Assembly (NCBI GenBank): GCA_031262035.1
Contig: JAISIL010000178.1
Span: forward strand, 1-38,591
Direction of reading: 5' to 3'
DNA: 38,591 nt
Source of the DNA: Spirochaetaceae bacterium
Lineage (GTDB): Bacteria; Spirochaetota; Spirochaetia; Treponematales; Breznakiellaceae
In this document: in pieces, positions 1 through 38,591 of the stretch
Layout of the letters: every line of letters begins with the position of its first letter
How positions within the stretch are numbered: the first letter of the stretch is position 1
Notes under the pieces: generated by a model
Database searches by the model: none
Told to the model about the DNA's origin: nothing
The model's input: only the letters and a program-made list of their open reading frames with translations
Position numbers and translations under genes: made by a program

Positions 1-2
1 TT

Positions 3-1202
3 ACCACAGTCAGTATTGCCGCTCCGCCTGAGGCGATAGGCGTTGCCCCGCCGGCAAACAGCACTCAGGGAGCATCTTACAGCATAACCGGGGAACTTCT
101 TTCCAATGACGGGGAAAGCCAGCTTTTCCTCTATTTACATGATAATGAGACAGAAAACCTTGTTGTTTCTGATATGCAAATCTTTACCGACACGGCAGGC
201 CTTGCCGAGTTTCTTCCCTTCCTTATAGACAGCCTTCTCGACCGGATTCCGAAGTATGATATAACATTGAAAGTTGCGACGGGCGGGGCAATACAGGTGG
301 ACGAGACGACGGCCGTTGAAGCCCCTGTTGAGGAAACCACTGATGAGGAAGCCGGTGATGAGGAAGGCAGTCAAGAGGAAGCCACAGTGACGGTGCGGCA
401 TCAGGGGGCGGGGAGTTTCGATATAAATGCCGTAGCGGCAGAGGGCTTTGAATTTGAAAAATGGGAAATAACATTTCTTGATTCAGGCGGCGATGAAAAG
501 ACGGAGGAACTGACGGATAATCCTTATAAAGTAGAATTAAGCACCGAAAACCAGTCGCCCGGGCCTGCAGGGCCAAACGACCAGTTTGCTACGATAGTGC
601 CCATTACTATTGAAGCATTGTTTAAAGCAATAGCGCCGCCTCCTCCTGTTGAACCGGTTGAACCGGCTGAAGCAACTGAAGATGTGCGTCAATTTAAACT
701 ATCGCTTGCTTATGCACCTGAATATGCCTTTCAGAAGAACCCCGAGGACCATTTTAGCGGATTTATTCTTCTGGGAGCCGATTTTGCCTTTGATTGGCTG
801 CCATTCCAGGGCAAGTGGGGGGCTGTGGGCTTTGGGCTTGACGCCTTCTGGTTCAGAATACAGGGTGAAACAGACTGGTATACCGCATATAGTGATGCCG
901 TCAATCTTGCACTAAAGATAAATTATGAACTTCCGCAGTTCAGGAACTTTATTACGCTAGGCCTTGGTATTGGGGGCGGTGCATCGTATAGCTTTAGCCC
1001 GGTGTATAAGAACAAAGCAGAGCCTATGGAACTGCCAAATGTGGAACCAGGCTGGACTGTCTTTCTTACCGGGGGGCTTGTGGCAGAGATGTATTTCCTT
1101 CCCTGGTTATACCTGAAACTGGGGGCAGATTATAACATTCATTATCCATTTGATAATTTTGGCTTTATAAGCATAAAAGGAGGTATTGGATTAAAATTTT
1201 AA
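3..1202 (+). CDS. Outer-membrane beta-barrel protein with acidic linker, 5' end outside window
   Basis: The reading frame is open from the first bases of the window, so the start lies upstream and only the last 399 or so residues are visible. The visible part starts with a Ser/Thr/Asn-rich segment. It continues with an acidic low-complexity stretch rich in E and T (about nt 300-390) and a segment around nt 420-620 with an FEFEKWEI motif, which resembles an InlB/Listeria-Bacteroides-type repeat. A short PVEPVEPAEA linker follows. From about nt 690 to the end it has alternating aromatic and hydrophobic strands, with many Gly turns, and ends GGIGLKF. A C-terminal Phe is typical of BamA-inserted barrels. 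The inference is a surface-exposed domain joined to an outer-membrane barrel. It may share a transcript with the lipoprotein genes downstream. The function is unknown. Confidence 0.7.
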   Translation, partial: TTVSIAAPPEAIGVAPPANSTQGASYSITGELLSNDGESQLFLYLHDNETENLVVSDMQIFTDTAGLAEFLPFLIDSLLDRIPKYDITLKVATGGAIQVDETTAVEAPVEETTDEEAGDEEGSQEEATVTVRHQGAGSFDINAVAAEGFEFEKWEITFLDSGGDEKTEELTDNPYKVELSTENQSPGPAGPNDQFATIVPITIEALFKAIAPPPPVEPVEPAEATEDVRQFKLSLAYAPEYAFQKNPEDHFSGFILLGADFAFDWLPFQGKWGAVGFGLDAFWFRIQGETDWYTAYSDAVNLALKINYELPQFRNFITLGLGIGGGASYSFSPVYKNKAEPMELPNVEPGWTVFLTGGLVAEMYFLPWLYLKLGADYNIHYPFDNFGFISIKGGIGLKF

Positions 1203-1287
1203 AAAAAATTCAGCAGGCAAGCAATAACTACCGCACTTTTATTGCACATACTTTAGTATCTTATAAAGGGGGGACAGGATTTAAATT

Positions 1288-2058
1288 ATGAGAAAAAAAC
1301 GAGAACTAATTTTATACCTGGGCTTCTTGTGTATGATACTCTGTATTTATTCCTGCGATAACCTGGGCGCTATGCTGACGAAGACCAGTGTCTCCTTACC
1401 TTACCCGCCGCTATCGGGGACTGTTTCGATAAGTCCGGGGAGCGGTATTGGAACAGGCTCAGTTTTACGGGCAGACCTTTCCGGAATGCACCTGGGCGAG
1501 GGGCCAGAGTATTCGTATCAATGGGAGGTATCGACAGACGGGGGCGCTACTTATGCTTATATTTCAAAGGCCAACGGCCAAAGTTTGCAGGTGCCAGGCA
1601 CCATAGCGCTTGGAGCATATATCAGGGTAAGTGTCCGTCTGGAAGGTTTTCGGGGGGAGGTAATATCCGAACCGGTAGAGGTGACAGATTCGCCAAACCC
1701 TGACCCTGGCGGGGGAACAGTCTATCAGATTAGCCTTGAAGCAGATGAAGCAGGGGACGGAGACATTTCGTATGTTGAATGGGTGCCCCGCTGGGCAAAA
1801 GCAGACGATGCTGATGTAGATATCATATTTACCATGAAGGAAGCTTACGAAGACTATGTAGTTGGAGACCATAAGGAGGACGATGTAGATGTAATGGACA
1901 CAACAAAAGGAATTGTCAGTGTGAACGGGACTACGGACGATAACTGGACATGGGATTATTGGTCGCAAACATTGACCATACATAAAATGCCCGGAAACAA
2001 TATTATCATAACCGTAAAGATAGTTGATTTAAAGAACGGAATTAATGTTGATTTATGA
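1288..2058 (+). CDS. Small lipoprotein with Ig-like domain
   Basis: The 256-aa product has a lipoprotein signal: charged RKKRE start, hydrophobic core, lipobox CIYSC with the acylated Cys at residue 23. Residues of about 40-130 read as an Ig-like fold: a GTVSISPGSG strand, then a SYQWEVSTDGGATY core motif with its typical Trp, then YIRVSVRLEGF. The C-terminal part is acidic and of unknown fold, with WTWDYWSQTLTIHKMPGNNIIITV near the end. That last pattern, ending in KMPxNxIxI, recurs near the end of the main frame of the next lipoprotein (KMPPNHVWIRI). An AGGA ribosome-binding site lies 8 nt before the ATG. The stop overlaps an upstream ATG of the next frame, so the genes are probably cotranscribed. 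It is likely anchored to the outer membrane. The function is unknown. Confidence 0.75.
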   Translation: MRKKRELILYLGFLCMILCIYSCDNLGAMLTKTSVSLPYPPLSGTVSISPGSGIGTGSVLRADLSGMHLGEGPEYSYQWEVSTDGGATYAYISKANGQSLQVPGTIALGAYIRVSVRLEGFRGEVISEPVEVTDSPNPDPGGGTVYQISLEADEAGDGDISYVEWVPRWAKADDADVDIIFTMKEAYEDYVVGDHKEDDVDVMDTTKGIVSVNGTTDDNWTWDYWSQTLTIHKMPGNNIIITVKIVDLKNGINVDL

Positions 2059-2102
2059 AGTTGTTTAAAAATGAAATTAATATAATAGAGGAGATGAAGA
2101 AA

Positions 2103-4049
2103 ATGAAAAGAAGAAAAATCGTATTTTCGGCAGCGCTTTGTCTTGCAGTGTTCTGGATGTATGCAACCTTTCAGAGTTGCTCTGTCCTGATTCTGCCGAA
2201 AGCGGAAAAAGCCGGAGAGGACTCCCTGGGAAGTGAAATTCTTCCCCAGGCGGAAATCGGAGGCGCCATTACCGATAATGGCGATGGCACCCTTACTGTT
2301 GAGTTCGAGATGAACGCAAACGGAGCAGACGCGCCGCGTAGTGCATCGCTAAGCCGCAGCCTTACCGGGGCAAGCGATGATAACATCGCCGAAAAAGGCC
2401 TGAGAAACTACTACCAACTGATTGCCATTGAAAAGCCTGATTCTGGTCTACCGACCAAGATTTGGGACTTTGATGAAGACGGGGGAGCAACTGCATCAGG
2501 CAAGCTGCGGCTTAATATGACGGTGAAATCCGGGAAGACCTATTACATTATGCTTCTTGGCGGTTATGAAAACGACTGGATCGGCACAAGTGACACCACC
2601 CATACCAAAGACCCGGTTCTTCTGACCGCAGGCTTTAGCGCACAGCCTATCACCCGGACAAGCAATATTCTTATCCCGATGTATCGGCTGGTCAGTTCCT
2701 TGCAGTTCCAGAGAAGGGCTAACCCAGGCACAATTGTTGACGGATCATCTGGTCCCCCCACAGTACCAAAAACAGGAACTCCGGGGTCAGGCGGCCTTAA
2801 AACAGGAGAGCCGGATCCTTCGCTGATAGAGGCTAAAATGGGGCCCGGCAACGAGCTTACCATAACAGGCGGTGCGGACTCGGTTTGGGACGCTGTTTTT
2901 AGTATTGGAACAACAGCGGATGATAATAAGGCGGTTACCGGCGACGGGCTTTACGGGCTTAAACTGGCTGAGGAGGCATTGAAAGGCGGGGCAGGCGAGT
3001 TCTATGGTGCAGGTTCAGTAACTGTTCAAGCTGGCAGTGTTGTTTTTTATGATGCAGACGGCACTGATGCTCTTAACTGGACAACAAGCGATGTCCGGCA
3101 TACCATTAGCAGCACCGTGTCTAACACCGGGGACATTGCGGTTCCTATTCCACAGATTGCCAATACAGCGGGCGCGGTGGGATACCGGCTACAGTATACT
3201 CCTTTTGGCAAGGATACTGCTTTCTGGGCCGGTTCAGATAATGACTTATTCCAGACGCCCGATCAGGCTACAGCGCCGGTTTGGTATATACAGAACGGGC
3301 TTACTATGGTAAAACAAGACGGCACCACAGACTTTATTGGTCCAGGTTCTGCAACTTCACAAGGGCTGGTGCCCCTGAACATTAAATCGGGAAATTTTAA
3401 TATTTATGTAGATGTCAACGACGGCGAAGCGAAAAACGCTACCAGGAAAGCGTATGCCTCGCTTAACGGCGCATGGGAATACACCGTAAGCAGCGTAGAG
3501 GATACCCCGCCTGACCCAACGGCGCCAAAGAATACTGCAGTTGCAGATGAAACCGAGAGAGTCACCATTATGCTTACCGACGACCCCATGACAAAGGCAT
3601 TATCTGCCGCTACCGTCTATGTGACTTCTATTAAATGGGGTTCCACTGAAGCAGGGGCAGAGGATATTAGCCCTGTAAATGATGGGAGTGCGACTTATTG
3701 GTATCAAACATTTCAAGGCGGTAACGATACAGGTAACCCGGATCATCAAGGCGGTTTAGAGGATAATCTAATGGGTACTAATGAAATAAGGCTCAATAAA
3801 ATGCCTCCGAATCATGTGTGGATCAGAATAGAGATTCAGCCAACTGTGTTAGATGAGGACCAAATGAAGCTTGGCGGCGCTGATGCCACTACCGGAGAAT
3901 GGGACACAGAAGATGAGTTAACCGGGATTAAATTGTATGACGAGGCTAATTACCAGGACATATTGCCTTCGCCTTATTACTACAAAACATATAATGCAAC
4001 TGCATCTCATACTATGATGCCACAGATGCTACCCCACTGTATGATATAA
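2103..4049 (+). CDS. Large lipoprotein, paralogue 1 (N-terminal part of a frameshifted gene)
   Basis: The start is placed at 2103 because GAGGAG lies 9 nt upstream; an in-frame ATG at 2055 would give an implausible N-terminus. The product has a lipoprotein signal with FQSC (Cys26). It is paralogous to the next two large lipoproteins. Shared blocks are GTLTVEF near the N-terminus, LRNYYQLIAI with IWDFDEDG, LRLNMTVKSGKTYYIMLLGG, GDGLYGLKLAEEAL, YRLQYTPFGKDTAFW and VWYIQNGL. The frame ends at 4049, but a coherent continuation exists in another frame from about 4007 to 4480. The gene therefore looks broken by an indel, or contains a sequencing error. Unlike its paralogues it lacks the VEPVETT-type palindromic insertion after the GTL block. 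It has no visible glycine-rich domain. Confidence 0.7.
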   Translation: MKRRKIVFSAALCLAVFWMYATFQSCSVLILPKAEKAGEDSLGSEILPQAEIGGAITDNGDGTLTVEFEMNANGADAPRSASLSRSLTGASDDNIAEKGLRNYYQLIAIEKPDSGLPTKIWDFDEDGGATASGKLRLNMTVKSGKTYYIMLLGGYENDWIGTSDTTHTKDPVLLTAGFSAQPITRTSNILIPMYRLVSSLQFQRRANPGTIVDGSSGPPTVPKTGTPGSGGLKTGEPDPSLIEAKMGPGNELTITGGADSVWDAVFSIGTTADDNKAVTGDGLYGLKLAEEALKGGAGEFYGAGSVTVQAGSVVFYDADGTDALNWTTSDVRHTISSTVSNTGDIAVPIPQIANTAGAVGYRLQYTPFGKDTAFWAGSDNDLFQTPDQATAPVWYIQNGLTMVKQDGTTDFIGPGSATSQGLVPLNIKSGNFNIYVDVNDGEAKNATRKAYASLNGAWEYTVSSVEDTPPDPTAPKNTAVADETERVTIMLTDDPMTKALSAATVYVTSIKWGSTEAGAEDISPVNDGSATYWYQTFQGGNDTGNPDHQGGLEDNLMGTNEIRLNKMPPNHVWIRIEIQPTVLDEDQMKLGGADATTGEWDTEDELTGIKLYDEANYQDILPSPYYYKTYNATASHTMMPQMLPHCMI

Positions 4050-4480
4050 ACCGGAACAAACCAAAGACTGATATTCTGGCCGCATGGCCGACAGTGGCGC
4101 CTTTTGAACCGGAAATTGTTACAGGCACAAAATCGCGAACCTTGGCGACAGGCTACACGGGAACAGTTACCTGGGAGTATCAAAAAGGTGATGGTCAGTG
4201 GGCAGGATTCTCGGACGATGCGGAATTTGAACCGACCACTAATTATAGGGCAACAGCTATAGTTAAAACATTGGACGGTTATATGCTGCCTGCCCAAACT
4301 ACTGCAAATTTTACACACAAAGATGCAACACCTTTGGAAACTTCGGTTAGTACCACACGCGGCTCAGGTTCAAACACCGATACTTCGGAATTAACAATGG
4401 CAACGGTGGTAATTCCATTTAAGGGATATATCCCCCGAGGCAACGACCTTGCCGGTATTATCGTAAACCTGGACGAATAA
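4007..4480 (+). pseudogene. Frameshifted C-terminal part of large lipoprotein paralogue 1
   Basis: This frame is open from just after a stop at 3992 and reads sensibly from about 4007: SYYDATDATPLYDINRN, then AAWPTVAPFEPEIVTG, an Ig/YTG-like strand pattern (YTGTVTWEYQKGDGQW, YRATAIVKTLDGY) and a short C-terminus. The upstream frame ends at 4049 in a poor tail. Joining the two around 4005-4012 gives one continuous protein from 2103 to 4480, and needs a -1 shift (equivalent to restoring one lost base). I see no canonical slippery heptamer in the overlap, so a mutation or base-calling error is more likely than programmed frameshifting. Separate translation from the GTG at 4094 is possible but has no good ribosome-binding site. 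The next gene starts 11 nt downstream. Confidence 0.6.
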
Positions 4481-4491
4481 GGAATGTATTG

Positions 4492-7400
4492 ATGAAAAAG
4501 TTGCTTTCCGGAACGCTATGCTTGTTGACTCTGGCTTTTATATGCATCTTGTGGAGTTGTAACCCGCTTTTGACTCCTCTTCCCCAGTCCGGGGAAGAGG
4601 ACCGGCCCGGATATTCCGGGCAAGGCGGCATACCTACAGGCATAGTGTATTTTCCGGAAGGCAGCGATACAGGGACACTGTCCCTCACGGTGGTCGAGCC
4701 TGTCGAGACCACCCGCTCTGTGGTTTCGACAGGCTCAACCACCGGGGGGCGTGCACTTGTCGGCGCCGGAGCAGACGATATTAAATCCGGCGACGGGCTG
4801 CGCACGCTCTTTCAATTGATTGCCATAGATATGGCAGAGAAAACAAAAATATGGGACTTCGACCAGGTGGAATTTTCCACCGGCCAGAGTTCCTGCGTCC
4901 TTAAAATGACCGTGCAGAAAAACCACAACTACCTGATACTGGTGCTTTCCGGCCACAAGGGAATGGCAGCAGAGGGAAACACCCTTCTGGCCTCGGGCTA
5001 CACGATGCAGACCATGATACCGGGGAAGGTGGTAACAATACAGATGACTCCGGTGATTGTGGACGCAAAGGTGGTCTACGGCGACCCTGGCACCGGCGGC
5101 ATTGTTGAAGCTCCGGCGGGCCAGACATCGGTGGTGCAAACATCGAGCAGCGCATGGACAGCACAATTCCGTGTGGGCAGCAGAACCGAGACCATTGGTG
5201 GCACAGAAAAAGTATCAGGCGACGGGCTTGAGGCTCTGCGCTTTGTGGAACATGCCCTTGCCAATAGTGGCGCAAGCGAATGGTGGGGCGATGGGCCCTT
5301 TACCGCAGTCAGTAGTTCCGTGGCCTTTACGGGCAGGGTAAATGGCGGGGCAACAAGTGTCATTACCGCAGTTGACAACGGCAGTGACCCATTCACCGCC
5401 GACACAAGCGACGGCGTCCACCTTTCCGCTGCAATCGGGGAGCCGATTGCAGACCTCGTGCTTTCAGATATTGATACAAACACAATATATTCTTTTGACG
5501 GCTCGGTGCAGCTCAACATCGGCTACCGCCCCTTCGGCAAGAGTGCTGCATCCTGGTCAGACTTCACCGACTTCCAGACCCCGCTCGCCTCTGCAAGCGA
5601 CAGCGACATACCATTGTGGGTGATTCGCAACGGGCTGAACGACAGCGAGCAGACAACGGGCACCGGTTTTGACGGCTTCGACGGCAGCGACACAAACGGC
5701 GGGGTGCCGGTGAGTTATGAAACACCACCCGGCTTCACTGTCCGAGGCAAAACCGTCATCTACAATGAGCCTCAAGCCTACCGCCTGTGGACAAACATGT
5801 ATGTGCAGGAGAATTTACTGGCCCATTTTGACGCTATAAACAATACGGGAAGCGGACACACAACTAACTTGAGTGATGGCTGGCAGGATTTGGTCGGCAC
5901 ATACTTTGGAAATGGGGGGAAAGCAATTCTGGGCGCGGATGAAAACCGGATAGCAATTCCGGGTGCAGATGGTATCGTATGGGGTAATACCTATTTGGAT
6001 ATTCAAAAAGTACAGGCATCGGTTAAATATCCTTTAATTTGGGGAAGTAGAGCTGGTGTATTTGATACAACAAAAACAATCGAATTGGGTAACACAAAAT
6101 CTGGAAACAGGCTAGTTTGGTTTGGCATGGCCTATCAATTTTTTGACACAGAATTAGAGGGAGCCTTAAACTATTGGTCGGGTGCTTATGGTGGTACTGA
6201 TCTACCATCTGGATATATTGCTGAACCCGGTAAATTCCTAACGAGGTCGCTCAGTGTGGTCAAAGATTTTTGGAATGACCTATATATAAACGGCTCTGAT
6301 AAGTTCACATCACCCAAATCCTTTCTTGATCCAATATCCTCGTATCAACAGACCTATTATTATTCCTATCATGATCCATACGGGACCTCAAAGCCTTCTA
6401 AACTCTCCTGTTTCAGGCTTTATGATGGGCAATTAAGCGCCGAGCAAAGACAGCGAAACGCCTTTCTGGATAACTACCGTTTCAACAATCCCGACGGCAC
6501 CAAACCTGCTCCCACCATATCGCTGTATCAAAACGATATAGTAGTAGCAAGCGAACAGAACCTTGCCATAGTTGACGCCGGAAATGAAACCACGCTGAGT
6601 TTTACCACCAATTCCCTCGTTGCCGGAGATACATACGAAGTCAAAGTCATGAACGGCGGCACAGTGATAAAGAGCCTGGGGACTTTCACCGTGCCGGCCA
6701 GCCCGGGGGATAATGACCCCACCCTGATTGTGGGAACATCCTGGCCGGTGCGGGACTTTGCATATACCGGCAGGGCGCAGGAATGGATTGTGCCGAAGAC
6801 GGGTAACTACAAGCTGGAAGTCTGGGGGGCCCAGGGGGGCGATGACGGCAGCGGCTACGGCGGCCTGGGTGGATATTCACAGGGCATTATCGCACTGATT
6901 GCTGGTGATAGATTGGACATATTTATAGGAGAAAATCACGATACTAAGGGAGGTGGCTCATTTAATGGCGGCGGTATTGGGTGGAGTGAAAATCCTATCG
7001 GCGGTGGATACAACGGCGGAGGTGCCACAGACATCAGGTGGCCCACACCTTACACCATCAACGGCAACCCTGCCAGTGATTCAAGAATAATCGTGGCCGG
7101 TGGTGGCGGAGGGTATGGTGGCAACAACCGTAACGGAGGTTACGGTGGAGGCTTGACCGGAGGCATTGGTGAACAAGGTGCACGCCAGGCTGGTGGTGGC
7201 ACACAGATCACAGGAGGCGCAGCCGGAGGAGTTCCAACTCCTAGTGGTGAGATTCCGGTTGTTGCAACCGGTGGCAATGCGGGTATCGGCGGCAATGGCG
7301 GAGCGAATAATGGTGCCGGCGGCGGTGGCGGCTGGTTTGGCGGCGGCGGCAATGCGGATAATCCCTTCGATGTAGGCAGCGCAGCCGGCGGCTCAGGCTA

Positions 7401-8532
7401 TGTGAGCGCCCTCCTGAGCGATGCGGAAATGATAGCCGGTAACAGCGACCGCTACACCTTCCCCAACAATGTCTCAAGCTACTACGCCACAACAGCAATC
7501 GACACGGCCACAGACTACAGCTTCACTGCCGGCAGCGCCACCCCCACTATGCCCGATTGGCACGACCCCACAGGCGCCGCCAAGGTCATCGGCAACGAAG
7601 GCCACGGCTACGCGCGCATCACCTGGGTGGGGCCGTCCTGGCCGGTGCGGGACTTTGCATATACCGGCAGAGCGCAGGAATGGATAGTGCCGAAGACGGG
7701 CAAATATAAGCTGGAAGTCTGGGGGGCGCAGGGGGGCGGCAATACCGCTGCCGCATATCTACCCGGAGGCCCTGGCGGCTATTCCCGGGGCACGGTAAGT
7801 CTGAATCAGGGAGAGAGACTCTATGTGTATGTGGGTCAGTTTGGCGGGAATACCCTCTCTACATCCGGTGGATTCAATGGCGGAGGAGACAGTAAGACAC
7901 ATGCTTATCCCGGCGGTGGAGGAACGGATATAAGGCTGGTGCAAACCGACACTTACACTGCAGCAAAGAGACTCATAGTTGCCGGTGGTGGAGGCGGGGG
8001 CAGCCATTTTGGCACAGTTTCCGGAACTTCACCTTATGGATACGGAGGAGGGACAGAAGGAGGAAGCGGTGGTTCGACCTTTTATCAGTTAAGCATAACT
8101 ATGACACAAGCTACAGGCGGAACCCAAGACTCCGGGGGTGAGGGGTCAATAGCTTCAGATAATATGTATGGCACCGGCGGCGCCGGCAGCTTCGGGCTTG
8201 GCGGAAACGGTGATAATATCAATCATGAGCCCGAAACCAGTAATATCTTTGGTGGCGGCGGCGGTGGCGGCTGGTATGGCGGCGGCGGCGGCTCAGCCGG
8301 AAATTACATTGTAGCAGGCGGCGGCGGAGGTTCGGGCTATGTGTTCACTTCGACAAGCAAGGCAAACTATCCGGCAGGCGCCGCTATTCCTGCCGACAGA
8401 TACTTCCTTACCGACCCCGCCCTGCTATCCGGCAACGAACAAATCCCCGACCCCCACGACCCCACCGGCACCACCGAGGTCCCCGGCAACACCGGCCACG
8501 GGTATGCGCGGATCAGATGGGTGGGGCCATGA
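4492..8532 (+). CDS. Giant lipoprotein, paralogue 2, with LamG-like and two ALK-type glycine-rich domains
   Basis: The 1346-aa product starts at the ATG with AAGGA 8 nt upstream rather than the TTG before it. The signal ends in LWSC (Cys23). Residues 60-90 contain a palindromic-repeat-encoded insert (VVEPVETT, then VVSTGSTTGG). Paralogue blocks follow: LFQLIAID, KIWDFDQ, LGYRPFGKSAASW-like, PLWVIRNGL. Residues of about 430-660 have the look of a LamG/concanavalin-like domain (ENLLAHFDAINN, then a region ending FRLYDGQLSAEQRQRN). From about 749 and 1048 come two glycine-rich domains, each starting WPVRDFAYTGRAQEWIVPKT, with KLEVWGAQGG, GGYS, a GGFNGGG-like loop, GGGGTDIR and LIVAGGGGG. That order matches the ALK/LTK glycine-rich domain family. 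The protein is probably surface-exposed. It sits in an operon with the upstream lipoproteins, and its 3' end converges with the PIN toxin gene. Confidence 0.8.
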   Translation: MKKLLSGTLCLLTLAFICILWSCNPLLTPLPQSGEEDRPGYSGQGGIPTGIVYFPEGSDTGTLSLTVVEPVETTRSVVSTGSTTGGRALVGAGADDIKSGDGLRTLFQLIAIDMAEKTKIWDFDQVEFSTGQSSCVLKMTVQKNHNYLILVLSGHKGMAAEGNTLLASGYTMQTMIPGKVVTIQMTPVIVDAKVVYGDPGTGGIVEAPAGQTSVVQTSSSAWTAQFRVGSRTETIGGTEKVSGDGLEALRFVEHALANSGASEWWGDGPFTAVSSSVAFTGRVNGGATSVITAVDNGSDPFTADTSDGVHLSAAIGEPIADLVLSDIDTNTIYSFDGSVQLNIGYRPFGKSAASWSDFTDFQTPLASASDSDIPLWVIRNGLNDSEQTTGTGFDGFDGSDTNGGVPVSYETPPGFTVRGKTVIYNEPQAYRLWTNMYVQENLLAHFDAINNTGSGHTTNLSDGWQDLVGTYFGNGGKAILGADENRIAIPGADGIVWGNTYLDIQKVQASVKYPLIWGSRAGVFDTTKTIELGNTKSGNRLVWFGMAYQFFDTELEGALNYWSGAYGGTDLPSGYIAEPGKFLTRSLSVVKDFWNDLYINGSDKFTSPKSFLDPISSYQQTYYYSYHDPYGTSKPSKLSCFRLYDGQLSAEQRQRNAFLDNYRFNNPDGTKPAPTISLYQNDIVVASEQNLAIVDAGNETTLSFTTNSLVAGDTYEVKVMNGGTVIKSLGTFTVPASPGDNDPTLIVGTSWPVRDFAYTGRAQEWIVPKTGNYKLEVWGAQGGDDGSGYGGLGGYSQGIIALIAGDRLDIFIGENHDTKGGGSFNGGGIGWSENPIGGGYNGGGATDIRWPTPYTINGNPASDSRIIVAGGGGGYGGNNRNGGYGGGLTGGIGEQGARQAGGGTQITGGAAGGVPTPSGEIPVVATGGNAGIGGNGGANNGAGGGGGWFGGGGNADNPFDVGSAAGGSGYVSALLSDAEMIAGNSDRYTFPNNVSSYYATTAIDTATDYSFTAGSATPTMPDWHDPTGAAKVIGNEGHGYARITWVGPSWPVRDFAYTGRAQEWIVPKTGKYKLEVWGAQGGGNTAAAYLPGGPGGYSRGTVSLNQGERLYVYVGQFGGNTLSTSGGFNGGGDSKTHAYPGGGGTDIRLVQTDTYTAAKRLIVAGGGGGGSHFGTVSGTSPYGYGGGTEGGSGGSTFYQLSITMTQATGGTQDSGGEGSIASDNMYGTGGAGSFGLGGNGDNINHEPETSNIFGGGGGGGWYGGGGGSAGNYIVAGGGGGSGYVFTSTSKANYPAGAAIPADRYFLTDPALLSGNEQIPDPHDPTGTTEVPGNTGHGYARIRWVGP
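4690..4742 (+). repeat. In-frame palindromic repeat pair (GTCGAGCCTGTCGAGAC family) inside lipoprotein gene
   Basis: Two 23-nt hairpins, 4690-4712 and 4720-4742, each have six-base arms (GTGGTC/GACCAC and GTGGTT/AACCAC) around a TCGACAGGCTC-type core. They are near-perfect inverted copies of each other with a 7-nt spacer, so the pair can form one longer hairpin. They are translated as VVEPVETT and VVSTGSTT. Related copies occur at 9552-9658, 13542-13564 and 34504-34547. Confidence 0.85.
6739..7737 (+). repeat. Direct DNA repeats of about 102 nt starting each glycine-rich domain
   Basis: Positions 6739-6840 and 7636-7737 are about 94% identical over 102 nt (six differences counted by eye). 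They encode the conserved entry strand of the two glycine-rich domains (WPVRDFAYTGRAQEWIVPKT onward). Sequence between them diverges much more, which fits recent duplication or gene conversion of the domain entry, and offers a site for domain loss or gain by recombination. Confidence 0.85.
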
Positions 8533-8549
8533 GGAGGCGGGGGATGAGG

Positions 8550-8939
8550 TTAGGCCGCTGGGATAGAGCGGACGGAGTAACCGGGGAAGGTGAAGTCAAG
8601 GAGATGAGGGTCATTGGAGATGACTATGGCAGATAGACAGATGGCGCTTGCAGCAATCATGGCGTCGGGTAAGAGCAGCTTTTTCTCACGACGGATAAGC
8701 ACGGCAATGTCGCGCATCTTATTAGTGAATTGCTTGCGGGTGAAGCCGGAGAGTAATCCCCATGCAGTATCTTCTTCTTCCTTGCTCATACCCGGTTTGG
8801 CAAGGCTTTCCATCTCCACTACATGGTTAATGTATACTTCGCGCTCTGGCCATTGTGAAAGAAACGATAACAGGTCTACCTGTTTATTCAGGTCCAAAAT
8901 GATGGCATTGGAATCAAGAAACAGCTTTGTTTTTGGCAT
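8550..8939 (-). CDS. PIN-domain toxin (VapC-like ribonuclease)
   Basis: The start is the ATG of MPKTKLFLDSN, with GGAGG about 7 nt upstream. The frame continues further 5' but that part reads as antitoxin-overlap sequence. The 129-aa product has the PIN acidic residues in order: D in KLFLDSN, E in VVEMESL, D in LLPDAMIAASA, D in VISNDPHLLDF. PIN toxins are Mg-dependent RNases that usually cut tRNA or rRNA. The gene overlaps the upstream antitoxin gene by 26 nt, as in type II TA operons. It runs antisense to and between the two giant lipoprotein genes, with only 17 nt to the stop of paralogue 2. All four catalytic acids are present, so it is probably active. Confidence 0.85.
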   Translation of the reverse strand: MPKTKLFLDSNAIILDLNKQVDLLSFLSQWPEREVYINHVVEMESLAKPGMSKEEEDTAWGLLSGFTRKQFTNKMRDIAVLIRREKKLLLPDAMIAASAICLSAIVISNDPHLLDFTFPGYSVRSIPAA

Positions 8940-9273
8940 TGATGGCCTCCTCCCAGGGGTCGCTGTAATCATCGCGGCCTTGTCTAATGTCTTCCATGAA
9001 GTTCACCCATGGATTTTTGGCCCATGCACCATGATACTTCTTCAAAATGCGATTCTGTCTCTCCACATAGGTCTCCTTCGGTTCTACGGCCTTGGGCTTT
9101 GGCTTGGCTTTACGGGGCTGGACTGCGGGCTGGGGCTTTATTTCAGCCAGGCGCTGTTCTATCTTGGCCTGCTCCTGCGCCATCTCAGCCTGCTGCCGGG
9201 CAATCTCGGCGAATTTGGCCAGCATGAGTGTGTAGATGTCATTCAGAGTTATGTCTTGTTTCGCTACCGGCAT
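8914..9273 (-). CDS. Probable antitoxin with coiled-coil N-terminus, partner of PIN toxin
   Basis: The 119-aa protein starts MPVAKQDITLNDIYTLMLAK. It continues into a Q/E/A-rich helical segment (about residues 22-46), a Pro/Lys linker (KPQPAVQPRKAKPKPKA) and a C-terminal helix with WVNFMEDIRQGRDDYSDPWE. No classical AbrB, RHH or Phd fold is obvious. The call rests on position (upstream of and overlapping the PIN toxin by 26 nt), size, and the acidic aromatic C-terminal tail typical of antitoxin segments that wrap a toxin. AGGAG lies 6 nt before the ATG. A truncated copy of the first 27 codons, with its own leader, lies at 14707-14787. Confidence 0.6.
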   Translation of the reverse strand: MPVAKQDITLNDIYTLMLAKFAEIARQQAEMAQEQAKIEQRLAEIKPQPAVQPRKAKPKPKAVEPKETYVERQNRILKKYHGAWAKNPWVNFMEDIRQGRDDYSDPWEEAINAKNKAVS

Positions 9274-9291
9274 AATGGTCTCCTTATGTTA

Positions 9292-9320
9292 AGTATAGCA
9301 TATCCCACCGGGTGTGTCAA
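9292..9320 (-). promoter_or_regulatory. Promoter of the PIN toxin-antitoxin operon
   Basis: On the minus strand TTGACA (9315-9320) is separated by 17 nt from TATACT (9292-9297). The predicted start is near 9285, giving a leader of about 12 nt that carries AGGAG. It overlaps the leader of the plus-strand lipoprotein gene starting at 9333, so the two transcripts diverge from almost the same spot. Confidence 0.7.
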
Positions 9321-9332
9321 GGGGCGGGTTTT

Positions 9333-12300
9333 ATGAAAAAAATTGTTCGTGGGGCATTGTGCCTTTTGTCTTTGGGTATGGTTTTTGTCCTTTACAGTTG
9401 TAATCCATTGATACTATCGCCGGTTAATGGAGATACTGAACCGGATGCTGTAGATATTACAGATGCTACAGACAGTGCAGATGCAGCAGGCAATACCGGT
9501 AACGGCGTGGTGAGCTTCCCCGAAGGCAGCGACAGGGGAACACTCTCCTTCGTGGTCTCGACAAATGTGGTCTCGACAAGCTCGACCACCGGTGGGCGCT
9601 CGCAGACCAGCACCGGAAGGCGCTCGGCCATCTCGGTGGTCGAGCCTGTCGAGACCACTATCAACAGAGCGCTGGTTGGCGCCGGGGTTGGGGACATACG
9701 CTCGGGCACGAATGTCCGCAATTTCTTTCAACTTATCGCTATCGATTTTGAGGACACCGGCAAGATATGGGACTTTGACGAGAAGTATCTTGGCAGTGAG
9801 CGAAGCGCCATCCTGAAAATGACTGTGCTGAAAAACCACGATTACCTGATACTGATGTTAAGCGGGCATATTTATGATTACGATGCCTACCAGGCTTGCA
9901 CAGAGAACCCCACCTTGCTCGCCTCGGGCTACGCAAGCAAAACCGTGATACCGGGCGATATCGTAACAATACAGATGACGCCGATCATCGTGGACACATC
10001 GTTCTATTCGGCGCTGAAAGATGCCGATTCTCCCGGGATGGGCACGGTTGATGCGACGACAGGCGGCAGGGCGATCCTCGATCCACTGTATAGCGACTGG
10101 ATAGCCCGTTTCCGCATTGGAGCCGGCCTGGAAAATGGCACTGTTGTAGGCGACGGCCTTAAAACCCTGCGCTTTGCAGAGTATGCCCTGGATAACTCAG
10201 GCTCGAGCGAATACTGGGGCAGCGGGACACTCAGCACCGTTAGCGACAGCGACATCACCTGGGCGAAATATACGGGGACTACGACAGGAAGCACATCAAT
10301 CGACACGATTTCCGGCACAGTGAGCGCGGACGGCACTGCGGTAATTGATTTGGCGGGCAAGTTGGAGGAAAGCGATGGCGGCACTGTTCAGTTCAATCTG
10401 GGCTACCGGCCTTTCGGCAAGGACTCCGCCGCCTGGGCAGACTATGCGGACTTCCAGACTGTGCCGGCCACTGCGCCTACAAGCGACGCCGATGTTCCCC
10501 TTTGGATAATCCGGAACGGGCTGACTGACGATGCGCAAGACAGATTCACTGATTTTGCCGATATAGCAGCCCCAGGCAACGGCGATGGCAGCGTGCTGGT
10601 GCAGTATGGGATTCACTACCTCGATCTGGCAGATGATACTCCTTTTGACAGCAAGGGTATTTCCAAGGGATTATGGGAATATAGCGGGGCCGATGGAACA
10701 GACGGGGAAGGCATCTACAGCATTAAAAGCGATATCCATATCAGAGTTATCAACAGCACGGTAAGCCGTCGCATCGTGATAAACAATGACCAGACGGCCA
10801 ACCTGCTCTTGGACAACGCCAGCATCGACCTGGGCGGAACCACCGTGGCAGGTTCCCCGATAAGCCTGGGCGCAGGGTCGTACCTCACCCTGAACCTGGC
10901 AAGCGGCACCACCAACACGATGACTGCGGCTTCGGGGGAGCATCTATGGTCTGCCGGTATACAGTGTACTCAAGGCACATCGCTTACCATTAACAGTTCA
11001 GATGCAACAGGTGTTCTTTATGCCAATGGGGGCAGCAGCACAGACGTTTTGGATAACAATGGCGGGGCCGGTATAGGCGGCTCGGGGACCAGCCGCAATG
11101 CGGGTTCTGTAAGCGGCACTATCAACATCAAGGGCGGCACGGTAAGGGCTGCAGGCGGCCATACCGGCGCGGGTATCGGCGGCGCAAAGGCTAGTAACGG
11201 GACAATAAACATTACAGGCGGTGTAGTGTATGCCACATACGTAAACGGCAGTGGAGGCGGTGCAGGCATAGGCGGTGGAAACGGCGGCGGAGGCGGCATC
11301 ATCAATATCGGCGGCACAGCGCTGATTAAGGAAGCAAGAGGCGACGGCCACGGCGCAGGCATAGGCGGCGGATATACACAAGCAGGCGGCAACATCACCA
11401 TCAACGGCGATGCGAAGATTGAACTGGCGCAGGGCGGTGGCGCTGGCGCTGCGGGCATTGGCGGCGGGCATAACGGCGGCGGCGGCGGCACCATTATCAT
11501 CGGCGGCAATGCGGTGGTTGATCTGGCACAGGGTGGTGGCACAGGCGGCGCGGGCATTGGCGGCGGGCATCCGAGTGGCGCCACGGGTGCTATTACTATA
11601 GGCGGCTCGGCTGTTATCACGGCAGCCAGAGGCGGCGCAAGCAGCGCGGGTATCGGCAATAGCTATGGCGGCGGGGGCGGCTCAATAAGCATTGAAGACT
11701 CGGCAAGTATAACGCTGGCACTGGGCGGCGATGGTGGAGCGGGTATCGGCGCAGGTGGTGAAGCCACCAGTCCTTCTATTAGCATTGACACCTCAGGCAG
11801 CGTGAAGGCCCAGGGCCAGGGCGGCTATGGAAGCTCCGGCATAGGCGGCGCAAGCTGTGCCTATGCCGCTGACATAAACATCATACGCGGCACGGTGACC
11901 GCTACAGCCAGTGGAGAAGACGGAGTGGGCATCGGCGGCGGCGAACGCTCGCCCGGCACCGTTACCATTTCAGGCGGCACGGTAACCGCCACCGGATCGG
12001 GAAGAGGTGCAGGGATAGGCGGGGGCGGCGGCGTTCCATTCGGTGGCACCGGTCCCCTCGGAGCGACTTGCCCGGTAGCCATCTCAGGCGGCACCGTGTA
12101 TGCCACAGGCGGCGCATCAGGCGGCGCGGGCATCGGCCAGAATGGCAGCATCACCTGGGACGCCTCCACGGTCACCATCACCGGAACGGCGGTGGTCTAC
12201 GCCAAGGGGCCGGACGGCGGTGCAGCTGCCATAGGCGGCGGGCTTAACAGCAAGACCGGCACCATCACCATCGGCACGGCGGGCGGCACGGACAACCCCA

Positions 12301-13502
12301 AGGTGGTGGCGATAACGGGCAGTTCCAGCTATAACGGCATAGGAAGCGACAGCAGCGTTGACGACGGCGCTTCGAGCATCACCATCAACAGTGGCCTGAT
12401 TATCTCGAACGGCAAGATCGGCAATAGCAGTCTCGTAAACACCGGCACGGTGAACATCACAGGTGGTATGCAGATTGTGTATGATATTGGTGCGTCAGGC
12501 AGTACCTACACCAGCACACATATAACGCACCCCGACGCCACGGAGACGAAAACCACGCTCACCACCGGCAACGCGGCAGTAGCCCCCGGCACCTTCCCCG
12601 CAGGCGTGGTAACCCTGGACGGCAACCTGAACGGCGTAATCCAGCCGCCCCTCGCCCAGGCCGACATGCCCACACACTGGACCCTCCGCAACCCCGGCGT
12701 CACCATAGCGTCCACCAGCGGCGATGGAAATGCCGTCGTGTCCTTCGTGCTAAACGGCACAAACCACGATGTGGTGTATACTTTTACCAGTGTGAACAAC
12801 CAGACCGGCACCTGGAGCTTCAACAGCAGCAAGGCGATGAGCGGCGTGCAGGCGTTGATTGTAGGCGGCGGTGGTGGAGGCGGAGGTGGAGGTGGAGGTG
12901 GAGGTGGAGGTGTAGGCGGCGGCTCAGGCGGAGCCGGAGGCTACATATATGATGCAGGTGTGAGCCTTGGCACTGCAACCTATACCGTGCAGGTGGGTGC
13001 GGGCGGCACAGGCGGTATCCAATCATGGAATACTGGTATAGTTTCGGGAAGCAACGGTGATCCTTCAAGCTTCTCCGCATACTCCGCGACTATTGCGGCA
13101 TTGGGTGGCGGCTGCGGCGGCAATGCAGATTCAGATACTTACTGTAACGGAAGCGATGGCGGCTCAGGGGGCGGTGCAGGCGCTAACACTAGCTACTATA
13201 GACAAACGCCCGGCCTTTCCACACAGGCTGTCACCGGCGCAGGCTTGGGGCATGATGGCGTAGGTGAGCGGGGCGGAGGCGCAGGGGAGGCTGGCGCAGG
13301 CATCAGTTGCAACATAAGCGGCAGTGCCGTTACCTATGCCGCAGGCGGGCTGTTTGACCTTACCGCAGCCGCTGCCAATGGCAACACCGGATTGTCAGCA
13401 GCCCCGCATACGGGCAATGGCGGTGGCGGTGGCGGCGTCTGGTATGGCGGCGCAGGCGGCTCCGGCATCGTCGTCATCCGCCTGCCGGGGAGCGGGCTGT
13501 AG
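9333..13502 (+). CDS. Giant lipoprotein, paralogue 3, with beta-helix GAGIGGG repeats and C-terminal glycine-rich domain
   Basis: The ATG at 9333 has AAGGGG 8 nt upstream; the GTG at 9312 is in frame but less likely. The signal ends LYSC (Cys23) in the 1389-aa product. An N-terminal region of about 430 residues is paralogous to the two upstream lipoproteins (FFQLIAIDF, KIWDFDEK, ILKMTVLKNHDYLILMLSG, LGYRPFGKDSAAWADY, PLWIIRNGL). It holds palindromic-repeat inserts (VVSTSSTTGG, VVEPVETT). Residues of about 470-1060 are 20 or so repeats of the form GAGIGGG-x-INIxGG-x-VxA, read here as a right-handed beta-helix. After a linker, from about 1170 to the end comes VQALIVGGGGGGG, several GGG loops and GSGIVVIRLPG, the usual close of bacterial glycine-rich domains. 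It is likely a surface adhesin-like protein; the ligand is unknown. Confidence 0.8.
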   Translation: MKKIVRGALCLLSLGMVFVLYSCNPLILSPVNGDTEPDAVDITDATDSADAAGNTGNGVVSFPEGSDRGTLSFVVSTNVVSTSSTTGGRSQTSTGRRSAISVVEPVETTINRALVGAGVGDIRSGTNVRNFFQLIAIDFEDTGKIWDFDEKYLGSERSAILKMTVLKNHDYLILMLSGHIYDYDAYQACTENPTLLASGYASKTVIPGDIVTIQMTPIIVDTSFYSALKDADSPGMGTVDATTGGRAILDPLYSDWIARFRIGAGLENGTVVGDGLKTLRFAEYALDNSGSSEYWGSGTLSTVSDSDITWAKYTGTTTGSTSIDTISGTVSADGTAVIDLAGKLEESDGGTVQFNLGYRPFGKDSAAWADYADFQTVPATAPTSDADVPLWIIRNGLTDDAQDRFTDFADIAAPGNGDGSVLVQYGIHYLDLADDTPFDSKGISKGLWEYSGADGTDGEGIYSIKSDIHIRVINSTVSRRIVINNDQTANLLLDNASIDLGGTTVAGSPISLGAGSYLTLNLASGTTNTMTAASGEHLWSAGIQCTQGTSLTINSSDATGVLYANGGSSTDVLDNNGGAGIGGSGTSRNAGSVSGTINIKGGTVRAAGGHTGAGIGGAKASNGTINITGGVVYATYVNGSGGGAGIGGGNGGGGGIINIGGTALIKEARGDGHGAGIGGGYTQAGGNITINGDAKIELAQGGGAGAAGIGGGHNGGGGGTIIIGGNAVVDLAQGGGTGGAGIGGGHPSGATGAITIGGSAVITAARGGASSAGIGNSYGGGGGSISIEDSASITLALGGDGGAGIGAGGEATSPSISIDTSGSVKAQGQGGYGSSGIGGASCAYAADINIIRGTVTATASGEDGVGIGGGERSPGTVTISGGTVTATGSGRGAGIGGGGGVPFGGTGPLGATCPVAISGGTVYATGGASGGAGIGQNGSITWDASTVTITGTAVVYAKGPDGGAAAIGGGLNSKTGTITIGTAGGTDNPKVVAITGSSSYNGIGSDSSVDDGASSITINSGLIISNGKIGNSSLVNTGTVNITGGMQIVYDIGASGSTYTSTHITHPDATETKTTLTTGNAAVAPGTFPAGVVTLDGNLNGVIQPPLAQADMPTHWTLRNPGVTIASTSGDGNAVVSFVLNGTNHDVVYTFTSVNNQTGTWSFNSSKAMSGVQALIVGGGGGGGGGGGGGGGGVGGGSGGAGGYIYDAGVSLGTATYTVQVGAGGTGGIQSWNTGIVSGSNGDPSSFSAYSATIAALGGGCGGNADSDTYCNGSDGGSGGGAGANTSYYRQTPGLSTQAVTGAGLGHDGVGERGGGAGEAGAGISCNISGSAVTYAAGGLFDLTAAAANGNTGLSAAPHTGNGGGGGGVWYGGAGGSGIVVIRLPGSGL
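9552..9658 (+). repeat. In-frame palindromic repeat cluster in lipoprotein paralogue 3
   Basis: A partial copy (9552-9564), a full 23-nt copy (9567-9589) and an inverted full copy (9636-9658) of the same hairpin family as 4690-4742. All are translated, as VVSTN, VVSTSSTT and VVEPVETT, without breaking the frame. They sit at the same protein position as in paralogue 2, between the GTLS block and RALVGAG. Confidence 0.85.
12858..12924 (+). repeat. GGTGGA-type microsatellite encoding a poly-glycine run
   Basis: Tandem GGN codons, mostly repeats of the hexamer GGAGGT, encode 16 consecutive glycines within VGGG-x-VGGGSGG. Because the unit is a multiple of three, slippage would change run length without changing frame. 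Confidence 0.75.
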
Positions 13503-13506
13503 GAAT

Positions 13507-13606
13507 AGATTAACAGCGAACCACGCGAACAAAACAGACAGGTGGTCTCGACAGGCTCGACCACCGGAGGGGCCCGTTCGTGTGGTTCGTGTGGTTCGTT
13601 GTTAAT
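13507..13606. repeat. Composite palindromic element: outer GAACCACGCGAAC hairpin with inner TCGACAGGCTC hairpin
   Basis: The outer arms are related: AACAGCGAACCACGCGAAC on the left and GTTCGTGTGGTTCG-TTGTTAA on the right. Inside is a complete 23-nt hairpin (13542-13564) of the family found in frame in the lipoproteins. The element starts just after the stop of the giant lipoprotein and could act as a 3'-end hairpin. Confidence 0.75.
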
Positions 13607-13621
13607 ATTTTCCGAGGTGGC

Positions 13622-13650
13622 TTGACTTTTTTGGGCGGATGGGGTATAGT
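13622..13650 (+). promoter_or_regulatory. Promoter of the MazF-type TA operon
   Basis: TTGACT (13622-13627), 17 nt, TATAGT (13645-13650). The block from the -35 to the -10 is nearly the same as the promoter at 14308-14336 of the next TA remnant, pointing to a shared cassette origin. Confidence 0.7.
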
Positions 13651-13669
13651 TAGGGTATGGGGGTTGTAT

Positions 13670-13948
13670 ATGGCACAAGTTATGCGAAAACCGGCTGGCG
13701 GCGTGACCTTGGATGCTCTTTGGGAGTTTATGCTCCGGCTGGAAGCGGAGATACGGAAAACGCAGGCAATTGAGGCGAGGAACGAGAGTGTCCTTGCTTC
13801 AATTGCGTCCGCCGTGCCGATTACTGCTTCTACTCTTAGTGCGCGTGATATGCATGATATTGACATCATCAATGCCAATGCCGACATCATCAATGCTCAG
13901 GCTGAGGAAAATCTGCTTTTTCAGGATATTCCTTGGGAGGACGAATGA
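13670..13948 (+). CDS. Antitoxin partner of MazF toxin
   Basis: The 92-aa protein starts MAQVMRKPAGGVTLDALWEF. It has a charged helical middle (LRLEAEIRKTQAIEARNESV), an Ala/Ser/Thr segment, an N/I/D-rich repeat (DIDIINANADIINAQAEEN) and an acidic aromatic tail LLFQDIPWEDE. Such a tail is the usual toxin-binding region of MazE-like antitoxins. The DNA-binding fold is not recognisable by eye. The ATG at 13670 lies 20 nt after a good promoter, with a G-rich stretch just upstream as a poor ribosome-binding site. A TTG at 13664 is an alternative start. The stop overlaps the MazF start (ATGA), so translation is coupled. Confidence 0.65.
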   Translation: MAQVMRKPAGGVTLDALWEFMLRLEAEIRKTQAIEARNESVLASIASAVPITASTLSARDMHDIDIINANADIINAQAEENLLFQDIPWEDE

Positions 13949-14268
13949 AACGCGGCGACTTCTATCTTGTGCCGGTGGCACAACGGGTGGATACCAAAAA
14001 ACAACGGGTTTATGTGGTGGTGTCCCGGCAGGGTTTATTGGAATCCACTTATTCAACGGTGATTTGCGCTCCGGTCTATTCGAATACAACGGGTTTGCAT
14101 ACGGAAGTACCGGTTGGGGTAGACGAGGGACTTAAACATGATAGTTACATCCGTTGCGATGAATTAGTGAGTATTCTCAAATCACGGCTTACCAATTTCG
14201 TAGGTCGGCTTTCTCTGCAAAAAACAGAGCAGCTAAACACGGCATTGCGTACATCGCTAGGGATATAG
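13945..14268 (+). CDS. mazF: MazF/PemK-family endoribonuclease toxin
   Basis: The 107-aa product starts MKRGDFYLVPV, the signature N-terminus of MazF/PemK. It continues with YVVVSRQGLLES, VICAPVYSNTTGLHTEVPV, IRCDELVSILKSRL and VGRLSLQKTEQLNTAL, all in the usual family order. MazF toxins cut mRNA at short sequence motifs. The conserved Arg after the first strand, and the Thr/Ser of the central loop, are present. Length is normal (about 110 aa). GGGAGG lies 6 nt upstream, and the ATG overlaps the antitoxin stop. Expression is presumably autoregulated from the promoter at 13622. It is likely an intact type II TA pair. Confidence 0.9.
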   Translation: MKRGDFYLVPVAQRVDTKKQRVYVVVSRQGLLESTYSTVICAPVYSNTTGLHTEVPVGVDEGLKHDSYIRCDELVSILKSRLTNFVGRLSLQKTEQLNTALRTSLGI

Positions 14269-14307
14269 TGCGATTGGGCTTGCTTCTTTTGCGAAAATTA
14301 TTTGTGC

Positions 14308-14336
14308 TTGACTTTTTTGGGGGAATGGGGTAGACT
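14308..14336 (+). promoter_or_regulatory. Promoter of decayed BrnT-like TA pair
   Basis: TTGACT (14308-14313), 17 nt, TAGACT (14331-14336). The predicted start is at about 14343, only 2 nt before the ATG at 14345, so the transcript would be nearly leaderless. It matches the promoter at 13622-13650 over almost its whole length. Confidence 0.6.
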
Positions 14337-14344
14337 CGAAGAGT

Positions 14345-14446
14345 ATGGAAAGCGAATTTGTCTTCAAAAAATCGGCATTCAAGCATGGCTACACCGAGGC
14401 AGATGTGCGCAATGCGTTCAAGACAGCCATTTATGACAGATATTGA
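14345..14446 (+). pseudogene. Truncated BrnT-like (DUF4258-like) toxin fragment
   Basis: A 33-codon frame, MESEFVFKKSAFKHGYTEAD then VRNAFKTAIYDRY and stop. The K-H-G-x-T/S-x-x-D pattern and the AIYD ending match the first third of BrnT-like toxins of about 90 aa. The rest of the toxin is absent and the frame runs into the antitoxin start. In the antitoxin frame the same bases (ATGACAGATAT) encode MTDI, so a deletion may have joined toxin and antitoxin at a short shared sequence. The fragment is too short to be an active toxin. Confidence 0.55.
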
Positions 14447-14687
14447 AAAGAAGACCGGCATGACCGAGACCGAGGCCGATTACTGGGACGAATACTTCAC
14501 GAAGAACCCACCCACCGTCGACCTCGCACGGAACCGTATCAAAACGCCGGATATGGGGCAATTGACAGTAACGCTCACGATGGAAGCAAAACTCATCAAC
14601 CGCCTTACCACAATAGCACAGAAAGCTCACCATACGCCATCTGAAGTGATAGCAGAGATGGTACACCGCGAAATGGCCTACGCGTAA
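14433..14687 (+). CDS. BrnA/CopG-like antitoxin, now without a full toxin
   Basis: The 84-aa protein starts MTDIEKKTGMTETEADYWDE. It has an F/P-rich linker and a C-terminal half (QLTVTLTMEAKLINRLTTIA, then KAHHTPSEVIAEMVHREM) that reads as a ribbon-helix-helix: one short strand, two helices with a turn at HHTPSE. The N-terminal WDEYF region is typical of the toxin-binding part. The order toxin then antitoxin fits BrnTA-type loci. The ATG lies inside the truncated toxin fragment. A longer frame from 14358 exists but encodes toxin sequence out of frame. It is probably an orphan antitoxin that could still bind its operator or a related toxin. Confidence 0.6.
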   Translation: MTDIEKKTGMTETEADYWDEYFTKNPPTVDLARNRIKTPDMGQLTVTLTMEAKLINRLTTIAQKAHHTPSEVIAEMVHREMAYA

Positions 14688-14689
14688 CG

Positions 14690-14787
14690 GCATCGTGGTA
14701 CTGCGGCTGCCGGGCAATCTCGGTGAATTTGGCCAGCATGAGTGTGTAGATGTCATTCAGACTAATATCTTGTTTCGCTACGGGCAT
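14690..14787 (-). pseudogene. Fused scar: tail of a giant lipoprotein and head of a PIN-type antitoxin
   Basis: On the minus strand 14787-14707 encodes MPVAKQDISLNDIYTLMLAK and seven more residues, almost identical to the antitoxin at 9273. It then leaves homology at CGGCAG. On the plus strand 14690-14713 encodes GIVVLRLPG, matching the last residues of giant lipoprotein paralogue 3 (GIVVIRLPG). The two remnants meet at the shared bases CTGCCGGG. A lipoprotein tail and a TA head were therefore joined here, with the toxin and the rest of the antitoxin lost. Confidence 0.7.
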
Positions 14788-14845
14788 AATAGTCTCCTTG
14801 TGTCAAGTGTAGCGGATTCTGGCAGGGGTTCAAGGGGGAAATTTT

Positions 14846-14905
14846 ATGAAAAAATTGATTCGTGTAGTTTTTGGTTTGGTGGGACAAAAAAGGCAAGGGG
14901 CTTAA
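14846..14905 (+). pseudogene. Truncated lipoprotein start (signal-peptide remnant)
   Basis: ATG with upstream AAGGGGG encodes MKKLIRVVFGLVGQKRQGA and a stop. The first codons and the leader match the start of giant lipoprotein paralogue 3 (MKKIVRGALCLL). Together with the antitoxin head at 14707-14787, the whole divergent leader between antitoxin and lipoprotein is duplicated from 9230-9360. No lipobox remains. The stop overlaps the 3' end of the OmpA-like gene on the other strand. Confidence 0.6.
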
Positions 14906-15867
14906 TCGAGAACCCGTATGGTTATTACCTCGACACGGCGGTTAATTTCGCTGCCGGACAGGGTGGTGAGGGTGGCCTTCTTTTTGCCGCCGAAGGCTGC
15001 AATAATCATCTGTTCCTTGCGGACGCCCTTCGATTCCAGGTAAGCGGCTACATTGTTGCTGCGATTGATGCTGATGTCCATGAGGTCCTGCTTTTCTTCG
15101 TCGGTGTTGAAGACCGGGTTTGCATAACCTTCCATGCGGACCAGCAAATCGGGTTCGGCTGTAAGCTGTGCTGCTATTTCGTCGAGGGTTTTCAGGTTGA
15201 GCCCGACCGTGTCTTGAGGGATGTCCTTGTTTAGTTCCGATACATCGGGCCCAAAGATGATGTAGTTGATGGCTTCTACCGATAGATCTTTTATAATATC
15301 CTCTTTGGTGGTAATGACGACCGGGGCAGCCGATAAAGGCTTAAAACGATAGCCCACCGAGGCGCCTATGGAAAATTGAAAGGGATAGCCGCCACGGATA
15401 TAGGGCTGAATAAAAAGCCGTTCGACAGGCAGCTTAATGCGGGCGCCAATGGTGCCGTCGGCGGCGAAGATGGCCCGCGAAAAGGTCGCGCTTTTCGAGC
15501 GGAACAAGGCATCCATGCCGATAGAGGCTTGCACAAAGAGGTCTGCGATTGAAACAAGGGGGCGCAGGCTTTCGAATGTTGAAAAAACATGCCAGCGTGC
15601 AAAGAGCATTGGTTCTACCGAAGAAATGTTGTTGCTTCCCATGCCGAAGCCTATTCTCAGGCCTGCAGAAAGGGGGCTGAGGAAACGAAAGTCCGTGTCG
15701 AGAAGGCCTGCAAAGGAGACGCCGCTAATAGTTAAACGGGAGAGTTCAATACCACCCTGCACAGCGAAATAGTTTATTTCGGAATCAAGGTCATCGGCGT
15801 AGGCAGAGAATGAAATAATCAGTAATAAAACACAGAATAATTTTCTCATCATTTTCATTATTTTCAT
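14902..15867 (-). CDS. OmpA-like outer-membrane protein (barrel plus peptidoglycan-binding domain)
   Basis: The start is the ATG that overlaps the upstream stop (ATGA), giving 321 aa. The signal peptide ends FSAYAD. Residues of about 25-200 are alternating strands with GLRIGFGMGS, FVQASIGMDALF, YIRGGYPFQFSIGASVGYRF, a barrel of about eight strands. After a short linker the C-terminal domain of about 110 residues has the OmpA family order: INYIIFGPDVSEL, LDEIAAQL, LLVRMEGYANP, ISINRSNNVAAYLESKGV, IIAAFGGKKK, NRRVEVITIRVLD. The NRxxxVxxYL and NRRVEV motifs carry the Arg/Asp used to bind peptidoglycan. It is the last gene of a three-gene operon with two lipoproteins. Confidence 0.85.
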   Translation of the reverse strand: MKIMKMMRKLFCVLLLIISFSAYADDLDSEINYFAVQGGIELSRLTISGVSFAGLLDTDFRFLSPLSAGLRIGFGMGSNNISSVEPMLFARWHVFSTFESLRPLVSIADLFVQASIGMDALFRSKSATFSRAIFAADGTIGARIKLPVERLFIQPYIRGGYPFQFSIGASVGYRFKPLSAAPVVITTKEDIIKDLSVEAINYIIFGPDVSELNKDIPQDTVGLNLKTLDEIAAQLTAEPDLLVRMEGYANPVFNTDEEKQDLMDISINRSNNVAAYLESKGVRKEQMIIAAFGGKKKATLTTLSGSEINRRVEVITIRVLD

Positions 15868-16445
15868 AATTTTTCTACTACAAAGCTCCTTGGTAATTTG
15901 ATTATTCTGAACCAGTCTTTCTCGCCAATGTTTTGAAAGCAAGACTGGAAGTCCGGGTCATCAATATCGGAAAGCGCTTCGCTTATGTGCAGGGTATAGA
16001 TAGTGTTAATTTGTGCATCATGATAGCCCATGCTAAATTCCCTGTTTAAAACACTTGGGCTGGAATACTGGAAACCCCCTCCTTTTGTGGTTTTTGGAAA
16101 GTAATAAGTTGTGAAATTTGATTCACCGCCAACACAAATTGCTACTTTAAAGAGTTCGAAACCAAGGCTTTCCAGCATGCCGGTGCTTGTTAAATCGCTC
16201 AGCCTGACCTCGTCTTTATTCACTTCTTTTTTATATAAGACTGTCGGTATGTGAATCTGGTGGACTGCATCATTATCATTGGTATGTGCAGTAATAGCCG
16301 AGTATTCGTAGCGATACCGGTCGGAGTCGTCTATAATTGATGCACCCCAGAGCTCTGCAATAACGGCATTATCACAGGATGAGAGGAGGGCTATAAGTGC
16401 AAAAATACTGACACTGATAAGGAGCGCAGCCTTCTTGTTCATCAT
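15864..16445 (-). CDS. Small lipoprotein of unknown function
   Basis: The 193-aa product has a lipoprotein signal ending ALLSSC (Cys24). The first residues after the Cys (DNAVIAELWG) repeat the pattern of the upstream lipoprotein (NNATIGDLWSD), so the two share an N-terminal lipoprotein cassette. The body has mixed strands and no recognised domain. The start overlaps the upstream stop and the stop overlaps the OmpA-like start, both as ATGA, which shows tight translational coupling. It may be a partner of the OmpA-like barrel. The ATG is doubled (ATGATG) and either could be used. Confidence 0.75.
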   Translation of the reverse strand: MMNKKAALLISVSIFALIALLSSCDNAVIAELWGASIIDDSDRYRYEYSAITAHTNDNDAVHQIHIPTVLYKKEVNKDEVRLSDLTSTGMLESLGFELFKVAICVGGESNFTTYYFPKTTKGGGFQYSSPSVLNREFSMGYHDAQINTIYTLHISEALSDIDDPDFQSCFQNIGEKDWFRIIKLPRSFVVEKL

Positions 16446-18697
16446 TCTGTTTCCCCGCTATTTCGTGTTATACCGCCATCATTTTTTAATTGCCAGACGT
16501 AGCCATCGTTGGTGGGCACGAGGCCAAACTTGCTGTAATTATCTGCAAGATAGCTCATGCCATCAAGGTTTTTAAGGAGTATTTGTCCGCTATCAAAGCC
16601 GGCATTTGTAAGCCAGGCGCTTTCTGCAGGACTTCCTGCAGCGGTGTTGGCCTCCGGGCTTAAAGTTGAACCGATAGTGAGTTTTGCCCCTATATCAGTT
16701 TTATTGAGATACACCGGATTTGATTTTGCGATAACTGCACTGTCGTTTAGTATCAGTGTGCCTGCCGGCCAGAGATTAACAACTTGGTTGGCGGTAAATT
16801 GAACACGGGATGTTTCCTGCATGCTCAGCGTGCCGCCGTTAATGGTTAAAGGCGAGGCGATGAGGGCATTACCTTTCAGGTTTACCAAGCCGCTATATAC
16901 AATAAAACTGGGGCCTGAAACACCGGCATTATCCTGCATGGTTATTGAACTGCTGTTTTCGATAGGGCTGCCGTCATACACGATGCTTACATTTCCTGTT
17001 ATACTCGAATCGGCCTGCATAAGGAGCTTTCCGCCACGGTTTTCTCCTGTTCCGCTCGGCTCGCTGATGCGGACATCGCCTGTAATCTGCACATTATCAT
17101 CGAGGGTTAGTTGAAAACCGTCTTTTACATCGAAAAGGGGATTGGAACCTTTGAGGCTGATGATAAAGGGAGTGGGTGCCCCGCTTTCGTCTGTCAGTTC
17201 TACCGTATCTGTGTTTACCTCGATACTTATATTCAGCGGAGCGCTTAATGGGCCCGCATCATTAGTGATTGTGCCGGCACTGATAATATGCGGCGAAGAT
17301 TCTTCGTCGTTTTCCAGCCTGATAACATATTCGGTATTGTCCTCGGCATATTTACCAAGCCAGGAGAAGGCTAAATCCAGAGTGTAAGGGGCAAAAGGAT
17401 CGAGGATTTGTGTGTATGTTGCACTCTCGCCCTCGCCTACACGGGTGTAAAGAAGGGAAGGGCTCTTGGGAACATTGTCCTCGTTCTTTTTGTTGCAGGG
17501 GTTTTTACAACAGCTCTTTTTACTTTGAGGGGATTGCCATTTTGCAAGGAGGGTATCGTTACCCAAAATGGTGTAGAGGCTTCCCGGTGTGTAGACCTTT
17601 GCGCCATCGGTGGGGTCTGTTTGCTGCCCGCCTGAGTTATTCGCTGCACCGCCTGATTCAGCATCTGCTGTAAGCTTATCTGCTTCGCCTTTTGACATCC
17701 AGCCAAGGAATATATTTTCCCCGTTTGCAAGGCCCAAAGGAGGTTCGGCAACGGTAAAAGTTTTTTGATAGTCATCTGTTACAGATGCAGGCAGTACAAG
17801 GCCTGAAGCATCAACACCTTCATCAAGATTGAAATCATAGTTCACGGTAAATTTCTTTGGGGCGCCTTTTTGGGCATAGAGCCACATTCCCCGGACTGTT
17901 CCTGCCGGGCCATGGTCTTCAAGAATGCCGTATTGGGCTGCATTTTCATTGGTGACGGTAATTGTGTCCCCCGGCTGGAAAGAAAGGCCTGTTCCCCCGG
18001 ACTGGGTATTCCAGCCTGCAAACTCATAGTATTGCGATTCAATTTCCGGGGCAACAGTTATTGTTTCGCCAATTGCACTTTCTTGTGTTGCCGGAGCTGC
18101 TGCGTCATTTAATTCATTGACATGATAATGGACGGAAAGACCGGCATAGGTGTAGGTGGCATAGTAGACGATATCAGTTTCCGGTATAAAAACCTCATCA
18201 GGATTCTTTGTTTCTTCGCCGAGGCCATCGCTCTGTATATTCCAGTTGGCAAATTTGTAGACAGGGCTTCCACTGTCATCTAAAGAGGGAACCGTTACCG
18301 ATTCGCCCTTAAGCACCCGGACTGTCTGGGGTTGAGGAATGCCTCCTACGCCATTTACACTGAAAGTGACATGGCAATAGCTAAAATCCCACTGGGCGTA
18401 GAAAGTAACGTTTCTTCGGACCGTATAGGTATCGCCCGGAGCATAGGGATCGCCTGAGCCATCTGCCGCCGTATTCCAGTTTCTGAATGTGCAGAAAACA
18501 AAATCGCCGGGACTTTCGGCAATACTTATCTCGCTGCCCACATCAAGCATCTCGGCTGCCTGAACCGAGCCGCCCCCGCCGTTAATATCATACTTAACTA
18601 CCGGGACATCCGACCATAAATCACCTATAGTAGCATTATTACAGGATGATAGCAGAATACCGCAGAACAGTAAACTCATTACATTAATCTTTTTCAT
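16442..18697 (-). CDS. Lipoprotein with four InlB/Listeria-Bacteroides repeats and a beta-helix-like C-terminus
   Basis: The ATG at 18697 is preferred (AAGAG 8 nt upstream) over an in-frame GTG at 18706. The signal ends ILLSSC (Cys19) in the 751-aa product. Four repeats of about 75-100 residues lie at roughly 31-102, 107-185, 188-275 and 280-387. Each has V-x-Y/F-x-(V/I)NG at the start, F-x-x-WNT near the middle and LYAQW/YATY/LLAKW at the end, the InlB B-repeat (Flg_new) pattern. A Cys cluster (SCCKNPCNKK) follows. Residues of about 500-700 have short repeated strands (ITGDVRISE, ITGNVSIVYDG, LVNLKGNALI, LTINGGTLSM) resembling a beta-helix. It is likely surface-exposed. It is the first gene of the operon. 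Confidence 0.8.
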   Translation of the reverse strand: MKKINVMSLLFCGILLSSCNNATIGDLWSDVPVVKYDINGGGGSVQAAEMLDVGSEISIAESPGDFVFCTFRNWNTAADGSGDPYAPGDTYTVRRNVTFYAQWDFSYCHVTFSVNGVGGIPQPQTVRVLKGESVTVPSLDDSGSPVYKFANWNIQSDGLGEETKNPDEVFIPETDIVYYATYTYAGLSVHYHVNELNDAAAPATQESAIGETITVAPEIESQYYEFAGWNTQSGGTGLSFQPGDTITVTNENAAQYGILEDHGPAGTVRGMWLYAQKGAPKKFTVNYDFNLDEGVDASGLVLPASVTDDYQKTFTVAEPPLGLANGENIFLGWMSKGEADKLTADAESGGAANNSGGQQTDPTDGAKVYTPGSLYTILGNDTLLAKWQSPQSKKSCCKNPCNKKNEDNVPKSPSLLYTRVGEGESATYTQILDPFAPYTLDLAFSWLGKYAEDNTEYVIRLENDEESSPHIISAGTITNDAGPLSAPLNISIEVNTDTVELTDESGAPTPFIISLKGSNPLFDVKDGFQLTLDDNVQITGDVRISEPSGTGENRGGKLLMQADSSITGNVSIVYDGSPIENSSSITMQDNAGVSGPSFIVYSGLVNLKGNALIASPLTINGGTLSMQETSRVQFTANQVVNLWPAGTLILNDSAVIAKSNPVYLNKTDIGAKLTIGSTLSPEANTAAGSPAESAWLTNAGFDSGQILLKNLDGMSYLADNYSKFGLVPTNDGYVWQLKNDGGITRNSGETE

Positions 18698-18733
18698 AAT
18701 TTTCACTCTTTTTATGTTATTTCGTTATAGGCT

Positions 18734-18762
18734 ACTTTACTGTTTTTCGCATTTTCTGTCAA
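18734..18762 (-). promoter_or_regulatory. Promoter of the lipoprotein/OmpA-like operon
   Basis: On the minus strand TTGACA (18757-18762), 17 nt, TAAAGT (18734-18739). The predicted start near 18727 leaves a leader of about 30 nt before the ATG at 18697. Confidence 0.7.
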
Positions 18763-18806
18763 TAGATGCTTAATGCCTGTGCAGGGCAAAGACATTTACT
18801 TTTTAT

Positions 18807-18908
18807 ACAACCACGAATAGCACGAATCGGCTTCGCCGACACGAATAATCTATGATTTGTATTAAATATTCGTGTCGGCGAAGCCGATTCGTGTATATTC
18901 GTGGTTGT
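18807..18908. repeat. Long hairpin element, family CCACGAAT/CGGCTTCGCCG, copy 1
   Basis: Arms of about 40 nt start ACAACCACGAATAGCACGAA and are mirrored at the right end. Each arm holds a mini-palindrome CGGCTTCGCCG, and the loop is AATCTATGATTTGTATTAAA. The predicted fold is a cruciform with two side hairpins. The 30 nt starting at the right end (about GGTTGT-AAATTTTTAAATGATTTT) recur inverted at the left of copy 3. The element lies between the tsaD stop and the promoter of the lipoprotein operon. The rest of the 18698-18930 gap holds only that promoter. Confidence 0.85.
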
Positions 18909-18930
18909 AAATTTTTAAATGATTTTACTC

Positions 18931-20037
18931 CTAATGCCTGTGTTTATACCCCGCCACCCTTGCCGATGCGGTAAGGCTGAGCGGGGAGGTTTCGCCCCTT
19001 TGCAGATACTGATACGCAATGCCTGCAACCATGGCCCCATTGTCGCCGCAGAGGGGAAGGGGCGGGAAGATGCATCGTATATCGCTGTGCCTGGCCAGCT
19101 CGGAACGCAGATAGGAATTGGCCGCCACGCCGCCGCCTGCAACAATAGTCCGCAAACCCGTGTCTTCTACGGCACGCAATAAACTGCGAATTAATATATC
19201 GATAGCTGTTTTTTGAAAAGAGGCTGCAAGGTTGGCAAGGTCGGTACTGTTAAGCGCTGCCCTTCCCGCGACCCCTCCCCCAACCCTTCCCGCAAGGGGA
19301 GGGGTGTTGTTGTAAGCAGGGGGGGGGTTGTAAGCATTAGTAAACTTCCAGGGTTCCCTTGTTACGGCTGTCTTTAGGCCGGAGTATGATACGTCGTAGC
19401 GGCTGGCTCGGATTTCGGGCAGGGGGAAATGGTAGGCCTTTGCGTCTCCTTTCTGTGCCAGTTTGTCGATTACGAGGCCGCCGGGGTAACCAATTTCGTA
19501 GAACTTTGCCACTTTATCAAAGGCTTCACCAACGGCGTCATCGACTGTGGTGCCAAGGACGGTAATGTCATCAAAATCATCAACACGGGCAATAATGCTG
19601 TGTCCGCCTGATACGAGGAGGCCGAGAAATGGGTATTCCGGCGGGGGCGAAGCAGTCTCAGCGTTTGCAGGTTCCAGTTTGGAGGCATACAGGTGGGCCA
19701 GCATATGATTTACTGCAATAAAGGGGAGCTTTCGCGCCCAGGCAAAGCCCTTGGCGAAACAGAGGCCCACCAGGAGGGAACCGAGCAAACCGGGTTCAGC
19801 GCTTGCCGCCACTGCCTGTATGTCCTCTACGGAGAGGGCAGCGTCGCTGAGGGCCTTGCTGACCACCGCATTAATCCATTCGATGTGTTTACGGCTTGCA
19901 ATTTCGGGAACAACACCATTGTAGGCGGCATGGAAAGGAATCTGTGTTGCCACCACATTGGATAAAATCTTTTTTCCGTCTTCAACGATTGCTGCCGAAC
20001 ATTCATCGCAAGAGCTTTCTATACCTAAAACGAACAT
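18931..20037 (-). CDS. tsaD: tRNA N6-threonylcarbamoyladenosine transferase TsaD
   Basis: The 368-aa protein is the ASKHA-fold catalytic subunit that transfers threonylcarbamoyl to A37 of ANN-decoding tRNAs. It starts GIESSCDECSAAIVEDG. The metal-binding His pair is at 111 and 115 (NHMLAHLYA). The family blocks are all present: EPGLLGSLLVG, LVSGGHS, TVDDAVGEAFDKVAK, SYSGLKTAV, NLAASFQKTAIDIL, VAGGGVAANSYLR and CGDNGAMVAGIAY. Between GLKTAV and NLAASFQ there is an odd insert of about 25 residues (NPPPAYNNTPPLAGRVGGG) encoded by a palindromic repeat. No ribosome-binding site precedes the ATG, and TATAAT ends 6 nt before it, so the mRNA may be leaderless. The gene is divergent from a YciO-like gene of the related YrdC fold family. 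Confidence 0.95.
   Translation of the reverse strand: MFVLGIESSCDECSAAIVEDGKKILSNVVATQIPFHAAYNGVVPEIASRKHIEWINAVVSKALSDAALSVEDIQAVAASAEPGLLGSLLVGLCFAKGFAWARKLPFIAVNHMLAHLYASKLEPANAETASPPPEYPFLGLLVSGGHSIIARVDDFDDITVLGTTVDDAVGEAFDKVAKFYEIGYPGGLVIDKLAQKGDAKAYHFPLPEIRASRYDVSYSGLKTAVTREPWKFTNAYNPPPAYNNTPPLAGRVGGGVAGRAALNSTDLANLAASFQKTAIDILIRSLLRAVEDTGLRTIVAGGGVAANSYLRSELARHSDIRCIFPPLPLCGDNGAMVAGIAYQYLQRGETSPLSLTASARVAGYKHRH
19262..19336 (-). repeat. In-frame palindromic repeat inside tsaD
   Basis: The perfect arms ACCCCTCCCC (19271-19280) and GGGGAGGGGT (19296-19305) flank a short loop. Reading through gives TPPLAGRVGGG in TsaD, a peptide not expected in the family. A neighbouring C-tract (19320-19328) encodes PPP. 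The frame is preserved. The outer limits are estimated from where family homology stops and resumes. Confidence 0.7.
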
Positions 20038-20043
20038 ACAAAT

Positions 20044-20072
20044 ATTATAGTGGACAAATTAAAAAAAATCTA
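20044..20072 (-). promoter_or_regulatory. Promoter of tsaD, predicted leaderless
   Basis: On the minus strand TATAAT (20044-20049) lies 6 nt from the ATG at 20037. The -35 at 17 nt spacing is weak (TAGATT). There is no room for a ribosome-binding site. Confidence 0.55.
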
Positions 20073-20079
20073 CTATAAT
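20051..20079 (+). promoter_or_regulatory. Promoter of yciO-like/cls pair, predicted leaderless
   Basis: TGGACA (20051-20056), 17 nt, TATAAT (20074-20079), then 7 nt to the ATG at 20087. It overlaps the tsaD promoter on the other strand within about 35 nt, so the two may compete for polymerase. Confidence 0.65.
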
Positions 20080-20086
20080 TAAAGTA

Positions 20087-20725
20087 ATGATAGAATATGT
20101 AGTGCCCTGGAATATTGATGATAGGATTCTCTCGAAGGCGGCGCGTGTGCTCGAAGATGGCGGTCTTGTTGCGCTTCCTACGGATACCAGTTGGAGTATC
20201 TGTTGTTCTATACATTCCCGGGCAGGCATTGAAAAACTTCGTTCTATTTCCGGCGAGCGTGATGAACGGCATTTTACCCTGCTTTGTTCTGAAATAAATC
20301 AGTTTAGTGAATTTTGTTCTATTGATAATAGCCGTTTCAGGATTATCAAGCGGCTTACACCGGGGCCTTATACTTTTATTTTAAAGTCGCTGCATGGCGC
20401 TGAAAAAATTTTGCAGAGGAAGCGCAGCGAATTGGGTGTTCGTATTCCGAACCATCCTATTCCGCAAAGGCTGATTGAAACAAAAATGATGCCGCTGTAT
20501 TGTATTACTGCCAAGCGGGAGATGGCCGGCGAAGCGATTAACGAAGAAGAACATCTTGAAGAAGACGACCTTTTTGAAGGCGGTTGGGAGCTTGATGAAA
20601 TCGATGGGCTCGATATGATTCTCGACGGAGGCGAGGAGGAGCAGCGTGTGGTATCAACAGTGCTTGATATGACAGGCGATGATGTCGTTTTATTACGGCA
20701 GGGGGAAGGAAAATGGCCGATGTAA
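20087..20725 (+). CDS. YciO/YrdC-family protein (Sua5-like fold)
   Basis: The 212-aa protein follows the YciO layout: GGLVALPTDTSWSICC, SGERDERHFTLLCSEINQFS, NSRFRIIKRLTPGPYTFILK, KRSELGVRIPNHPIPQRLIE. YrdC-fold members bind RNA or nucleotides. TsaC/Sua5 makes the threonylcarbamoyl-AMP used by TsaD, whereas the activity of YciO is much less certain. The SAN-x-SG motif of TsaC is not visible, and an acidic insert (EEEHLEEDDLFEGGWELDE) occupies the late part. It is therefore closer to YciO than to TsaC. Its position next to tsaD suggests a link to t6A or translation. No ribosome-binding site precedes the ATG, and the stop overlaps the cls gene by 13 nt. Confidence 0.8.
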   Translation: MIEYVVPWNIDDRILSKAARVLEDGGLVALPTDTSWSICCSIHSRAGIEKLRSISGERDERHFTLLCSEINQFSEFCSIDNSRFRIIKRLTPGPYTFILKSLHGAEKILQRKRSELGVRIPNHPIPQRLIETKMMPLYCITAKREMAGEAINEEEHLEEDDLFEGGWELDEIDGLDMILDGGEEEQRVVSTVLDMTGDDVVLLRQGEGKWPM

Positions 20726-22275
20726 GAAATGTGAGCAAGAATGTTCCCAAATGGATGCACATTGTTTTTAGGCGAAGGATGTTTGTTATACTTACCTTGC
20801 TTGCACAATTAGTATTACTGTTCTTTATTATTTTTAATACCAGCAAGACATTTACCATTATTAATACCCTGCTAACAGCTATATCTATTGTAGTGAGTTT
20901 TTTAATCCTGAATCGCCGTGAAAAGCCTGATTTTAAAATCGTCTGGGTCTTTTTGATACTCTTATTCCCCCTTTTTGGCGGCGCTATGTATCTTTTCTTC
21001 TATTTAATATCCGATTCAAAAAGTTTAAGACAAAGAATTGAATCATGCAAGAATTATGTCAGGCCCTGGTTTAAGTATAAGATTCAACGCGATGACAGTA
21101 TTCCTGATATAGCACAGATTCGATATATTGAAGATTATGCCGGGTATCCGGTGTATCTGCATAGTAAGACTAACTATTATTCTGATATAAGAGACTTTCA
21201 AAAAGATTTACTTGAAGATTTAAGAAAGGCCGAGAAATATATCTTTATGGAATTCTTTATTCTGCGGCCGGGAAAGATGCTTAACCCGATACTTGCTATC
21301 ATGGAAGAAAAAGCAAAGGCAGGCCTTGATGTTCGCTTAAGTTATGATGATATGGGTTGCCTTCTTTCGCTGCCCACTCATTTTGATAAGTATCTTGAGA
21401 AAAGAGGCATAAAATGCACAAAGTTCAGTCCTTTTAGGCCGATTTTATCCTCGCAGCAAAATAACCGCGACCACCGGAAGATTGTTTCGATTGACGGTAA
21501 GATAGCATATACCGGCGGAATGAACCTTGCCGATGAGTATATCAATGCTATAGAGCGATTTGGCTATTGGAAAGATTCAGCTATTCGTGTAGAAGGGGAT
21601 GCGGCATGGTCATTAACGCTGATATTCCTTTCGCTGTGGAATATACGCAAGAAAAAAGACAAGCGTGAAAAAGATGATATAGCAGCATTTTACCCGGAGT
21701 CCGCATACCGTGAATATGCAAATACCGGTGACGGTTTTGTGCAGCCCTATGCGGACAGCCCGCTTGACCAGGATAATGTTGGCGAGCACGTTTACTTGCA
21801 TATCATTAATAGTGCACAGAATTACCTGTATATAAATACTCCCTACCTTGTTGTCGATTACAATATTGTGTCTACCTTAACCCTTGCTGCAAAAAGCGGT
21901 GTCGATGTAAAGATTATAACGCCTTACCGTTGGGATAAGTGGTTTGTTCGTATTGTATCCCGGTCCTATTACCGGCAGTTGATTCGTGCCGGTGTGGAAG
22001 TGTATGAGTATAAACCGGGTTTTAATCATTCCAAGACCTTTGTTTCAGACGATAAGGTAGCAACAGTAGGCACTGTAAACCTTGATTACCGAAGCCTTTA
22101 CCATCATTTTGAATGCGGTGTAGTCTTGTTTAAAAATTCTTCCGTTGCAGCGGTGAAAAAAGACTTTTTAGAAAACCTTGCTGTGTGCAAAAAAATAGAA
22201 GAGGCCGATTGCCAGAGGAATGTTGCCCAAAGGCTTTTCCAGGACCTGCTTCGTATTTTTGCACCGCTTATGTAG
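20713..22275 (+). CDS. cls: Cardiolipin synthase (phospholipase D family)
   Basis: The 520-aa membrane enzyme joins two phosphatidylglycerols into cardiolipin. Two membrane helices occupy about residues 20-90 (LTLLAQLVLLFFIIF, and FLILLFPLFGGAMYLFFYL). Two PLD HKD motifs follow: HRKIVSIDGKIAYTGGMN in the middle and HSKTFVSDDKVATVGTVN near the C-terminus, each with His, Lys and Asp in place. The spacing and length fit the Cls family. The GGGGAAGGA ribosome-binding site lies within the end of the upstream YciO-like gene, whose last 13 nt overlap this start, so translation is coupled. The stop overlaps the convergent ortB stop by 8 nt. Confidence 0.93.
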   Translation: MADVRNVSKNVPKWMHIVFRRRMFVILTLLAQLVLLFFIIFNTSKTFTIINTLLTAISIVVSFLILNRREKPDFKIVWVFLILLFPLFGGAMYLFFYLISDSKSLRQRIESCKNYVRPWFKYKIQRDDSIPDIAQIRYIEDYAGYPVYLHSKTNYYSDIRDFQKDLLEDLRKAEKYIFMEFFILRPGKMLNPILAIMEEKAKAGLDVRLSYDDMGCLLSLPTHFDKYLEKRGIKCTKFSPFRPILSSQQNNRDHRKIVSIDGKIAYTGGMNLADEYINAIERFGYWKDSAIRVEGDAAWSLTLIFLSLWNIRKKKDKREKDDIAAFYPESAYREYANTGDGFVQPYADSPLDQDNVGEHVYLHIINSAQNYLYINTPYLVVDYNIVSTLTLAAKSGVDVKIITPYRWDKWFVRIVSRSYYRQLIRAGVEVYEYKPGFNHSKTFVSDDKVATVGTVNLDYRSLYHHFECGVVLFKNSSVAAVKKDFLENLAVCKKIEEADCQRNVAQRLFQDLLRIFAPLM

Positions 22276-23683
22276 TTTGGCTAATCACCTTTCGCACAAA
22301 GTCCTTGTCGCTCATCGTTTCTTCTGCCAGGAATGCAATGTCTTCCTCGGTGGGCTTCACTCCAGGGTGGCTCTTCAGTGTATGTTTTATCAATGATGTA
22401 TGGAGGCGCTCCATATCCATGTCGGTGGCCTTTATCAGTTCCGGTGCTGCTGGTAGGACCATATTGGTGCCTGGCACCTCGTCTGCTGGGTTGCCGAAAT
22501 GCACATCGATGCCGTTTTCCCGTGCAAAAGAGATTTGCGGCTGGTGATGTTTGCCGGCGCCGGTATACTCGGTTTCCTGGGACACAATAATAGCATCTTG
22601 GGGAAGAGTTTGTGCAAAGGCAAATGCTGCGGTGAGGCTGGTGTTGCCCGCTGGGCCCCGTTCAATGCCTTCAAGGGTAGACAGGGCTTCGGTGATATAG
22701 AAGACCGAGCCCTGCGCAACGATGAGGTAGCGTTCCATGTAACGCAAAGGCCGTGCGCCGCTTCGGGGAACATCACTGTGGTCGGGGTTTGTCGCATAGG
22801 GGACACCAAAACCGGTGTGGCCGGTGGTAAAAGACTTTTTGTTAAACTGCACATCGCTTGCCATACTGAGTCCGCTTAAGTTCACCGATGCCCCATAGAC
22901 ATGGCTCTTTGCTCCTGCAACCCGTAACCCCCGTGCGGTGCCGGTAAGGTTGCCGCCGCCGGCCTCGGTGCAGATGACCACATCGGGGTCGCGGCCCTCG
23001 CTTTGCATAAACTGTTCGTGTATTTCCGCCCCCAGGGTTTCAATGCCGGCAATACCAAAGGGCGTGTAAAGGCTGCAATTGAAAAAGCCTGTTTCTTCGA
23101 GCAAAAGAAGGTGCTTGTAAAAGAGCTCCGGGCCAACAGTCATTTGCACAACTTCTGCACCAAAGGCCTCGCACTTACGGGCTTTCTCGATAATTTCGGG
23201 TTGGCCGACACCGCGGCTGTCATAACATTCCTGCAGGATAATACATTGAAGCCCGAGCATGGCCGCCTGGGATGCAACCGCAGCGCCATAGTTCCCTGAG
23301 GTAGCGGCAATGACCCCCTTGTAGCCCATCTTCTTTGCCTGATAGCAGGCAATAGCCGCCCGCCTTGCCTTAAACGAACCTGCCGGATTACAGGCCTCAT
23401 CCTTTATGAAGATTCGTGCGCCCATTCCCTTCTGGCCATTTTTCTCCGCACATTTCCGTGCCAGAGCGGTGAGGTTATGCGCCTCAATCAGCGGCGTATT
23501 GCCCACATGGGTTGCGGCCTGTATCGTCTTCATCTCATCAAGGGAATAAGCGGTTTCCTTCATCATCCGTTCATAATCAAAGGCAATGGAACCAGATTCA
23601 TAAATGGAATAATCTATACCAAGGGCGGCCTTCATAATGTCATTTTTGCGGGACATCACCGCATTGTAACTGTTATCTTTCAT
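22268..23683 (-). CDS. ortB: 2-amino-4-oxopentanoate thiolase, beta subunit (OrtB)
   Basis: The 471-aa PLP enzyme is of the threonine-synthase/tryptophan-synthase-beta fold. The Schiff-base Lys is K105 in NPAGSFKARRAA. The phosphate loop TSGNYGAAVASQAA and the CTEAGGGNLTGTARG glycine-rich stretch follow. With OrtA it splits 2-amino-4-oxopentanoate with CoA into alanine and acetyl-CoA, the last step of oxidative ornithine degradation. The identity is chosen over diaminopropionate ammonia-lyase or threonine synthase because ortA and ord are adjacent. The start is set at MKDNSYNAVM, since the extension upstream is repeat-element sequence (FEHSCGRRPFV). No ribosome-binding site is visible, because the palindromic element fills the gap to ortA. 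Confidence 0.9.
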   Translation of the reverse strand: MKDNSYNAVMSRKNDIMKAALGIDYSIYESGSIAFDYERMMKETAYSLDEMKTIQAATHVGNTPLIEAHNLTALARKCAEKNGQKGMGARIFIKDEACNPAGSFKARRAAIACYQAKKMGYKGVIAATSGNYGAAVASQAAMLGLQCIILQECYDSRGVGQPEIIEKARKCEAFGAEVVQMTVGPELFYKHLLLLEETGFFNCSLYTPFGIAGIETLGAEIHEQFMQSEGRDPDVVICTEAGGGNLTGTARGLRVAGAKSHVYGASVNLSGLSMASDVQFNKKSFTTGHTGFGVPYATNPDHSDVPRSGARPLRYMERYLIVAQGSVFYITEALSTLEGIERGPAGNTSLTAAFAFAQTLPQDAIIVSQETEYTGAGKHHQPQISFARENGIDVHFGNPADEVPGTNMVLPAAPELIKATDMDMERLHTSLIKHTLKSHPGVKPTEEDIAFLAEETMSDKDFVRKVISQTT

Positions 23684-23691
23684 AATTTTTT

Positions 23692-23793
23692 TAACCACGA
23701 ATGACACGAATGGCCTACGGCCACACGAATGTTCAAACATCTGTATTATAAATTCGTGTCCGCGTAAGCGGATTCGTGTCTATTCGTGGTTTA
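23692..23793. repeat. Long hairpin element, family CCACGAAT, copy 2, between ortA and ortB
   Basis: It has TTAACCACGAAT / ATTCGTGGTTTAA outer arms, inner mini-palindromes GGCCTACGGCC and CCGCGTAAGCGG (the latter with a GUAA, GNRA-type loop), and the central loop CAAACATCTGTATTATAA. It begins at the ortA stop codon and ends 9 nt before the ortB ATG, so it makes up essentially the whole ortA-ortB gap. In RNA it would be a strong hairpin within the operon. Confidence 0.85.
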
Positions 23794-24081
23794 ACTCCAT
23801 ACAATCTCTCTAACCTGCCGGTCTATCTGCAACAATTCGGGCACGAAATTGCCGAACCCGTGTTTCCATGCGGGGTTCACCTCAATCAATGTGCCCTTTT
23901 CATGGCGACCGGTCAGGGTAACAACCTCTGCCTCATCGCCAATGTTTGCATCCTGTTGCAGATAACCCTTGACCCATATTTCCAATGGCACAGAAGATGT
24001 GTCGCTCGGAATGCCCGGCGCCCGTTCGTTTGGTTCCAGAATTATTCTGTGTAAACGAACCCAGGAATTTTTTTCAATCAT
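23791..24081 (-). CDS. ortA: 2-amino-4-oxopentanoate thiolase, alpha subunit (OrtA)
   Basis: The 96-aa small subunit starts MIEKNSWVRLHRIILEPNER and carries VPLEIWVKGYLQQDANIGDE, EVVTLTGRHEKGTL and NPAWKHGFGNFVPELL. This matches OrtA of amino-acid-fermenting clostridia in length and order. It partners OrtB in the CoA-dependent cleavage of 2-amino-4-oxopentanoate. The start is chosen because its ATG overlaps the ord stop as ATGA, and the longer frame to 24207 is antisense-like noise over ord. Its stop codon directly abuts a palindromic element. Confidence 0.9.
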   Translation of the reverse strand: MIEKNSWVRLHRIILEPNERAPGIPSDTSSVPLEIWVKGYLQQDANIGDEAEVVTLTGRHEKGTLIEVNPAWKHGFGNFVPELLQIDRQVREIVWS

Positions 24082-25148
24082 TTTATCCTCGCCTCTTCGC
24101 AAACCATGTCGCGCATGTCGCCCATGATGGCGTGGGGAACCGGCAGGGTTAGCATGGTGTGCAAACCGGGGCGGGCGTTGATGATTTGGGGTATCATGTT
24201 GACGCACATGGCGATGGTGCCGATGCCGCCGGGAACCTCGGGGCTGTTCACCATGTTGATATTCGGTGTGCCTTTGATGATTACATAATCGCCGGTCTTA
24301 ACGCCAACCTGTTCCGGTTCTATCTGCTGGGGATGGTCCATTTCGATTTTTAGTTCGCCGTCCACATAGCCGAAGCCCTTCATTGCCACACCGGCTGCAT
24401 TACCCTTGGCGGCAAAACCGTAGGGGCTTTTCCGGTCGACATCGGTGACAATCGGTTCCATGCTCTGTTCAATCTTATCGACCTTCCAGCCGAGGGCATC
24501 GGCAATCATCCTAATTGATTCATGGAAGCCGATATGCCCGGAAATGCTTCCGTCTTTGGCTTTTTGCTTAAATTCTTCCACCGGAAGCCCGATTCCCTGT
24601 TCCTTCATTACCACCGGGCCGAAGGGAGAAAGGCTGTTCACCCGCCGGGAAACAATGTGGTCGACGCTTTCGCAGCAGCCGGTCCAGGCCACCACAAGGA
24701 GGTCCATAATCAAGCCGGGGTTGATGCCTGTTCCCAGCACCGACACGCCGTTTGCCTTGGCAATTTTGTCAAGTTCCTTTGCCAGTTCCGGGTCCTGCGC
24801 CGCAGGATATGCCATTTCTTCGGCACAGGTGATGACATTGATTTTCTTTTCCATGATGAACTTCAGCCTGTCAAATGCCTTTTTGGTATAGGAATCGGTG
24901 CAAAGCAGCACTACATCGGCAGCTTTTTCGGTAATAACGGCGTCAAATTCGCCGACCATAACTTTTTTGGCTTTATCCGCTCCCGGGTCCTTGTCTGTAA
25001 GACCAATTACTTCAAAAAGGCTCTTTCCGGCCTTTGGCGGACGGGCGCACGCGCCAACAACATCCACACCCGTCTTTCCGAGGAGCATTTTCGCCATGCC
25101 CCCACCCATGGAGCCCAGGCCCCAAACGATTACTCTAATGTTTTCCAT
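24078..25148 (-). CDS. ord: 2,4-diaminopentanoate dehydrogenase (Ord)
   Basis: The 356-aa NAD(P)-dependent enzyme deaminates 2,4-diaminopentanoate to 2-amino-4-oxopentanoate, the substrate of OrtAB. The N-terminal Rossmann motif VWGLGSMGGGMAKML is followed by a dihydrodipicolinate-reductase-like middle (CTDSYTKKAFDRL, KKINVITCAEEMAYP, GTGINPGLIMD). The C-terminal half has FHESIRMIADALGW, DYVIIKGTPNINM and VPHAIMGDMRDMV, in line with DAPDH proteins. Ribosome-binding site AAGGA lies 8 nt upstream, and the gene follows ald after only 18 nt. The ornithine 4,5-aminomutase and racemase genes that normally feed it are not in this window. Confidence 0.92.
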   Translation of the reverse strand: MENIRVIVWGLGSMGGGMAKMLLGKTGVDVVGACARPPKAGKSLFEVIGLTDKDPGADKAKKVMVGEFDAVITEKAADVVLLCTDSYTKKAFDRLKFIMEKKINVITCAEEMAYPAAQDPELAKELDKIAKANGVSVLGTGINPGLIMDLLVVAWTGCCESVDHIVSRRVNSLSPFGPVVMKEQGIGLPVEEFKQKAKDGSISGHIGFHESIRMIADALGWKVDKIEQSMEPIVTDVDRKSPYGFAAKGNAAGVAMKGFGYVDGELKIEMDHPQQIEPEQVGVKTGDYVIIKGTPNINMVNSPEVPGGIGTIAMCVNMIPQIINARPGLHTMLTLPVPHAIMGDMRDMVCEEARIK

Positions 25149-25166
25149 ACATATATCCTTCTATAA

Positions 25167-26279
25167 TTATATTACCTTTTCTGCGGGCATATATTCAAGC
25201 CCATGCGCAGACGCTACATCTTTGTAGGTGCAGTGTCCCTTGTAGACATTCAGTCCCTTCATGATGATAGGCGATGCCTTACATGCCGCCTCGGCTCCCT
25301 TGTCGGCAATCATCAAACCGTAGTTCAGGGTGGTGCCGGTAAGGGCAAGGGTGCTGGTTCGGGCAACTGCACCGGGCATATTCGCCACACAGTAGTGAAC
25401 CACATCGTCCACCAGATACACCGGGTTGTCGTGGGTCGTCGCATGAGTCGTCTCGATGCAGCCGCCCTGGTCGACAGCCACATCGACTATCACACTGTGC
25501 TTCTTCATCAGTTTGAGGTGTTCCTTGCGGACAAGATGCGGGGCCTTTGCGCCGGGAATAAGCACAGCACCGACAACCAGATCGGCCTCGGCAATGCAAG
25601 CCTTAACATTTGCCTCATTGGAATAGAGGGTCTGCACTTTGCCGCCAAAAATATCATCGATGTAGGCAAGCCGATTGGCATTTATATCGAGGATGGTAAC
25701 GTCGGCTCCCATGCCTGCTGCAATTTTTGCCGCATTCATGCCGACCACACCGCCGCCCAAGATAACAACCTTCCCGCGGGGAACGCCGGGGACGCCGCTC
25801 AAGAGGACGCCCCGCCCGCCAAAAGGCCGCTCCAGATACTTTGCCCCTTCCTGAATGGCAAGCCGCCCTGCAATTTCGCTCATCGGTTTGAGGCAGGGGA
25901 GGGTGCCATCGGCAAGCTGCATTGTCTCGTAGGCAATCCCGATAATCTTCGCCTTTAAAAGCGCCTTTGTCTGCGGCTCATCCGGAGCCAGATGGAGGTA
26001 GGTGTAGAGAATCTGCCCCTCATGGAACAGGGGAAATTCGCTTTCCTGGGGTTCCTTTACCTTGATAATCATATCGGATTCTGCAAAAATCTTTTTTGCA
26101 TCCGCTTCGATTGCCGCCCCGGCAGCCTTATACTGCTCATCGGGGAAGCCCGCCTCTGTGCCGGCTCCTGCCTGAATGGTCACACTATGTCCGTGTGCCT
26201 TGTAGGCTGCCGCACAATCCGGGGTCATGCCGACACGATATTCGTGCCGTTTTATTTCTTTTACACAACCAATTTTCAT
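25167..26279 (-). CDS. ald: Alanine dehydrogenase
   Basis: The 370-aa enzyme converts L-alanine to pyruvate, ammonia and NADH. The N-terminus MKIGCVKEIKRHEYRVGMTP holds the substrate Arg of the R-V-G/A motif. Next come MIIKVKEPQ with the conserved Lys, YTYLHLAP with the active-site His, then the Rossmann motif VVILGGGVVGMNAAKIA, DVAVDQGGC and the NMPGAVARTST signature. Length and blocks are standard. The ribosome-binding site AGGAG lies about 7 nt before the ATG. In this operon it would use the alanine made by OrtAB. If that alanine is D-form, as in the clostridial pathway, a racemase is needed elsewhere. Confidence 0.95.
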   Translation of the reverse strand: MKIGCVKEIKRHEYRVGMTPDCAAAYKAHGHSVTIQAGAGTEAGFPDEQYKAAGAAIEADAKKIFAESDMIIKVKEPQESEFPLFHEGQILYTYLHLAPDEPQTKALLKAKIIGIAYETMQLADGTLPCLKPMSEIAGRLAIQEGAKYLERPFGGRGVLLSGVPGVPRGKVVILGGGVVGMNAAKIAAGMGADVTILDINANRLAYIDDIFGGKVQTLYSNEANVKACIAEADLVVGAVLIPGAKAPHLVRKEHLKLMKKHSVIVDVAVDQGGCIETTHATTHDNPVYLVDDVVHYCVANMPGAVARTSTLALTGTTLNYGLMIADKGAEAACKASPIIMKGLNVYKGHCTYKDVASAHGLEYMPAEKVI

Positions 26280-26300
26280 TTAACTTTCTCCTATAAGATT

Positions 26301-26381
26301 CTCACGCGGAGGCGCAGGGGGTTTTGCGCTTGATTTGATAGTTGCGCGAAAATCCTCCGCGTCCCCGCGCCTCCACGTGAG
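26301..26381. repeat. Palindromic element CTCACGCGGAGGCGC between M20 gene and ald
   Basis: The arms CTCACGCGGAGGCGC (left) and GCGCCTCCACGTGAG (right) pair with one mismatch, and inner GGGG/CCCC and GCGC blocks extend the pairing. This third sequence family fills the intergenic space, followed by a run of T on the plus strand (A on the transcript). It is unlike the element at 23692 though it sits in the same operon. Confidence 0.8.
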
Positions 26382-26388
26382 CTTTTTT

Positions 26389-27519
26389 TTAATATTTCTG
26401 ATACGCCAGATTCTTAAACAATTCCACTGCCGGTTCCAGAACATCATCCTGGAATTGGAAGTCCTTGTCGTGAATCGGGGCAAATTCAGAACCGAAACTC
26501 ATTCCCCACATGCAACCCGGTGCATGGTGAAGGAAGGCGCCAAAGTCTTCCGAGCCGCCGATGGGGTCTTCAAGCATCGTCACCGGATACTTCAGCTCCT
26601 CGCAGGCTTTAAGGACGCGGTCTACACAGCCGGGGTCGTTTTCCGTGCTGGCAAACTTTTCGTGGAAGGTAGCCTTCACCTCGATGCCTGAATTGGCGCC
26701 GCAGGCCAGCGCATAGTTGATAAAGTTTTCGATGGACTCGTCCATATCTTTATCATACCAGGCGCGGCAGGTCAGATGCAGTTTGCCGTTGCCCACAGCG
26801 CTGCCAAAGACCGGAGTTCCCGCTTCGACATAGCAGATGGTGCACATCGGCATTTTGCCATAGGCCCAGAGATCAAAAAATTCAGGAATGGCGTTGATAA
26901 CTTCCATCATTGCCCGCACCGGGCTTTTTCCCAGCCTTGGGGTGCTGGCATGGGTCGGCTCGCCCTTAAATTCAAGGAGAATACCCGTTGAAGCACAGAA
27001 CATCGGCCCTTTTTTGATGCCCACATTGGTAAAAGGCCCCATATTGCCGTCATGCCAGGCATAAAAGGCATTGATATTCGGCACATCGTCAAAGAAATTG
27101 AGGCATTGGACGGCCCCTTCGGCAGTTTCTTCGCCGGGCTGGAACAGAAAATAGCAATTATTGTCACAGCCCTTCTGGTCTATCTCCAAAATAAGGCCGC
27201 AGAGGGCAGCCATATGGCCGTCATGCCCGCATTTATGGGACCAGCCGGGATTTTTCGATGCCCAGGGCGGCGGGGAATTCCCCTCAGGGATGGGTAGGGC
27301 GTCCATATCCGCCCGGAATGCAATATCCTGCTTGTCATCGCTTACCTTATAGACAACATAGAAGTAGCAGCCTTTATCGACAATCTGCATATTCTGGGTA
27401 TGCTTGCCAATCCAATCCATAAGGAATTTTTTTGTTTCGACTTCTTTCATTGAAGGTTCCGGAATCTTGTGCAGGTCATGGCGCAGGTTTTTAATCAGTT
27501 TCAGGTTTTCACTTTTCAT
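26389..27519 (-). CDS. M20 family metallo-amidohydrolase
   Basis: The 376-aa di-metal hydrolase is of the M20D (hippuricase/AbgB/AmhX-like) kind. The metal ligands are visible in order: CGHDGHMA, GEETAEGA, YAWHDGN and a C-terminal HHAPGC. A dimerisation lid sits at about residues 190-290. M20D enzymes remove acyl groups from amino acids. As the first gene of an operon for ornithine breakdown it may release ornithine, or a related diamino acid, from an acylated or conjugated form. The substrate cannot be told from sequence. GGGAG precedes the ATG by about 10 nt, with a good promoter upstream. The stop is followed directly by the palindromic element before ald. Confidence 0.85.
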   Translation of the reverse strand: MKSENLKLIKNLRHDLHKIPEPSMKEVETKKFLMDWIGKHTQNMQIVDKGCYFYVVYKVSDDKQDIAFRADMDALPIPEGNSPPPWASKNPGWSHKCGHDGHMAALCGLILEIDQKGCDNNCYFLFQPGEETAEGAVQCLNFFDDVPNINAFYAWHDGNMGPFTNVGIKKGPMFCASTGILLEFKGEPTHASTPRLGKSPVRAMMEVINAIPEFFDLWAYGKMPMCTICYVEAGTPVFGSAVGNGKLHLTCRAWYDKDMDESIENFINYALACGANSGIEVKATFHEKFASTENDPGCVDRVLKACEELKYPVTMLEDPIGGSEDFGAFLHHAPGCMWGMSFGSEFAPIHDKDFQFQDDVLEPAVELFKNLAYQKY

Positions 27520-27541
27520 AACACATATCTCCCTTTCTTCT

Positions 27542-27570
27542 ATTATACACCCGAACTGCCGATTTGTAAA
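27542..27570 (-). promoter_or_regulatory. Promoter of the M20-ald-ord-ortA-ortB operon
   Basis: On the minus strand TTTACA (27565-27570), 17 nt, TATAAT (27542-27547). The leader of about 16 nt includes the GGGAG ribosome-binding site. Confidence 0.75.
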
Positions 27571-27628
27571 GGGTAGGGGAGGAAAAAAGTTTCCGGGTAA
27601 GTGATATTGATGTCCTCGTGAGACCTGC

Positions 27629-27657
27629 TTGATATTGAGTTATGAATATGTTATTAT
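27629..27657 (+). promoter_or_regulatory. Promoter of the fic gene, predicted leaderless
   Basis: TTGATA (27629-27634), 17 nt, TATTAT (27652-27657), then 7 nt to the ATG at 27665. No ribosome-binding site fits in between. Confidence 0.6.
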
Positions 27658-27664
27658 CTTTTCG

Positions 27665-28750
27665 ATGACAGATTTTGAGGAATATATCCGGCAGGGGGAA
27701 CCAAGTCAAAAAGAAAAAGCGCAAAATTGGCGTACCGCTATTGGCTTGCAGCAGGTAGATGGGCTCGTGCCTTCGGCATACCTCATCGAGACTGCAAAGC
27801 AGAACATCGAAGGTGACATAACTATCGATGAAGTTAAAAGCCGAATCGATGCTTATTACAAACAGCAAACCGGACGCAACAACGATGATGGCGAGCGCAC
27901 CGAAGAAGCGGATAAGGTCTCTTCACGCATTGCTGAAATTTTGGGCGAAAAAACATTCTCGTTTACACCTTTGGAATACATCAACATTCACCGGCGGCTT
28001 TTTTCGGATATTTACAAGTTTGCGGGAAAAATCCGGGATTATAATATAACAAAGGATGAATGGGTGCTTGATGGTCAAACTGTGCTGTATTCAGACTACG
28101 AAATGATTAAGGATACGCTTGAATATGATTTTAGAGAAGAAAAAGATTTTAATTACAAGAGTTTGACAAAACAGGAACAAGTGGAACATATAGCCAAATT
28201 TATTTCGGGGTTGTGGCAAATACACGCTTTTGGCGAAGGAAATACACGCACAACAGCAGTTTTTGCAATTAAGTATTTACGGAGTTTCGGTTTTGATATA
28301 GAAAATGAACCTTTTGCTCAATATTCCTGGTATTTTCGCAACGCCCTGGTTAGGGCTAATTACAATGACTGGCAAAACAATATTCACGCAACGCAAAAAT
28401 TCTTAATGCTTTTTTTTGGAAATATAATTTTTGGCGAAAATAACGATTTAAAGAACAGAGAAATGCATATTAAATACGGCGAGTATTTAAAACAACAGAG
28501 TATTGAAAAGTTGGGTGCAAATGTCGGTGTAAATGCCGATGTCGGTGTAAATGTCGGTGTAAAAAACGCAATTCTAAGCAATCTAAAGGAAAATCCGAAT
28601 TTAACTATCCAAGAATTAGCAATTAAAGTGAATAAAACAACCAGAACAATAGAGAGAAATATCAAAGAGTTACGCGAAAAAGGCATTATTACCCGTGTCG
28701 GCAGCGATAAAACAGGACATTGGCAAATTTCCGAAGAAGCGGACGGATGA
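27665..28750 (+). CDS. Fic-domain AMP-transferase with VbhA-like N-terminus and C-terminal winged helix
   Basis: The 361-aa protein starts MTDFEEYIRQGEPSQKEKAQ. Residues of about 1-65 resemble the VbhA-type antitoxin domain. The region aligned with its inhibitory S-x-x-x-E-G motif reads LQQVDG (29-34), with Asp in place of Glu. The Fic core has YINIHRRLFSDIYKFAGKIR and the catalytic HAFGEGNTR (187-195), fitting HxFx(D/E)GNxR. Near the end is a short V/G/N repeat (GANVGVNADVGVNVGVK), then a winged helix of about 65 residues (NPNLTIQELAIKVNKTTRTI, then KELREKGIITRVG). Fic proteins usually transfer AMP to a target protein. The start is the first ATG with Fic-family sequence; the upstream part of the frame is promoter. 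Confidence 0.9.
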   Translation: MTDFEEYIRQGEPSQKEKAQNWRTAIGLQQVDGLVPSAYLIETAKQNIEGDITIDEVKSRIDAYYKQQTGRNNDDGERTEEADKVSSRIAEILGEKTFSFTPLEYINIHRRLFSDIYKFAGKIRDYNITKDEWVLDGQTVLYSDYEMIKDTLEYDFREEKDFNYKSLTKQEQVEHIAKFISGLWQIHAFGEGNTRTTAVFAIKYLRSFGFDIENEPFAQYSWYFRNALVRANYNDWQNNIHATQKFLMLFFGNIIFGENNDLKNREMHIKYGEYLKQQSIEKLGANVGVNADVGVNVGVKNAILSNLKENPNLTIQELAIKVNKTTRTIERNIKELREKGIITRVGSDKTGHWQISEEADG

Positions 28751-28801
28751 TAAAACAAGAGGTCAATACTCAAGCTATAGCGTTTGGCAGTGGGCGAGGT
28801 C

Positions 28802-29077
28802 TTAGGCGCTAAGCCGGACTTTTAGGCCCAAAGCCGAGGTAAGACGCACAAAAGTCAAGAGGTTACAATTGGCACCGCTTTCTACCCTTGAAACCTGTTG
28901 CTGTGAAATGCCGCTTTTGGCTGCAAGTTCCCGTTGAGACATTCCTGCATGCTCCCGGGACTCGGCAATTTCTGTAGCAAGGGTAATAATTCTTCTTTCA
29001 TCGTCATAGGCTTTTTTAAAAGTCGGACTTTTTAGCCGTTCTTTAAGATCTTTTTCAAAGGACGAAGTTTTTATCAT
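28802..29077 (-). CDS. HigA-like XRE antitoxin
   Basis: The 91-aa protein has an N-terminal helical segment (FEKDLKERLKSPTFKKAYDD) and an XRE helix-turn-helix of about 45-90 (SQRELAAKSGISQQQVSRVE). Its ATG overlaps the upstream toxin stop by 4 nt. The toxin-first order is the usual HigBA order. It should bind the 20-bp palindrome at 29457-29476 and repress the operon. The gene converges with fic, with about 50 nt between the stops and no clear terminator. Confidence 0.88.
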   Translation of the reverse strand: MIKTSSFEKDLKERLKSPTFKKAYDDERRIITLATEIAESREHAGMSQRELAAKSGISQQQVSRVESGANCNLLTFVRLTSALGLKVRLSA

Positions 29078-29448
29078 GGATAATCCTCCTGTTTATTCGG
29101 GAAACGCTTTAAAAAGTCTTCCCGTCGTTTTTTAGCCAAGCGAATTTCAGATTTTGGAACAGTTTGACTATGCTTTTCAAAGTTATTTGTCAAAACAATC
29201 TGATTTTGAAAGCAAAAAAAGTATAATATTCTTTCTTGTGTTCCGGTTATTTTGACTCGCAATTCATGTATACCGTCTTCCAAAAACGCGGCATAAGGCC
29301 GTGGTAAATTTGGACCTTTATTTTCAAGTTCAGTAATCCATGCATATACCTTGGCGCTTTCATTTTCGGGAAGTGCATGAATAAACTCCTGCACCGGTCT
29401 TGAGCCATCAGGTAGCGGATAATAAATGGCCTTCCACTTCTTTACCAT
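29074..29448 (-). CDS. HigB/RelE-family mRNase toxin (phage Gp49-like)
   Basis: The 124-aa product reads WKAIYYPLPDGSRPVQEFIH, YAWITELENKGPNLPRPYAA, LEDGIHELRVKITGTQERIL, FFCFQNQIVLTNNFEKHSQ and IRLAKKRREDFLKR. This is the order of the Gp49-like HigB toxins, with the LRV-x-R and Lys-rich C-terminal helix used in ribosome-dependent mRNA cutting. The ATG is 5 nt after the -10 box and lacks a ribosome-binding site. It is cotranscribed with the HigA-like gene through an ATGA overlap. Confidence 0.9.
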   Translation of the reverse strand: MVKKWKAIYYPLPDGSRPVQEFIHALPENESAKVYAWITELENKGPNLPRPYAAFLEDGIHELRVKITGTQERILYFFCFQNQIVLTNNFEKHSQTVPKSEIRLAKKRREDFLKRFPNKQEDYP

Positions 29449-29453
29449 ACTCT

Positions 29454-29482
29454 ATCTTACATAATTTATTATGTAATGTCAA
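29454..29482 (-). promoter_or_regulatory. HigBA promoter with embedded 20-bp palindromic operator
   Basis: On the minus strand TTGACA (29477-29482), 17 nt, TAAGAT (29454-29459). The spacer is almost wholly a perfect palindrome with arms TTACATAAT/ATTATGTAA (29457-29476), placed so that bound HigA would block polymerase. The ATG at 29448 lies 5 nt after the -10, which predicts a leaderless transcript. Confidence 0.8.
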
Positions 29483-29552
29483 GGGGGTTTCGAAAAAATT
29501 TTCATGCCCAGCAGGCCCTAATACTTCATTGGAGGGTATCGGGTTAGCATTT

Positions 29553-29680
29553 TTATCTAAAGCGATACTCAATACCTGCTTGTTTCATGATAAGATTTGC
29601 TATATGGCGTGATTTTGCCGTTTTATATGACAGCCATTCTTGAGAAGTTGCTCACGGACCGGTTTTTCAAAAAATGGCAT
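29553..29680 (-). pseudogene. HicA toxin remnant with internal deletion and frameshift
   Basis: From the ATG at 29680 the frame reads MPFFEKPVREQLLKNGCHIK and RQ, the HicA N-terminus, then stops at 29600. In another frame 29617-29553 reads KSRHIANLIMKQAGIEYRFR, the usual HicA C-terminus. The middle, including the GDH-type catalytic His segment, is missing. The break lies near repeated CAAA bases. The toxin should be inactive. The ATG overlaps the hicB stop (TGATG). Confidence 0.75.
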
Positions 29681-29895
29681 CAGGCGTATGCCTTTTCACG
29701 GCGATGTGTCTCAAAATCGAGTATAACCTCGCTTGGTTTACCATTCTCGGCAAGTATTTCCGGGGCAATATATCGAACCCGTTCTATAAGGGCATCATAA
29801 GAACCAGCTTCTAAGGCAAGCGGAATATCATCATTTTCTGCTGTCCAAACCCGCGCTTCATTGTCCCAATTCATATTAACAATATATTCTGGCAT
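29680..29895 (-). CDS. HicB-like antitoxin (DUF1902-like)
   Basis: The 71-aa protein reads MPEYIVNMNWDNEARVWTAE, NDDIPLALEAGSYDALIERV and RYIAPEILAENGKPSE, a partial RNase-H-like HicB fold of the DUF1902 type. CGGAGG lies 7 nt before the ATG. Its stop overlaps the hicA remnant (TGATG), so antitoxin-first order holds here. With hicA broken it is an orphan. It has no visible DNA-binding tail, so it may not autoregulate. Confidence 0.75.
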   Translation of the reverse strand: MPEYIVNMNWDNEARVWTAENDDIPLALEAGSYDALIERVRYIAPEILAENGKPSEVILDFETHRREKAYA

Positions 29896-29917
29896 ATCGA
29901 AACCTCCGTATCAATTA

Positions 29918-29946
29918 ATTTTAGTCTTTTTAGGCTTGTATGTCAA
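29918..29946 (-). promoter_or_regulatory. Promoter of the hicB/hicA-remnant operon
   Basis: On the minus strand TTGACA (29941-29946), 17 nt, TAAAAT (29918-29923), then a leader of about 16 nt with CGGAGG. Confidence 0.75.
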
Positions 29947-30006
29947 GTAGCGGTTTTACAAAAAAGTTTCAGGACAAGCTGGGGTTAATACTTCATTGGA
30001 GGCTTA

Positions 30007-30414
30007 TCATCGCTCTGCTTTCTCGTAATGCTTTCTCATTTTTGTTGTTGCTCTTGTTGCAGTCTGAATAAAGTCAGATTTTAATGAATTTGCGATATGT
30101 TTGACCAGAGCATTATCAATTGAATCTAAATATTTGAGTATTTCAGCAGATTTTTCTGGTTCAATAGAAGGTTGTTCGGGTAAAAAAAGCTGATAAATTT
30201 CGATATTTAGGCCTTTGGCTATTCTGGCGAGAGTTCCTGGGTGAGGCCATTTCTTTCCAAGTTCAATATCGCTTAAGAAGGCGGTTGACATATTCAGGTC
30301 TGAAGACAAGTCTAACTGTGAGAGACCTGCTTGTTCTCGAAATCGCCTAATGTTGATGGCCAACAATTTCCGAAATTCCTGGGCTTCTTTTGGTTCTTTT
30401 GCTTCTTTTTTCAT
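30007..30414 (-). CDS. XRE-family transcriptional regulator
   Basis: The 135-aa protein has a helix-turn-helix at about 15-75 (NIRRFREQAGLSQLDLSSDL, FLSDIELGKKWPHPGTLARI) and a C-terminal helical part (SAEILKYLDSIDNALVKHIA) likely for dimerisation. It is divergent from the three-gene envelope operon at 30613. A 23-bp palindrome at 30484-30506 lies between the two. It is inferred to regulate itself and the envelope operon. It has no adjacent toxin, so a plain regulator is more likely than an antitoxin. Confidence 0.85.
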   Translation of the reverse strand: MKKEAKEPKEAQEFRKLLAINIRRFREQAGLSQLDLSSDLNMSTAFLSDIELGKKWPHPGTLARIAKGLNIEIYQLFLPEQPSIEPEKSAEILKYLDSIDNALVKHIANSLKSDFIQTATRATTKMRKHYEKAER

Positions 30415-30483
30415 TTATATATTTTCTCATTTTTTTTATATCCCCCTTGCGCTTTTTTCAAAACTCTGTTAGAATATCATATA

Positions 30484-30506
30484 CTAATACTCTGTTTGAG
30501 TATTAG
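30484..30506. promoter_or_regulatory. Palindromic operator candidate in divergent regulator/envelope-operon region
   Basis: Perfect 9-bp arms CTAATACTC / GAGTATTAG with a 5-bp spacer, in an AT-rich stretch with promoter-like CTATAAAAT beside it. A second short palindrome, AGTCTACTAGACT, lies at 30521-30533. The size fits an XRE dimer site. Confidence 0.6.
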
Positions 30507-30612
30507 CTATAAAATTTTTAAGTCTACTAGACTAACCAAGTGAAAAACCGTCCGTTGGATGGTCAAAATAAAGCCTCGGAAACGGGGTGAAATAGAAAAA
30601 AGGGGTTTCATT

Positions 30613-31710
30613 ATGAGAAACACATGGAAAAAAGGGCTATTCTTGGCTCTCTGGGTGGTCTTGGGGACTGCCCTGTTGGTTGGGTGCGGGACAAAACCGG
30701 CATCCGGTGACCAGTCATCTACTGCCAAGGAAGCAGCAGAGGCTAATGTCAAATGGGACAATGATGACAGCGGATATCTTACGGTTAATAATAACCTGCA
30801 AGAGCCCTTAATTCTGTTTGCCGGAACGATTAACAACAGGCACATCCTGGGAGGCGTCAGAGGAATGGAAAACCGCCTCATCGACTTTTATGGCCAGGTA
30901 TCAGAAAGTAACGGCGTCTTTCTTCTTCGTGCCATTAGGGAAGAAACTTATCGTGCGAAAGGAAGCTCTGTTTCCAGCGATGATGTCATTTCGGCAAACC
31001 TCGTAAGTTATGATAAGAATAACTCGCGAATGACCAATATTGATATCAGTCAAGACCTGGGTGGAAATGCCGTCATCATGCTCCAGAACGACAGCAATAT
31101 GGCCATGGAAGTGCGTATCAATAGCCCCACAGGCCCCAAACTGACCACTCTACCGCCCTTGGCGCGAAATCAGAAAGTCTATCTTAACCAGAACCCAGAC
31201 GGCTATATCTTCTTCCCGATTTATCAATACTATGATAAAGAAAGTATGTCAGTACGCAGTGTTGCAATCAGCGATTTGGCAGGCGGTTACCCAATGAACC
31301 CCCAGCCTGAAAAACCGGGGATGACCATGCCGGTGGTCAACTTCAATTATGATGCTTCAAAATTGTATTCGCCCTTTGCCAACCTCGTGGTAACAAACGG
31401 AACAGACCGCGGCGCATTTCTGCTTTTTGGTTCAACTCGTATGACCAGCACCAGTGGTATGCGTATGATTAACCCTGGCAACGAAACTTTTGAATTGGAT
31501 TTACAGAAATCTGACCATTTGGTTATCAATTCGCTTCAGATTGATTTAAGTTTGGGCGCTTCAAACTACTTGAAGATACCTGGAAATGATTATCTGGCAG
31601 GTTATAACTATCAGGTGCAGGTAAACGGTCAGGGACAGCCGCTAACGGTAACACAACTGAACAAGTCTGATACCAATAACTTAGCAATACAGTTAGTAAA
31701 TGAAAATTAA
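30613..31710 (+). CDS. Lipoprotein of unknown function, first gene of envelope operon
   Basis: The 365-aa product starts at the ATG with AAAGGGG about 8 nt upstream. The signal ends ALLVGC (Cys25). It has repeated beta-rich units with a common look: GYLTVNNNLQEPLILFAGTI, NLVSYDKNNSRMTNIDISQD, AVIMLQNDSNMAMEVRINSP, NLVVTNGTDRGAFLLFGSTR. They suggest two or three beta-sandwich domains (N-x-x-x-x-P/A-x-x-x-F-x-G pattern). No family is recognised. The next gene overlaps the stop by 11 nt. The downstream exported protein has a similar pattern (RLVNRTPLSVHLYAGSG), so the two may be related domains. Confidence 0.75.
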   Translation: MRNTWKKGLFLALWVVLGTALLVGCGTKPASGDQSSTAKEAAEANVKWDNDDSGYLTVNNNLQEPLILFAGTINNRHILGGVRGMENRLIDFYGQVSESNGVFLLRAIREETYRAKGSSVSSDDVISANLVSYDKNNSRMTNIDISQDLGGNAVIMLQNDSNMAMEVRINSPTGPKLTTLPPLARNQKVYLNQNPDGYIFFPIYQYYDKESMSVRSVAISDLAGGYPMNPQPEKPGMTMPVVNFNYDASKLYSPFANLVVTNGTDRGAFLLFGSTRMTSTSGMRMINPGNETFELDLQKSDHLVINSLQIDLSLGASNYLKIPGNDYLAGYNYQVQVNGQGQPLTVTQLNKSDTNNLAIQLVNEN

Positions 31711-32767
31711 AACAGAAATAGCAAGAAGAAAAATTGTAGCCTACCTCATCACTCTTACACTGATAGGGGTAGGCTTCTTTTCTCTTAAACCAGTCTTTGC
31801 ACAAAGTGGGGTTACTATCCGTCTGGTGAATAGAACGCCGCTTTCTGTTCACTTATATGCCGGTTCCGGTATGGCAGATATTGGAACTGTTCCGCCCAAT
31901 ACCGAAAGCCGTCTACCCTACAATTTAACATCAAACGAACCAGTGTATCCTCTTTTTGATATACCCTTGAGTAAGACATTCGTGCTACAAAAACAACGGG
32001 CACTGGACATAAATTTCTACTACCAAGTTACAACTAAAACAGGTGAACAAACTATCATCATAGATACTGTTCCTGAGTTTCAGGATGTAAATACTTATAT
32101 TGTATTCAGCAACCATGGAACAGGCGGAGCCGTTAACCTTTCTGCCAAAATCAATACCAGAATGATGCGCCTTGATAAGAAAGAAATGGATGTTGCAACA
32201 GGCGAAACTGCTGTGTTCAGAGCGACGCAGGGTGATACGATAAGTGTTGCCTCACCTAAAAATGTCAATTTTCCGCCTGTTGACTACCAAAAAGGCTGGG
32301 TTTATCGTTTTGACTTTAGTAACAATACAGTAACACTAATAGATTCTCGTTCGCTTTCAGAAGTTGGCAAGCCGATTCATGCAGCAGTTGTCTTTAGGGG
32401 AACCTCACCATCACAATCTGTGCATAACAGCATAATCAATGCTTTTAATGCTGCACTTCAGGTAAATAAAATGAATATACAGATTGTTGATGAAAATGAT
32501 GCAGAATATAACCGAAACGGCTATGCTTTTGTAATTACTGTTTCTGAAATGATAACCCAATACAACGAATGGCAAGGACAGAATTTAACACGAGCCAAAA
32601 TAGAAATAAATTTTGAACAAAAAGGAAAGGCTTTGCTAGATGCATACCGTGAAACAATAACAGACTATAGTGAAGAACTGGCATGGTCAATGATAGAAAA
32701 CAAAATTCATGATAACACTGCATTTTTTATGCAGGTTTCAAAATATATAAAAGGTTATAATTTATAG
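31700..32767 (+). CDS. Exported protein of unknown function, second gene of envelope operon
   Basis: The 355-aa product has a type I signal (IVAYLITLTLIGVGFFSL, cleavage near VFAQ). The N-terminal half is beta-rich (VTIRLVNRTPLSVHLYAGSG, YIVFSNHGTGGAVNLSAKIN). The C-terminal third (about 230-350) is an alpha/beta domain (VHNSIINAFNAALQVNKMNI, YAFVITVSEMITQYNEWQGQ, KAKIEINFEQKGKALLDAYR-like) that recalls LPP20 or LPOB-type periplasmic domains. That resemblance is weak. It starts 11 nt inside the previous gene and lacks its own ribosome-binding site, so it relies on coupled translation. Confidence 0.7.
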   Translation: MKIKTEIARRKIVAYLITLTLIGVGFFSLKPVFAQSGVTIRLVNRTPLSVHLYAGSGMADIGTVPPNTESRLPYNLTSNEPVYPLFDIPLSKTFVLQKQRALDINFYYQVTTKTGEQTIIIDTVPEFQDVNTYIVFSNHGTGGAVNLSAKINTRMMRLDKKEMDVATGETAVFRATQGDTISVASPKNVNFPPVDYQKGWVYRFDFSNNTVTLIDSRSLSEVGKPIHAAVVFRGTSPSQSVHNSIINAFNAALQVNKMNIQIVDENDAEYNRNGYAFVITVSEMITQYNEWQGQNLTRAKIEINFEQKGKALLDAYRETITDYSEELAWSMIENKIHDNTAFFMQVSKYIKGYNL

Positions 32768-32777
32768 GAGGTTTACA

Positions 32778-34307
32778 ATGAAGAAGTTATTAATGGTTTT
32801 TCTGTGCATTTTATTTTGTGCAGGAACAGAACTTGCCGCACAGGGAAAGGAAAAACTGGCTATTTTGCCCTTTACAGGTGAACTTACGGAAACTGAACGT
32901 GATGCAATAGCTGAAATATTTTCCTACAGTAAGGATTTGGCAAATGTTTTTGCGCTTATTCCCCGGACAGGAATTTCCCAAGCAATAAGAAACGAACGGA
33001 ATTTCCAGATGTCATCAGGTATGACTAATCCTGACACTATTGCCGCATTGGGAAAGGAACTGGGCGCTCAATATGTCGTTTCTGGCACAGTCAGCAAATT
33101 GGGTGAACAAAATCTTTTGATAATCTCGATAATCAAAATTGATGACTTGCGTCAGATTACAGGTGATATACAGACTTACACCAGAATAGAAGAAATACAG
33201 GATACATTACCAGAAATGGCACAAACTATTGTCAATTCAACAAGAAACATACCCGTAAATTTACCCAAGCTGGCAATCCTACCGGTTGAGATACCGGCAA
33301 ATGTTGAAAAAAGCGCTGCGGATACCTTGGCACAGATTCTTTCTATTGATATTATAAGGTCCGGAAAGTATGCAGTGTATCCCCGCACTTCCAGTCTGGA
33401 GCAGGTAACTGCTGAATATAAAGAACAACAGAGTAAAAATATTGACAGCCAAAGCCGTGTTGACATAGGACAAGGAGACAATCCCCGGCTTGTATTACAA
33501 GTAGCAGCACGGAGCCTCGGCAGCAACACGATGTTCAATGCATCAATCATTGATGTGGAAACAAATATACAAGAAGCTGGTGATTCTGTAAATTATGAAT
33601 CACTCAGTGACGGAATTAATTCTATGAAAGAACTCACTGTAAAATTAACTGGTATTTCCGAAGATTTTGATATACAAAAACAACAAGCCCTCGCACAACA
33701 GGATGCCTCTGAACGACAACAGCAAAGGCAAATTGAAGAAGCAGAATTATCTGCACAACAAGATTCGATTATGAATAAACGATTTTTTATTGCTCCGATA
33801 ATTGGTGGTAGTAGCGGTTTTTGGGAATATAACCCAGATTTGGCACCAAGCAATTTTATGATAGGAGGACAATTTCAGTTTCAGTTTACTAAGTATTTGG
33901 CGCTAGAATGGGACTTAGCCGTAGGCTATGGTGAATCTACAACTTCTGTCCATACGAGTGACGGCTATAACGAGAAATGGCAAATGGAAACCAGTGGTTC
34001 CTTTGCAATCATGTCTCCAATTATGCTTAATGCCACTTTTTTATTGGGGTCCTTTTACATCAGTGCGGGCGCTGGTTTTGGTGTGTTTTGGAACATGGGT
34101 GATTTAATGGCGGGGGGTGTTTTTAATGCTACTGGAATGTTAGCTCTGGGGTTAGGAACGCAGGTTACAATTGGTTACCAACTAGGGCCAGGAATTCTGT
34201 TTGCACAGTTTATTGTCAATACAGGATTTGATAGTCCTGAAATTGGAGGTGGAACTATGTTTATAGGCCAATTAGGGTATAAATTTGGTTTTGGGGATAG
34301 AGAGTAA
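32778..34307 (+). CDS. CsgG/LpoB-like periplasmic protein fused to outer-membrane barrel
   Basis: The 509-aa product has a signal peptide ending GTELAAQ. Residues of about 23-150 (KLAILPFTGELTETERDAIA, ALGKELGAQYVVSGTVSKLG) have the CsgG/LpoB fold pattern: a first strand, a helix and an AQYVVSGTV strand. A second copy follows at about 165-300 (KLAILPVEIPANVEKSAADT, VLQVAARSLGSNTMFNASII). Next is a Q/E/A coiled coil of about 310-340 (QQQRQIEEAELSAQQ). The remainder (about 345-509) is a barrel with Gly/aromatic strands and ends LGYKFGFGDRE. AGGAGG precedes the ATG by 6 nt. It suggests an envelope-spanning protein that links periplasm and outer membrane. Confidence 0.8.
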   Translation: MKKLLMVFLCILFCAGTELAAQGKEKLAILPFTGELTETERDAIAEIFSYSKDLANVFALIPRTGISQAIRNERNFQMSSGMTNPDTIAALGKELGAQYVVSGTVSKLGEQNLLIISIIKIDDLRQITGDIQTYTRIEEIQDTLPEMAQTIVNSTRNIPVNLPKLAILPVEIPANVEKSAADTLAQILSIDIIRSGKYAVYPRTSSLEQVTAEYKEQQSKNIDSQSRVDIGQGDNPRLVLQVAARSLGSNTMFNASIIDVETNIQEAGDSVNYESLSDGINSMKELTVKLTGISEDFDIQKQQALAQQDASERQQQRQIEEAELSAQQDSIMNKRFFIAPIIGGSSGFWEYNPDLAPSNFMIGGQFQFQFTKYLALEWDLAVGYGESTTSVHTSDGYNEKWQMETSGSFAIMSPIMLNATFLLGSFYISAGAGFGVFWNMGDLMAGGVFNATGMLALGLGTQVTIGYQLGPGILFAQFIVNTGFDSPEIGGGTMFIGQLGYKFGFGDRE

Positions 34308-34427
34308 AATGGTAAATACCCCGTCTCGACGTGGGAATGCCCCATTATTTGGGCCGTTGTCCATAAGGCCAAACGCCGTGGCTACACAGCATTGGCAGAG
34401 AACATACGAAAAGAGTTTATGCGATAA
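34308..34427 (+). other. Possible remnant of a short gene 3' end
   Basis: After the stop of the barrel protein the same frame reads WECPIIWAVVHKAKRRGYTA then LAENIRKEFMR and stops at 34427. It looks protein-like (amphipathic helix, charged end) but has no start codon or ribosome-binding site. I cannot name a family. The rest of 34428-34483 shows nothing. Confidence 0.3.
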
Positions 34428-34483
34428 AAATGGGACTACATTGCAGCTCTCTCTGCATTGGCAAACCAGTAAGACTATACTTT

Positions 34484-34579
34484 GAGCCACGAACATCACA
34501 AACGGGTTTCGACCCTTCGACAGGCTCAGGGACAGCAAGCTCAACCCCCAGTTCGTGCTGTCTGTGTTGTTCGTGGCTC
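34484..34579. repeat. Composite palindromic element: outer GAGCCACGAAC hairpin with inner TCGACAGGCTCAGGG hairpin
   Basis: The outer arms GAGCCACGAACA / TGTTCGTGGCTC enclose a GGGTTTCGACCC...GCTCAACCC block (34504-34547), itself a hairpin of the lipoprotein-insert family. The build is the same as 13507-13606. It ends at the ATPase stop codon, where it may act as a shared 3' hairpin for the convergent genes. Confidence 0.75.
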
Positions 34580-35890
34580 TTACATGTCTTCCAAGCCAAG
34601 GCCCTTATAGCTAAAAGTATAGCCGGGTAGCTCTGCTTTGATTAGCTCTGCCTTGTTCTTCAGTTCGGAAAGGTCAATCTTTTTCTTTTGCCTTTTTACC
34701 TCATACACAGTAGCTTTGTGTTTTAGTTCGTCATAGGTGAGTATGTCTATTTCGTTTTTGCCTTTTCTGTCCCACCATCTGCCAAGTTTGGTCCAGCCGC
34801 CTTCTTCGGCAATTTTCTGCCTGAAATAATTTTCCAAAACAAGTCCGGTGTAGCTTGTATAATCCTGCATGACAATATCGTATAGTTTATCAAATTGCTT
34901 TGTTTCTACAAGGTCGGGGTTTCTTTCGATATAACGAAAATAAAAACGAAAGTAATTATCGTTTATAAGCCAGCGCGAATTTCTGCTTCCTGGTTTAGAA
35001 AAGAGTGGTTTGTTCCGCCTTATAAGAGAGTATTCTGTTTCAAGATTGGCAATATAACTGCCGGTATTGTATCCGAGCACAGAATCTATTTCCGATTGTG
35101 TGGTCATCCCGCGGGCAATCAGTTGAAGTATAGAAAAGTATTCACCATAATTTTTCCCGAACTCAGATACAAGCAATTCCTTGCCATCGGTAATAAATTT
35201 TGAGTTTTCCGATAAGGCATAGCGTAGCATTTTGGTTTTTGTCCAGGCCTTTGAATCGAGCAGGAGTCCTATATAATAGGGAACGCCGCCTGTAAGCATA
35301 TAGAGGCAGAGAAGGTCTTCGTTTGTATATTTTGGGTTATAATCTTTCAGGATTTGCTTGATAACCGATATGTCAAAGGGACCGATATGAAATCTGGCTG
35401 CCGTCCTGCCCATAAGCGGCTCGTGCTGCCCGCTGAAAATTCGTATCATAAGCGAGTAGATAGAACCGCAGGCAATGATGTAAGGGCGTTTCTTGAACAT
35501 ATTTTCATCCCAAAGATTTTGTATGTGGCTGAATATTGCCGGATTAACCCAGGACAGGTCCTGAAATTCATCAATAATGAGGATAAAAGGTTTTTCCTGG
35601 CTTGCTTTGATAAGTTCATCGAATAAATCCCTGAAATGAGCGATGTGTCCATAGAACCTTACTCCCAGCACATCTTCTGCCTTTTTTTGAAAGCGTTCAC
35701 ACAAAACAGCTTCGCTGTCTCTTGTAACCAGAAGATACAAAACCCTGCGGCCCTTGAATGCCTGCAGGAGGAGGGCAGTTTTGCCAAAACGCCTTCTTCC
35801 GAACATTAAAACAAAACGCCCCTGTTCAAATGGTTCAGGAGATAAGCCGTTCAGGGCTTCAGTCTCGGCCTTACGATCATAAAATTTCAT
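34580..35890 (-). CDS. AAA ATPase with C-terminal DUF234/PD-(D/E)XK nuclease-like domain
   Basis: The 436-aa protein has Walker A GRRRFGKT (31-38) and Walker B FILIIDEFQDL (about 100-110), with a GSIYSLM sensor-like block. The middle (about 200-300) is helical with a winged-helix look (QLIARGMTTQSEIDSVLGYN, TGSYIANLETEYSLIRRNKP). The C-terminal part has WRLINDNYFRFYFRYI-like sequence, EIDILTYDELKHKATVYEVK and RQKK. The E-x-D...E-x-K pattern is that of DUF234 and related nuclease-fold domains. This family is often mobile or stress-linked and its substrate is unknown. AGGAG lies 6 nt before the ATG. The leader contains a long palindrome. Confidence 0.85.
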   Translation of the reverse strand: MKFYDRKAETEALNGLSPEPFEQGRFVLMFGRRRFGKTALLLQAFKGRRVLYLLVTRDSEAVLCERFQKKAEDVLGVRFYGHIAHFRDLFDELIKASQEKPFILIIDEFQDLSWVNPAIFSHIQNLWDENMFKKRPYIIACGSIYSLMIRIFSGQHEPLMGRTAARFHIGPFDISVIKQILKDYNPKYTNEDLLCLYMLTGGVPYYIGLLLDSKAWTKTKMLRYALSENSKFITDGKELLVSEFGKNYGEYFSILQLIARGMTTQSEIDSVLGYNTGSYIANLETEYSLIRRNKPLFSKPGSRNSRWLINDNYFRFYFRYIERNPDLVETKQFDKLYDIVMQDYTSYTGLVLENYFRQKIAEEGGWTKLGRWWDRKGKNEIDILTYDELKHKATVYEVKRQKKKIDLSELKNKAELIKAELPGYTFSYKGLGLEDM

Positions 35891-35906
35891 AAAATCTCCT
35901 CGTATT

Positions 35907-35958
35907 TAATTTAACGGCCATTAAGTTAATATATCTTAAATTAATGGCCGTTAAATTA
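35907..35958. promoter_or_regulatory. 52-nt perfect palindrome in the ATPase leader
   Basis: Perfect 18-bp arms TAATTTAACGGCCATTAA / TTAATGGCCGTTAAATTA (35907-35924 and 35941-35958) flank a 16-nt AT-rich loop. It lies after the predicted transcription start and 16 nt before the ATG, so it could be a protein operator or an mRNA hairpin near the ribosome-binding site. Confidence 0.8.
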
Positions 35959-35971
35959 CTTTCTATAAGAC

Positions 35972-36000
35972 AGTATACACCCGGAACAAAAATTTGTCAA
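35972..36000 (-). promoter_or_regulatory. Promoter of the AAA ATPase gene
   Basis: On the minus strand TTGACA (35995-36000), 17 nt, TATACT (35972-35977). The predicted start near 35965 gives a leader of about 75 nt containing the palindrome. Confidence 0.75.
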
Positions 36001-36036
36001 GGGCAGAAAAATATTTTTTATAAAAATATTTTCTCT

Positions 36037-36912
36037 TTACTCTACATTCCGTAGTTGTTCACGAATGTTTTCCAAGGCGTCTTTTAGGGAGACTACGGCG
36101 CGGCTGGTGTCCATATCGGGGGTTTTTGAGCCGATGGTGTTGACTTCCCGGTTTATTTCCTGGCAGAGGAAGTCGAGTTTTTTACCGGGGCTGGGGTTCC
36201 TCAGCGTTTCGGCACGGAATTCATCCAGGTGGGATTGCAGCCGGGAAAGTTCTTCGGCAATGCTGTATTTGACCAGCAGCACGGCAAGTTCCTGATAGAT
36301 AATCAGTTCTTCTGCACTTGTTGCAGGGCCGGTAATACCTTTTTTCATTTCGTTGTATCGTTGAAGGAAGTGTTCTTTTGTTTCAAAGTCGATAAGCGAC
36401 TGCCTTTTTTTAATGTCTTCAACCTGCGATTCAATTTCGCCGAGATGCTCGAGAATATTTGCCTCGGTATGCTTGCCTTCGCGCTGCCGTTCTTCGGCAA
36501 AGGCTTCCAGTGTATTGTTTAAAAGAGCACGCATCTCCAAAATTAAATCTTCGGAAACTCTTGCGTCAACATTTCTTTCAACAACCCCATCAAGGTTTGA
36601 TAGGGTTACAAGGTCCGGCTTTTCGCTAATACCTGCTTCTTTTGCAATATCGAGCCAGGCCTTCCAGGCATTTTTATTGAGGGTCAAAAGAACCGGAGTA
36701 TCTTTTTGCTTTAATTTTACATTAACATCGACCTTGCCCCTTTTGCAGTAGCGAACAACAGCAGTGCGCACATTGTTTTCGAATGCATTTAAAAGAGGCG
36801 GCAAAAATACAGAAATATCCAAATACCTGCTATTGTAACTTTTTACTTCGATAGCAGCATCATAGGTATCTGTGTGTTTTTCCCTAAAAGCATAGCCTGT
36901 CATACTGGTCAT
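36037..36912 (-). CDS. YicC/YloC-family endoribonuclease
   Basis: The 291-aa protein starts MTSMTGYAF, the family signature, followed by VEVKSYNSRYLDI-like sequence. The C-terminal half holds LDFLCQEINREVNTIGSKTP and VSLKDALENIREQLRNVE, also hallmark YicC blocks. E. coli YicC is reported to act on RNA as an endoribonuclease. The length is normal. The ATG overlaps the murC stop by 4 nt, so it is translated with murC from the same transcript. The stop is about 150 nt from the ATPase start, with the palindrome and promoter between. Confidence 0.92.
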   Translation of the reverse strand: MTSMTGYAFREKHTDTYDAAIEVKSYNSRYLDISVFLPPLLNAFENNVRTAVVRYCKRGKVDVNVKLKQKDTPVLLTLNKNAWKAWLDIAKEAGISEKPDLVTLSNLDGVVERNVDARVSEDLILEMRALLNNTLEAFAEERQREGKHTEANILEHLGEIESQVEDIKKRQSLIDFETKEHFLQRYNEMKKGITGPATSAEELIIYQELAVLLVKYSIAEELSRLQSHLDEFRAETLRNPSPGKKLDFLCQEINREVNTIGSKTPDMDTSRAVVSLKDALENIREQLRNVE

Positions 36913-38420
36913 AATGAACCTCCTTGTTGTAATTTTTGTATAAGCGCTTTACCCAACTGCCAATTATCCCCTGCGCCCATGGTAATGAATACATCTCCTG
37001 TGTGTAGTGTTTGTAACAAGGGCTGAAGTGCTTCATGGTAATCATCATAGTAGTAAATCTGTTCTTTTAAACCGGGACGGGCAAGCTTCTTTGCCTGCTC
37101 ATATAAGGTCCTGCCTGAAATCGCTGTATCATCATGCCGTGCCGATGCATAAATCTTATGGAGAAAAAGCACATCGGCAGAATCAAAACACTGTGCAAAA
37201 TCATCAAGCAATGCCGCAGTGCGCGAAGAAGTGTGCGACATAAACGATACAATAATACGCCGCCCCGGATAAAAAGCCCGATAGCCCGCAAGCGTCGTCC
37301 TTATAGCTGTCGGATGATGCCCATAATCATCAATAAATAAAATACCCTTATACTCACCCAATAACTCTGAGCGCCGTTTACTGCCACGAAAATCTTCCAG
37401 AGCTTGTTGGATAAGTGCAATTTGTGGGGGCGAATAGTTATTCGCCTTTACAAATTGTTCGCGTGGTTGGCGTGGTTCGCGGTTTATCAACTCTGATGCC
37501 AGCGCCAGCGCCGCCGTAGCATTCAAGGCCGTGTGCCTCCCCGGAATACACATCTTCAGTTGGCAATCCCCAAAGGCCGCTACAGTCCAGACTATTCGTT
37601 CATTCTCTACCTTAAACGAAGTGATTTTATAATCGCCTTCAGCGGTCCAGCCATAGGGCAGTGTTTGTATGTCGGGCCTATCTTTCAGGGCCTTATGCAC
37701 GGTGTCTACAGCACCTGCGTCATCGGCACAGTAAATAAGGCTGCCGTTTTTTGGCAGTTTATGTATGTATTCGATAAAAGCCTTTTGTATATCTGCAAAA
37801 CCAGGGTAGTAATCCTGATGATCACTTTCCACGCTGGTAAGAATAATGCGGCTGGGATGGAAGTCAAGAAAATGCCGCCGGTATTCGCAGGTTTCTGCAA
37901 CAAAATACTTTGGATTATCACCTATAGAAAGAGTGCTGCGTGGAGATGCAATCATCTCCCCCCCCTTTGGCCAATTTACTGCTGAGCCCACAAGAATGCG
38001 TGCCGGCACCTGCAATGCCTGCAAGACAGTGCCGCAAAGGGCTGTGGTAGTAGTTTTACCATGCACGCCGCAGATGCCGGTAGAATCATAACGGCCGGAG
38101 AAGTCGCCTAAGGCTTCCGGGTAGAGCTTGAGTGCTATACCTTGCCGCCTTGCCTCTGCAAGCTCGGGATTCGTGTCCGGGCTGTAGGCGGCAGAATAAA
38201 TCACCTCGTCGAGCGGGCCATTTTTATCAATTTCTTCTATTATATTAGCCGCATTAAAGCCTTCATGGTAGGGAATCTTTAGTTCATGCAAAATATCATC
38301 AGTGTAAAACTTTTCGCTTGTATCCGCGCCGCCAAGCAGAGCCCCCTCGTGTTGCAAGAGCTCGGCCAGAGCAGCCATTCCCGTGCCCTTAATGCCCACC
38401 ATGTAGATGTGTTTATTCAT
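36909..38420 (-). CDS. murC: UDP-N-acetylmuramate--L-alanine ligase MurC
   Basis: The 503-aa cytosolic ligase adds L-Ala to UDP-MurNAc in peptidoglycan synthesis. The N-terminal MVGIKGTGMAALAELL is the Rossmann start, and the ATP loop is GVHGKTTTT (118-126). The middle shows AETCEYRRHFLDF, then SVESDHQDYY. The C-terminal part has FIDDYGHHPTAIRTTLAGYR, SFMSHTSSRTAALL and TMGAGDNWQLG. Length is slightly long because about 21 residues near 312-333 (NREPRQPREQFVKANNYSPP) are encoded by a palindromic repeat. The -10 box TATAAT lies 6 nt before the ATG, and AGGAA overlaps that space, so the mRNA should be leaderless or nearly so. It is cotranscribed with yicC. Confidence 0.95.
   Translation of the reverse strand: MNKHIYMVGIKGTGMAALAELLQHEGALLGGADTSEKFYTDDILHELKIPYHEGFNAANIIEEIDKNGPLDEVIYSAAYSPDTNPELAEARRQGIALKLYPEALGDFSGRYDSTGICGVHGKTTTTALCGTVLQALQVPARILVGSAVNWPKGGEMIASPRSTLSIGDNPKYFVAETCEYRRHFLDFHPSRIILTSVESDHQDYYPGFADIQKAFIEYIHKLPKNGSLIYCADDAGAVDTVHKALKDRPDIQTLPYGWTAEGDYKITSFKVENERIVWTVAAFGDCQLKMCIPGRHTALNATAALALASELINREPRQPREQFVKANNYSPPQIALIQQALEDFRGSKRRSELLGEYKGILFIDDYGHHPTAIRTTLAGYRAFYPGRRIIVSFMSHTSSRTAALLDDFAQCFDSADVLFLHKIYASARHDDTAISGRTLYEQAKKLARPGLKEQIYYYDDYHEALQPLLQTLHTGDVFITMGAGDNWQLGKALIQKLQQGGSL
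37418..37485. repeat. In-frame palindromic repeat inside murC
   Basis: A 40-nt near-perfect palindrome (37418-37457) with arms CAATTTGT / ACAAATTG around GGCGAATAG / TATTCGCC-type inner arms, followed by a GCGTGGTTGGCGTGGTTCGCG segment related to the outer arms at 13507. It is translated as REPRQPREQFVKANNYSPP between ASELIN and QIALIQQAL. The frame is preserved. Confidence 0.75.
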
Positions 38421-38426
38421 ATTCCT

Positions 38427-38455
38427 ATTATAACACAGTTTCTGAATTTTTGCAA
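38427..38455 (-). promoter_or_regulatory. Promoter of murC-yicC, predicted leaderless
   Basis: On the minus strand TTGCAA (38450-38455), 17 nt, TATAAT (38427-38432), then 6 nt (AGGAAT) to the ATG. The expected start falls on or next to the A of the ATG. Confidence 0.7.
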
Positions 38456-38479
38456 GATTAGTCTGAAAGATGGCAGGGC

Positions 38480-38591
38480 AAAATCATTTAAAAATTTACA
38501 ACCACGAATGGACACAAATCGGCTTCGCCGACACGAATAATCTATGATTTGTATTTAAAATTCGTGTCCGCGAAGCGGTTTCGTGTTATTC
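38480..38591. repeat. Long hairpin element, family CCACGAAT, copy 3, cut by window end
   Basis: A left flank AAAATCATTTAAAAATTTAC is followed by the arm ACCACGAATGGACACAAAT, mini-palindrome CGGCTTCGCCG, loop AATCTATGATTTGTATT and the mini-palindrome CCGCGAAGCGG. The right arm runs off the window. The loop has the same orientation as in copy 1, but the shared flank is on the opposite side. Confidence 0.8.

What the first reader, a model, noticed from the sequence alone, without database searches (positions are those of the whole stretch)
19262..19336. Palindromic repeat translated within the essential gene tsaD
About 25 residues, including TPPLAGRVGGG, interrupt TsaD between SGLKTAV and NLAASFQ. 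The DNA there has 10-bp arms ACCCCTCCCC/GGGGAGGGGT. TsaD is a conserved enzyme, and an insert in a surface loop that keeps the frame suggests selection for coding-compatible insertion. It belongs to a different family from the lipoprotein insert.
Basis: partly seen in the sequence, partly recalled or inferred. Interest (0 to 1): 0.6.

Follow-up and report, generated by a model that had tools for sequence, protein, structure and literature searches.

The report
Mobile hairpin repeat translated inside tsaD
A short hairpin-forming repeat that has spread through the genome of this gut spirochaete sits in frame in the tRNA-modification gene tsaD and in many other conserved genes, where it adds a floppy peptide loop that the proteins seem to tolerate.

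Summary
TsaD (window 18934-20037, minus strand) is the only copy in the genome. It carries about 25 extra residues between SGLKTAV and NLAASFQ; the loop is 45 aa here and 18-41 aa (median 20) in 105 relatives. The DNA there is one copy of a 36-bp REP-like palindrome. The genome has 43 copies with at most one mismatch (42 distinct loci); 391 other genomes of the phylum have one hit between them. The unit has sharp edges, is exactly 36 bp and has no stop codon in any of six frames. Of 39 distinct copies examined, 18 lie in frame inside Pfam-supported genes (RarA, QueA, LipA, RdgB, MutS2, HemW-like and others). AlphaFold leaves the TsaD insert disordered between two helices. Best reading: a recently spread mobile palindrome, tolerated in frame in variable loops, like intragenic REPs and Rickettsia palindromic elements. 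It lacks the GTAG/CGTC tag, and the genome has no Y1 (RAYT-type) transposase hit. New lead: relatives of the element on plasmids bracket solitary DUF559 (Vsr-like) endonuclease genes as inverted repeats (10 of 14 protein-found genes, 0 of 24 neighbouring genes). DUF559 is thus a candidate mobiliser, untested and not found in the 9% of this genome that I read.

The parts
18934..20037 (-). tsaD, TsaD tRNA threonylcarbamoyltransferase subunit, 368 aa, interrupted in frame
   Evidence: TIGR03723 375.6 bits; single match in own genome; fold match E. coli YgjD 6z81 Z 38.0
19262..19336 (-). about 25 inserted codons: element plus flanks; AlphaFold pLDDT <50 at residues 240-258
   Evidence: loop 45 aa against median 20 in 105 relatives; model
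19271..19306 (+). 36-bp REP-like element copy; two substitutions from the consensus ACCCCTCCCCCARCCCCTCCCGCAAGGGGAGGGGRG
   Evidence: 40-copy alignment; nhmmer 40.8 bits; mismatch count
19271..19280 (+). left arm ACCCCTCCCC
   Evidence: sequence
19296..19305 (+). right arm GGGGAGGGGT
   Evidence: sequence
19312..19336 (+). G-run (GGGGGGGGG between two TTGTAAGCA copies), read as a decayed inverted partner element; pairs with the head of the element in the RNA fold
   Evidence: fold of 19262-19336; the partner reading is inference

Best explanation
The insert is a copy of a mobile, non-autonomous REP-like palindrome: a 36-bp unit with a C-rich head and a hairpin, often paired with an inverted partner. 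It spread recently through this spirochaete's genome and landed in tsaD. It persists because the unit is stop-free in all six frames, the net insertion is a multiple of three, and the site is a naturally length-variable loop between two helices. The copy is translated as a disordered Pro/Gly-rich loop (TPPLAGRVGGG) that TsaD tolerates. Copies that broke genes were lost. Shown: repeat family, lineage restriction, in-frame position in many conserved genes, loop variability. Inferred: mobility (no empty site at DNA level), tolerance, and removal of damaging copies by selection. Mobiliser: unknown; the best candidate is a DUF559 (Vsr-like PD-(D/E)XK) endonuclease, because relatives of this palindrome bracket solitary DUF559 genes in other phyla.
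For: 43 hits at <=1 mismatch in own genome, control 0, against 1 hit in 391 other phylum genomes; with the 18-mer, 3 of 116 other relatives have 1-mismatch hits. Edges of the unit are sharp and its length is 36 bp. 18 of 39 distinct copies examined lie inside Pfam-supported ORFs (tally), and intragenic copies are as intact as the 13 others (0.50 against 0.54 mismatches). Gaps against relatives: LipA 18 aa in all 13 relatives, KdsB-like 18 aa against 9 of 11 relatives, HemW-like about 12-16 aa. TsaD loop variable and disordered in the model. Related elements on Sphingomonas, Azospirillum, Deinococcus, cyanobacterial and Bacteroidota plasmids. DUF559 bracketing.
Against: No DNA-level empty site: the closest relatives are other genera at about 60-71% protein identity, so insertion ends are inferred from protein gaps. 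No constant target-site duplication seen. Net insert sizes differ between genes. No Y1 transposase, and no DUF559 in the 274,624 bp of own loci scanned. Expression and TsaD activity untested; MAG assembly.
Confidence: 0.85

Rival explanations
1. Lineage-specific expansion of a naturally variable TsaD loop; the palindrome is coincidental G+C-rich sequence.
For: The loop is 32-41 aa in 10 of the 105 other sequences measured and length-variable throughout.
Against: The DNA matches a 36-bp family at 40.8 bits with 42 other hits in the same genome; the same peptides appear in unrelated genes such as LipA and HemW-like.
Confidence: 0.03
2. Selected regulatory or structural element: the hairpin in tsaD is kept for an effect on the mRNA or protein.
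For: Strong fold on the strand opposite to the gene; copies nearly identical.
Against: The coding strand of the 75-nt insert does not fold better than shuffles (z -0.42); copies lie in both orientations and in several frames; identity is equally high outside genes, which recency explains.
Confidence: 0.07
3. Ordinary MITE moved by an IS transposase, the TsaD copy being a decayed one.
For: Some copies sit inside a ~154-bp element with matching inverted ends GGTGCACTTTCTTTTTGGGGGTA (11 hits) and a possible 9-bp duplication at one locus split over contigs C147/C160.
Against: Most copies, TsaD included, lack those ends; only 11 end sequences against 43 elements.
Confidence: 0.15
4. Assembly or binning artefact.
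For: MAG of 215 contigs; C147 and C160 overlap at a copy.
Against: The repeat is far shorter than the 119-bp contig overlap; reading frame and TsaD homology continue on both sides; many independent copies.
Confidence: 0.03

Closest known systems
REPs, GTAG and CGTC super-families (PMC3733652; outline, sections 6, 15, 17 part 1 and passages read)
   Same: 20-40 bp palindromic unit, inverted dimers, high copy number, intragenic members reported in several species, CGTC families lack a dedicated transposase
   Different: no GTAG or CGTC tag in the consensus; no Y1 transposase hit; 18 of 39 examined copies intragenic
Rickettsia palindromic elements (RPE-4/RPE-6 as described in PMC3733652; primary papers recalled only)
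   Same: in-frame palindromic inserts in conserved genes of one lineage
   Different: other host phylum; no sequence comparison with RPEs was made
REPIN/RAYT systems (PMC3116915, PMC8266576; search listings only)
   Same: inverted pairs of short palindromes and a trans-acting partner gene in the model
   Different: PF01797 gave 0 hits in the own genome; the candidate partner is a DUF559 nuclease instead
DUF559 / Vsr-like VsrA of Caulobacter (PMC12907096; passages read)
   Same: same domain, placed with Vsr-like PD-(D/E)XK endonucleases
   Different: described as a mismatch-repair nuclease; 'palindrom' does not occur in that paper's main text

Membership tests
GTAG/CGTC REP | 20-40 bp palindromic unit in many copies | tested here: met
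   36-bp unit, hairpin -19.5 kcal/mol; 43 hits
GTAG/CGTC REP | unpaired GTAG or CGTC tag at one end | tested here: not met
   consensus ACCCC...GGRG; the column before it is random and the one after it only weakly biased
GTAG REP | associated Y1 (RAYT) transposase | tested here: not met
   PF01797: 0 matches in own genome, 99.18% complete; 5 of 14 control genomes ring
REP | mainly extragenic | tested here: not met
   18 of 39 examined copies inside Pfam-supported ORFs, 8 uncertain, 13 other
REP | inverted pairs | tested here: met
   partner elements near copies in inverted orientation, e.g. L002, L007, L041, L059-L061
Rickettsia palindromic element | in-frame insertion in conserved genes | tested here: met
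   TsaD, LipA, KdsB-like, QueA, HemW-like against relatives
Rickettsia palindromic element | sequence relation to RPE families | not tested
   no RPE sequence was fetched
MITE | terminal inverted repeats and target duplication at the TsaD copy | tested here: not met
   no TIR hit on contig C91; none seen in the flanks
DUF559-bracketed palindrome | DUF559 gene in the same genome, flanked by the element | tested here: inconclusive
   none in 229,562 + 45,062 bp of own loci; rest of the genome not searched

The most novel reading that the evidence does not exclude
C-rich hairpin repeats of this kind, in spirochaetes, Alphaproteobacteria, Deinococcus and cyanobacteria, are one super-family of mobile palindromes whose autonomous parent is a solitary DUF559 (Vsr-like) nicking endonuclease gene bracketed by inverted copies: a second, Y1-independent way to spread REP-like DNA. 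In this spirochaete it has turned a conserved proteome into a carrier of translated copies.
Probability: 0.3. Interest if true: 0.85.

Novelty: new variant of a known kind. Interest (0 to 1): 0.62.

Why it matters
Intragenic palindromes are known from Rickettsia and a few REP-rich genomes, but what moves those without a transposase is open. Here a lineage-limited burst put nearly identical, stop-free 36-bp units into at least 18 conserved genes, giving natural insertion mutants of TsaD, QueA, LipA, RarA and others. The DUF559 bracketing gives a concrete, testable candidate for the missing mobiliser.

Tried and rejected
Y1 transposase: none in own genome. A constant 54-bp insertion unit: LipA and KdsB-like both gain 18 aa, but HemW-like gains 12-16 aa and TsaD about 25, so dropped. 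Phage carriage: no element in 50,697 phage records; 19 viral-contig stretches hold the 20-mer, several with poor heads, one (L245) with two copies in an open frame of a high-GC contig; not pursued. The 154-bp MITE-like copy has no plasmid match. Inverted composites on C160 enclose an ORF that looks like a sugar-binding protein (by eye), not a transposase. DUF559 negatives: Synechocystis L338, Lelliottia L340 and P. aeruginosa L341 have no inverted flanks; Sphingomonas L280 scores 16 in the narrow window and 44 in the wider one; L285 and L287 (no annotated ends) score 28 and 22; L339 is a long fused protein and was left out. In one search the control of flanks paired across different loci reached 81 (95th percentile 44), because the loci share this kind of repeat; the neighbour-gene control was used instead. 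Viral DUF559 relatives L289-L320 were not tested for flanks. Print: of the element's letters and peptides searched, one string occurs in one unrelated paper and the others in none; DUF559 is in 14 held papers, none in title or abstract; other searches. bioRxiv and most subscription papers are not held.

Full report
What is there. The window lies on contig C91 of a 3.07-Mb, 215-contig genome whose closest named TsaD relatives are mostly Treponema and Spirochaetaceae MAGs, with some cultured strains, at about 57-65% identity. The ORF at 18931-20037(-) is TsaD and is the only match in the genome. Between SGLKTAV and NLAASFQ it has 45 residues where 105 relatives have 18-41, median 20.

A genome-wide family. 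The 75-bp insert finds 40 places in the own genome. Forty aligned copies give a unit of exactly 36 bp, ACCCCTCCCCCARCCCCTCCCGCAAGGGGAGGGGRG, with random columns just outside on the left and weak preference on the right. An 18-mer from it has 36 exact and 7 one-mismatch hits, control 0; two of these are one locus split between overlapping contigs C147 and C160, so 42 distinct. A 20-mer at up to one mismatch has 43 hits here and 1 in 391 other genomes drawn from the phylum; the 18-mer search over 116 other relatives found hits in three (two in G019, one each in G037 and G046, all with one mismatch). So this is a burst in one lineage.

In genes. I examined the 39 distinct copies behind (L039 dropped as the duplicate of L041; three further hits, L185-L187, were fetched but not scored for coding). 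Eighteen lie in an open frame with Pfam domains around or across the copy: TsaD, RarA/MgsA, a KdsB-like cytidylyltransferase, GH95, 7TMR-DISM kinase, HD protein, radical SAM (HemW-like by recall), a DctQ-DctM ORF, an ABC permease, a TPR protein, RdgB/Ham1, QueA, an M16 peptidase, LipA, an FHA protein, MutS2, an amino-acid ABC protein and a sigma-54 activator (some of these names, such as RarA, KdsB-like and MutS2, are my reading of the Pfam domains). Eight are uncertain (near the start of an ORF or without a clear domain) and 13 are other. All six frames of the unit are open. By my reading, the 18 use frame PPLAGGxGGG 8 times, PLPQPLPQGEG 5, three others 5 and the sixth none; the two favoured frames have the fewest charged residues. 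That is suggestive of filtering by selection but small in number. Against relatives the gap is 18 aa in LipA (13 of 13), 18 aa in the KdsB-like protein (9 of 11) and 12-16 aa in the HemW-like protein. QueA, RarA and RdgB gaps against solved structures are larger, roughly 33-37 aa by my reading of the printed alignments; in QueA part of that is a second repeat family.

How TsaD bears it. An AlphaFold model from 42 own-session sequences has mean pLDDT 85.6, and its only segment below 50 is residues 240-258, between helices 219-232 and 264-293. The fold matches TsaD of E. coli (6z81, Z 38.0, rmsd 2.7, 326 aligned). Together with the natural variability of this loop, tolerance is the simplest reading. 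I did not measure solvent exposure or distance to TsaB or tRNA. The + strand of the insert folds strongly (z -3.45), with the C-rich head pairing to the downstream G-run, but the coding strand does not (z -0.42).

Where such elements occur. The 38-bp query finds related places in 26 of 72,556 plasmid records (Sphingomonas 9, Azospirillum 5, Novosphingobium 4, others including Deinococcus, Allocoleopsis and Capnocytophaga), at about 87-97% identity, none under an annotated feature (one record has no annotation), and in none of 50,697 phage records. I fetched 13 of these 26 regions; in 3 (D. aetherius, A. lipoferum, Q. citrea) the element lies within 50 bp of a DUF559 gene, all three confirmed as PF04480.

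The DUF559 lead. A DUF559 protein finds 40 plasmid records. I fetched 17 of them. Fourteen have a solitary DUF559 gene with annotated ends (two of these ORFs, L340 and L342, are short). I scored the best inverted repeat between the two flanks. Ten of 14 score 30-208, above every one of 24 neighbouring genes (maximum 24); four do not (L280, L338, L340, L341). The three element-found genes score 52-71. Mann-Whitney for 13 DUF559 genes (three of them element-found) against 21 neighbours gives p 1.4e-5. The repeats are mostly C-rich hairpins of the same build; the D. wulumuqiensis one contains TCCCCCGCAAGGGGGGAGGAGT, which resembles the partner element here. Some of these genes sit alone between operon partners, such as sufB/sufC and two transhydrogenase subunits, as expected of mobile genes. 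DUF559 has been placed with Vsr-like nucleases in Caulobacter (PMC12907096, passages). In the own genome I found no DUF559 in 274,624 bp of loci around repeats, about 9% of the genome; the rest could not be searched. So the link to this genome is a hypothesis.

Compared with what is known. PMC3733652 (sections 6, 15, 17 part 1) describes GTAG and CGTC REPs, reports intragenic ones including RPE-4 and RPE-6 in R. conorii, suggests that such inserts may be neutral in linkers or loops, and states that CGTC repeats lack a dedicated transposase. The present element works like those but is not a member by tag. Hence: new variant of a known kind, with a bolder reading that depends on DUF559.

Noticed in passing
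window 4689-4743, 9571-9655, 13545-13565: A second palindromic family (TTTCGACARGCTCAACCACC and its inverse, read as VVEPVETT / VVSTGSTT) lies in two lipoprotein-like ORFs and a third place. It is also in frame in LipA (GFDKLNHRWSSLSRP), QueA (HFDKLNDRWLSLSKP) and the HemW-like gene (VVELVETT), each of which also has the 36-bp element.
   Followed up: partly
window 18821-18893 and 38513-38538: A third, longer palindrome family (ATTCGTGTCGGCGAAGCCGATTCGTG) lies just downstream of tsaD; similar stretches turned up in L048, L061, L062, L066 and others.
   Followed up: no
L007 1413-1566 (reverse orientation), L041 1468-1621: A ~154-bp inverted-repeat element with ends GGTGCACTTTCTTTTTGGGGGTA encloses a dimer of the 36-bp family; possible 9-bp duplication TCTACCAGT at the C147/C160 junction.
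   Followed up: partly
L006 95-129, 906-936, 1500-1535, 1561-1581: One GH95 ORF carries element or partner matches at four places.
   Followed up: no
L245 5388-5420 and 5634-5666: A high-GC viral contig has two exact element copies inside one open frame, read as PSPLPLREGLGEGG in one of the frames.
   Followed up: no
L284, L288: Cyanobacterial DUF559 genes are flanked by CCCCTAAATCCCC...GGGG type palindromes, suggesting that other cyanobacterial repeats may belong to the same kind.
   Followed up: no
L152, L156 (G019): One same-family relative has two one-mismatch 18-mer hits: a possible second carrier or contamination.
   Followed up: no

Follow-up and report, generated by a model that had tools for sequence, protein, structure and literature searches.

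Repeats that lie in frame in bacterial protein genes have so far been associated mostly with Rickettsia, Wolbachia, and certain REP-rich bacteria. The Rickettsia palindromic elements (RPE; Ogata et al. 2000, 2002) have been reviewed together with other MITEs. In these accounts, RPE are described as palindromic repeats of about 105 to 150 bp that lie in frame in genes; several families are found in unrelated, often conserved genes, and copies are both genic and intergenic (PMC2229807, PMC10969869). An RPE-bearing Gmk is described in the same accounts as an active enzyme with an altered affinity. The REPs tagged with GTAG or CGTC are palindromes of 20 to 40 bp that occur singly or as inverted pairs, are intragenic in several species and phyla, and, when intragenic, are often located in DNA replication and repair genes (PMC3733652). 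In other bacterial MITEs (ERIC, Correia/NEMIS, and RUP), inverted terminal arms enclose a short spacer, and the elements contain open frames fused with genes of the host (PMC2229807). The literature searched, which covered few subscription papers, contained no report of repeats of this kind from treponemes or from spirochaetes of the termite gut.

Here we describe a repeat-derived segment in the murC gene of a treponeme. The gene lies in the window, which is the whole stretch of 38,591 nucleotides that was analyzed. The segment is very likely to consist of two lineage-specific, dispersed mini-repeats, E joined to P, that are in frame and are kept as a tolerated loop, with E, P, and a third family, Q, spread genome-wide.

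Two repeats joined within murC

The original prediction was that a 40-nt palindrome plus a tail encodes residues of about 312 to 333 of MurC. Both parts were found, and both were in the murC frame. The features of the locus were as follows:

36909..38420, minus strand: murC, UDP-N-acetylmuramate--L-alanine ligase, 503 aa; the host gene, assigned by Pfam, PDB sequence matches, and fold
37457..37487, plus strand: repeat E copy in murC, GTTCGCGTGGTTGGCGTGGTTCGCGGTTTAT, read on the minus strand as codons 312-322, INREPRQPREQ (the predicted tail)
37424..37451, no strand assigned: palindromic P core, GTGGGGGCGAATAGTTATTCGCCTTTAC, consensus GTAGGGGCGRATAATTATYCGCCCCTAC, read on the minus strand as codons 324-333, VKANNYSPPQ
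37418..37457, no strand assigned: extended 40-nt near-palindrome around P, equal to codons 322-335

The MurC of the window contained all three Mur ligase Pfam domains. Codons 312-335 corresponded to two adjacent dispersed-repeat copies, E and P, in the open murC frame, and the repeat-derived segment of the protein was INREPRQPREQFVKANNYSPPQ. The predicted palindrome and tail were thus present, but the idea that they form a single element was not retained because they belonged to two separate families that met at a single base, 37457. The near-palindrome had 19-nt arms that were 84% complementary and a 2-nt spacer. Whereas the actual sequence gave 7 centre hits, no palindromes of this quality were found in 20 simulated windows with the same dinucleotide make-up; the DNA fold of the P plus E stretch had a z value of -5.9. 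An Rfam search of the window yielded no RNA family. When up to 3 mismatches were allowed, the full 40-nt palindrome still had no second copy in the genome; the P family became visible only when the degenerate 28-nt core was used. The murC copy of P showed 0 mismatches to this degenerate consensus, and its peptide, VKANNYSPP, matched VGANNYSPL, the usual P reading.

The tail had also been predicted to resemble the outer arms of a composite element at 13507. This resemblance was borne out: TTCGTGTGGTTCGTGTGGTTC had 0 mismatches at 13577-13597 in the composite and 3 mismatches at 37458-37478 in the murC tail, and shuffled sequences gave 0 matches. In-frame elements were found in other genes of the window as well, in agreement with the prediction. 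Specifically, Q pairs were located in two large, glycine-rich ORFs (4489-8532 and 9312-13502), and TsaD (18934-20037, minus strand) had an insertion of about 30 residues (AYNPPPAYNNTPPLAGRVGGGVAG...) between residues 225 and 268 that was absent from PDB homologues. The TsaD stretch looks like a candidate for a fourth repeat family. The remaining repeat features of the window were as follows:

4689..4743, no strand assigned: in-frame Q pair in ORF 4489-8532 (VVEPVETT...VVSTGSTT)
9566..9659, no strand assigned: in-frame Q pair in ORF 9312-13502 (VVSTSSTT...VVEPVETT)
13509..13530, minus strand: left E arm of the 13507 composite, shortened
13541..13565, plus strand: Q inside the 13507 composite, GGTGGTCTCGACAGGCTCGACCACC
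13576..13606, plus strand: right E arm of the 13507 composite, variant

Two other kinds of palindrome were noted in the window. A dyad with 27-nt arms, CACGAATCGGCTTCGCCGACACGAAT, was present in two copies (18821-18893 and 38512-38586); the second was at the contig end and perhaps caused the assembly break. An AT-rich palindrome with 26-nt arms and no spacer was located at 35907-35958, between an ATPase ORF and yicC.

Dispersal of E, P, and Q in the genome

The assembly that was searched comprised 3,068,633 bases in 215 contigs. The E core pattern had 105 genome matches at up to 3 mismatches and the reversed-sequence control had 0; P was found at about 31 sites (reversed control, none), and Q (GGTGGTYTCGACARGCTCRACCACC) had 144 hits. 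Many of the copies were in Pfam-recognised core genes, and the proposal that a genome-wide process rather than chance was at work was upheld by these counts.

Among ORFs of 190 aa or longer, 46 distinct ones contained at least one copy of E, and Pfam domains were detected in most of the 40 E-bearing ORFs tested. The hosts identified by Pfam included DNA polymerase III alpha (DnaE), Mfd, CarB, SMC, RecG, and aconitase, as well as PheS, IspH, QueA, PyrF, and NFACT. Hosts of P included GMP synthase, UvrC, an RNA pseudouridine synthase, and a GH3 enzyme, and hosts of Q included DNA polymerase I, class I tRNA synthetases, and isocitrate/isopropylmalate dehydrogenase. In the DNA polymerase I locus (L347), the Q peptide VVEPVETT was followed, a few residues on, by the catalytic QVHDEL motif. 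A ParB ORF (L156, 659-1570) had a C-terminal tail that was an E peptide, LTANHANHANLP.

The E consensus was (A)TTAACCGCGAACCACGCSAACCACGCGAAC, a unit of 30 or 31 nt with a 30-nt core (10 codons) and an internal period of 9 nt. Four of its six frames had no stops, and forms that were shorter or longer by one unit preserved the frame. By construction, E would therefore be well suited to life inside genes.

All three families appeared to be restricted to this lineage. When 199 other genomes of the family, all from other genera, were searched for E at up to 2 mismatches, 197 had none, one had 1 match, and one had 8 variant matches; this last genome (G189, loci L335-L343) belonged to another genus of the same family and carried the E variant GTGTGGTTCGTGTGGTTCGCGG. 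No exact match to E was found in viral contigs, and neither P nor Q was found in 885 kb of relatives' loci, which were centred on a few genes.

How the repeats spread was considered next to the arrangement and flanks of E, for which stretches around nearly all copies were taken (111 E copies). We infer that lineage-specific mini-repeats, E, P, and Q at least, would have spread through the treponeme genome by mobilisation. A narrower claim about mechanism, compatible with this explanation, is that an enzyme encoded in this genome still mobilises the repeats, which would then be of the transposon type (MITE or REP/REPIN). In keeping with this claim, 38 of the 111 E copies were in inverted pairs around a short spacer, which resemble MITEs and REP dimers, and the family was lineage-specific. 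The flanks of E were also sharply non-random in composition. On the ATTAACC strand, the outer flank (-5 to -1) had 12 C in 505 bases (p = 4e-41) and the inner flank had 5 C in 202 bases (p = 5e-17), against a background of 0.232, although bases of the same flank are not fully independent of each other; near C-free flanks were common to genic and intergenic copies. However, no excess of identical flanks indicative of a target-site duplication was seen among 68 solo E copies at any boundary tried, the assembly contained no Y1_Tnp gene, and the transposase search, which was for the Y1 family alone, identified no autonomous copy. Because of the missing duplication and Y1 transposase, transposition itself can only be inferred, and we regard movement by a resident enzyme as quite possible but short of probable. 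More doubtful, in our opinion, is the idea that these are lineage-specific, possibly still active, frame-neutral micro-inserts that remodel loops across the proteome and enter by a mechanism that gives no target duplication, favours sites free of C on one strand, and puts other palindromes only on the inner side of E. With regard to that placement, 17 of 110 E copies had P or Q within 70 nt on their inner side, and none had either on the outer side (p = 8e-6). Because P and Q adjoined the inner side of E repeatedly, the E-P junction in murC represents a recurring kind of arrangement.

Reading frames and host proteins

Codon phase was strongly biased. Among in-ORF copies of Q, 31 of 35 gave VVEPVETT or VVSTGSTT (p = 1.8e-11), and 43 of 54 copies of E were in two of its four open frames, LTANHANHAN and INREPRQPRE (p = 7e-6); the ORFs were called mechanically, and the P and Q copies counted in ORFs were mostly the best-matching ones. 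On the same basis, 12 of 18 distinct P copies were in ORFs of at least 190 aa, all in one frame, V(G/K/R)A(N/D)NY(S/P)P. P has a single open frame, so its location in ORFs is enough to account for the constant reading. Q is readable in all six frames, yet one phase dominated, which indicates that the protein product was selected, and this bias was the strongest support for a genome-wide process. Codon phase should not matter to an insertion process, and the bias therefore points to translation of the copies and removal of harmful readings. Genic copies would survive if the frame is kept, if the site is a surface loop, and if the phase gives a soft, hydrophilic peptide. The tolerated readings would be the two E and two Q peptides named above and VGANNYSPL for P.

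An alternative view, with which the phase bias would agree, is that the repeats are kept because they serve a purpose in the proteins or the mRNAs, such as acting as linkers or RNA hairpins. As palindromes, P and Q are able to fold into hairpins (the fold was computed for P), and a hydrophobic E reading found near N-termini, FAWLAWFAVN, supplies apparent signal-peptide cores in two ORFs. We consider usefulness an unlikely reason for retention, however, because the hosts were unrelated, relatives manage without the repeats, and removal of harmful readings explains the phase bias equally well. The two FAWLAWFAVN copies were at L173:1515-1545 and L185:1562-1592, where the peptide was the hydrophobic core of the apparent signal peptide; one of the two ORFs was a TolC-like outer membrane efflux protein.

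The length contributed by the repeats differed among hosts. In DnaE, the GLTANDANHANGIND peptide added 15 aa within a stretch that was of equal length and otherwise gap-poor in 29 relatives, and CarB had about 13 extra residues. PDB homologues were gapped at the repeat in PyrF (+12), RecG, and PolA (+7). In GuaA, the repeat peptide was length-neutral versus homologues, and in IspH it fell in a segment that varies in length and brought hardly any net gain, if any; for these two proteins, one has to assume that residues were replaced or were deleted later. The view that the inserts are plain additions of fixed length was rejected, as the net gain ranged from about 0 (IspH and GuaA) to 15 aa (DnaE). 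The IspH model had a mean pLDDT of 92.9, and the E peptide (152-161) was partly in a lower-confidence helix (149-159). A second low-confidence, Asn/Thr-rich stretch of IspH (L184, residues 58-70, ATNNTNSTNNENRN) was absent from the PDB homologue and is possibly another insert.

For MurC, sequence searches placed the protein among those of Treponema MAGs, and the host is taken to be a treponeme, probably one that lives in an insect gut. The MurC of the nearest relative was about 10 residues shorter. No empty site from a close relative backs the insertion, as the nearest genome compared was of another genus (61% MurC identity). Loop length varied from 27 to 52 residues across 72 relatives, and the loop in the window was 38 residues. 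Since this loop is naturally variable, the case for a net insertion rests on the repeat sequence, not on length. It could be argued that the segment is an ordinary fast-evolving loop that is repeat-like by chance, and the wide variation in length fits this argument. A repeat-free MurC with a loop of the same length and similar residues would have spoken for it; 7 of the 72 relatives had loops as long as or longer than that of the window, but the residues were unrelated, and the repeats were absent from the MurC of all 72. Moreover, the DNA matched two dispersed families (E and P, with 105 and about 31 copies) whose reversed controls gave none, and the same peptide recurred in unrelated proteins. 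A chance origin is therefore very improbable. That the hosts, murC included, are pseudogenes in decay that carry junk DNA is just as hard to credit: insertions were present in very many genes, but the frames were intact across whole proteins, essential ones included, the phase bias requires translation, and the columns invariant across 73 MurC sequences (the window's included) were retained.

The explanation that E and P are tolerated inserts was consistent with the MurC structure predicted from the 73 sequences. The AlphaFold2 model had a mean pLDDT of 91.7, and residues 319-324 were the sole segment below 50. Its best PDB match was the solved MurC 1p3d (Z 43.5, rmsd 2.1, 450 residues aligned). 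In the model, the insert was a loop between helices 295-314 and 331-343, i.e., between the ATPase and C-terminal domains. MurC would thus carry the extra peptide in a disordered loop, where it is probably tolerated, and the enzyme probably stays active.

Comparison with described repeat systems

As in the available descriptions of RPE, the repeats E, P, and Q were in frame in many unrelated protein genes. This likeness was drawn from published descriptions, and the host here was a spirochaete with a 3 Mb genome. In contrast to RPE of about 105 to 150 bp, the E core was 30 nt and was not a strong palindrome, and P was 28 nt. With respect to the stem-loop feature of RPE, P was palindromic with a DNA fold z value of -8.0, whereas solo E folded weakly (z values of -0.9 to -2.1) and paired E can form a stem.

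The repeats were also reminiscent of intragenic REPs, as DnaE, PolA, Mfd, UvrC, and RecG were among the hosts. P begins with GTAG and ends with CTAC; this GTAG was inside a perfect palindrome, within the stem and on both strands, whereas the REP tag is at one end. Most P copies examined were intragenic, E had neither REP tag, and Q had no GTAG tag. The RAYT domain Y1_Tnp (PF01797) had no match in the assembly and was found in 5 of 14 control genomes; mobilisation of the repeats by a RAYT was rejected on this ground. The inverted E copies have terminal inverted repeats like those of MITEs, but E was usually solo (73 copies), was far shorter, and lacked a target-site duplication. Because their size differed from that of RPE, RAYT was not found, and E had no duplication, we did not place these repeats as members of the RPE or REP class.

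What is new here is that a treponeme has many core genes in which members of at least three unrelated families lie in frame, and that the bias in codon phase points to selection acting on the peptide after translation. Since the same short peptides have been inserted naturally, independently, and many times into enzymes whose structures are known, insert tolerance becomes directly testable, and the repeats also allow the spread of small repeats to be tested in a genome with no recognised transposase for them. By analogy, the repeats in MurC appear to work like RPE and intragenic REPs.
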